Of a DNA stretch of 35,028 nucleotides, positions 1 to 35,028 are shown piece by piece. The notes beneath the pieces were generated by a model that was not told the origin of the DNA, searched no databases, and saw only the letters and a list, made by a program, of their open reading frames with translations. The DNA is taken from the NCBI GenBank assembly GCA_000720995.1, contig JOEL01000062.1, positions 1 through 35,028 on the forward strand, read 5' to 3'. The DNA is from Streptomyces celluloflavus (GTDB taxonomy: Bacteria > Actinomycetota > Actinomycetes > Streptomycetales > Streptomycetaceae). Positions within the stretch are counted from its first letter, which is position 1. The number at the start of each line of letters is the position of its first letter. The position numbers were made by a program, and so were the translations under genes.

Positions 1-127
1 CACCGAACAGATCTGACCAACCATCAGCTATCTCATCCACCACGAAGCAAGCAACGACGACGACCGCATCGAGTCACGGAGTGTCGTTGCAGTACTAAGG
101 CCCGTGATCACGGCCACCAAGCGAAGA

Positions 128-164
128 GCGCCTCCGATCCGGCCACATGCCGGATCGGAGGCGC
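128..164. terminator. Perfect hairpin, probable terminator
   Basis: Arms 128-143 and 149-164 are perfectly complementary (16 bp) around a 5-base loop. The hairpin lies just downstream of the minus-strand gene ending at 223, so it probably terminates that transcript. The first 220 bases otherwise hold no convincing gene; a coding tail entering from the left cannot be excluded. Confidence 0.65.
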
Positions 165-222
165 GCGTTCGTAGAGCGGACGCCAGGACCATGCCAACGA
201 CGGGTAATGGTCAGGAGTCGGC

Positions 223-846
223 TCACCTTTCCTTACCTAGTCGACGGAGTTCTTCTCGCAAAGCGTCCGAATCCGGAACGGTGCCGTCGAGGATTCCGTT
301 GTATCGCTGCTTGACTTCCTTCAGGTATTGGCGTTCACGCCGCTTTCGAAGGAACTGCCAAGGCTTGGGGTTGTAAGCGAGATCATGTCGGGCAGCTAAG
401 AGAAATTCCGTCTGCCCCATGGCGTGATCTGCGAACACGCTCATGTAGTCGTCCGGACGTTCCTCAAAGCGAGGAAGCACGTCCATCACGTTCTGAGCTG
501 CTTCTCGCACCAGGGGCGGCGCACATAAATGGATTCCCATGAAGGCGGCTTGGAGTTCAGCGTAAGCCTGAAACATCCGTGTGCGCGCCTGCTCGGCACA
601 CCAATGGCGGTAAATTCGCCAAAGAGGCTGCCGCAGCGGAGACGGATGCGTGGCCTCTCTTCGGCGCATGAAGTACTCGAACATGGTGGACGTGCAAAGC
701 TGAGCGGCTTCCATGAAGCGGTGATATGCCTGAGCACGGTCTTCGGCGCTGCCGATGCGGGCCACGCCTACGGAGCGGTTGCGGCCGAAGATGGCACTGG
801 CAATGCTGCCGGAGGCTCGAACGGCAGCGGGGGCAATGGGGTCCAT
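223..846 (-). CDS. Hypothetical protein of the phage/element remnant
   Basis: This encodes 207 residues starting at an ATG preceded by AGGA. No enzymatic motif is recognised. The N-terminal stretch (about residues 12-45, with GRNRSVGVARIGSAEDRAQA) followed by a helical, Arg/Glu-rich body resembles a family of hypothetical proteins seen often in Streptomyces accessory regions; that likeness is from memory. The C-terminus (about 170-207) is very basic with repeated KRR/ELRR motifs. It is the last gene of a minus-strand run downstream of two holin-like genes and is followed by a strong hairpin. Base composition is less GC-rich than in the core genes, which fits horizontally acquired DNA. No function is assigned. 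Confidence 0.7.
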   Translation of the reverse strand: MDPIAPAAVRASGSIASAIFGRNRSVGVARIGSAEDRAQAYHRFMEAAQLCTSTMFEYFMRRREATHPSPLRQPLWRIYRHWCAEQARTRMFQAYAELQAAFMGIHLCAPPLVREAAQNVMDVLPRFEERPDDYMSVFADHAMGQTEFLLAARHDLAYNPKPWQFLRKRRERQYLKEVKQRYNGILDGTVPDSDALREELRRLGKER

Positions 847-864
847 GAGAGTTTCCTACACGAC

Positions 865-1122
865 TCAGCGACCACCGTGATGGGTGTTCCGGACAGTGGA
901 GTTTCCGCCCCTGTCAGAGTGATCAGTGATCTTGTGTGTCGGCGTTACGCGTTGGTGTGCGCCGAGGCCGAGCCAGATGGAGGCGAGGGCGACGCCGGCG
1001 CCGATCACGGTTTCGTTGACGGCGATGTCGGCCAGGGTGGGGACGCCGGTCCCGAGGAGGGACAGCAGAGCGACGATGGTGGAGCGGACCATCACCGGGT
1101 TGTTGCGGAGGATGTCACGCAT
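865..1122 (-). CDS. Small holin-like membrane protein (85 aa)
   Basis: A short protein with two hydrophobic segments: about residues 11-32 (VRSTIVALLSLLGTGVPTLAD) and about 36-54 (NETVIGAGVALASIWLGLGA). A hydrophilic His/Arg-rich tail follows. This two-helix layout is common in actinophage holins. GGAG lies five bases before the ATG. It sits directly after another small membrane protein and an endolysin remnant on the same strand, so it most likely belongs to a lysis cassette. The holin call rests on topology and context only, since holins share little sequence. A generic small membrane protein is the alternative. Confidence 0.65.
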   Translation of the reverse strand: MRDILRNNPVMVRSTIVALLSLLGTGVPTLADIAVNETVIGAGVALASIWLGLGAHQRVTPTHKITDHSDRGGNSTVRNTHHGGR

Positions 1123-1141
1123 GTCGGCTCCATGAGCGGGG

Positions 1142-1378
1142 TTAGGTAAGGGCGCGGAGGGCTTCGGCGATCGCTGTGCCGAGTGCGGTGAGCAGGGCCA
1201 GGGGCAGGGCGTACTTCCAGCGCTCCAGGGCGCGGAGGCGGCCCTCGTGGTTGGTGAGAGTGCCGCGGACGTTTTCGGAGTTCTGGACGACGGAGCGCAC
1301 GTCTTCGCGGAGGCCGACGACCTCGTCGTAGATTTCGCGGGCGCCGATCGTGAGGCCGAGCGGGTCGCGGTCGGTCAT
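1142..1378 (-). CDS. Small lysis-associated membrane protein (78 aa)
   Basis: A 78-residue protein with a coiled-coil-like N-terminal half (about residues 12-50) and one C-terminal membrane segment (about 54-76, KYALPLALLTALGTAIAEAL). This is the layout of XhlA-like haemolysin/holin partner proteins. Its ATG overlaps the TGA of the upstream endolysin remnant as ATGA (1375-1378), indicating translational coupling. Function is inferred from topology and from its place between endolysin and a second membrane protein. It may no longer be expressed, because the upstream gene has lost its 5' end. Confidence 0.65.
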   Translation of the reverse strand: MTDRDPLGLTIGAREIYDEVVGLREDVRSVVQNSENVRGTLTNHEGRLRALERWKYALPLALLTALGTAIAEALRALT

Positions 1379-1857
1379 CGCATCAGCCTTCGCCAGGTGA
1401 TCGGGCCGACGTTGCCGTCAGCGTCGGGGCCGCGCCAGCCCTGGGCGCGCTGGAACGCCTTCACGCCGGCGCGGGTGGTGTGGCCGTAGGAGGTGGACGG
1501 GCCGTAGGTGAGGTAGCGGCCGTAGCCGTGTCGGACCAGGGCGTGGTCGACCTTCAGGACGGCCGGGCCGCGGGCGCCGTAGCGGACGGCCGCGCGGCCG
1601 GGGAACGGCGGCGGGGTCTGCGGCTTGGCGTGGGTTCCTCCGCCGAGGAGGCGCCGGAGGGAGGTGGGTCCGGGAATGCCGTCGGCGTCCGGGCCGCGGA
1701 AGCCGAGGGAGCGCTGCCAAGCGGCGTAGGCGCGGGTGTCCGCGTCGGTCCAGGTGGGACCGGGGCCGACGCGGTAGTAGCGGCCGAAGCCGTGGGCGAC
1801 GAGGGCCTGGCCGACGGTCGTGACGTAAGCCCAAGAGCAAGGCGAAGGCTTGGGCAC
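1375..1857 (-). pseudogene. 5'-truncated phage endolysin (peptidoglycan-binding repeats)
   Basis: The reading frame encodes two tandem peptidoglycan-binding-like repeats. Each ends in a GFRGPDADG / GWRGPDADG motif followed by GxPGPTSLRRLL or NVGPITWRRLM. Such repeats normally form the cell-wall-binding C-terminus of actinophage endolysins. No catalytic amidase, CHAP or muramidase domain is left. The only upstream start, GTG at 1857, and the first ten or so residues are antisense to the neighbouring integrase. Genuine lysin sequence therefore begins at about 1826, and the catalytic N-terminus was deleted at the same point where the integrase lost its own N-terminus. The stop codon is coupled to the next gene by an ATGA overlap. 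Confidence 0.75.
1821..1832. other. Deletion junction between lysis module and integrase
   Basis: To the left, minus-strand lysin homology runs to about 1826. To the right, plus-strand integrase homology begins at about 1827-1833, after an in-frame TGA at 1821. Both genes are 5'-truncated and point away from each other at this position, so one deletion removed the body of the element between them. The exact breakpoint cannot be fixed to a base by eye. Confidence 0.65.
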
Positions 1858-2660
1858 GGGATCGTGTCCAGGCGGTACGCGGCGAGCTGGACAAGCGCTA
1901 CCGCATCCTGGTGGACCTCAGCGTCGGCTCCGGTCTGCGCCAAGGCGAGGCGTTCGCGGTGAGCCCGGACGACGTGGACGGCGACGTCATTCACGTGACC
2001 CGTCAGGTCATCAAGGTCAACGGTCACTTGGCCTTTGCCCCGCCGAAGGGCAACAAGGAACGTGATGCCCCGTGTACGCCGGAGTTGGCAGAGAGCATCA
2101 TGGCGCACGCGGCGGCGTTCCCGACGGTCGAGGTCACCCTCCCGTGGGTGGACCCGGACCGGCCGAATCTCGCCTGGGACGAGCGGCCCCTGAAGACGGT
2201 CCGGCTGCTGGTGACGACTCCGCGCCGCGGTGCCGTCAATCGCAGCACCTTCGACGACAAGCACTGGAAGCCGGCGCTCGCCGCGGCCGGCGTCATCGCC
2301 GAGCCCTCGATCACGATGGTGCAGGGCAAGGGCAAGAGGCCATGGCGTCGATTCGAGTGGAACATGCCCCGGGCGGACGGCTTCCACGTCCTCCGTCACA
2401 CCTTCGCGTCCATCGTTCTCCAGGCCGGTGAGACGATCGCGAAACTGGCGGAATGGCTGGGCCACAGCGACCCGGCTTTCACCTTGCGAACGTACATCCA
2501 CTTCCTTCCGGAAGCGGGACGGTGTGGAATCGCGGCGCTCGGCTCATGGCTGGCCGGAGGAGACGGCGGGGGCGACGCCTCGGGCTCGGGCGGCTCCCCC
2601 GGGCCACGCGGTCCTGCTGATTCTCCCCAAATTCTCCCCACGGGGGCTTTGGGACCACAG
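1827..2660 (+). pseudogene. N-terminally truncated tyrosine integrase
   Basis: This is the catalytic domain of a Streptomyces phage/AICE-type tyrosine recombinase. The catalytic set is visible: Arg in GLRQGEA (about 1931-1950), Lys in PPKGNKER, HxxR in HVLRH (about 2386-2400), His in LGHSD and the nucleophile Tyr in RTYIHF (about 2491). The N-terminal arm-binding and SAM-like core-binding domains, normally about 180-200 residues, are missing. An in-frame stop lies at 1821, and the only possible starts are internal, e.g. GTG 1911. The 3' end is also odd: the frame passes without a stop through the rnpB terminator and antisense through rnpB to 3278. It is probably inactive; a truncated catalytic fragment might still be made. 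Confidence 0.8.
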
Positions 2661-2689
2661 AAAACGCCCCTTCGCCGCAGGTCAGGGGC
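2661..2689 (-). terminator. rnpB intrinsic terminator
   Basis: On the minus strand a six-base-pair stem (GCCCCT 2689-2684 with AGGGGC 2671-2666) is followed by GTTTTC, read as AAAAC at 2661-2665 on the plus strand. It lies directly after the RNase P RNA 3' end. Confidence 0.65.
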
Positions 2690-2695
2690 TTGTAC

Positions 2696-3115
2696 GGCGG
2701 ACGAGTCGGCCTATACGCCGGGTTCTGTCTCCCCCGGTCCTTGCGGGCCGAGGGGAGGCGGCCATCCATCTAGGGCTGTCGTTGCCGGCAGCCTCGTGCG
2801 GTCTACCCGCGGACTCGGGCGGGCAGCCCTCGATCGTCCGCGCAGGGTCGTCGTCCCTTTCGGGATGGCGGCCCCTCTTGACCTTGCTCCGGGTGGGGTT
2901 TACCTAGCCCTCCGAGTCACCTCGGAGGCTGGTGGTCTCTTACACCACCGTTTCACCCTTACCTGGACCTTGCGGTCCCGGCGGTCTGTTTTCTGTGGCA
3001 CTGTCCCGCGGGTCACCCCGGGTGGGCGTTACCCACCACCCTGCCCTGTGGAGCCCGGACGTTCCTCGGGAGGATCGCAAGATCCCCACGCGGCCGCCCG
3101 GCCGGCTCGTCCGCC
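2696..3115 (-). ncRNA. rnpB: RNase P RNA, class A
   Basis: This is the catalytic RNA of RNase P, which matures tRNA 5' ends. Several conserved blocks are visible on the minus strand: GAGGAACGTCCGGGCTCC near the 5' end (P4 region), GACAGTGCCACAGAAA, a GGTAAGGGTGAAACGG block, and ACAGAACCCGGCGTATAGGC close to the 3' end. The P1 helix closes perfectly: ten bases at 3106-3115 pair with ten at 2696-2705. This sets both ends and a length of about 420 nt, normal for actinobacteria. Both protein-like reading frames crossing the region are spurious. A terminator follows at once, and an element remnant with an integrase abuts the 3' end. Confidence 0.95.
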
Positions 3116-3237
3116 GTGCCGACCATGCTACCCGTACGGACGGGGGCGGGGACCGACGGGCCGACGGGCGTCCGCGCAGGCCGGGGCCGCGGGCCGGAAG
3201 GCGGACCCGTCCCGGGTCCCGGCCGCGTCCCCGAGCC

Positions 3238-3268
3238 TTGACCTTGTCGTTGCGTCAACGTTTCTACT
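3238..3268 (+). promoter_or_regulatory. MerR-type promoter/operator, probably leaderless
   Basis: A -35-like TTGACC (3238-3243) and -10-like TCTACT (3263-3268) are separated by 19 bases, the long spacing typical of MerR-activated promoters. The spacer holds dyads: TTGAC/GTCAA and CGTTG-CGT-CAACG (3248-3260). The -10 ends six bases before the ATG at 3275, so transcription probably starts at the initiation codon. Autoregulation by the MerR protein is inferred. Confidence 0.7.
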
Positions 3269-3274
3269 GGCCCC

Positions 3275-4159
3275 ATGAGGATCGGAGAACTCGCCGCGCT
3301 GGTCGGGGTCAGCACCCGTACCGTGCGCCACTACCACCACCTGGGGCTGTTGCCGGAGCCGGCGCGGCGGGCCAATGGCTACCGGGAGTACGGGATACGG
3401 GACGCGGCGGCACTCGCGCGGGTGCGGCGGCTGACGGAGCTGGGGCTCTGCCTGGAGGAGGTCCGGGACGTCCTGGCCGACGACGCCGGGCGGGAGCTGC
3501 GGGACGTGCTCGTCGAGCTGGACGCGGACCTGGCGCGGCAGGAGGAGGCGATCCGGGCCCGCCGGGTGCGGCTGGGGGCGCTGTTGCGGCAGGCGGACGA
3601 GCACGGCGGGCTGCCGGACGAGGGGCCCGTGTCGGAGCAACTGGCCGAGCTGTTCGCGGAGATGGCGCGTACCTCGGCCACGCTGCCGGGGCCCGAGCCC
3701 GCGATGGCCGCGAAGGAGCGCGAGGGACTGGCGCTGCTGGAGACCATCACCAGCCCCGGGGAGCTGGCGCCGGTGATGGCGACGCTGCGGGAGACGTTCG
3801 CGGGGCCGGGCGCGATGGAGCGCGCGTACGAGGTGTACGCGCTGCTCGACGGGCTGGCGGACGCGGAGCCGGACGATCCACGGGTGGCCGAGGTGGCGCG
3901 GGCACTGGCGGACTGTCTGCCGCGGCGCCTGGTGGCCGAGGGTGCGACGGCGGTGGAGAGCGCCATGGAGCGGGAGTGGCAGCGCGGAGTGACGGACGAC
4001 GGCGGGAGTGGCGGGGCGGGAGTCATGGGAGCGGTCCTCGCGGATCTCGCACCGGCGCAGGCGGCGGCGGTGCGGCAGACGATCCGGCTGATCGGACAGT
4101 TGGAGAGGGAGAGCAGGGGGAGCCAGGCGAGCACGGAGAAGGGGGCGAGGGAGCTGTGA
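3275..4159 (+). CDS. MerR-family transcriptional regulator
   Basis: A 294-residue regulator. The N-terminal winged helix-turn-helix is clear: MRIGELAALVGVSTRTVRHY at residues 1-20, then HHLGLLPEPARRANGYREYG and a helical dimerisation segment up to about residue 110 (LELDADLARQEEAIRARR-like). The rest, about 115-294, is an alpha-helical effector domain without recognised metal-binding cysteines, so a drug- or small-molecule-responsive type is more likely than a metal sensor. The start ATG fits a leaderless transcript from the MerR-type promoter just upstream. The stop overlaps the next gene's GTG by four bases, so the regulator and the membrane protein are translated together. The effector is unknown. 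Confidence 0.88.
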   Translation: MRIGELAALVGVSTRTVRHYHHLGLLPEPARRANGYREYGIRDAAALARVRRLTELGLCLEEVRDVLADDAGRELRDVLVELDADLARQEEAIRARRVRLGALLRQADEHGGLPDEGPVSEQLAELFAEMARTSATLPGPEPAMAAKEREGLALLETITSPGELAPVMATLRETFAGPGAMERAYEVYALLDGLADAEPDDPRVAEVARALADCLPRRLVAEGATAVESAMEREWQRGVTDDGGSGGAGVMGAVLADLAPAQAAAVRQTIRLIGQLERESRGSQASTEKGAREL

Positions 4160-4854
4160 GTGGCGGGGCGGGAAGGGACGTGGGGACACCGGGGCTGGCG
4201 GAGCGGGTGCGGCGGCTGGGCGGGCATGAGGTGCGGTGGCTGGTGAGCCTGGGGTGGTGGGTGGCGCGGCGGCGGATCGGGGTGGCGGCGGGTGACCGGG
4301 CCTTCGGGTACGCGTCGGCCCAGGCGGCGCTGGTGTACGGGCTGACGTTCGTGTGCGTGGTCGAGACGGTCGGGCTCGCCGTGCTGCTCCGGGACCATCC
4401 GGTGGCACACGGGGTGATGCTGGTCGTCGATGTCTACGCGCTGCTGATGATGCTGGGGATGCAGGCCGCGGCCGTCACCCGGCCGCATGTCCTGGGGAGC
4501 GGGGTGCTGTGGCTGCGCGATGCCGCCCGGATGGAGATACGGATACCGCTGGAGCGGATCGTCTCCGTCCGCTACGACCTGCGGTCCGCACCGGCGGGGA
4601 GCGGGAGCAGGAGCGAGGCAGCGGGGGAAGCAGGGGTGAAGCGTGGATCGGACGTGCTGGCGTTCGCGGTGGGCGGGCAGACGTCGGTGACCGTTGAGCT
4701 GCGCGAACCGGTCGTGGCCGTACGGCTGTCGGGGAGGCGGCCGGCGGTGCGTACGGTGCGGTTCCATGCCGATGACGCGCGGGGCATGGTCGCGGCCGTG
4801 CGCACGGCGGTGGCGGCGCCGGACGAGGGCAGGCCGCGGGCCGACCGGACGTGA
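4156..4854 (+). CDS. Membrane protein coupled to the MerR gene
   Basis: GTG 4156 lies in a GTGA overlap with the MerR stop, giving 232 residues. This start is preferred over the much longer open frame, which only reads through the MerR gene and rnpB out of frame. Two hydrophobic helices are evident at roughly residues 50-78 (AQAALVYGLTFVCVVETVGLAVLL) and 82-112 (GVMLVVDVYALLMMLGMQAA). The remaining C-terminal part is soluble and beta-rich (about 120-232) with a charged, low-complexity insert near residues 145-165. The arrangement recalls bacterial PH-like or integral membrane proteins beside Streptomyces MerR regulators. No function can be named; it is probably the main target of the regulator. 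Confidence 0.75.
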   Translation: MSGGAGRDVGTPGLAERVRRLGGHEVRWLVSLGWWVARRRIGVAAGDRAFGYASAQAALVYGLTFVCVVETVGLAVLLRDHPVAHGVMLVVDVYALLMMLGMQAAAVTRPHVLGSGVLWLRDAARMEIRIPLERIVSVRYDLRSAPAGSGSRSEAAGEAGVKRGSDVLAFAVGGQTSVTVELREPVVAVRLSGRRPAVRTVRFHADDARGMVAAVRTAVAAPDEGRPRADRT

Positions 4855-4934
4855 GCCGGCCGGGTGCGCCCGCTCCACGCCACCCCCCGCAGCCGCATGC
4901 CCGCTCCGCGCCGCCCCCGTACGCCCTGCACCCC

Positions 4935-6419
4935 CTACACAGGTGTGAACCGCACCGGTTCCCGGCCCGGTTCTGCGGTGGTGAGGCGGACCCGGATGCG
5001 GTGGCCGAGGGGGAGTCCGGGGCCGTCGGGGGTGGTCTCGATGTGGCCGATGACCGCCGGTTCGTAGAGGTGGACGGTGCCCTGGGTGGGGTTCTGTTCC
5101 TGGATCTCCACGACCAGCGCCTCGAAGATCTCGCCGACCCGGTCGCGCAGCAGGGCCGCCTCGACGAGATCGACGCAGGCCCGCTCGACCTGGTTGGCGC
5201 GGTGGGTGCCGGTCTGCATCTCCTGCGGGAGGGCGGGCAGCGCGGTACGGACCCAGTCGGGCGGGTCCGTACCGGCGGAGGCGGCCAGGCACAGTTCGGA
5301 CGTGTAGCGGTCGACGAGCCGCCGCAGCGGCGCGGTGGTGTGCGCGTACGGGGCGGCGACGGCGGCGTGCAGGGCGTGGGCGGCGGCCGGAGCGGTGCCG
5401 TCAAAAACGGTGTAGCCGGCGCCGCGCAGCAGGGTGGTGCATTCCTGGAGGAAGGCGGCGTGGGTGGCGCGGCGCGGGTCGAGGGTGCGGATGAGGGCGG
5501 CGTACGAGGTGTGGTGGGGCCAGTCGACGCCGAGGGCGCGGGCGGTCAGCCGCAGCCGGGCGACCGAGCCGTCCGGGGCGGTGGGCAGCGTACGCAGGAT
5601 GCCGGTGCCGGAGGTGAGCATCAGGTCCGCGGCGGCCATGCCGGTGAGCAGGGAGATCTGGGCGTTCCAGCCGTCGGCGGGGAGCGGGGCGCGGTATTCG
5701 AGGGTGTAGCGGCCGTCGTGCTCGACGATTTCCTGCTCGGGGACGTTGAGGGAGATCGCGCCCCGGGCAATCTCCCGTTCCTCGCGGAGCAGCCCGATGT
5801 CGCGGAGCAGGGCGAGCGGTTCCTCGGCCGTCCTGTCGTCGATGACGTGCTGGACGCCCGCGTAGTGGAGCCGGGCGCGGGAGCGGACCAGTGCGCGGCG
5901 GACGGAGGCGGCGGTCAGCGCGCCGTGCGCGTCCAGGTCGAGTTCCCACAGGACGGCCGGGCGGTCCTGGTCGGGCAGCAGGCTGGCGGCGCCCTCGCTC
6001 AGGGCGTGCGGATGCAGCGGAACCCGCTCGTCGGGGAAGTAGAGGGTGGTCACCCGGTGGTGCGCCTCGGCGTCCAGCGCGCCGCCCGGGGTCACGAAGG
6101 AGGCGATATCGGCGATGGCGTAGTGGACGCGGAAGCCGCCGCCGCGGCGCCGGGACAGGAACATGGCCTGGTCGAGGTCGAGGGAGCCGGGCGGGTCGAT
6201 GGTGAAGAGGGGGAGGTCGGTGGCGTCCTCCAGGCTGTGCTCGGTCACCACGTTGCCACCGGGGGCGGGGATGCGCGGGGCGCGCGCGGCGCTCTCCGCC
6301 TCGGCCTGCGCCGTCAGCGGGAAGTGCTCCGGGATCTCCAGCTGTCCGCGCAGCTCACGCAGCGCGGCACGCAGCGGCGCCTCGGCCGCATCGGTCACAT
6401 GCATATGGCGACGGGGCAT
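4935..6419 (-). CDS. RNB-domain ribonuclease (RNase II/R family)
   Basis: A 494-residue protein with an RNB catalytic domain. The hallmark acidic motif TIDPPGSLDLDQAMFL, about residues 75-90, supplies the Asp cluster that binds Mg2+ in this 3'-to-5' exoribonuclease family. Further family motifs are HYAIADIASFV, YFPDERVPLHPHALSEGAASLLPDQDRPA, and YAHTTAPLRRLVDRY near residues 360-375. It is shorter than RNase R because the N-terminal cold-shock domains are missing and only a short S1-like C-terminal segment remains. This compact actinobacterial form is often annotated only as RNB domain protein. Start: ATG 6419 or ATG 6404 (MHVT), neither with a clear ribosome site. It is divergent from the YaaA-like gene. 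Confidence 0.88.
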   Translation of the reverse strand: MPRRHMHVTDAAEAPLRAALRELRGQLEIPEHFPLTAQAEAESAARAPRIPAPGGNVVTEHSLEDATDLPLFTIDPPGSLDLDQAMFLSRRRGGGFRVHYAIADIASFVTPGGALDAEAHHRVTTLYFPDERVPLHPHALSEGAASLLPDQDRPAVLWELDLDAHGALTAASVRRALVRSRARLHYAGVQHVIDDRTAEEPLALLRDIGLLREEREIARGAISLNVPEQEIVEHDGRYTLEYRAPLPADGWNAQISLLTGMAAADLMLTSGTGILRTLPTAPDGSVARLRLTARALGVDWPHHTSYAALIRTLDPRRATHAAFLQECTTLLRGAGYTVFDGTAPAAAHALHAAVAAPYAHTTAPLRRLVDRYTSELCLAASAGTDPPDWVRTALPALPQEMQTGTHRANQVERACVDLVEAALLRDRVGEIFEALVVEIQEQNPTQGTVHLYEPAVIGHIETTPDGPGLPLGHRIRVRLTTAEPGREPVRFTPV

Positions 6420-6624
6420 GAAACCGAGCGTATGGCGGCCCGGCGCTCCCGGCGCGGCGTACGGTCCGGGGCGGTGCACCGTGCCCGTCTCCGTACCGTC
6501 CGTGTCCGCCCGCGGCCGTTCCGGTGCCGTGGCCGCCCGGTGGGTGCTCGGGCCGCCCGCCGCAGGCCCTAGGCTTTTTCCGGGGCCGCGTCCGGCCGCC
6601 CGTACCGCCGCGAAGGAGATCACC

Positions 6625-7422
6625 GTGCTCGTGCTGTTGCCGCCGTCCGAAGGGAAGGCCGCGGGAGGGGCCGGTGCGCCGCTGTCGGTGGAGGCGCTGT
6701 CGCTGCCGGGGCTGGCTCCGGCGCGGGCGGCGGTGCTGGCGGAACTGGTCGACCTGTGCGCGGCGGACGAGACCAAGGCCCAGGAAGTGCTGGGACTCAG
6801 CGAGGGCCTGAAGGGCGAGATCGCCAAGAACGCGGGACTGCGCACCGCCGGGACGCGGCCGGCCGGCGAGATCTACACGGGGGTGCTCTACGACGCCCTC
6901 GGGCTCGCGACACTGGACGCGCCGGCGCGCAAGCTGGCGGAGCGCTCGCTGCTGGTGTTCTCGGGGCTCTGGGGCGCCGTACGGATCGGCGACCGGATCC
7001 CGTCCTACCGCTGTTCGATGGGCGTGAAGCTGCCGGGGCTCGGCGCGCTGGGCGCGTACTGGCGGGCGCCGATGGCCGAGGTGCTGCCCGCGGCGGCGGG
7101 CGACTCGCTGGTGCTCGACCTGCGTTCGGCGGCGTACGCGACGGCGTGGAGGCCCAAGGGCGAGGTCGCCGGGCGGACCGCGACGGTGCGGGTGCTCCAG
7201 TCGAAGACCGTGGCCGGGGTCGAGAAGCGGTCGGTGGTCAGTCACTTCAACAAGGCGACCAAGGGCCGGCTGGTCCGGGATCTGCTGACGGCGGGGCTCA
7301 CACCGGCCGGCCCCGCGGAGCTGGTGGACGCGCTGCGCGGGCTGGGGTACGCGGTGGAGGCGCAGGCCCCGGCGAAGGGCGGCAAGGCGTGGGCGCTCGA
7401 TGTGATCGTGACGGAGTTGTAG
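6625..7422 (+). CDS. yaaA: YaaA/DUF328-family peroxide stress protein
   Basis: A 265-residue protein of the YaaA (DUF328) family. It opens with VLVLLPPSEGK, the conserved N-terminal signature, and contains GVLYDALGL, LLVFSGLWGAVRIGDRIPSYR and the late KRSVVSHFNKATKGRLVRDLL block (about residues 195-215). Its length is close to the usual 250-260. E. coli YaaA limits free iron and DNA/protein damage during peroxide stress, but the biochemical activity in actinomycetes is not established. Start GTG 6625 has AAGGAG seven bases upstream. It appears to be a single-gene unit, divergent from the RNB ribonuclease. Confidence 0.88.
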   Translation: MLVLLPPSEGKAAGGAGAPLSVEALSLPGLAPARAAVLAELVDLCAADETKAQEVLGLSEGLKGEIAKNAGLRTAGTRPAGEIYTGVLYDALGLATLDAPARKLAERSLLVFSGLWGAVRIGDRIPSYRCSMGVKLPGLGALGAYWRAPMAEVLPAAAGDSLVLDLRSAAYATAWRPKGEVAGRTATVRVLQSKTVAGVEKRSVVSHFNKATKGRLVRDLLTAGLTPAGPAELVDALRGLGYAVEAQAPAKGGKAWALDVIVTEL

Positions 7423-7486
7423 GGGCGATTCGGCGCGGCCGCCATGTGACGGCGCGGGCGCTGCCGTAGGCGGCACTCCCGTCGAC

Positions 7487-7513
7487 ATTGCAACATGCGC
7501 AACGGTCGTTGCG
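7487..7513 (+). promoter_or_regulatory. Candidate operator upstream of KDPG aldolase
   Basis: CGCAAC-GGTC-GTTGCG (7498-7513) is a perfect inverted repeat. It is preceded by TTGCAAC (7488-7494), giving three related half-sites 24-50 bases before the aldolase start. IclR- and GntR-type sugar-acid regulators bind sites of this kind. The binding protein is not identified. Confidence 0.45.
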
Positions 7514-7536
7514 GAGAGTGGGGCAGTGGGAGCAGT

Positions 7537-8214
7537 ATGGGCGGCGTGACTAGCGCCGCCTCCTCCCCCGTGCCCACCGCCGCCTCAGCGCCCGCCGCCC
7601 CTTCGGTCCTCGGGCTCGCCCCCGTCATCCCCGTCGTCGTCCTGCACGACGCCGCCGACGCCGTCCCGCTCGCCCGCGCGCTCGTCGCGGGCGGGCTGCC
7701 CGCGATCGAGGTGACCCTGCGTACGCCCGCCGCGCTGGACGCGATCCGGGCCATCGCCGACGAGGTCCCCGACGCGGTGATCGGCGCGGGCACCGTGCTC
7801 AACCCCGAACAGGTCGACGCGGCCCGCGCGGCCGGTTCGCGGTTCCTGGTGAGCCCGGGGTGGTCGCCGCGGCTGCTGGGCGCAATGCGGGACTCCGGTG
7901 TGCCGTTCCTGCCCGGCGTCTCGACGGCGTCGGAGGTCGTGACGCTGCTCGACGAGGGCATCACCGAGATGAAGTTCTTCCCGGCCGAGGCGGCCGGCGG
8001 GACGGCGTATCTGAAGTCGCTGGCCGCGCCGCTGCCGCAGGTCCGGTTCTGCCCGACCGGCGGTATCGGCCTGGCCTCCGCGCCCGCGTACCTCGCACTG
8101 CCCAACGTCGGCTGCGTCGGCGGCACCTGGATGCTGCCCGCCGACGCGCTGGCCGCGAAGGACTGGGGCCGGGTGCGCGAACTCGCCCGCGAGGCCGCCG
8201 CGTTGGGGCGCTGA
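7537..8214 (+). CDS. eda: KDPG/KHG aldolase
   Basis: This encodes 2-dehydro-3-deoxy-phosphogluconate aldolase, which cleaves KDPG to pyruvate and glyceraldehyde-3-phosphate (Entner-Doudoroff and uronic-acid catabolism). The TIM-barrel class I motifs are present: LAPVIPVVVL, IEVTLRTPAALDAI (catalytic Glu), GAGTVLNPEQ, MKFFPAEAAGG (Schiff-base Lys) and RFCPTGGIG. At 225 residues it is slightly longer than usual because of an Ala/Ser-rich leader of about 20 residues. Start ATG 7537 has GGGAG close by; GTG 7546 is an alternative. The upstream ATG 7495 is inside the operator-like repeat and is less likely. No other sugar-acid genes adjoin it. Confidence 0.9.
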   Translation: MGGVTSAASSPVPTAASAPAAPSVLGLAPVIPVVVLHDAADAVPLARALVAGGLPAIEVTLRTPAALDAIRAIADEVPDAVIGAGTVLNPEQVDAARAAGSRFLVSPGWSPRLLGAMRDSGVPFLPGVSTASEVVTLLDEGITEMKFFPAEAAGGTAYLKSLAAPLPQVRFCPTGGIGLASAPAYLALPNVGCVGGTWMLPADALAAKDWGRVRELAREAAALGR

Positions 8215-8267
8215 GACGGCGCCCCGGAGTGCCCTCGCGCGGGCCGTCGCCCCGCGCCGCGCCGCCC

Positions 8268-8323
8268 GCGTATGCCGACGGGCCCGGCACCTCGGTCGAG
8301 GTGCCGGGCCCGTCGGCGTACGT
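8268..8323. terminator. Very strong bidirectional hairpin
   Basis: Arms 8274-8294 and 8297-8317 are perfectly complementary over 21 bp, and pairing extends to about 26 bp with two wobble pairs. It lies between the convergent aldolase and RNase H genes and can terminate both. It lacks a T-tract, as is usual in Streptomyces. Confidence 0.8.
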
Positions 8324-8358
8324 GTCCAGCCGTCCGGCCGCCCGCGCCGGGCATCGCG

Positions 8359-9540
8359 TCAGCGCAGATGCGAGGTGTCGTTCAGCAGCCGCAGCGACGC
8401 GTTGCCGTCGGCGTAGTAGGCGACCGCCGACAGGGACGCCGCCGAGAGCTCCATCCGGTACAGCGACTCGGGCGGTGCGCCGAGCGCCAGCCGGACCAGC
8501 ATCTTGATCGGCGTCACATGGGTCACCAGCAGCACGGTCTTGCCCGTATAGCGCGCGATGAGCTTGTCGCGGGCGACCGCGACCCGGCGGGCGACCGTCG
8601 CGAACGACTCACCGCCGCCGGTGGGCGCCGCCTTGGTGGAGCCGAGCCAGGCGGTCAGGTCCTCGGGGTGGCGCTCGCGGACCTCGGCGAAGGTCAGCCC
8701 CTCCCAGGCCCCGAAGTCCGTCTCGCGCAGCCCGTCCTCGATACGGACCTCCAGGCCGAGCCGGGCCGCCACCGTGTCGGCGGTCTCCCGGCAGCGCCGC
8801 AGCGGTGAGCTGACGACGGCCTGGACGGTGCCGCGGGCCGCGAGCGCGGCGGCGGCCGCCGTGGCCTGCCGGCGGCCCGCGGCGGAGAGTTCGGGGTCGC
8901 CGCCGCCGCTGCCGGAGAAGCGCTTCTCCGGGGTGAGCGCGGTCTCGCCGTGCCGCAGCAGGACGAAGGTCGCGGGCGTGCCCAGGTCGGCGGCGGCGCC
9001 CCAGCCGGCCGCCGGGGTGCGCGGGGCGGCGGCCGCCTCGGCCGCCTCGTCGGCGGCGCGCGCCGCGGTGCTGCGCGCGGACCCGGTGGCGAGCGCGGCC
9101 CGGGAGTCGCGCGGCTCCCACTGTTTGCCGATCCGCCCGGCGTCCATCGCCTCGTTGGCGAGCCGGTCGGCGTGCTTGTTCTGCTCCCGGGGGATCCACT
9201 CGTAGGTGACCTGAGTGGGCGGGAAGACCGTCTTGGCCTCGGCGGCCAGCGGTCGCATGTCCGGGTGCTTGATCTTCCAGCGGCCCGACATCTGCTCGAC
9301 GACGAGCTTGGAGTCCATCCGCACGTGGATGCGCGCCTGCGGGTCCAGGGCGTGCGCGGCCCGCAGTCCGGCCAGCAGTCCCTTGTACTCGGCGACGTTG
9401 TTGGTCGCGGTGCCGATGAACTCGGCGGCCTCGGCCAGCGCCTCACCGGTCGCCGGGTCGAGGACGACCGCGCCGTAGCCGGCCGGCCCCGGGTTGCCCC
9501 GGGAGCCGCCGTCCGCTTCGACGATGAACGTGCGTGCCAT
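8359..9540 (-). CDS. Bifunctional RNase HI / histidine phosphatase
   Basis: A 393-residue fusion. The N-terminal RNase H-like domain (about 1-135) carries the acidic residues in VEADGGSRGNPGPAG, NNVAEYKGL, RMDSKLVVEQM and NKHADRLANEA; it degrades RNA in RNA:DNA hybrids. An Ala-rich linker (about 140-190) leads to a histidine phosphatase / phosphoglycerate mutase-like domain (about 190-393) with LLRHGET (nucleophile His), SSPLRRCRETA and LLVTHVTPIK. The same fusion is known in M. tuberculosis Rv2228c, whose C-terminal half acts as an alpha-ribazole phosphatase (CobC-like), linking the gene to cobalamin synthesis. It follows the zinc-ribbon gene by three bases, as in mycobacteria. Confidence 0.93.
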   Translation of the reverse strand: MARTFIVEADGGSRGNPGPAGYGAVVLDPATGEALAEAAEFIGTATNNVAEYKGLLAGLRAAHALDPQARIHVRMDSKLVVEQMSGRWKIKHPDMRPLAAEAKTVFPPTQVTYEWIPREQNKHADRLANEAMDAGRIGKQWEPRDSRAALATGSARSTAARAADEAAEAAAAPRTPAAGWGAAADLGTPATFVLLRHGETALTPEKRFSGSGGGDPELSAAGRRQATAAAAALAARGTVQAVVSSPLRRCRETADTVAARLGLEVRIEDGLRETDFGAWEGLTFAEVRERHPEDLTAWLGSTKAAPTGGGESFATVARRVAVARDKLIARYTGKTVLLVTHVTPIKMLVRLALGAPPESLYRMELSAASLSAVAYYADGNASLRLLNDTSHLR

Positions 9541-9543
9541 TGC

Positions 9544-10287
9544 CTACAGACCCGAGTCCGGCGTACGGACCAGGATGCGGTGGCAGTTCTCGCACCGGAC
9601 GACGGTGTCGGCGGCGGCCGCCCGCACATCGTTGATCTCGGTGATGTTCAGCTCCAGCCGGCAGCCCTCGCAGCGGCGCTGGTAGAGGCGGGCCGCACCG
9701 ATGCCGCCCTCCTTGACCCGGATCTTGTCGTAGAGCCCCAGGAGGGCCGCCGGGATGTCGGCGGCGGTCAGCTCGCGCTCCTTGGTGGCCGTGGCGGCCT
9801 CCGCGTCGATACCGGCGAAGGCGGCGTCCCGGCGCGCGACCGCGTCGTCGACCTTGGCCTGGAGGGAGTCGGCCCGGCCGGTCAGCTCGGCGACCCGCTC
9901 CTGGGCGGACTCGCGGCGCTCCATGACCTCCAGGACGACGTCCTCCAGGTCGCCCTGGCGCTTGGCCAGCGAGGTCAGTTCGCGCTGGAGGCTCTCCAGG
10001 TCCTTGGGCGAGGTGACGGCGCCGGAGTCCAGGCGCTTCTGGTCGCGGGCGGCGCGCTGGCGCACCTGGTCCACGTCCTGCTCCGCCTTGGTCTGCTCGC
10101 GGGAGGTGTCGCTCTCCTCGGTCTGCGCGGCGACCAGGAGGTCGCGCTGCTGGGTGAGGTCGGCCTCCAGGGCGCTGATCTCGGCGTGCTCGGGGAGGTT
10201 CTTGCGCTTGTGCGCGAGCTGCGTGAGGCGGACGTCCAGGGCCTGGACCTCAAGGAGACGGATCTGGTCGGCGGGCGCGGCGTTCAG
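9544..10287 (-). CDS. Coiled-coil zinc-ribbon protein (DUF164/CT398-like), CTG start
   Basis: A 247-residue protein made of a long coiled coil (about residues 10-185, rich in Leu/Glu/Arg heptads) and a C4 zinc ribbon near the C-terminus (RRCEGCRLEL and VVRCENCHRILV, four Cys). This is the CT398/DUF164 family; mycobacterial Rv2229c is its counterpart. A role in nucleic-acid or secretion processes has been suggested, but function is open. Start: no ATG, GTG or TTG fits. CTG 10287 forms a CTGA overlap with the stop of the upstream Nif3-like gene and is preceded seven bases upstream by CAGGAG, so CTG is the best start. The next gene begins three bases after its stop. Confidence 0.88.
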   Translation of the reverse strand: MNAAPADQIRLLEVQALDVRLTQLAHKRKNLPEHAEISALEADLTQQRDLLVAAQTEESDTSREQTKAEQDVDQVRQRAARDQKRLDSGAVTSPKDLESLQRELTSLAKRQGDLEDVVLEVMERRESAQERVAELTGRADSLQAKVDDAVARRDAAFAGIDAEAATATKERELTAADIPAALLGLYDKIRVKEGGIGAARLYQRRCEGCRLELNITEINDVRAAAADTVVRCENCHRILVRTPDSGL

Positions 10288-11168
10288 CTTGGGGCTCCTG
10301 TTGTATTCGTCGGGGTGGTGAGGGGGGCGGACGCCGCGTGGGCGGTCCAGGGGTCGGTGACCGTACGGGAGACATGCGTGCGCAGTCCCCAGCCGTGCCG
10401 GTCGGAGACCGCGTCGAGCTGGGCCGCGGCTTGCTCGCACCACGGCCATTCGGTGGCCCAGTGCGCCGCGTCGAGCAGCGCCGGCGGGCCGTGCCGGGGG
10501 TCCCGGCTGTGCTGGGTGGCCTCGGAGGCCGGGTGGTGGCGCAGGTCGGCGGTGAGGAAGGCGTCCACACCGGCCGCCCGTACGTCGGCGAAGAGGCTGT
10601 CGCCCGAGCCGCCGGAGACGGCGACGGTACGGATCTCGCGGTCCGGGTCGCCGGCCGCCCGGACGCCCTGGGCGGTGGCGGGCAGCCGCGCGGCGGCGTA
10701 CGCCGTGAAGTCGGCCAGGGTCATCGGGTGGGCGAGCTCGCAGATCCGGCCGAGGCCCCGGCGGCCCGCCGGGTCGCTCGGATCGGGCACCAGCGGGCCG
10801 GTGATGCGCAGGTCCAGGGCGCCGGCCAGGGCGTCCGAGACGCCGGGATCGGCGGTGTCGGCGTTGGTGTGCGCGACGTGCAGCGCGATGTCGTGCTTGA
10901 TGAGGGTGTGCACGACCCGGCCCTTGAAGGTGGTGGCCGCCACCGTCGTCGTCCCGCGCAGATAGAGCGGGTGGTGGGTGACGAGGAGGTCGGCGCCGAG
11001 TGCGACGGCCTCGTCGGCGATCTCCTGGACCGGGTCGACGGCGAACAGCACGCGGCCGATCTCGGCGTCCGGGTCTCCGCAGACCGGGCCGACGGCGTCC
11101 CACTGTTCGGCCCGCTCGGGGGGCCAGAGGGCGTCGAGCGCGGCGAGGACTTCAGACAGTGCGGGCAC
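10284..11168 (-). CDS. Nif3-like dinuclear metal-centre protein
   Basis: A 294-residue member of the NIF3/YbgI family (GTP cyclohydrolase I type 2-like fold). Conserved metal-ligand regions are LLVTHHPLYLRGT (about residues 60-72), HTNADTADPG (about 100-110) and the late HWATEWPW (about 245-255). The biochemical role of the family is unresolved. Start GTG 11168 begins VPALSEVLAALDALWPP, matching where homologues start; GGAGGT lies twelve bases upstream, a rather long spacing. It is the first gene of a tight three-gene operon with the zinc-ribbon and RNase H-phosphatase genes. The same order occurs in M. tuberculosis (Rv2230c-Rv2229c-Rv2228c). Confidence 0.9.
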   Translation of the reverse strand: MPALSEVLAALDALWPPERAEQWDAVGPVCGDPDAEIGRVLFAVDPVQEIADEAVALGADLLVTHHPLYLRGTTTVAATTFKGRVVHTLIKHDIALHVAHTNADTADPGVSDALAGALDLRITGPLVPDPSDPAGRRGLGRICELAHPMTLADFTAYAAARLPATAQGVRAAGDPDREIRTVAVSGGSGDSLFADVRAAGVDAFLTADLRHHPASEATQHSRDPRHGPPALLDAAHWATEWPWCEQAAAQLDAVSDRHGWGLRTHVSRTVTDPWTAHAASAPLTTPTNTTGAPS

Positions 11169-11238
11169 GGGTGGAAGGTTACCTCCCGCCCGTGCCCCTG
11201 CGACGAGCCGCGGTCCGCGGGGCGACGGCCGCGGTGGC

Positions 11239-11278
11239 CCTGCCGCGGGGCCGGGCCGAGGGGCCGCGGCCCGGCAGG
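11239..11278 (-). terminator. GC-rich imperfect hairpin after the siderophore lipoprotein gene
   Basis: CCTGCCG (11239-11245) pairs with CGGCAGG (11272-11278), with imperfect GC-rich pairing inside. The position directly after the stop codon at 11281 suits a terminator, but the stem is weak apart from its base. Confidence 0.35.
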
Positions 11279-11280
11279 TG

Positions 11281-12315
11281 CTACTTGACGAGGAAGCCGC
11301 GCAGGTCGTCCAGGACGCTGTTGGCGGCGGTGACGCCCAGGCCCAGGTACCAGGTCTCGTCCTTGACGTTCTTGGCGTGGCCTTCCTTGACCGCCTTGAG
11401 GTTCTTCCACAGCGGGTTGTTCTCGGCGGTGTCGCGCTTGGTGGACTTGGGGTCGCCGTAGACGCCGGTGAAGATCCAGTCCGCGTCGGCCTGGTTGATG
11501 TTCTCCGGGCTGACCTCGGTGGCGAGGTCATTGACCTGCTGGTTCTTGGGCCGCGGCAGGCCGGTGTCCTTGAGGATGGTGCCGATGAACGACTGCTGGG
11601 CGTAGAGCCGGGTGAACTGCGGCATGTAGCGCAGCATCGTGATGGTCGGCTTCTCGGTACCGATGTCCTCGCCGAGCTTCTTCGCCTTGGCCTCGTAGGC
11701 GGCCAGATTCGCCTTCGCCTCGGCGGTCTTGTCCAGGGCGGCGGCGTTGAGCAGGTAGTTCTGCTTCCAGGTGAAGCCGGGGCGGATGGAGAAGACGGTC
11801 GGGGCGATCTTGCTGAGCTGTGCGTACTGCTTCTCGGCGCGCAGCTTGCTGCCCAGGATCAGATCGGGCTTGAGCTTGTTGATGGCCTCCAGGTTGAGGC
11901 CGTTGATGGTGCCGACGCTCTGGGGGTCGCCGGCGTCCTTCTTGAGGTAGGGCGGGAGGGCCGCGTCGCCCTCGGTGGGGGCGTAGCCGACCGGCTTGAT
12001 GCCGAGCGAGACGACGTTGTCGAGTTCGCCGACGTCCAGGACGATGACGCGCTTGGGGGCGGCCTTGAGCGTGGTGGTGCCCATCGCCTGCTTGATGGTG
12101 CGCGGGAACTCGCCGGGCTTGGCGTCGGTGCCCATCTTCGCGGTCTGCTCGGCGGCCGAGCCGAAGTCCTTGCCGCCCTGGGCGACGGACTTCGATCCGG
12201 CGCCGTTGTCGCTCTTGCCGCCGCCCGAGTCGGACGAGCCACAGGCCGCGAGCGACAGGGCGCCGGCGGCGGCGAGGGCGATGGCGGCGGCACCGCGGCG
12301 GCGAAGGGACATCAC
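11281..12315 (-). CDS. Ferric-siderophore ABC transporter substrate-binding lipoprotein
   Basis: A 344-residue lipoprotein with a basic start, hydrophobic core and lipobox GALSLAAC (lipidated Cys near residue 25), followed by a Ser/Gly-rich tether. The rest is a class III (FecB/BtuF-like) periplasmic-binding fold with PKRVIVLDVGELDNVVSLGIKPVGYA, then NLEAINKLKPDLILG and YAQLSKIAPTVF. Such proteins capture ferric siderophores on the cell surface for an ABC importer. No permease or ATPase genes are adjacent, so it probably works with a transporter encoded elsewhere. An IdeR/DmdR iron box lies 66 bases upstream, so iron repression is likely. ATG 12315 or ATG 12312 may be used. Confidence 0.92.
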   Translation of the reverse strand: MMSLRRRGAAAIALAAAGALSLAACGSSDSGGGKSDNGAGSKSVAQGGKDFGSAAEQTAKMGTDAKPGEFPRTIKQAMGTTTLKAAPKRVIVLDVGELDNVVSLGIKPVGYAPTEGDAALPPYLKKDAGDPQSVGTINGLNLEAINKLKPDLILGSKLRAEKQYAQLSKIAPTVFSIRPGFTWKQNYLLNAAALDKTAEAKANLAAYEAKAKKLGEDIGTEKPTITMLRYMPQFTRLYAQQSFIGTILKDTGLPRPKNQQVNDLATEVSPENINQADADWIFTGVYGDPKSTKRDTAENNPLWKNLKAVKEGHAKNVKDETWYLGLGVTAANSVLDDLRGFLVK

Positions 12316-12380
12316 GCACTCCAGGGGAGATCGGCTGCCAGGAGGACCGCAGGGGACGGCCCGGACAGCGCAGAACGAAC

Positions 12381-12399
12381 TTAGGCCCGCCTAACCTTA
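12381..12399 (-). promoter_or_regulatory. IdeR/DmdR1-type iron box
   Basis: On the minus strand the site reads TAAGGTTAGGCGGGCCTAA. It matches 15 of 19 positions of the actinobacterial iron-box consensus TTAGGTTAGGCTAACCTAA. It is 66 bases upstream of the siderophore-binding lipoprotein start, the expected place for an iron-dependent repressor. Confidence 0.85.
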
Positions 12400-12578
12400 C
12401 GCACTGTTGAAATCCGAAGCACAGCCGCCCCGTCCGGTACGAGCGAGAGGCACAGCCGCTCCACCCGGCGCAGGCGAATCGGACAACCACCATCCATATG
12501 CGTGAACCAGGGCAACCATCGCCGATCGTCCGGAACCGCGAAAACTAGCTTCGGTTCCCGACTGGAGGTGCGCATTCG

Positions 12579-14012
12579 ATGACGATCTGCGCCAGTGAGG
12601 ACATTCCGGCCCTCGGCAGCCCGCACCGCGCGGCGCTGACGATCGCCGCCGACGGCTCGTACGCCGCCCGGCTCGCCCGGCACGCCGACGCCGCCGGGAG
12701 CCGGTTCCCGGAGCGCTGGACGCTGAGCGGCCCGGAGCCGTACGCCGTACCGCTGCCCGGCCATCAGCCGGAGGAGCCGGACAGTGAACTGCTGCCGCTC
12801 GCGGACGGCCGGGTGCTGATCCGGCGCCGGATCGCGGGCCACTTCGCCTTCTCGCTGCTCTACCCGGCGGGCCCGGGGACCGGCGAACTCCCGCTCGGTG
12901 CCGTGGCGGCGCCCGAACTGACCCTGCTGCCGCCCGCCCCGGGCGGGCTGCTCGGCTACGCCCTGGCGCCCGGCCCGTACTCCACCACGGTGTGGCTGGT
13001 GACCGGCGGGACGCGGGGACCCGAGCCGGTCGCCGAGGTGCCGGGGCGGTGTACCGGCGGCGCCTGGCTGGACCGGTGCGGCCGGCTGCTGGCGCTGGAC
13101 CGGGAGTTGGCCGGCCGGACGAAGACCGTGGCCGTCGACCTGGAGCGGGGCGGCGAGACCAGCGAACTGCTCCAGATCACCGAGGAGAGCGACGACCGGC
13201 TGCTGCTCGCCGATCCGGACAGCGGCCTGCTGATCGTGCGGTCCGACGCACCGGGGTACGACCGGCTGGGGTGGGGCGTGCTCGGCAGCTGCCGGCCGAT
13301 GCGCTTCCCCGAGTGCCTGCGGCCGGCCGGGGCCGTACTCACGCCGTTCGCCGTCCAGCCGGGGCAGGCGCTGACGCCGGAGAACTGCGCGGTGGCGTTC
13401 CGGATCGACGCACCGGGCGGTACGTGGCTGGGCGTATGGCGGCCCGCGGAACGGCAGTTGCGGCAGCTTCCGGCACCGGACGGCTGGCTGGCCGGCGCCG
13501 GGCTGTGGACGGCGGAGGGCGCGCTGCTGCTGCCGTACTCGACGCACTCGGTGCCGTGCGGGGTCGCGGTGCCGACCCTGCCGCCGGCACCGGACGCGGG
13601 CGCCGGGCGGGGCGGCGTGCCGGGCGGCGCCACGGGGTGCGCCCCGGGCGGCATCCCGGGCGGCATTGCGGACCGTGTCCGTGGCGGTGTGCCGGGCGGG
13701 GCGCCGTGGACCGGTGGGCGGATCCTCGTCCGCTCCCCCGGCAGGGACGGCAGCCCCGCCGCCGGCGACGCCTGCCGCCTCGGTGACCTCGGACACCTCG
13801 GACGCCTCGGACACCTCGAAGATCTGCCGCACCTCTCTCGCGGCCCGTACGGCGAAACCGCTCCGGCCTCGGCGTACGCCGGCGCGGCGTACGCGCCGTC
13901 CGGACCGGCGGAAGCACCGGCGAGGCAACCTCGGCGCGCCCCCGCGCATCCCCAGATGTGCAGGCCGGTGCCGCTGCAACAGGCACCGCTGGCGACCAGG
14001 GAGGCCCGGTAG
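12579..14012 (+). CDS. Streptomyces hypothetical protein with repeat-rich tail
   Basis: A 477-residue protein without an assigned function. Residues 1 to about 335 form a beta-rich region with repeated short blocks (LLPLADGRVLIRRR, WLDRCGRLLALDRE, DDRLLLADPDSGLLIVRSDAPG, GTWLGVWRPAERQL), suggesting a beta-propeller. Similar proteins are, to my recollection, common in Streptomyces. From about 336 the character changes: GGVPGG/GGIPGG repeats, then LGHLGRLGHLEDL encoded by a 9-base tandem repeat, then a Pro/Ala-rich stretch ending in PVPLQQAPLA. This tail looks like an expanded low-complexity insertion before a conserved C-terminus. Start ATG 12579 has GGAGGT nine bases upstream. It diverges from the iron-regulated lipoprotein gene. 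Confidence 0.8.
   Translation: MTICASEDIPALGSPHRAALTIAADGSYAARLARHADAAGSRFPERWTLSGPEPYAVPLPGHQPEEPDSELLPLADGRVLIRRRIAGHFAFSLLYPAGPGTGELPLGAVAAPELTLLPPAPGGLLGYALAPGPYSTTVWLVTGGTRGPEPVAEVPGRCTGGAWLDRCGRLLALDRELAGRTKTVAVDLERGGETSELLQITEESDDRLLLADPDSGLLIVRSDAPGYDRLGWGVLGSCRPMRFPECLRPAGAVLTPFAVQPGQALTPENCAVAFRIDAPGGTWLGVWRPAERQLRQLPAPDGWLAGAGLWTAEGALLLPYSTHSVPCGVAVPTLPPAPDAGAGRGGVPGGATGCAPGGIPGGIADRVRGGVPGGAPWTGGRILVRSPGRDGSPAAGDACRLGDLGHLGRLGHLEDLPHLSRGPYGETAPASAYAGAAYAPSGPAEAPARQPRRAPAHPQMCRPVPLQQAPLATREAR
13782..13835 (+). repeat. Degenerate 9-bp tandem repeat inside a coding region
   Basis: Four close units (GGTGACCTC, GGACACCTC, GGACGCCTC, GGACACCTC at 13782-13817) are followed by two diverged ones. 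Being a multiple of three, the repeat keeps the frame and encodes an LGxLGx pattern. A related 9-bp array lies at 15437-15499. Confidence 0.75.
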
Positions 14013-14023
14013 CGCGCGAATTG

Positions 14024-14048
14024 CCGCCCCGTTCTAAAATCGGGGCGG
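14024..14048 (+). terminator. Terminator hairpin after the 477-aa gene
   Basis: CCGCCCCG (14024-14031) and CGGGGCGG (14041-14048) form an 8-bp stem with a 9-base A/T-rich loop. It begins 12 bases after the preceding stop codon. Confidence 0.65.
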
Positions 14049-14141
14049 GGGCTACGCAGCCGGTTGACCCGGCCGCCGACGGTGTTGCCGCGGAGGTCCC
14101 GACGCGTACAGCTGTAAGCGATCTGACGGAGTGACTTTTCC

Positions 14142-14309
14142 ATGTCCGAAGCCCGAACCGAATCGACCGAGGCGCTCCCACCGGAGGCATCCGCCCAGGC
14201 CGCAGCGGCGGCACACGCCGGCAAACACCGTGGTCCGGCCGCCTCGGAGGAGGCCATGGCCGACGCCAACGGGCGGCACCGCAGGAACGAGCAGTCCCAG
14301 CGCGTGTAG
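14142..14309 (+). CDS. Small hydrophilic protein (55 aa)
   Basis: A 55-residue open frame with ATG 14142, GGAG ten bases upstream and a TAG stop. The product is Ala/Glu-rich at the start (MSEARTESTEALPPEASAQA) and basic at the end (NGRHRRNEQSQRV), without a signal peptide or membrane segment. Third-position GC is high across its length, and it is framed by a hairpin before it and one after it, which supports a real independent transcript. No known family is recognised. Confidence 0.6.
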   Translation: MSEARTESTEALPPEASAQAAAAAHAGKHRGPAASEEAMADANGRHRRNEQSQRV

Positions 14310-14362
14310 CCGGCCGGCGGGCGGACCGGGGCAGGTCTCTGCCGATGCCGCCCGCGCTCAGG

Positions 14363-14442
14363 ACGACGGCCGTGGCCGCCGCACCGCGTTCGCGCGGGCG
14401 GTGGCCACGGCCGTTCCCGTGTGCGGTGGCCACGGCCGTCGT
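14363..14442. terminator. Paired hairpins built from a duplicated arm
   Basis: The arm at 14363-14383 pairs with 14422-14442 (20 of 21 positions) and, alternatively, with 14398-14414. The two 3' arms are a direct repeat, GCGGTGGCCACGGCCGT. It lies between the convergent small-protein and SDR genes and can terminate both. Confidence 0.65.
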
Positions 14443-14465
14443 CGGGTGCGGCGGTCCGGCGGGGG

Positions 14466-15425
14466 TCAGCCGTGTTTGAGGCCCAGCACCTCGGCCGCCG
14501 CGAAGGTCTCGTTCGGCGGGCGCGCGGCGTAGTACGGCGTCAGCACCGCGTCCAGTTCGTCGAAGCTGAACGCCTCGTGCGGGGCGTCGAACTTGGCGGC
14601 GATCCGCGGCCGTTCGGCGATGGCGACCATGCCGCCGTGCACGACCAGCAGCTGACCGTTGACCCCGGCCGCGGCCGGTGAGGCCAGATAGCCGACGAGC
14701 GGTGAGACGTGTTCGGGGGCGAGCACGTCGAGGGTGCCGTCCGCCGGTTCCTGGAAGCCCGCGAAGACGTCCTCGGTCATCCGGGTGCGGGCGCGCGGGC
14801 AGATGGCGTTGGCGGTCACCCCGTATTTGGCCAGCGCCAGCGCCGTGGAGGTGGTGAGGCCGACGATGCCGCCCTTGGCCGCCGCGTAGTTGGGCTGCCC
14901 CGCCGATCCGGCGAGGAACGCTTCGGAGGAGGTGTTGACGATCCGGCCGTGGACCGGGCCGCCGGCCGCCTTGGCGCGTTCGCGCCAGTGGATAGCGGCG
15001 AAGTGCGTGGTGTTGAAGTGCCCCTTGAGGTGGACGCGGATCACCGTGTCCCACTCGTCCTCGCTCATGGAGAAGACCATCCGGTCGCGCAGGATGCCCG
15101 CGTTGTTGACCAGGATGTCGAGCTGTCCGTACGTGTCGACGGCGAGTTGGACCAGGGCGCGGGCCTGCTCGAAGTCGGCGACGTCGCCGAGGTGGGCGGT
15201 GGCCCGGCCGCCCGCCGCACGGATCCCGGCGGCGGTCTCCTCGGCGGGCGCGGCGGATGCCTCGCCCGAGCCGTCCCGTCCCGGCTGCCCGAAGTCGTTG
15301 ACGACCACATTGGCGCCCAGCCGGGCCAGTTCCCGCGCCTCGGCCCGGCCCAGCCCGCGCCCGGCGCCGGTGACGATCGCGGTCAGGCCCGCGAGTGGTG
15401 CTGACTGTGCTGCCGGTTCTCCCAT
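14466..15425 (-). CDS. SDR 3-hydroxyacyl-CoA dehydrogenase, Hsd4A-like
   Basis: A 319-residue short-chain dehydrogenase. The NAD-binding motif GAGRGLG is near residue 20, NNAGILRDRM follows, and the catalytic Ser-Tyr-Lys are in NTSSEAFLAGSAGQPNYAAAKGG. The insert after VVNDFGQ, the NAICPRARTRM segment and the C-terminal extension are typical of the dehydrogenase part of peroxisomal multifunctional enzyme 2. Mycobacterial Hsd4A (Rv3502c, about 317 residues) is the closest functional model known to me; it oxidises (3R)-hydroxyacyl-CoA in cholesterol side-chain degradation. Start ATG 15425 has TGGGAGGAC upstream. It is third in a minus-strand operon after a MaoC hydratase and an alcohol dehydrogenase. 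Confidence 0.88.
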   Translation of the reverse strand: MGEPAAQSAPLAGLTAIVTGAGRGLGRAEARELARLGANVVVNDFGQPGRDGSGEASAAPAEETAAGIRAAGGRATAHLGDVADFEQARALVQLAVDTYGQLDILVNNAGILRDRMVFSMSEDEWDTVIRVHLKGHFNTTHFAAIHWRERAKAAGGPVHGRIVNTSSEAFLAGSAGQPNYAAAKGGIVGLTTSTALALAKYGVTANAICPRARTRMTEDVFAGFQEPADGTLDVLAPEHVSPLVGYLASPAAAGVNGQLLVVHGGMVAIAERPRIAAKFDAPHEAFSFDELDAVLTPYYAARPPNETFAAAEVLGLKHG

Positions 15426-15436
15426 TGCCGTCCTCC

Positions 15437-15499
15437 CAGGTCGCTCAGGTCTCTCAAATCCCTCAGATCTCTGAGGTCGATCGGGTCGCTCAGATCTCG
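15437..15499. repeat. Seven-unit 9-bp tandem repeat between ADH and SDR genes
   Basis: Units of nine bases begin at 15437: CAGGTCGCT, CAGGTCTCT, CAAATCCCT, CAGATCTCT, GAGGTCGAT, CGGGTCGCT, CAGATCTCG. The array fills the gap between the two genes, covers the dehydrogenase stop codon and last codons, and ends next to the SDR ribosome site. Confidence 0.8.
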
Positions 15500-16566
15500 A
15501 TGCAGGTGCGCAGCGCGGTGCCGGTGCGCATCTGGTCGACGGCGTCGTTGACCTCGTCGAGCCGTACCCGGTGGGTGATCATGCCTTCGAGGTCGATCCG
15601 GCCGGCCCGCCACAGGGCGATGGCCCGCTCGTAGGAGCGCAACACGTCGGCGCCGCCGTACAGCGACGGCAGAATCCGCTTCTCGTCGAAGAACAGCTCG
15701 AACATATTGACCTGGAAGGTGTCGTCCAGGGCGCCCGCGCCGACGATGCACAGGGTGCCGCCGCGCCGGGTCATCTCGTAGGCGGTGCGGGCGGTGGCGG
15801 ACTTGCCGACCACCTCGAAGACGTAGTCGAAGCCCTCCCCCGCGGTGATCCGGGCCTTGGCGTCGGCGAACTCCTCGGGGGCGAGTGCCTCGGTGGCGCC
15901 GAAGCGCAGCGCGGCCTCGCGGCGGGCGGCCACCGGGTCGACGGCGATGATCTGGGCCGCGCCACCGGCCCGCGCGCCCTGAATGGTGGCGATACCGACG
16001 CCGCCGCAGCCGATCACCGCGACCGAGGACCCGGCTTCCACCCGGGCGGTGTTGAGGGCCGCGCCGAGCCCGGTGGTGACACCGCAGCCGATCAGTGCGG
16101 CGATCTCGTACGGGACGTCGTCCGGGATCGGGACCGCGCAGTTGGCGGCGACGACGACCTCCTCGGCGAAGGTGCCGGTACCGGCGAAGCCGAAGACCTC
16201 CCCGCCGGCGCGCCGGAAGTTGGGTGTACCGGCGTTCAGGAAGCCCGCCAGGCACAGGTGGGTCTGGCCGCGCTTGCAGGACGCGCAGCTGCCGCAGGCG
16301 GGCAGCCAGCACATCAGCACCCGATCGCCCTGGTGGAGGCCGGTGACGCCGTCGCCGACGTCGAGGATCTCGCCGGCGCCCTCGTGCCCGGGGACGAAGG
16401 GGGCGGGCTGCGGCAGCACCCCGCTCATCGCGGAGAGGTCGGAGTGGCACAGTCCGGTCGCCCGTACCCGCATCCTGACCTTGCCGGGCCCGAAGCCCAC
16501 CGCCTCGACGTCGTCGAGGACTTCGAGGGTTTCCTGTCCTGTCTCGTGCAGTACGGCTGCGCGCAC
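15490..16566 (-). CDS. Zinc-dependent alcohol dehydrogenase (MDR family)
   Basis: A 358-residue medium-chain dehydrogenase. The catalytic-zinc region TGLCHSDLSAMSG and GHEGAGEILDVGDGV, the structural-zinc cysteines in CGSCASCKRGQTHLC and the Rossmann motif GCGGVGIATIQGARAGG are intact. This is the class III-like group often called S-(hydroxymethyl)mycothiol or aryl-alcohol dehydrogenase in actinobacteria. GTG 16566 is chosen because GAGGAG lies seven bases upstream; an in-frame ATG at 16599 would add eleven residues without a ribosome site. Placed between a MaoC hydratase and a hydroxyacyl-CoA dehydrogenase, it probably oxidises an alcohol or aldehyde of the same lipid pathway. The exact substrate is unknown. 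Confidence 0.9.
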   Translation of the reverse strand: MRAAVLHETGQETLEVLDDVEAVGFGPGKVRMRVRATGLCHSDLSAMSGVLPQPAPFVPGHEGAGEILDVGDGVTGLHQGDRVLMCWLPACGSCASCKRGQTHLCLAGFLNAGTPNFRRAGGEVFGFAGTGTFAEEVVVAANCAVPIPDDVPYEIAALIGCGVTTGLGAALNTARVEAGSSVAVIGCGGVGIATIQGARAGGAAQIIAVDPVAARREAALRFGATEALAPEEFADAKARITAGEGFDYVFEVVGKSATARTAYEMTRRGGTLCIVGAGALDDTFQVNMFELFFDEKRILPSLYGGADVLRSYERAIALWRAGRIDLEGMITHRVRLDEVNDAVDQMRTGTALRTCIEI

Positions 16567-16608
16567 GGTGCGGCTCCTCTTGTACGTACGTACGGACATG
16601 TGCGGGGT

Positions 16609-16664
16609 GGGATGAGGTGGGGGCGAACAGAGTGGGGTGAGGTGGGGGCGAGCAGAGTGGGGTG
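16609..16664. repeat. 25-bp tandem duplication in the MaoC-ADH gap
   Basis: Units 16609-16633 and 16634-16658 differ at two positions and are followed by the start of a third. They lie 5' of the alcohol dehydrogenase ribosome site. The same gap holds a TACGTACGTACG stretch (16583-16594). Confidence 0.75.
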
Positions 16665-16686
16665 GCGGTCGTATGCGCCGGGTGCG

Positions 16687-17583
16687 TCAGGTGTGGTCGA
16701 TGACGGTGTCGGCGAGGACCGGGGCGTCGTCGCGGTCGGCGGCGGTGACCGCCACCTGGATGCGGCCGGGCTCCGGTGCCTCGCGCCAGATCCGCAGGCG
16801 CAGCGTCTCGCCGGGGAAGACGACGCCCGCGAAGCGGGTGGTGTACGCGCGGACGCGGGAGACGTCGCCGCCCAGCGCCAGGTCGACGACGGCCTTGAGG
16901 GTGACGCCGTACGAGCACAGACCGTGCAGGATCGGCCGGTCGAAGCCGGCGAGCCGGGCGAAGTCCGGGTCGGCGTGCAACGGGTTCCAGTCGCCGGAGA
17001 GGCGGTAGAGCAGCGCCTGGTCCTCACGCAGGTACCGCTCGGCGGTCAGGTCGGGGGCGCGCGAGGGGAGTTCGAGGCGTGTGGCGGGGCCGCGCGCACC
17101 GCCGAAGCCGCCCTCGCCGCGCACGAAGATCTGGGTGTCGCAGGTCCACAGCGGACCGTCCTGGTCGGCGACTTCGGAACGGAGCACGATGACGGCGGCG
17201 TTGCTCCGGGTGTGCCCCTTGTCGTAGACGGCGGGGACGGTGGAGGTCTGGGTGGCGCGGCCGCTCACCGGGAGCGGGCGGTGCACGGTGACGCTCTGGC
17301 CGCCGTGCAGGACGGCGGCCAGCTCGACGTCGATGCCGGGGGCGGAGAGCCCGCCGGCCAGCGCCATACCGCCGCCCGCGACGGTGGCGAAGCTGGGCAG
17401 TACGTGCAGCGCGCGCTCCAGGGTGTAGCGCAGTTCGCCGGGGTCGGTGGCGGGGTGCGGTTTCTCCGGGGTGGCCGCGCCGGCGCCGATGCCCAGGTGG
17501 TAGAGCTGGACGTCCTTGTGGTCCCAGGCGAGTTCGGTGGTCCGCGGCTCGGCGGAGGTGGCCTTGGCGGCGTCGATGGGCAT
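16687..17583 (-). CDS. Double-hotdog MaoC enoyl-CoA hydratase, ChsH3/Hsd4B-like
   Basis: A 298-residue hydratase with two hotdog domains. The C-terminal one carries the hydratase-2 motif NPLHADPDFARLAGFDRPILHGL (Asp and His catalytic, about residues 198-220). The N-terminal half, including WDHKDVQLYHLGIGAG and FATVAGGG, is the degenerate partner fold. This matches eukaryotic-type (R)-specific 2-enoyl-CoA hydratases and mycobacterial Rv3538 (Hsd4B/ChsH3), which hydrates sterol side-chain enoyl-CoA; the comparison is from memory. Start ATG 17583 has GAAGGAG upstream. It heads the operon MaoC-ADH-SDR, and a KstR-like palindrome lies about 108 bases upstream. Confidence 0.9.
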   Translation of the reverse strand: MPIDAAKATSAEPRTTELAWDHKDVQLYHLGIGAGAATPEKPHPATDPGELRYTLERALHVLPSFATVAGGGMALAGGLSAPGIDVELAAVLHGGQSVTVHRPLPVSGRATQTSTVPAVYDKGHTRSNAAVIVLRSEVADQDGPLWTCDTQIFVRGEGGFGGARGPATRLELPSRAPDLTAERYLREDQALLYRLSGDWNPLHADPDFARLAGFDRPILHGLCSYGVTLKAVVDLALGGDVSRVRAYTTRFAGVVFPGETLRLRIWREAPEPGRIQVAVTAADRDDAPVLADTVIDHT

Positions 17584-17690
17584 GGGGCGGTCGCTCCTTC
17601 ACCACGGTGTGAGACCCCGGCCCGGCCGTCCGCACCGTCGGCCGCGCCGGGGTCGTTTCTGGTCGGCCCGGCCGCGCCCCACACACACTT

Positions 17691-17706
17691 CTAGAACGCG
17701 TTCTAG
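17691..17706. promoter_or_regulatory. KstR-like operator (16-bp perfect palindrome)
   Basis: CTAGAACGCGTTCTAG is a perfect palindrome. Its 14-base core TAGAACGCGTTCTA (17692-17705) fits the published KstR consensus TnnAACnnGTTnnA. It lies in the divergent region between the MaoC operon and the ABC transporter operon, and a matching site precedes the acyl-CoA dehydrogenase at 26764. Confidence 0.7.
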
Positions 17707-17753
17707 CCGATGGCACTCATGTATAGCCGATCCGCCCGGCGCCCGGAAGTCCC

Positions 17754-17803
17754 CTGACACCATGTCAGATACGGGCTCCCGACAGGCACCATGACATTTG
17801 TCA
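17754..17803 (+). promoter_or_regulatory. Two TGACA/TGTCA inverted repeats before the ABC-HK-RR operon
   Basis: CTGACA-CCA-TGTCAG (17754-17768) and TGACA-TT-TGTCA (17792-17803) are both perfect and sit 60-110 bases upstream of the ATPase start. They are plausible autoregulatory sites for the NarL-type response regulator at the end of the operon. Confidence 0.6.
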
Positions 17804-17863
17804 GGGGTGATCGCATACATTCGCATCTGCCGCGGCCGGGTAACTCTGCGTAGCGTCGACAAC

Positions 17864-18841
17864 ATGACGACAACAGGCGTACGAGAGGCGGCCGGACCGG
17901 TGAGCCGCCCGCGGAGTGCGGGTGGCACGGCGGCGGTGGCGTTCTCCGGGGTCACCCGGAGTTACGGTGCGGTCCGCGCGGTGGACGGGCTGGATCTGAC
18001 GATCGGCAGCGGCGAGACGGTGGCGCTGCTCGGCCGCAACGGCGCCGGGAAGTCCACCACCATCAGCATGCTGCTGGGGCTGCTGCCGCCCGGTTCGGGG
18101 ACGGTGCGGCTGTTCGGCGAGGAGCCCCGGGCGGCGGTGCGGGCGGGCCGGGTGGGGGCCATGCTCCAGGACGGCAAGCCCATCCCGCGGGTCACCGTCC
18201 GCGAACTGGTCGCCTTCGTCGCCGCCACCTACCCCCGCCCCATGCGGGTGGCGGAGGCCCTGGAGCTGGCGGGCCTGGGGGCCTTCGCCGACCGCCGGGT
18301 GGACCGGCTGTCCGGCGGGCAGGCCCAGCGGGTCCGCTTCGCGGTGGCGCTGGCCGGCAACCCCGGACTGCTGGTGCTGGACGAGCCGACCGCGGCGCTG
18401 GACGTCGAGGCCCGGCGGACGTTCTGGCGCGCCATGCGGGCCTACGCGCGGCGCGGCAACACCCTCCTGTTCTCCACCCACTATCTGGAGGAGGCGGACG
18501 ACAACGCCGACCGGATCGTGGTGATCGACCGCGGCCGGGTGACCGCGGACGGCAGCGGCGAGGAGATAAAGCGGCGGGCCGGCGGAGCGCTGGTCTCGTT
18601 CGAACTCGCGGGCGCGCCGGCCGGGCGGCTGCCGGAGCTGCCCGGGGTGACCGCGGTCGAGGTGCGCGGTGACCGCGCGCTGCTGCGCACCGCGGACTCC
18701 GACGCGACGGTCCTGGCGCTGGCCGGGCTCGGCCTCGTCCGCGGTCTGGAGGTCGCGCCCGCCAGCCTGGAGGACGCGTTCCTGCTGCTCACCGCCGCCC
18801 CGGCCGACGCCGGCGGCCCGTCCCCGGAGGAGACCGTCTGA
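17864..18841 (+). CDS. ABC transporter ATP-binding protein
   Basis: A 325-residue ATPase of the ABC-2 drug-export type. Visible motifs are Walker A GRNGAGKST (about residues 59-67), a Q-loop in MLQDGKPIPRVTV, the signature LSGGQAQR, Walker B LLVLDEP and the H-loop STHYLEE. The C-terminal 90 residues form the accessory domain usual for DrrA/CcmA-like exporters. ATG 17864 is preferred over an upstream start at 17798, which would lie in the operator region. Its stop shares one base with the permease ATG (TGATG). With the permease, a histidine kinase and a response regulator it makes a four-gene operon typical of Streptomyces antibiotic-sensing export systems. Confidence 0.93.
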   Translation: MTTTGVREAAGPVSRPRSAGGTAAVAFSGVTRSYGAVRAVDGLDLTIGSGETVALLGRNGAGKSTTISMLLGLLPPGSGTVRLFGEEPRAAVRAGRVGAMLQDGKPIPRVTVRELVAFVAATYPRPMRVAEALELAGLGAFADRRVDRLSGGQAQRVRFAVALAGNPGLLVLDEPTAALDVEARRTFWRAMRAYARRGNTLLFSTHYLEEADDNADRIVVIDRGRVTADGSGEEIKRRAGGALVSFELAGAPAGRLPELPGVTAVEVRGDRALLRTADSDATVLALAGLGLVRGLEVAPASLEDAFLLLTAAPADAGGPSPEETV

Positions 18842-19569
18842 TGCTCGACTACATCCGCCTCGAAGTGCGCCGCACGCTGCGCGACAAGTCCTTCGTCCTC
18901 TTCGGTATCGGGATGCCGGTGCTGATGTATCTGCTGTTCACCCGCATCGCGGCCGGCCCCGGCGGCGCCGACGCGGAGTGGAAGGTCTCCGCGATGGTGG
19001 GGATGGCCGCGTACGGCGCGCTGGGCGCCGCGATCGGCACCGGCACCGGTGTCGCCGAGGACAAGAGCCTGGGCTGGCTGCGGCAGCTGCGGAGCACACC
19101 GCTGAGCCCGGCGCGGGTGGTGGTCGGCCGCGGGCTGACCGGTTCGGTCACGGTGCTGCCCGCCATCGTGTCGGTGCTGCTGGCGGGCGGGCTGGTCAAC
19201 GGCGTCCGGATGCCGGTGTGGCAGTGGGCCGCGCTGATCGTGCTGCTGTGGATCGGCACCACGCCCTTCACCCTGCTCGGCCTCGGCAACGGCTACCGCC
19301 TCTCCTCGCAGGCCACCGGCCTGGTCAACACCGGCTGTCTGCTGCTGCTCTCGATAGTCGGCGGTCTGTGGTTCCCGGTGGCGGCGTTCCCCGACTGGCT
19401 GCGTTCGCTCGCCGTCTGGACGCCCGCCAACCGCTTCGCCGACCTCGGGCAGAGCGTCACGCACGGCAGCGCGCCGGGCGTCACCACCGTGGCGGTGCTG
19501 GCCGCGTGGCTGGCGCTGTTCGGCGGATACGCGGTGTACGCGTACCGTCGGGCCGCACGCACGGTGTGA
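18841..19569 (+). CDS. ABC-2 type permease
   Basis: A 242-residue membrane permease with about six hydrophobic helices, e.g. SFVLFGIGMPVLMYLLFTR (about residues 17-35), VTVLPAIVSVLLAGGLVNG, WAALIVLLWIGTTPFTLLGLG, TGCLLLLSIVGGLWFPVAAF and VAVLAAWLALFGGYAVYAY. It lacks an ATP-binding domain and must pair with the ATPase encoded just upstream. The N-terminal LDYIRLEVRRTLRDKSF is typical of ABC-2 exporters. Start and stop codons overlap its neighbours by one base each (TGATG), so the four genes are translationally linked. The substrate is unknown, but antimicrobial peptide or lipid export is common for this operon type. Confidence 0.92.
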   Translation: MLDYIRLEVRRTLRDKSFVLFGIGMPVLMYLLFTRIAAGPGGADAEWKVSAMVGMAAYGALGAAIGTGTGVAEDKSLGWLRQLRSTPLSPARVVVGRGLTGSVTVLPAIVSVLLAGGLVNGVRMPVWQWAALIVLLWIGTTPFTLLGLGNGYRLSSQATGLVNTGCLLLLSIVGGLWFPVAAFPDWLRSLAVWTPANRFADLGQSVTHGSAPGVTTVAVLAAWLALFGGYAVYAYRRAARTV

Positions 19570-20957
19570 TGTACGAGGACAAGGACCGGGAAACGGCAGT
19601 GCGGAACACACGGGAACGGGGCTGCGCCAAGGGCCCCTGGGGCAGGGGTGCCCGGGGCGGCGCGGACGACGGTCCGGGCGAGCCGGGGTGGCCGGAGCCG
19701 GAGCCCGGCAAGGGGCCGGGCCGGTACACCTTCCTGCCCTGGCTGCTGCTGGGCCTGGGCGCGTTCTCCCACATCATCCAGGGGAGGTCGGGCAACCCCT
19801 GGCTGGCCGGCGCCGCTCTCCTCGCCTTCAACTCCCTCTACATCAGCGTCGTCTTCGCCTCCTTCGACCCCCGGCGACGCGACACCCGGTATCCGCTCTA
19901 CGCCCTGGGCGCGCTGACCGTGCTCACCTACGCCGTCGCGCTCGGTTTCGGCGGCACCTGGTTCCTGTTCTTCCCGCTGCTGTCGCTGGCCTCCGGCACG
20001 GTGCGGGCCCTGCGCGGCAAGAAGCTCGGCCTGTGGCTGATCGCGCTCAGTTGCTCGGCCGGGGTTCTGGCGGGCCTGCGCGGTGACGAGCCCTGGGGCT
20101 CGTTCGGCGTCGGGTACGGCACCTTCCTGTCCGGCATGGTGACGGCGACGGTCCTGAGCCTGTTCGACACCATCAACGAGCTGAAGGCCACCCGGCAGGA
20201 GCTGGCCCGCAGCGCCGTGGAGAAGGAGCGGCTGCGGTTCTCCCGCGATCTGCACGATCTGCTGGGGCACACGCTGTCCGTGGTGGTGGTCAAGGCCGAG
20301 GCGGTCCGCCGGCTGGCGCCGCGCGATCTGGACAAGGCGCTCGCACAGGCCGCCGATATCGAGGCGGTCGGCCGGCAGGCGCTGACCGAGATCCGGGAGG
20401 CGGTCACCGGCTATCGCGAGGGCAGCCTCGCCACCGAGCTGGACCGGGCCCGTTCGGCGCTGGAGGCGGCCGGGATCGAACCGGTCGTGCGGCAGTCGGG
20501 GCCACCGCTGCCGCCGCAGGCCGGGGCGCTGCTGGGCTGGGTGGTCCGCGAGGGCGTCACCAACGCCGTCCGGCACAGCGGCGCGACCCGCTGCGAGATC
20601 GAGGTGCGCGCCGACGCCGAACGGGTCCGGCTGACGCTCACGGACGACGGCCGCGGCCCCGTCGGCACCGGTCCCGCTCCGGTCCCCGGCCAGGACGGGC
20701 GGCGTGGCCACGGTCCGCACTGGTACGCCGAGGACGGCCGGGGCGGCGCGGGGGCGGCGGACGGCGGGCCCGGTGCGCGGGGGGAGCACGGCGCGGGCCC
20801 GGTGGGCGGTACGGGTCTGAAGGGGCTGGCCGAACGGCTGGCCGTGGTGGGTGGCACGCTGACGAGCGGCCCCGACGGCCGGCACGGCTTCCGGGTCGTG
20901 GCCGAGCTGCCGGTGGACACGGTCGAGATGACGGATGTGGCGGAGGTGGCCAGGTGA
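19569..20957 (+). CDS. NarL-type (HisKA_3) sensor histidine kinase
   Basis: A 462-residue kinase. After a Gly/Glu-rich cytoplasmic leader (about 1-52) come five or six transmembrane helices (about 55-205) with almost no extracellular domain, an intramembrane-sensing layout like DesK. The dimerisation/phosphoacceptor helix contains DLHDLLGHTLS with the His near residue 234. The ATPase domain has NAVRHS and LTDDGRG, and GTGLKGLAER follows. A 40-residue Gly-rich insertion (about 375-415) separates the last two motifs. It probably senses the membrane state or the cargo of the co-encoded transporter. It overlaps the permease by one base and the response regulator by four (GTGA). Confidence 0.92.
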   Translation: MYEDKDRETAVRNTRERGCAKGPWGRGARGGADDGPGEPGWPEPEPGKGPGRYTFLPWLLLGLGAFSHIIQGRSGNPWLAGAALLAFNSLYISVVFASFDPRRRDTRYPLYALGALTVLTYAVALGFGGTWFLFFPLLSLASGTVRALRGKKLGLWLIALSCSAGVLAGLRGDEPWGSFGVGYGTFLSGMVTATVLSLFDTINELKATRQELARSAVEKERLRFSRDLHDLLGHTLSVVVVKAEAVRRLAPRDLDKALAQAADIEAVGRQALTEIREAVTGYREGSLATELDRARSALEAAGIEPVVRQSGPPLPPQAGALLGWVVREGVTNAVRHSGATRCEIEVRADAERVRLTLTDDGRGPVGTGPAPVPGQDGRRGHGPHWYAEDGRGGAGAADGGPGARGEHGAGPVGGTGLKGLAERLAVVGGTLTSGPDGRHGFRVVAELPVDTVEMTDVAEVAR

Positions 20958-21559
20958 TCAAGCTCCTGTTGGCCGAGGACCAGGGAATGATGCGGGGCGC
21001 GCTGGCGCTGCTGCTCGACCTGGAGGAGGACATGGAGGTGGTGGCCCAGGTCCCGGCGGGCGATCAGATCGTCGACGCCGCCCTGGCGGCCCGGCCCGAT
21101 GTCGCGCTGCTGGACATCGAGTTGCCCGGCCGCAGCGGTCTGGACGCCGCGGCCGATCTGCGCGACCGGCTGCCGTCCTGCAAGGTGCTGATCGTGACGA
21201 CGTTCGGCCGGCCCGGCTATCTGCGGCGGGCGATGGAGGCGGGGGCGTCCGGGTTCCTGGTCAAGGACGGCCCGGTGGAGGATCTGGCGGCGGCGGTCCG
21301 GCGGGTGCTGGCCGGTGAGCGGGTCATCGACCCGGGGCTGGCCGCGGCGGCGCTGAGCGCCGGGCCCAATCCGCTCACCCCGCGCGAGCGCGATGTGCTC
21401 ACCGCGGCGGTGGACGGTGCGACGGTCGCCGATATCGCCGGCAAGCTGCATCTGTCCCAGGCCACCGTCCGCAACTACCTCTCGGCGGCCATCGGCAAGA
21501 CCGGCACCCGCAACCGCATGGAGGCGGTACGGGCCGCCCGCCGCAACGGCTGGCTGTAG
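20954..21559 (+). CDS. NarL/FixJ-family response regulator
   Basis: A 201-residue regulator. The receiver domain (about 1-118) has the acidic pair in LLAEDQGMMRG, the phospho-Asp in VALLDIELPG and the Lys in GFLVKDG. A LuxR-type HTH occupies the C-terminus (about 135-198) with LTPRERDVLTAAVDGATVAD and LHLSQATVRNYLSAAIGKTG. GTG 20954 overlaps the kinase stop as GTGA. It is probably the cognate partner of that kinase and the likely binder of the two TGACA/TGTCA repeats before the operon. The DesK/DesR pair of Bacillus is the best-known relative of this arrangement; the effector here may be drug or lipid stress. Confidence 0.94.
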   Translation: MIKLLLAEDQGMMRGALALLLDLEEDMEVVAQVPAGDQIVDAALAARPDVALLDIELPGRSGLDAAADLRDRLPSCKVLIVTTFGRPGYLRRAMEAGASGFLVKDGPVEDLAAAVRRVLAGERVIDPGLAAAALSAGPNPLTPRERDVLTAAVDGATVADIAGKLHLSQATVRNYLSAAIGKTGTRNRMEAVRAARRNGWL

Positions 21560-21697
21560 CGGGCGGGGCGGCCCGTACCGGGGAGCGGGCGGGGCGGCGC
21601 CCCTGACCGGCCGCCCCACGACCTCAGTCGCCCCGCCGCCGTCCCCGGCCCCGTACGGGAAGCACCGTCGGCCCCCGCCCCCAACCGCGCGCCCCGT

Positions 21698-23143
21698 TCA
21701 CCCGTGGGCGGCCTCCGCATGCCGCCGGGGCAGCGCGACGATCATCAGCAGGATGCTGCCCAGCAGCACCGCCGCGCCGACATGGAACGCCAGGCCGTAG
21801 CCGCCGGCCAGGGCCGCCGGGTCGTGGCCCCCGGCGATCCGGGAGGCGGCGACCGTGGACAGGACCGACAGGCCCAGCGCGCCGCCCATCTGGCGCGAGG
21901 TGTTCATCAGTCCCGCGACCAGGCCCTGGTCGGCGGGGTCGGCGCCGGACGTGGCGATGGAGGCGATCGGTGTCGCGGTCAGGCCCGCGCCGAGCGACAT
22001 CAGGATGCCGGGGCCCAGGAGCGTGCCGAGGTAGCTGCCGTCGGCGCCCATGGTGCCCTGCCAGAGCATGCCGCACCCGGAGATCACCGCGCCCGTGACG
22101 GCCAGGGTCTTGGCGCCCAGGCGGTGCATGAGCCGTGGTGCGGCCTTCGAGCCCAGGACGATGCAGAGCGAGTGCGGGATGAAGGCCAGCCCGGCCTCCA
22201 GCGGCGAATAGGACAGCACGTTCTGCGTGTACAGGGAGAGGAAGTACCACATGGAGAACATCGCGGCGCCGGCCAGCACCATCGCCGCGTTCGCCGCGGA
22301 GACCGAGCGCAGCCGGAAGAGCCCCAGCGGCATCAGCGGCGCCTTGGTCCGGGCCTCGACGGCGATGAAGACCGCCACGACCACGAGCCCGGCGGCCAGC
22401 GGTACGAGCGCGGCCGCCGACACCCAGCCGTGGGTCTCGGTCTGCACGATGCCGTACGCCACCAGCGCGAGCCCGGCGGTCACCAGCAGCGCGCCGGGCA
22501 CGTCCAGCCGCCGCCCGGTGCGCTGCCGGCTCTCGGTGAGCCACCGCGCCGCACCGGCCAGGACGAGCGCGCCGACCGGCACGTTGATCAGCAGCACCCA
22601 GCGCCAGGACAGGAACTCGGTGAGCACCCCGCCGACCAGGCCGCCCACCGCGCCGCCGCCCGCACCGACCGCCGTCCAGGTGGCTATCGCCCGGGTCCTG
22701 GCCGCGCCCGCCGGGAAGGACGTGGTCAGGATCGTGAGGGTGGCCGGGGAGAGCACGGCCGCGCCGACGCCCTGGACGGTGCGGGCCGCGATCAGCTGCC
22801 AGGGCTCCTGCGCCAGCCCGCCGCCCAGGCTCGCGACCGTGAAGAGCGCCAGGCCGACGACGAAGATCCGCTTGCGGCCGAAGAGGTCCGCGGCCCGGCC
22901 ACCGAGCAGCATGAACCCGGCGAAGGTGATGACATAGGCGTTGACGATCCACTGGAGGCCCAGTTCGCTCAGGCCGAGCCCGGACCGCATGGCGGGCAGC
23001 GCCACATTCACGACGGAGACGTCCAGGACGACGAGGAACTGCCCGGCGCAGACCAGCAGCATCACCAGCCACGCCGGGGCGGCCGAGCGGTTCAGGGTTC
23101 CGGGCGGCGTGGTGGTCCGGGCAGTCGGCAGCATGCCGCCCAT
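21698..23143 (-). CDS. MFS exporter, DHA2 (14-helix) family
   Basis: A 481-residue drug:H+ antiporter-like protein. Hydrophobic helices span nearly the whole sequence, consistent with 14. Family motifs include LDVSVVNVALPAM in helix 1 (motif D1), GGRAADLFGRKRIF (motif A) and ARTVQGVGAAVLSPATLTIL (motif B); WRWVLLINVPVG also fits. Start ATG 23143 (MGGMLPTA) or ATG 23134 is possible; extension to 23311 is basic, non-hydrophobic and unlikely. It lies 190 bases downstream of the thiolase on the same strand, so it may be transcribed with the acyl-CoA dehydrogenase-thiolase operon or separately. Substrate unknown. Confidence 0.92.
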   Translation of the reverse strand: MGGMLPTARTTTPPGTLNRSAAPAWLVMLLVCAGQFLVVLDVSVVNVALPAMRSGLGLSELGLQWIVNAYVITFAGFMLLGGRAADLFGRKRIFVVGLALFTVASLGGGLAQEPWQLIAARTVQGVGAAVLSPATLTILTTSFPAGAARTRAIATWTAVGAGGGAVGGLVGGVLTEFLSWRWVLLINVPVGALVLAGAARWLTESRQRTGRRLDVPGALLVTAGLALVAYGIVQTETHGWVSAAALVPLAAGLVVVAVFIAVEARTKAPLMPLGLFRLRSVSAANAAMVLAGAAMFSMWYFLSLYTQNVLSYSPLEAGLAFIPHSLCIVLGSKAAPRLMHRLGAKTLAVTGAVISGCGMLWQGTMGADGSYLGTLLGPGILMSLGAGLTATPIASIATSGADPADQGLVAGLMNTSRQMGGALGLSVLSTVAASRIAGGHDPAALAGGYGLAFHVGAAVLLGSILLMIVALPRRHAEAAHG

Positions 23144-23333
23144 GCTCGCATTTATCTGATGAACGGCGCATCGGCATATCGGGGTACTCGGCGCACCGGA
23201 CCTCCGTCGCGAGACCCGGGACCTGCGCCGGAGGCCCGGTCGGCCCCCGTCAGCGGCACCCCGGGGCGGGGCGCCGCCGGCGTGCGGCAACTCCCCGCCC
23301 GCACACCGCACTTGACACCGGCCGGCACCGGCG

Positions 23334-24527
23334 TCAGATGCGCAGCAGGGTCACCACCGCGGCACCGCCCAGGCCGATGTTGTGCGCCAGTCCGACCCGG
23401 GCCCCGGCGACCTGCCGCTCCCCCGCCGTACCGCGCAGCTGCCACACCAGCTCGGCGGCCTGCGCGAGCCCGGTCGCGCCCAGCGGATGCCCCTTGGAGA
23501 TCAGCCCGCCGGACGGGTTGACCACCCAGCGCCCGCCGTAGGTGGTGGCGCCGTCGGCGACCAGCTTCCCGGACTCCCCGTCCGCGCACATGCCCAGCGC
23601 CTCGTACGTCAGCAGTTCGTTGACGGAGAAGCAGTCGTGCAGCTCGATGACGTCCACGTCCTCGATGCCGAGCCCGCTCGCCGCGTAGACCTGCCGGGCC
23701 GCGGCCCGCGACATCGGCTTGCCGACCACGTCGATGCAGGAACCGGCGGCGAAGCTCTCCTCGGTGTCGGTCACCATGGCCTGGGCGGCGATCTCCACCG
23801 CCCGGTCCGCCAGCCCGTGGGCGCGTACGAACCGTTCGGAGGCGACGACGGCCGCGGCCGCGCCGTCCGAGGTCGGGGAGGACTGGAGCTTGGTCAGCGG
23901 CCGGTGGACGGTCCTGGACTCCAGGATCTCCGCGACCGAATAGACGTCCCGGAACTGGGCGTAGGGGTTGTGTGCGGAGTGCCGGTGGTTCTTGGCGCCG
24001 ACCGCGGCGAGCTGTTCCTCGGTGGTGCCGTACCGCGCCATGTGCTCGCGGGCGGCGTTGCCGAAGATCTGGGCGGTGGGCGGGGTCTTCGCGAAACCGT
24101 GCCCGGCGGCCATCACGCCGTAGTGCCGGGCGACCGGGGAGGCGTGGAAGTCGCCGGAGTCCGCGCCGGCGCCCAGCGCGCCCCGTTTCATCTTCTCGAA
24201 GCCGAGCGCCAGCACGCAGTCGTTGATGCCCGCCGCGACGAACTGGCGGGCCATCATCAGCGCGGTCGCGCCGGTCGCGCAGTTGTTGTTGACGTTGTAG
24301 ACGGGGATGCCGGTCAGCCCCAGTTCGTACACCGCCCGCTGACCGGCCGTCGATGCCTGGTGGCAGTAGCCGACCGGCACCTGTTCGACGGCCTCGTAGC
24401 CGATCCCGGCGTCGGCGAGCGCCTTGGTGCCCGCCTCCTTCGCCATGTCCCAGTACTGCCACTCGCGGGTCTCGGGCTTCTCGAACTTCGTCATCCCGAC
24501 GCCGACGAGGTACGCCTTGCCAGTCAT
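23334..24527 (-). CDS. SCP-x type thiolase / lipid-transfer protein (Ltp-like)
   Basis: A 397-residue thiolase-fold enzyme of the sterol-carrier-protein-x class. The active-site Cys lies in NVNNNCATGATALMM (about residues 78-92), later motifs are VIELHDCFSVNELLTYEALG and GGLISKGHPLGATGLAQ, and the C-terminus is GLGGAAVVTLLRI. Mycobacterial relatives (Ltp1-Ltp4) either cleave beta-ketoacyl-CoA or catalyse retro-aldol removal of the last sterol side-chain unit. The SCP2 domain is absent, as is usual for bacterial forms. GGAAGGAC precedes the ATG. It follows the large acyl-CoA dehydrogenase by 44 bases. Thiolytic versus aldolase activity cannot be decided from sequence alone. Confidence 0.9.
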   Translation of the reverse strand: MTGKAYLVGVGMTKFEKPETREWQYWDMAKEAGTKALADAGIGYEAVEQVPVGYCHQASTAGQRAVYELGLTGIPVYNVNNNCATGATALMMARQFVAAGINDCVLALGFEKMKRGALGAGADSGDFHASPVARHYGVMAAGHGFAKTPPTAQIFGNAAREHMARYGTTEEQLAAVGAKNHRHSAHNPYAQFRDVYSVAEILESRTVHRPLTKLQSSPTSDGAAAAVVASERFVRAHGLADRAVEIAAQAMVTDTEESFAAGSCIDVVGKPMSRAAARQVYAASGLGIEDVDVIELHDCFSVNELLTYEALGMCADGESGKLVADGATTYGGRWVVNPSGGLISKGHPLGATGLAQAAELVWQLRGTAGERQVAGARVGLAHNIGLGGAAVVTLLRI

Positions 24528-24571
24528 ACGTGTCCTTCCGTGGACTCGGTCGAGGGGTCGGCCCGGGGAGC

Positions 24572-26752
24572 TCAGCCGAGGGGGCGGGGCTCCGGGTCGC
24601 GTGGCAGGCCGAGCAGCCGTTCCGCGACGACGTTCAGCTGTACCTGGGTGGTCCCGCCGGCGATGGTCAGGCAGCGCGACATCAGGAAGCCGTGCAGTGC
24701 CCGCTCACCGGCGCCCTCGCGCACCGCGCCACCCGGGCCGAGCAGTTCGAGGGCCAGTTCGGCGGCCTTCTGCTGATACCTGGTCTGGACGAGCTTGCGG
24801 ATACTGGCACCGGCGCCCGGTTCCCGGCCGGCGACCTGCTGGAGGGTGCCGCGCAGCCCGATGCAGCCCAGCGCGTGCGCCTCGGCGGCCAGTGCGCCCA
24901 CTCTCGCGCGCACCGCGCCGTCCAGCTCCGCGGAGCGTTCGATGAGCGTCTGCAGACCGGTGTCGAAGGTCAGCTGGTCGGCCATGTGGACGCGTTCGTT
25001 GCCCAGCGTGGTGCGGGCGACCCGCCAGCCGTCGCCGACCGCGCCGACGACCGCGTCGGCGGGCAGCAGCACATCGTCGAAGTAGACCTCGTTGAAGAGG
25101 GCGTCGCCGGTGATCTCCGTCAGCGGGCGGATGTCGATACCGGGGCTCGCCATGTCGACGAGGAAGAAGGTCAGGCCGCGGTGCCTGGGCGCGTCCGGGT
25201 CCGTACGGGCGAGCAGGATGCCGTGGCCGGCCCACTGGGCCGCCGAGGTCCACACCTTCTGGCCGTTGATCCGCCAGCCGTCGTCGGTCCGTTCGGCGCG
25301 GGTGCGCAGCGACGCCAGGTCCGAACCGGCCTCCGGTTCGGAGAACAGCTGGCACCACAGCAGATCGCCGCGGAGCGTCGGCGGCAGATACCGCTCCTGC
25401 TGCGCCTGGGTGCCGTGCGCGAGAAGTGAGGGGACGACCCAGGCGGCGATGCCCGGTCCGGCGATCTCGACCCCGGCGGCCGCCAGTTCCTGCTGGACGG
25501 CGAGCTGGTGGACGGGGCCGGCGCCCAGTCCGTAGGGCTCGGGGAGGTGCGGGGCGGCGTAGCCGGTGGGGGCCAGCGCGCGGCGGGCGGCCGCCGGGTC
25601 CAGACCGCGTACGCCGTCGATGACGGTACGGGCCCGCGTACGGTACCCGGCCGCCGCGGCGGGCAGGTCGAGCCGCAGTTCGCGGCGGGCGCCCCCGGCG
25701 GCGTACCGGGCGGCGCGCAGCCGGTGGGTGTCACCGCCGCCGAGCAGCTGGCGGACCACGGTCGCCCGCCGCAGATGGAGATGGGCGTCGTGCTCCCAGG
25801 TGAAGCCGATGCCGCCGAGGATCTGGATGCAGTCCTTGGCGCAGTCGAGGGCGGCGTCCAGGGCGGTCGCGGTGGCCAGCGCGGCGACCAGACCGCGGAC
25901 CTCGGGGGGCTCGTCGACGGCGCGGGCCGCGTCCCAGACCAGGGCGCGGGCCTGTTCGCAGCGGACGAGCATCTCGGCGCAGAGGTGTTTGACCGCCTGG
26001 AACTGGCCGATCGGGCGGCCGAACTGCCGGCGCGTCGCGGCGTGTTCGGCGGCGGTGTGCAGCGCCCAGGCGGCGGTGCCGCAGCCCTCGGCGGCGAACA
26101 GCACCCCGGCCAGATCGCGGACGAGGGCGCCGTCCACGGTCAGCAGCCGCCCGGCGGGTACCGGGACGCCGTCGGCGCGCACCTCGGCGGTGGGCCGGGT
26201 CGGGTCGGCGCTCTCCTGGACCCGTACGGCCAGGGTGGCGGCGTCGGCCGCGAGCCAGACGGTACCGGTGGCCGTCTCGGCGGCGAGTACGAGCAGGTCC
26301 GCGTCGCCGCCGGCCAGGACGGGCGGTGCGGTGCCGTCCAGTACATAGCCGTCGGCGCTCTCGACGGCGGTGAGCGATCCCGGGCCGAGCGCGACGGCGC
26401 CGATGCGCTCCCCGGTGGCCAGGGCGCGGGCCAGGGCCGGGGCGCCGCCGCGGTGGAGCAGTCCGGCCGCGAGGGCGCCGGGCAGGAAGGGGCCGGGGAA
26501 CGCGGCCCGGCCCAGTTCCTCCAGGACGACGGCCAGGTCCAGGAGTTCACCGCCGCCCCCGCCCGCGGCCTCGGGCAGATGCAGTCCGAGCAGGCCCTGA
26601 GCTGCCAAGAGGTCCCAGTAGGCGGGCCGTCCGGGCCGGCCGGGCGCGGTGTCGAGCAGCTCGCGCAGCGCTTCGGGCGGTACGGTCCGCGCGGCCCAGC
26701 CGCGGGTCGCCTCGGCCAGGTCGCGTTGCTCTTGCGTGATTCCGATGCCCAT
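24572..26752 (-). CDS. Fused two-domain acyl-CoA dehydrogenase, FadE34-like
   Basis: This encodes 726 residues, twice a normal acyl-CoA dehydrogenase. The N-terminal copy (about 1-345) includes EAAGGGGGELLDLAVVLEELG, RRQFGRPIGQFQAVKHL and CIQILGGIGFTWEHDAHLHL. The C-terminal copy (about 370-726) includes CQLFSEPEAGSDLASLRTRA, WRINGQKVWTSAAQWA, NEVYFDDVLLPADAVVG and a final GGTTQVQLNVVAERLLGL. M. tuberculosis FadE34 (Rv3573c, about 711 residues) has this same fused form and dehydrogenates sterol side-chain CoA esters. Start ATG 26752 (MGIGITQEQRDLAEA) fits family N-termini; the longer open frame upstream is spurious. A KstR-like site lies 12 bases before the start. It heads an operon with the thiolase. 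Confidence 0.92.
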   Translation of the reverse strand: MGIGITQEQRDLAEATRGWAARTVPPEALRELLDTAPGRPGRPAYWDLLAAQGLLGLHLPEAAGGGGGELLDLAVVLEELGRAAFPGPFLPGALAAGLLHRGGAPALARALATGERIGAVALGPGSLTAVESADGYVLDGTAPPVLAGGDADLLVLAAETATGTVWLAADAATLAVRVQESADPTRPTAEVRADGVPVPAGRLLTVDGALVRDLAGVLFAAEGCGTAAWALHTAAEHAATRRQFGRPIGQFQAVKHLCAEMLVRCEQARALVWDAARAVDEPPEVRGLVAALATATALDAALDCAKDCIQILGGIGFTWEHDAHLHLRRATVVRQLLGGGDTHRLRAARYAAGGARRELRLDLPAAAAGYRTRARTVIDGVRGLDPAAARRALAPTGYAAPHLPEPYGLGAGPVHQLAVQQELAAAGVEIAGPGIAAWVVPSLLAHGTQAQQERYLPPTLRGDLLWCQLFSEPEAGSDLASLRTRAERTDDGWRINGQKVWTSAAQWAGHGILLARTDPDAPRHRGLTFFLVDMASPGIDIRPLTEITGDALFNEVYFDDVLLPADAVVGAVGDGWRVARTTLGNERVHMADQLTFDTGLQTLIERSAELDGAVRARVGALAAEAHALGCIGLRGTLQQVAGREPGAGASIRKLVQTRYQQKAAELALELLGPGGAVREGAGERALHGFLMSRCLTIAGGTTQVQLNVVAERLLGLPRDPEPRPLG

Positions 26753-27184
26753 GGCGGGCAGACTAGAACACGTTTCAATCCGGCGGAAGGCCGACCGCCG
26801 GACGGGGACGATCGGCCCCTTTGTTCCTGTTCTCCGGGAAAAGATCCGGATGCGTTCCGGAAACGGTCCGGCGAATTCCGCCACCGTCCCCGATTCCTTC
26901 TCCCACCGCTCCCCGCAAGCGAATTCACCGCTTTCGGGAAGCGCGGAAGCGGTAAGGGATCCACGGCCGCGGGCGGCGCCGCGGCACGAAATGCGCACCG
27001 CCGTTCCGATACCGGAATACGCCCGGACCGGCCCGACCGGCACGGGAGTCCGCCGGGGCACCGCCCACCCGCACACCGCCCGTCCGGCCGCGTACGGCAC
27101 CATGAGCCACCGGACCGCGGCCGGCCGCACCGCGGCGGCGCCCGGCCCCGCATCCGCCGGACCGCACGACACAGGAGGAAGCCC
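26753..27184. other. 432-base divergent intergenic region
   Basis: It holds the KstR-like site near its left end and the AGGAGG ribosome site of the methyltransferase at its right end. A 65-codon open frame (ATG 26991 to TGA 27188) overlaps the methyltransferase ATG as ATGA, but it is Pro/Thr/Arg-rich, lacks a ribosome site and has no recognisable features, so it is not called as a gene. The AT-richer stretch 26810-26950 probably holds the promoters. Confidence 0.5.
26764..26777 (-). promoter_or_regulatory. KstR-like operator before the acyl-CoA dehydrogenase
   Basis: TAGAACACGTTTCA fits TnnAACnnGTTnnA at all fixed positions and shares TAGAAC with the site at 17692-17705. It is 12 bases upstream of the start codon, where a bound TetR-type repressor would block transcription start. 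Confidence 0.65.
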
Positions 27185-27844
27185 ATGACCGCTCGTACGG
27201 CGCCCGCAGTTCCGCGGCCGGAGATTCTCGCCGCGTTCGAGGCGGCGAAGGGCTTCATGCCCGTGGACGAGGGCCTCGCCCTGTACGCGGCCGCCACCGA
27301 GGCGGCGGCTCTGGGCCTGCCCCTGGTGGAGGTCGGCACCTACTGTGGCCGCTCCACGATCCTGCTCGCGGACGCCGCGCGCGGTGCGGGAGTGATGGCC
27401 GTGACCGTCGATCACCACCGGGGCAGCGAGGAGCAGCAGCCGGGCTGGGAGTACCACGACCCGGCGGTCGTCGACCCCGAGGTCGGCGAGATGGACACGC
27501 TGCCCACCTTCCGCCGCACCCTGCACGCGGCCGGTCTGGAGGACCATGTGCTCGCCCTGGTGGGCCGGTCGCCGCGGGCCGCGGCGCTCTGGCGGGCACC
27601 GGTGGGGCTGGTGTTCATCGACGGCGGGCACACCGACGAGCACGCCACCGCCGACTACGAGGGCTGGACCCCGTATCTCGCGCCGGGCGGCCTGCTGGTC
27701 ATCCACGACGTGTTCGCCGATCCGGCCGACGGCGGCCAGGCCCCGTACCGCATCTACCGCAGGGCGCTGGCGTCCGGCGCCTTCACGGAGGTCTCGGCCC
27801 ATGGCTCGCTGCACGTACTGCGGCGCAGCGGTGCCCGCGGCTGA
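27185..27844 (+). CDS. Class I SAM-dependent methyltransferase
   Basis: A 219-residue protein of the Methyltransf_24-like group. Motif I is VEVGTYCGRSTILLADAA (about residues 48-65), the acidic loop end is AVTVDHHRGSEEQ, motif II is VFIDGGHTDEHATADYEGW and motif III GGLLVIHDVFAD. Enzymes of this subgroup methylate small molecules or sugars; the acceptor is unknown. Start ATG 27185 has AGGAGG six bases upstream, one of the best ribosome sites in the window. It is transcribed away from the acyl-CoA dehydrogenase operon and precedes the secreted amidase gene by 20 bases. Confidence 0.9.
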   Translation: MTARTAPAVPRPEILAAFEAAKGFMPVDEGLALYAAATEAAALGLPLVEVGTYCGRSTILLADAARGAGVMAVTVDHHRGSEEQQPGWEYHDPAVVDPEVGEMDTLPTFRRTLHAAGLEDHVLALVGRSPRAAALWRAPVGLVFIDGGHTDEHATADYEGWTPYLAPGGLLVIHDVFADPADGGQAPYRIYRRALASGAFTEVSAHGSLHVLRRSGARG

Positions 27845-27851
27845 GCCGGGC

Positions 27852-27857
27852 TACGAT
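27852..27857 (+). promoter_or_regulatory. Candidate -10 of a leaderless promoter
   Basis: TACGAT ends seven bases before the amidase GTG at 27865, and no ribosome site lies between. This spacing is typical of leaderless Streptomyces transcripts. No good -35 is seen. Confidence 0.45.
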
Positions 27858-27864
27858 CGCCGAC

Positions 27865-28773
27865 GTGTCGAACGGCAGTACATTCCCCCCGCACCGCCGC
27901 CCGCGCGGCACCCTGCTCGCCGCCCTGGCCGCCCTGGTGGCCGTCGCTCTCGCGGGCTGGCTGATCTGGCGGGCGCAGGGCGGTGAGCCGCCGCGGGCGG
28001 GCTCGCCCGCGGCCGGTGGCGCACCGACCGGCGGCGCGGAACCGGCCGGCGGCGGCACCCCGCCCCCGGAGCAAAAGGGCGGCGGCACGGAGCCGCCGGG
28101 CGCCCTCCGGGGCAAAGTCGTCGTCCTCGACCCCGGCCACAATCCGCGCAACCGCGAGCACGGCCACGAGATCGCCCGGCAGGTGGAGATCGGCACCGAC
28201 CGCAAGGAGTGCGACACCACCGGCACCGCCACGAACGACGGTTACGCCGAGGCGTCCTTCACCCTGGACGTCGCCCGCCGGGCCCGCACCCTCCTTCAGG
28301 AGCGAGGCGCCACGGTGGTGTTCACCCAGGACGGCGACCGCCCGTACGGCCCGTGCGTGGACGAACGCGCCGCCATCGGGAACACCGCGCACGCCGACGC
28401 CGCGGTCTCCGTGCACGCCGACGGCTCGGCCGCCGGCAACCGCGGCTTCCATGTCATCCTCCCCGAGCGCGTCCGGGCGGGCGCGGCCGACACCGCCGCG
28501 ATCGTGGCGCCCTCCCGCGCACTGGGCGAGCGGCTGGTGAGCCGGTTCGCGACGGCGACCGGAAGCGCACCGTCCAATTACCTCGGCGGCGGTACGGGAC
28601 TCGATCCGCGGTCCGATCTCGGCGGTCTCAATCTTTCGAAGGTGCCGAAGGTGTTCATCGAGTGCGGCAATATGCGTGATCCGAAGGACGCCGCGCAATT
28701 GACCGACGCTCAGTGGCGGCAAAAGGCGGCGCGCGGGATCACCGAGGGCATTACGGACTTCTTGACGCGCTGA
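27865..28773 (+). CDS. Secreted N-acetylmuramoyl-L-alanine amidase (Amidase_3)
   Basis: A 302-residue cell-wall hydrolase that cleaves the bond between N-acetylmuramic acid and L-Ala in peptidoglycan. An N-terminal hydrophobic segment (about 17-36, LLAALAALVAVALAGWLIW) serves as a signal anchor. A low-complexity Gly/Pro/Ala linker reaches about residue 78. The zinc amidase domain follows: VVVLDPGHNPRN (first His), Glu in GYAEASFTLDVA, VSVHADGSAAGNRG (second His) and KVFIECGNMRDPKDA (catalytic Glu). Its extra cysteines (ECDTTG, GPCVDER) are typical of the actinobacterial branch. Start GTG 27865 fits a leaderless transcript. Confidence 0.92.
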   Translation: MSNGSTFPPHRRPRGTLLAALAALVAVALAGWLIWRAQGGEPPRAGSPAAGGAPTGGAEPAGGGTPPPEQKGGGTEPPGALRGKVVVLDPGHNPRNREHGHEIARQVEIGTDRKECDTTGTATNDGYAEASFTLDVARRARTLLQERGATVVFTQDGDRPYGPCVDERAAIGNTAHADAAVSVHADGSAAGNRGFHVILPERVRAGAADTAAIVAPSRALGERLVSRFATATGSAPSNYLGGGTGLDPRSDLGGLNLSKVPKVFIECGNMRDPKDAAQLTDAQWRQKAARGITEGITDFLTR

Positions 28774-28952
28774 CCTCGGCCGCTGTTACCGCCGCCGATA
28801 GCGCGTCGATACCCGGAAGACGGCCCGCCGGATTCGGCGAAGGTTCCCCCTTTACGATGGGGGGCCGCCGTGCCCCTACCGCGCACATCAGCCACAGCGT
28901 CAACAACAGCCACAGCAACGACCAGAATCCCGAACCGGCAAAGGACCCTTAC

Positions 28953-29771
28953 GTGAACATCCGCTCCCTCACTAGAGGCGACGGCGTGGTGATCGGAGCA
29001 GCGGTGGTGCTGTTCATCGCCTCGTTCCTCGGCCTCTACTCGACCGGCACCACCGAGTGCGCCGGCAAGTACTGCCCGTCGATCGCCGCCCCGAACGCCT
29101 GGGACGCCCTGCCCCTGCTGATGAGCGTGTATCTGGCGGGCGTGATCGCGGCCGCGCTGATCGTCGTCGCCCGCGCGCTGCCGCAGCCCCGCAAGGTCGC
29201 CGGCTTCGAGCTGGGCCAGGTCGGCGCCACCCTGGCCGTCTTCGTCGCCTGGAACGCGTTCTGGTGGATCGTCAACAGCAGCGGCGCGTCCGGTGGCCTG
29301 ATCCTCGGTCTGATCGCCGCCCTCGTCCTGGCGGGCGCGGCGGTGGCCACCCCGCTGGTGCCCGCGCTCGGCGTCCCCCTGCTCGGCGCGCCCAAGCCGC
29401 AGGCCCCGTCCCCGTACGGCGCGGGTCCGGCCACGGGCTACGGCTACCCCGGCGCGCAGCAGGGCGGCTACGGCTACCCGGGCGGCCAGCAGGTCCAGCC
29501 CGGCCAGCCGGTCTACGGCGGCCCGCAGGCGCCCGCCGACGCCACGGCCGGCGGTCAGCAGGCCGCACCCGTGGAGTTCGCGCCGTTCTGGTTCGCGGTG
29601 CCCGTCGCGCGCCCGCTGTACGCCGAGGACGGTTCGCCGACGCCGATCGCCGAGCTGGCGCCCGGCACCTGGTACCTCGCCGTGGAGCAGCGCGGCCCGG
29701 CCCTGATCGCGCAGACCCAGGACGGCCGGCGCGGGGTGCTCCAGGACACCACCGGCATCCAGCGCGGCTGA
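28953..29771 (+). CDS. Four-helix membrane protein with Tyr/Gly/Pro repeats (DUF5336-like)
   Basis: This encodes 272 residues from GTG 28953 (VNIRSLTRGDGVVIG), with AAGGA eight bases upstream. Four transmembrane helices are visible: about 9-30 (GVVIGAAVVLFIASFLGLY), 49-70, 80-100 (GATLAVFVAWNAFWWIV) and 105-130. A flexible GYGYPGAQQGGYGYPGGQQ-type segment (about 150-190) leads to a soluble C-terminal domain of about 60 residues (PLYAEDGSPTPIAELAPGTW). The membrane part resembles DUF5336, the family of the mycobacterial 34-kDa antigen; this is from memory. An in-frame ATG at 28857 would add a hydrophilic 32-residue leader with a poor ribosome site. No function is known. A strong terminator follows. 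Confidence 0.78.
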   Translation: MNIRSLTRGDGVVIGAAVVLFIASFLGLYSTGTTECAGKYCPSIAAPNAWDALPLLMSVYLAGVIAAALIVVARALPQPRKVAGFELGQVGATLAVFVAWNAFWWIVNSSGASGGLILGLIAALVLAGAAVATPLVPALGVPLLGAPKPQAPSPYGAGPATGYGYPGAQQGGYGYPGGQQVQPGQPVYGGPQAPADATAGGQQAAPVEFAPFWFAVPVARPLYAEDGSPTPIAELAPGTWYLAVEQRGPALIAQTQDGRRGVLQDTTGIQRG

Positions 29772-29797
29772 CGCCGCACGCCCAGCGGTCCTTTCCC

Positions 29798-29825
29798 GGC
29801 CCCCCGCCCCCGCGGGCGGGGGGCC
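29798..29825. terminator. 12-bp GC hairpin terminator
   Basis: GGCCCCCCGCCC (29798-29809) pairs perfectly with 29814-29825 around a 4-base loop. It lies 27 bases after the membrane-protein stop codon and is followed by GTTGC rather than a T-run. Confidence 0.75.
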
Positions 29826-29929
29826 GTTGCGCTGTCCGCGGCCGGGCCGTACAGTTCCCGGACCGCGCCCGCCTGACGCTCCGTCAGCTGCGTCGCCCGG
29901 CGGCGGCGCACCGACGGAGAGGGGCGGGC

Positions 29930-30940
29930 ATGCGACTCGGGCTGGCACTGGGCTACTGGGGCCGCGGCCCCGACCCCCGGCATCTCGCCCTCGCCCGCGA
30001 GGCCGAGCGGCTGGGCTACGACTCGGTGTGGACCGCGGAGGCATGGGGCTCGGACGCGTTCACCGCACTCACCTGGATCGCCGCCCACACCTCCCGGATC
30101 AAACTGGGCACCGGTATCGCGCAGATGGCCGCCCGCACCCCCACCGCCACCGCGATGCACGCGCTCACCCTCGACCATCTCTCCGGCGGCCGCATGCTGC
30201 TGGGCCTGGGGCTGTCCGGTCCGCAGGTCGTCGAGGGGTGGTACGGCCGGCCGTTCCCCAAGAGCCCGCTGACCGCGACCCGCGAGTACGTGGACGTGAT
30301 CCGCCAGGTCCTGCGCAGGGAGGGGCCGGTGGTGACGGACGGCCGCTTCCACGCCCACCCCTACCGCGGCGCGGACGGCACCGGGCTGGGCAAACCGCTC
30401 CGGTCCATCACCCACCCGCTGCGCGCCGCGCTGCCCATCCTGCTGGGCGCCGAGGGCTCCAAGAACATCGCCCAGACGACCCGGATCGCGGACGGCTGGC
30501 TGCCGCTGTACTGGTCGCCGATGCGTACCGGCATCCACCGGGCGTCCCTGGCCGACGCCCCGGCCGGTTTCCTGATCGCCCCGCTGGTCCGCGCGGTGGT
30601 CTGCGACGACATCGCCGAGGGACTGCTGCCGGTCAAGGCGATGCTCGGCTTCTATATCGGCGGGATGGGGCACGCGGCCCATAATTTCCACGCCGATCTG
30701 ATGGCCCGTATGGGCTTCGAGGCGGCGGCCCGGCGGGTGCAGGAGCTGTTCCTCCAAGGCCGCAAGGAAGAGGCGGTGCTCGCCGTACCGGACGCCTTCG
30801 CCGATGAGATCTCGCTGGTCGGCCCGCGCGAACGGATCGCGGAGCGGCTGGAGTTGTGGCGCGCGGGCCCGGTCACCGACCTGCTGGTCACCGCCCCCGA
30901 CCCGGACACCCTGCGGGTGCTCGCCGAACTGACCACCTGA
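29930..30940 (+). CDS. LLM-class F420-dependent oxidoreductase, Rv3520c-like
   Basis: A 336-residue luciferase-like TIM-barrel enzyme. Family features are LGLALGYWGRGPDPRHLALA at the N-terminus, LGYDSVWTAEAWGSDAFTAL, LGTGIAQMAARTPTATAMHA (cofactor-binding loop), LDHLSGGRMLLGLGLSGPQVVEGWYG and ILLGAEGSKNIAQTTRIADGW. It would use reduced F420 (or FMN) to reduce or oxidise an organic substrate. The N-terminal pattern resembles M. tuberculosis Rv3520c, which lies in the cholesterol catabolic cluster; this is recalled, not searched. ATG 29930 has GAGAGGGGCGGGC upstream. No KstR-like site is visible before it, so co-regulation with the acyl-CoA genes is not supported by sequence. Confidence 0.9.
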   Translation: MRLGLALGYWGRGPDPRHLALAREAERLGYDSVWTAEAWGSDAFTALTWIAAHTSRIKLGTGIAQMAARTPTATAMHALTLDHLSGGRMLLGLGLSGPQVVEGWYGRPFPKSPLTATREYVDVIRQVLRREGPVVTDGRFHAHPYRGADGTGLGKPLRSITHPLRAALPILLGAEGSKNIAQTTRIADGWLPLYWSPMRTGIHRASLADAPAGFLIAPLVRAVVCDDIAEGLLPVKAMLGFYIGGMGHAAHNFHADLMARMGFEAAARRVQELFLQGRKEEAVLAVPDAFADEISLVGPRERIAERLELWRAGPVTDLLVTAPDPDTLRVLAELTT

Positions 30941-30993
30941 CGGGGCCGGGCCCCCGTGCCCGCCCCCGTCACGGGCCGTACGGCCCCGGCACC

Positions 30994-31785
30994 TCATCCG
31001 AAGGACATCTCCGCCAGCCACTCGTCCAGCAGCGCACGCTCCCCCAGCACCTCGACCCGGTCACTGTCGGCCGGCAGCCTGCGGTAGAAGACGGCCAGCA
31101 GGTCGGTGAGCGGGCCGCGCAGCGCGACCGCGGCCTTCTCGTGGGCGCGGCGGTGGGTGATCGCCCGGCCCGTCAGGTCGATGAACCATTCGGCGTTCAG
31201 CTCGGGCGGGGTGTCCGTGGCGTGCAGATGGATACTGCGGCCGGGGCCGAGCAGCCGCGCGCCGCCTTCCGCGGCCATGGGCAGGGCGCACAACTGGAGC
31301 CACTCCTCCAGGCAGTCGGCGGCGACCTCGGGCGGTACGTCGAAGGCGGCGCCCGAGGTGAGCGCCGCATCGGCCCGGTGGATCACCGTCTCGTGGGCCA
31401 TCCGCCGCGCCCAGAACGCCGCGGTGCGCACCGGCGCCCAGCTCCACACGGCCGCGTCCGGACCGGCCTCGCGCAGGGCCCGCACGGTCCCCTCGGCGCC
31501 CTCCGCCAGCCAGGCGTCCAGGGCCGCCGGATCGTCCCCCGCGGGCCCCGCGGCACCGGGAATGTCCGCCTCGTCGACGTTCTCGGTGGCGCGGGTGGCG
31601 ACCAGCGTCCCGACCCAGCGGTGGGCGGCGCCCACATGCCGGGCGAGCGCGGCGAGCGACCAGTCCGGGCAGGTCGGTACGGTTGCGGCGAGATCGGCGC
31701 CGCGCAGCGCGGACCGGAACCGCTCCGTCTCGGCGAGGACTTCGGCGCAGTAGCGCTCATGGGTGAGCGAACCTTGAAGAGTCAT
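30994..31785 (-). CDS. Maleylpyruvate isomerase-family mycothiol-dependent protein
   Basis: A 263-residue DinB/MDMPI-fold protein. The N-terminal four-helix bundle (about 1-150) contains LAATVPTCPDWSLAALARHVGAAHRWVGTL and AFWARRMAHETVIHRADA; the His residues in these two motifs are the usual metal ligands. A C-terminal SCP2-like domain (about 165-263) follows. Members include mycothiol-dependent maleylpyruvate isomerase and many proteins of unknown substrate. Start ATG 31785 (MTLQGSLTHERYCAEVL) agrees with family N-termini; a longer frame to 31851 runs into the element boundary. It marks the right edge of recognisable core genome, and element-derived DNA begins directly upstream. Confidence 0.87.
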   Translation of the reverse strand: MTLQGSLTHERYCAEVLAETERFRSALRGADLAATVPTCPDWSLAALARHVGAAHRWVGTLVATRATENVDEADIPGAAGPAGDDPAALDAWLAEGAEGTVRALREAGPDAAVWSWAPVRTAAFWARRMAHETVIHRADAALTSGAAFDVPPEVAADCLEEWLQLCALPMAAEGGARLLGPGRSIHLHATDTPPELNAEWFIDLTGRAITHRRAHEKAAVALRGPLTDLLAVFYRRLPADSDRVEVLGERALLDEWLAEMSFG

Positions 31786-31959
31786 GGGCCGCACCCTAAG
31801 CCTCGATCCACCGACAGGCATCGAGAGTGACCTTTCAGGGGCTTGTGCCATGGGTTGTTGATCTGCCGGTCGTTTGCGGGCAGGGGGTATTCGCTGGTCT
31901 GCCCAGCGTTTTCACGAGTTCGGCTCCGGTTGGGCCCTGGCGGGCGGGTGGACGATGAA

Positions 31960-32212
31960 TCAGGCTGTTTCGGGTGGAGCGCGGACGGTGTCGAACAACT
32001 GGGTCCAGGCGCCTTGCCATGGCCATCGCTGGGGCAGGTGAAGCGTGAGGCGCCGCCCGAACCGCGCGATCCGGGCGGAGGCATGGATCAGGTGGCCGTG
32101 GAGGGTGGCGGTGCCGGCCTTGGCGTGGAAGACGGAAGCCAACGTACCTGCGGCGCATAGTCGGCTCGTCGAACACGGCGCGGACCGCCACGGGCGTATG
32201 AGAAACCCGCAT
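31960..32212 (-). pseudogene. Internally deleted IS1380-family transposase remnant
   Basis: Two transposase pieces are joined. From ATG 32212 the frame reads MRVSHTPVAVRAVFDEP, like the N-terminus of IS1380-family transposases. About 20 codons later the frame shifts and the C-terminal piece LHGHLIHASARIARFGRRL continues with TLHLPQRWPWQGAWTQLF to a TGA at 31960. The catalytic DDE core, about 350 residues, is missing. The 140 bases on the left side (31800-31959) and about 300 bases on the right (32213-32510) hold no other gene; a 10-base inverted pair (32218-32227 and 32276-32285) lies next to the start. The family is assigned from remembered N- and C-terminal motifs. Confidence 0.7.
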
Positions 32213-32401
32213 CTCGGAAGTGCCTTGCCGACCGTGCGTGCTGGAAGCCTCAAGAGCTCCCATCATCACAGGCCACAAGGCACTTCTCTGTTTTCCCGGA
32301 CGCTATCCACAGACAACGAACCGGTGGATCGAAGCTCAGACAGTGGCGATCGGCGTAATGAGCACTGACTGCTCTGCCACTGATGGGCCGGACACGCAAA
32401 T

Positions 32402-32427
32402 GCCCGTACCCCCTGCGGGGTACGGGC
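32402..32427 (+). terminator. 11-bp hairpin between IS remnant and regulator pair
   Basis: GCCCGTACCCC and GGGGTACGGGC pair perfectly around a CTGC loop, followed by TTC. It may insulate the downstream regulator genes from transcription out of the IS remnant. Confidence 0.7.
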
Positions 32428-32510
32428 TTCGCTACGCGATGCACTGGATAGAGCAGTCGCGGGTACCGTTCCTAACAACGCCAGTCATTCAGAACGGAGT
32501 TGAATCGAGT

Positions 32511-32729
32511 ATGCCTCAGAGTACCGACAACAGCACGTCTGTGATCGGCACCAGCCCGAAGCTGAAGCCCCGACTGCGCACTGCGCGTCAGTGGATGTAC
32601 TCCCTCGACGAGCGGCCTGTCGAATGGGAACCGCCGGAGTTGCAGCCGATCAGGGGTACTGATCACGGACGCATCTTTGCTGTCGTTGACGGGTTCGATG
32701 CACAGGCGGCTGGAGACGAGAGGTCGTGA
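32511..32729 (+). CDS. Small protein coupled to XRE-TPR regulator (72 aa)
   Basis: A 72-residue open frame from ATG 32511 with ACGGAG twelve bases upstream. The product is hydrophilic, with a Ser/Thr-rich start, a basic middle (KLKPRLRTARQWMYSLDERP) and an acidic end. It has no signal peptide or membrane segment. Its TGA overlaps the GTG of the regulator gene (GTGA at 32726-32729), so the two are translated together. No known family is recognised. Candidates are a partner or antagonist of the regulator; the lack of a secretion signal argues against a standard peptide pheromone precursor. Confidence 0.65.
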   Translation: MPQSTDNSTSVIGTSPKLKPRLRTARQWMYSLDERPVEWEPPELQPIRGTDHGRIFAVVDGFDAQAAGDERS

Positions 32730-33922
32730 AATGGAGTGATTACAGCACTGGGGAGCGTATCAAGATCCTCCGGGGCAAGGAGATCACTCAGATCGATCTG
32801 GCCGAGATGACCGGGCTGTCCCTGGCCACGATCCAAAAACACGAGCAAAACAAGCGCATCAGTCTTGGAACGCTCACTCGCATTGCCGACGCTCTGCATA
32901 CCAATATGTCCGTGCTCCTGGGGCAGTCCCAGGTCACGCATGGGCGAGAGGCTGCCGAGCGGGCGATGCTTCGCGATCTCTCCCACTCAGTTCACGCCGT
33001 CGCCATGGGTGATGTGCCGGACGAGGTGACGCCGGCGTCGGACACTGATCTTGTCGATATTGTCGACAGCGCATGGGAGATGTATTGGGACACGGAGTAT
33101 GACGAATTGGGCGCCGTACTACCGAAGCTTCTGGCGACCGCTCGACAGTCCATCCACGCTGCGGCGGCCGGCGCGTCACAGAACGCCGTAGGAGCCATGT
33201 CTGAATCCTTCCAGATTGCAGCCTATCTAGCCAATCAGTTCGGAATGCGTGATCTTGCCTACGCGGCGATCAGCCACGCAAAGGGCTATGCCACTCAGTG
33301 CGGTGACGTGCTGCGTACCGCGAGGGTCGAGGCTGCTCGATCATGGATCTACCGTCGAGACCGGCGTGCTCCTGAGTCCCTCGATATCGCGCAGAAGGCT
33401 GCGGCGCTGGTGGAGCCGTCGTACTCGGAATCGACGCCTGAGCGGTTGACGGTGTACGGCAATCTGATGTCTCACTGTGCCGTAGCCGCTTCACGGTCGG
33501 GGAAGAAGGATCTCGCCATCGACTGCTTGTCACAGTCCCATGCGACTGCCGCGCGGCTGGGGCATGAGCACCAGGTCAGGGGCATCATGTTCGGCCCAGT
33601 GTCTGCCGCCACCAAGGCCCTCGATGTGAAGATCTACGTTGGTGACATCGGCCAGGCACTAGAACTGATCAAGACGGTTCGCGGCCTCGACCAATTGCGG
33701 CCGGCGGCTCGGCACCGCTACAGGTTGGATGTCGCACTGGCTCAAGCAGAAGCGTCGATGTGGGACGCCTCTCTCGACACTCTGCATGGCGTCGCCACCG
33801 CGGCGCCTCAGTGGGTACGTAATCAGGCGTTGGCGGCAGGGATCGTACAACGCGTTGGGAACGCCTCAACGGCCCGCCTACGGCAGGTTTCCGAACTGAT
33901 CGGCGTTCGCCCCTACTTGTAA
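32726..33922 (+). CDS. XRE-family regulator with TPR-like C-terminal domain
   Basis: A 398-residue regulator. Residues about 8-65 form an XRE/Cro helix-turn-helix (RIKILRGKEITQIDLAEMTG, then LSLATIQKHEQNKRISLGTL). The remaining 330 residues are helical repeats with TPR character (e.g. SFQIAAYLANQFGMRDLAYAAISHAKGYA and RLTVYGNLMSHCAVAASRSGKKDLA). This XRE-TPR layout is shared with the RRNPP peptide-sensing regulators of Firmicutes and is frequent in Streptomyces, where ligands are mostly unknown. GTG 32726 is coupled to the upstream small gene. Codon use is less GC-biased than in the core genes, suggesting acquired DNA. A 13-bp hairpin follows. Confidence 0.85.
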   Translation: MKWSDYSTGERIKILRGKEITQIDLAEMTGLSLATIQKHEQNKRISLGTLTRIADALHTNMSVLLGQSQVTHGREAAERAMLRDLSHSVHAVAMGDVPDEVTPASDTDLVDIVDSAWEMYWDTEYDELGAVLPKLLATARQSIHAAAAGASQNAVGAMSESFQIAAYLANQFGMRDLAYAAISHAKGYATQCGDVLRTARVEAARSWIYRRDRRAPESLDIAQKAAALVEPSYSESTPERLTVYGNLMSHCAVAASRSGKKDLAIDCLSQSHATAARLGHEHQVRGIMFGPVSAATKALDVKIYVGDIGQALELIKTVRGLDQLRPAARHRYRLDVALAQAEASMWDASLDTLHGVATAAPQWVRNQALAAGIVQRVGNASTARLRQVSELIGVRPYL

Positions 33923-33940
33923 CACCACTGGGTTGCGCTA

Positions 33941-33971
33941 CGTCGGGTGGTACACCTCGTACCACCCGACG
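33941..33971. terminator. 13-bp perfect hairpin
   Basis: CGTCGGGTGGTAC (33941-33953) and GTACCACCCGACG (33959-33971) flank the loop ACCTC. It lies 19 bases after the XRE-TPR stop codon and fits a terminator. Confidence 0.75.
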
Positions 33972-34042
33972 CACCGGCTGGATCGCGAAGTGGTACGGCA
34001 TGGCGCTTCTTTCTATTGTGTGATCACAGCAGGCTTCTCTCC

Positions 34043-34834
34043 ATGACGAACCGGACCGAGATCGCGGACGCGGCATCCGGCTACGGCCGGAGCCGTAAGC
34101 GGGTAGTCCTTTATGCCAACGTCTCTGACGGTGACCAGGACCGGATCAGTAGCGATCTGGCCGCCCACGCCACGGCTCGCGACTGGATCATCGCCGCCAC
34201 TTGTATCGACGTCGGCCCTGTGGTCCTCCCGCCCCACCAGCGCCCCGGCTGGCGTGAAGCCGCGAGGCTGCTGGCCACCGACGAGGCGAACGGCGGCGCC
34301 GATGGCCTCATGGCCCGCAGCGCGGCGCAGATCGCCGACACGGAGCGGGAGCGCGAAGAGCTGCGGAACCAGTTGGACGAAGCGCACGCTTTCGCCGTCT
34401 TCCTCGATGACGAGCCGCGCACCCCGGTGCCGGCGGCGCGTGAGCCGTTCCGTGTCGGTGCGGCGGTTGTCGACACGAACCGCTCCAAGGTCGCGAAGAT
34501 CCTTGCGGTCAACGGCGAATGCCTCGTACTGAGTCGTCCCGTGGGAGACCCCTGGGATGCCCTTGTGAACTGGTGTCGCCCGGCGACCTTCGGTGAGGCA
34601 TTGAGCCTCACCGCCTTCCAGGAGACCGGAGTTGGCGAGCCGACGGAGATCACCCGTGACGCCCGAGCAGCGCCGCGTCGTCACCTACCTGACGTGCCTT
34701 GCGGCCCTGGCCTTCGTACTCGCCGTCGGCATCTCCGGCAGCCACCACGGCTGACGCCTCTACAGGGCCCCTCCACCACGCAGTACCGCGTTCGGCCCCG
34801 CCCCTGCGCCCTTTCCCGGCGCGCGGACGAGTGA
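34043..34834 (+). CDS. Resolvase-like N-terminal domain protein, altered motif
   Basis: ATG 34043 opens a frame of 263 residues. Residues about 17-90 follow a serine-recombinase pattern: RVVLYANVSDGDQ compares with the usual YARVSTxEQ, then DLAAHATARDWIIAATCIDVG, RPGWREAARLL and a late ADGLMARSAAQIA. The serine remains, but the Arg before it is Asn and the later Arg-rich catalytic helix is not seen, so recombinase activity is doubtful. Residues about 100-120 are a coiled coil; about 135-190 form a small beta domain (VGAAVVDTNRSKVAKILAVN). From about residue 205 the frame is Arg/Pro-rich, overlaps the next gene and may result from a frameshift. Such proteins are common in Streptomyces integrative elements. 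Confidence 0.6.
   Translation: MTNRTEIADAASGYGRSRKRVVLYANVSDGDQDRISSDLAAHATARDWIIAATCIDVGPVVLPPHQRPGWREAARLLATDEANGGADGLMARSAAQIADTEREREELRNQLDEAHAFAVFLDDEPRTPVPAAREPFRVGAAVVDTNRSKVAKILAVNGECLVLSRPVGDPWDALVNWCRPATFGEALSLTAFQETGVGEPTEITRDARAAPRRHLPDVPCGPGLRTRRRHLRQPPRLTPLQGPSTTQYRVRPRPCALSRRADE
34656..34754 (+). CDS. Small single-helix membrane peptide (32 aa)
   Basis: GTG 34656 has GGAG eight bases upstream. The 32 codons encode a basic N-terminus (MTPEQRRVVTYL), one membrane helix (TCLAALAFVLAVGISG) and a short His-containing tail. Tiny membrane proteins of this shape are frequent in Streptomyces integrative elements beside hypothetical genes. It lies inside the 3' part of the preceding open frame, in another frame. 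No function is assigned. Confidence 0.5.
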   Translation: MTPEQRRVVTYLTCLAALAFVLAVGISGSHHG

Positions 34835-34864
34835 CAGTCCATCCGACAGCGTGAGGACCTCCCC

Positions 34865-35028
34865 ATGACCACGCGCACACCCATGCAGCCCCTCGGACTG
34901 GGGCACTGGAAACACCCCCTTCTCGGCCACCGTGTGATCGACCACGCCCACGACGACCGCATCGGCATCCTCCGCGCCATCGCACCCGACATGAAGGTCA
35001 GCACCGGCCTCGTGATCAAGGTTCCCGA
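34865..35028 (+). CDS. Hypothetical element protein, cut by window end
   Basis: ATG 34865 is preceded by GAGGACC. Fifty-four codons are visible up to the window edge, starting MTTRTPMQPLGLGHWKHPLL and continuing GHRVIDHAHDDRIGILRAIA. The frame is open to the end, so the gene is 3'-truncated by the window. The sequence is soluble and His/Asp-rich in the first 35 residues, without a recognised domain. It follows the small membrane peptide in the same direction and probably belongs to the same integrated element. Confidence 0.55.
   Translation, partial: MTTRTPMQPLGLGHWKHPLLGHRVIDHAHDDRIGILRAIAPDMKVSTGLVIKVP

Follow-up and report, generated by a model that had tools for sequence, protein, structure and literature searches.

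A candidate KstR regulon for sterol side-chain oxidation in Streptomyces

Why should two lipid operons that lie apart on a Streptomyces contig be preceded by much the same palindrome, and which regulator would read it? In Mycobacterium smegmatis and M. tuberculosis, the operator described for the KstR regulon is TAGAAC(N2)GTTCTA (Kendall 2007, PMC1995591). A preliminary description of the stretch analysed here (35,028 nt, hereafter the window) had placed a palindrome pair at 17692-17705 and 26764-26777 and proposed a KstR-type regulon for a sterol- or polyketide-like branched acid. Both sites are present at exactly these positions, and the operons are organised as described, with a measured gap of 5.8 kb for the estimated 6 kb. 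On the sequence evidence assembled below, we think it quite probable that both operons belong to a KstR regulon governing sterol side-chain oxidation.

Operators and enzymes in the window

17583-14466, minus strand: MaoC-ADH-SDR operon, from reading frames and domain assignments
16687..17583, minus strand: MaoC, double-hotdog enoyl-CoA hydratase, with MFE-2 hydratase N-terminal and MaoC domains (3khp, 175 bits)
15490..16599, minus strand: zinc alcohol dehydrogenase, NDMA-dependent ADH/mycothiol-type subfamily (TIGR03989, 297 bits, under the cut-off of 440)
14466..15425, minus strand: SDR of the 3-hydroxyacyl-CoA dehydrogenase type, Hsd4A/17beta-HSD4-like (NF005862, 474 bits, cut-off 414)
17719..17725, minus strand: putative -10 element TATACAT of the MaoC operon, from alignment with relatives
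17692..17705, no strand assigned: KstR-type operator TAGAACGCGTTCTA, perfectly palindromic, ahead of the MaoC-ADH-SDR operon
16976..16989, no strand assigned: third loose-pattern match, within the MaoC gene (codons D-W-N-P-L-H)
26752-23334, minus strand: fused acyl-CoA dehydrogenase-thiolase operon, from reading frames and domain assignments
24572..26752, minus strand: FadE34-type fused (double-length) acyl-CoA dehydrogenase, 726 aa, 46% identical to the FadE34 adjoining kstR in locus L141
23334..24527, minus strand: SCP2-thiolase type 1 (NF006102, 621 bits, cut-off 436; 6hsj, 513 bits)
26760..26765, minus strand: putative -10 element TAGTCT, sharing 2 nt with the operator, with 7 nt between it and the ATG
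26764..26777, no strand assigned: KstR-type operator TAGAACACGTTTCA, ahead of the fused acyl-CoA dehydrogenase gene

The loose pattern TNNAACNNGTTNNA matches three times in the window (16976-16989, 17692-17705 and 26764-26777), against a mean of 0.02 in 100 dinucleotide shuffles, none of which reached three. A weight matrix built on 46 distinct 20-mers from 80 named Streptomyces loci scores 28.5 at 26764-26777 and 22.8 at 17692-17705, whereas the top score over 100 Markov-shuffled windows was 14.2. The match at 16976-16989 scores 15.4, also above the best shuffle. Since it sits inside MaoC codons and 4 of the 22 MaoC loci have a match in the corresponding position, it is probably coding sequence and no operator. 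Genome-wide, the loose pattern yields 32 matches per strand as against 9 in the reversed control, where the strict pattern still gives 2 per strand. The two upstream sites might be palindromes that arose by chance, or the operators of a different TetR regulator, and matches in coding sequence, here and at C6:51206 and C27:17760, would fit that idea. We hold it to be extremely improbable, given the shuffle expectation and matrix scores, the conservation of the sites in orthologues and the presence of the same operator ahead of kstR.

This conservation is complete for the fused dehydrogenase, which has the operator upstream in all 11 orthologous loci; the sole paralogue (L070) lacks it. No matrix match above 12 was found in the stretches scanned at this genome's acyl-CoA dehydrogenase pairs on contigs C1 and C31. 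For MaoC, 22 loci from 21 Streptomyces genomes were compared: the perfect TAGAACGCGTTCTA stands upstream of 15, one (L086) has a different upstream match, and six (G069, G043, G145, G105, G133 and the second copy of G070) have no upstream site. Five kstR-positive genomes in this comparison carry a sole MaoC without an upstream site. The putative -10 hexamer TATACA is shared by our genome and all 15 aligned relatives (TATACAT by 14), and the MaoC operator begins 13 nt downstream of TATACAT, probably at about +8 from the likely start. Ahead of the fused dehydrogenase, the 7-nt distance from the putative -10 to the ATG suggests a leaderless transcript, although three of 11 relatives (L061, L065 and L068) have no ATG at that distance from the corresponding element. 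A position overlapping or adjoining the -10 is likewise described for operators of the mycobacterial regulon.

The enzymes largely bear out the preliminary assignments. When the FadE34 of L141, from a genome of another family (G399), was searched one way against our genome, the window gene was the best match (563 bits; next, 219), which confirms its description as FadE34-like. The double hotdog of MaoC is confirmed by its two domains, and an Hsd4A-like SDR is a reasonable call, 17beta-hydroxysteroid dehydrogenase 4 being among the top PDB matches. The best NCBI model for this SDR carries the name 3-oxoacyl-ACP reductase. “Ltp-type thiolase”, in contrast, holds only in the broad sense. We rejected an Ltp2 aldolase since 6ok1, which we take to be Ltp2, scores 90 bits against the 513 of SCP2-thiolase type 1. 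The presence of the latter behind fadE34 is a difference from the mycobacterial KstR system.

The regulator and its other predicted targets

The preliminary description had named the lack of a KstR-family regulator in the genome as evidence against its proposal. Such a gene is present, on contig C67, so that the proposal is not refuted on this point. KstR is the best NCBIfam model for its product (172.5 bits; next model, 44), under the equivalog cut-off of 280. Three of the five top PDB sequences (109.5-111.5 bits) bear the name KstR, the other two being TetR proteins without a name; Mce3R (44 bits) and KstR2 (27 bits) follow. By these scores the Streptomyces protein is a KstR-family homologue, not an NCBI-defined equivalog, and because of this shortfall its inducer could differ from that of known KstR. 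In a midpoint-rooted tree, the Streptomyces KstR proteins group with those KstR that are linked to fadE34 in two other families, and the two paralogues separate from all others with a support of 1.00. Like the mycobacterial KstR (PMC1995591), the protein is of the TetR type, has an operator of the same kind, and has one in its own promoter; the DNA-binding helices of the two, when compared, are closely similar. Here the latter is TnnAACnnGTTnnA, and an operator precedes kstR in 79 of 80 named Streptomyces loci (29 of 30 in a smaller set). The kstR-locus set holds 122 motif sites in 1473 kb, as against 1 in the reversed control, and when applied to another family the Streptomyces matrix gives the intergenic site between kstR and fadE34 a score of 29.1.

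Further operators in the genome lie at CYP125/FadA5, an aldehyde dehydrogenase-ferredoxin operon, kstR, a ChsE4 homologue and a ChsE5-like gene, which supports the proposal of a KstR-type regulon. CYP125 and FadA5 are encoded on contig C67 by genes divergent around the operator TAGAACGCGTACTA, which is one base off the core pattern and is unchanged in three of four relatives compared, the fourth differing in the spacer only. CYP125 scores 510 bits (CYP124, 291; CYP142, 189), and FadA5 matches PDB FadA5 with 508 bits (next, 253) and NF005889 with 693, over the cut-off of 515. The operator at the MBL/ALDH-ferredoxin genes is one base off the core pattern in G083 and G284, and none was found at the MBL/ALDH genes of G129. 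Of 11 strict sites examined outside the cluster in relatives, 8 lie at the orthologue of the ChsE4 homologue (4x28_A, 427 bits), whereas the site of the ChsE5-like acyl-CoA dehydrogenase on contig C17 (177 and 170 bits; next, 75) has no counterpart among them.

Among the sites inspected, we accepted seven operator regions, the window pair included, so that the regulon is small here, unlike that of mycobacteria. Targets of mycobacterial KstR include cyp125-, fadA5- and chsE4-type genes, and these are shared, as is a fadE34 beside or near kstR. The Streptomyces fadE34, by contrast, is not divergent from kstR; in relatives the two genes are separated by about 9 kb or more. Neither a CoA ligase with an operator nor, in a search narrower than genome-wide, the third-cycle set (ChsE1/E2, ChsH1/H2, Ltp2) was identified. 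These absences weigh against the proposed regulon, as do the sole MaoC genes lacking a site, the ChsE5-like site without counterparts, the deviations at the MBL/ALDH and CYP125/FadA5 genes and the strict matches in the reversed control.

Several candidates were set aside. The loose sites C6:51206 and C27:17760 fall inside called reading frames and C4:21323 apparently does so, as judged by eye; we treated all three as coding. The strict site of a kstR-negative genome (G010, locus L247) is also inside a called frame. We rejected choD as a target: in L243 and L244, where the gene encodes a cholesterol oxidase (1coy, 755 bits), the strict sites fall in the first codons (about 62-75 nt into the gene), and in the 300 nt upstream of 12 oxidase-type loci the loose motif was not found.

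Substrate and extent of the pathway

The likely scheme is as follows. A KstR dimer would bind TAGAACnnGTTyyA operators, overlapping or directly after the -10, and repress by blocking RNA polymerase. CYP125 with the co-regulated ferredoxin would oxidise the terminal methyl group, helped by the aldehyde dehydrogenase. The predicted order then runs through dehydrogenation by ChsE4 with the ChsE5-like subunit and next by the FadE34-type enzyme, hydration by MaoC and oxidation by the SDR, after which FadA5 or the SCP2-thiolase would cleave off C2/C3 CoA units.

Of the two substrates first proposed, a sterol is favoured, and a polyketide-like acid less so, since CYP125, FadA5 and ChsE4 fall in the same regulon. 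It is nonetheless conceivable, if unlikely, that the regulon is real and acts on another branched acid, such as a terpenoid, a polyketide or a methyl-branched fatty acid. MaoC, ADH and SDR are broad families; in the Streptomyces clusters laid out, kstR, a glycosyltransferase, a methyltransferase and MaoC are more widely kept than fadE34; and, unlike the mycobacterial KstR system, our genome has no match for KshA (KshA_C, E ≤ 0.001) or HsaC (E ≤ 1e-10), the two markers by which we judged ring degradation. Against this, the homologues of CYP125, FadA5 (above its equivalog cut-off), ChsE4 and FadE34 share the operator and point to steroid side chains.

Under the sterol reading, the failure to find the ring markers here implies that most Streptomyces probably leave the nucleus intact, ending at a C24/C22 acid or a C19 product, and that the bacterium probably trims sterol tails without consuming the rings. 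A close HsaC was found in only 8 of 150 Streptomyces sampled, all eight with kstR (the query, from G284, scores 360 bits on the NCBI HsaC model, under the cut-off of 450). The set could therefore be viewed as the decaying, barely functional remnant of a complete cholesterol pathway that lost its ring genes, in keeping with the absence of both markers here. We find this very doubtful: strong conservation of operators and enzymes argues for selection, and no operator occurs in 20 kb around KshA/HsaC of G284 or in the 3.9 kb HsaC locus of G074, so that ring genes there look separately controlled.

Distribution and relation to earlier reports

The repressor known from mycobacterial cholesterol catabolism thus has a homologue in 140 of the 150 Streptomyces sampled, as against the eight with a close HsaC. 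The latter figure agrees with a survey reporting 55 of 57 Streptomyces genomes without a steroid pathway (Bergstrand 2016, PMC4810484); a whole-pathway criterion such as that described there would miss a KstR regulon confined to the side chain. These data are best read as a KstR regulon that spans the genus and serves the oxidation of sterol side chains, in most cases with no ring degradation. Finding a KstR homologue with the same operator in Streptomyces argues for an older origin. It is tempting to speculate, though we advance this tentatively, that KstR is an older actinobacterial regulator whose task is side-chain oxidation of sterols (or terpenoids), as opposed to a latecomer serving complete cholesterol catabolism. 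Streptomyces would keep the side-chain programme alone throughout the genus, perhaps exploiting or neutralising fungal sterols in predation and polyene warfare, with ring degradation an add-on outside KstR control.

Our literature search found no description of such a regulon in Streptomyces. CYP125A13 of S. peucetius is reported to hydroxylate cholesterol (PMC9728343), and in S. lavendulae grown with yeast, cyp125A13 and choD are reported to go up and modified sterols to appear (PMC13170338). The same paper reports S. platensis to consume sterol strongly and S. lividans weakly. The present CYP125 resembles these CYP125A13 enzymes as a predicted sterol terminal hydroxylase in Streptomyces. The main text of either paper mentions KstR 0 times, and we found no regulator or operator in what they present. 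A regulator, an operator set and a gene list are now concrete for the yeast-sterol consumption and modification reported in PMC13170338, and the system is a possible source of side-chain-shortened steroids.

Clustering was compared in 30 hand-picked, not random, genomes, in which the kstR match was strong in 15, weak in 5 and absent in 10. The layout of Streptomyces clusters referred to above used 13 query proteins, those for FadE34, CYP125, FadA5 and the 27.2 kb methyltransferase giving positions only, no identities. The fused dehydrogenase is present in 10 of the 20 kstR-positive genomes and MaoC in 19, so the core function need not be a full side-chain cycle. The fused gene lies within 32 kb of kstR in nine of the ten genomes having both (about 9 kb in G137, G064, G090 and G086), and 519 kb away in the tenth, G012. 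As a minor observation, the site TGTAACCGGTTTCA at C13:20448 in our own genome, close to the ends of two called frames that overlap, has a matrix score of 19.2 and may be an eighth target.

Operator sites and the two operons of the window

The pattern TNNAACNNGTTNNA matches three places in the window against 0.02 expected. Both palindromes that the preliminary description had taken for a shared KstR-like operator, at 17692-17705 before the MaoC-ADH-SDR operon and at 26764-26777 before the fused dehydrogenase-thiolase operon, are among these matches. The features concerned are:

17583 to 14466, minus strand: MaoC-ADH-SDR operon
16976-16989: third TNNAACNNGTTNNA match, inside the MaoC gene
26752 to 23334, minus strand: fused dehydrogenase-thiolase operon
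26780-26794, minus strand: inverted repeat CTGACCTTCCGTCAG, immediately upstream of the fadE34 operator

With a weight matrix built from operator sites of named Streptomyces loci, the third match scores 15.4, against 14.2 for the highest of 100 shuffled windows. Despite this score, it is best read as coding, since it lies inside the MaoC gene and a match recurs at the same internal position in 4 of 22 MaoC loci. Upstream of the fused dehydrogenase, a FadE34-type double-length enzyme, the operator is found in all 11 orthologous loci and is absent from the single paralogue. The 22 MaoC loci carry a perfect TAGAACGCGTTCTA upstream in 15 cases, a different upstream match in one and none in six.

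From the aligned promoters, the fadE34 operator would share bases with a -10 element that stands seven bases ahead of the ATG, as in a leaderless start; in 3 of the 11 aligned relatives, no ATG lies at the corresponding distance. The MaoC operator would be placed directly downstream of a -10 element, the putative hexamer being TATACA in S. celluloflavus and in 15 of 15 aligned relatives. Of the 11 relatives (loci L059-L069), eight have the inverted repeat beside the fadE34 operator in exact form and two (L064, L065) with one base changed; in L069, as in S. celluloflavus, it is degraded. Possible readings of the repeat are a -35 region and the site of a second regulator. An ABC transporter and a two-component system occupy the space between the operons (17798-21559). 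Relatives G090 and G083 have neither at the corresponding place and keep the MaoC operator, which argues that the operator serves MaoC and not the transporter.

Scanning all 8.68 Mb of the genome (193 contigs), as had been proposed with the operator, yielded 32 motif matches per strand versus 9 for the reversed pattern. Six distinct places carry the stricter TAGAACNNGTTYNA: the window and contig C67 have two each, C2 and C17 one each; the reversed control of this pattern gives 2 per strand. A loose-pattern site, TGTAACCGGTTTCA, is located where two called frames meet at C13:20448 (L021:7449-7462); its matrix score of 19.2 is near the strength of accepted targets, and it may be a further target.

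The KstR-family regulator and its genomic setting

The KstR homologue that such a regulon calls for is encoded outside the window:

Contig C67, between a glycosyltransferase and the aldehyde dehydrogenase-ferredoxin operon: TetR gene (kstR)

The five best PDB matches of its product score 109.5 to 111.5 bits, three being named KstR and the other two (3mnl and 3bjb) simply TetR, versus 44 bits for Mce3R and 27 for KstR2 among the next. NCBIfam KstR is the best model, at 172.5 bits, under its curated cut-off of 280. In a midpoint-rooted tree of 17 entries, one locus being entered twice, the Streptomyces KstR proteins make up a single clade (0.976), adjacent to fadE34-linked KstR from two other families; two paralogues separate from all other entries with support 1.00. 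Within the genus, 140 of 150 members have a homologue (E <= 1e-30); at class level, 101 of 296 genomes do (E <= 1e-20). Of the 30 kstR loci with the best matches, our own included, 29 carry the motif. When 80 named Streptomyces loci, the best of 539, were compared, 79 had it upstream of kstR, mostly as TAGAACAAGTTTCA. These 80 loci, 1473 kb in all, contain 122 motif sites versus one in the reversed control. Divergent from kstR across the operator lie a glycosyltransferase and a methyltransferase (L016:12234-14637); L145 and L148, loci of two further actinobacterial families, likewise have both close to kstR.

The window contig (C62) and C67 are not joined in our assembly, and G137, G064 and G090 have nothing that corresponds to their outer ends; in these three relatives the reversed window runs on into the C67 counterpart at about 23.7 kb. 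Among 10 kstR-positive genomes having the fused dehydrogenase, the distance between this gene and kstR is about 9 kb in four (G137, G064, G090, G086), 11 to 32 kb in five (G023, G149, G083, G070, G075) and 519 kb in G012. We picked 30 genomes, of which 20 have a kstR match and 10 lack one; MaoC was found in 19 of the former versus 2 of the latter, and the fused dehydrogenase in 10 versus 1. The two kstR-negative genomes with MaoC are drafts, G071 in 160 contigs and G102 in 1420, and the G071 dehydrogenase begins 471 bases into its contig, so the absence of kstR may be an assembly gap.

Further putative targets and a proposed pathway

On C67, TAGAACGCGTACTA lies between genes for CYP125 (510 bits, versus 291 to CYP124) and FadA5 (508 bits, next 253; 693 bits on NF005889, above the cut-off of 515). 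Of four relatives' regions compared, those of G137, G090 and G284 have the identical sequence, and the spacer alone is changed in G064. Another C67 site separates an MBL-fold hydrolase gene from the aldehyde dehydrogenase and ferredoxin genes. G137, G064, G090, G083 and G284 either retain it or deviate from it by one base; none was found in G129. Downstream of the C2 site is the gene of a ChsE4 homologue (4x28_A, 427 bits). We examined 11 of the 12 strict sites listed away from known sites in relatives, and 8 of the 11 precede a ChsE4 orthologue, loci having been fetched by site so that orthologues lacking one would not appear. The C17 site precedes a ChsE5/Tcur3481-like dehydrogenase gene (L020:6196-8565; 177 and 170 bits, next 75); since none of the same 11 sites is at this gene, its standing as a target derives from our own genome. 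Immediately ahead of the gene is paaE, part of a phenylacetate operon.

FadE34 of G399, encoded next to kstR, picks the window's fused dehydrogenase first in the S. celluloflavus genome (563 bits, next 219; 46% pairwise identity), as its proposed FadE34-like nature would have it. The Streptomyces matrix scores 29.1 on the G399 kstR-fadE34 intergenic site; the operator is therefore common across families.

The biochemistry of these enzyme families provides an order of steps. CYP125, ferredoxin and aldehyde dehydrogenase would likely first oxidise a terminal methyl, followed by CoA activation by a putative ligase. The ChsE4-ChsE5-like and FadE34-type enzymes would then dehydrogenate, MaoC would hydrate and the SDR oxidise, and FadA5 or the SCP2-thiolase would carry out the final thiolysis. 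KstR binding, the inducer and the product in S. celluloflavus are matters that we infer. The proposed order fits a report on S. lavendulae co-cultured with yeast, in which cyp125A13 and choD are up and modified sterols appear (PMC13170338).

Relation to known KstR systems and ring degradation

The KstR motif was defined by Kendall in 2007 (PMC1995591). A 2012 survey dated KstR to the Mycobacterium-Rhodococcus ancestor, with paralogues elsewhere (PMC3388012); our data speak for an earlier origin. Of the 57 Streptomyces covered by Bergstrand in 2016, 55 were without the steroid pathway (PMC4810484). We found no description of a KstR regulon in Streptomyces in titles and abstract openings of the top-ranked open-licence literature. 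Regulator family and operator are common to the known systems and to Streptomyces, whereas the putative Streptomyces regulon is smaller, aimed at the side chain, genus-wide and usually without the ring markers KshA and HsaC.

Neither marker has a match in our genome. KshA_C matches 6 of 28 genus members in the class sample, strongly in G284 alone (306 bits). HsaC matches 36 of 150 genus members (E <= 1e-10) and is close in eight (at least 461 bits and at least 69% identity; next 272 bits), all of which have kstR. No operator was found in G284 within the 20 kb that surround KshA and HsaC, nor in the 3.9 kb HsaC locus of G074.

A cholesterol-oxidase-like gene of S. celluloflavus (C3:16644-18263, L262), 52% identical to the L243 oxidase, has no loose KstR-type match within 300 nt upstream. 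In G083 and G012, which have close HsaC, a cholesterol oxidase gene has a strict KstR-type site among its first codons:

L243:3929-3942: strict site in cholesterol oxidase gene
L244:4104-4117: strict site in cholesterol oxidase gene

These two sites may be coding chance.
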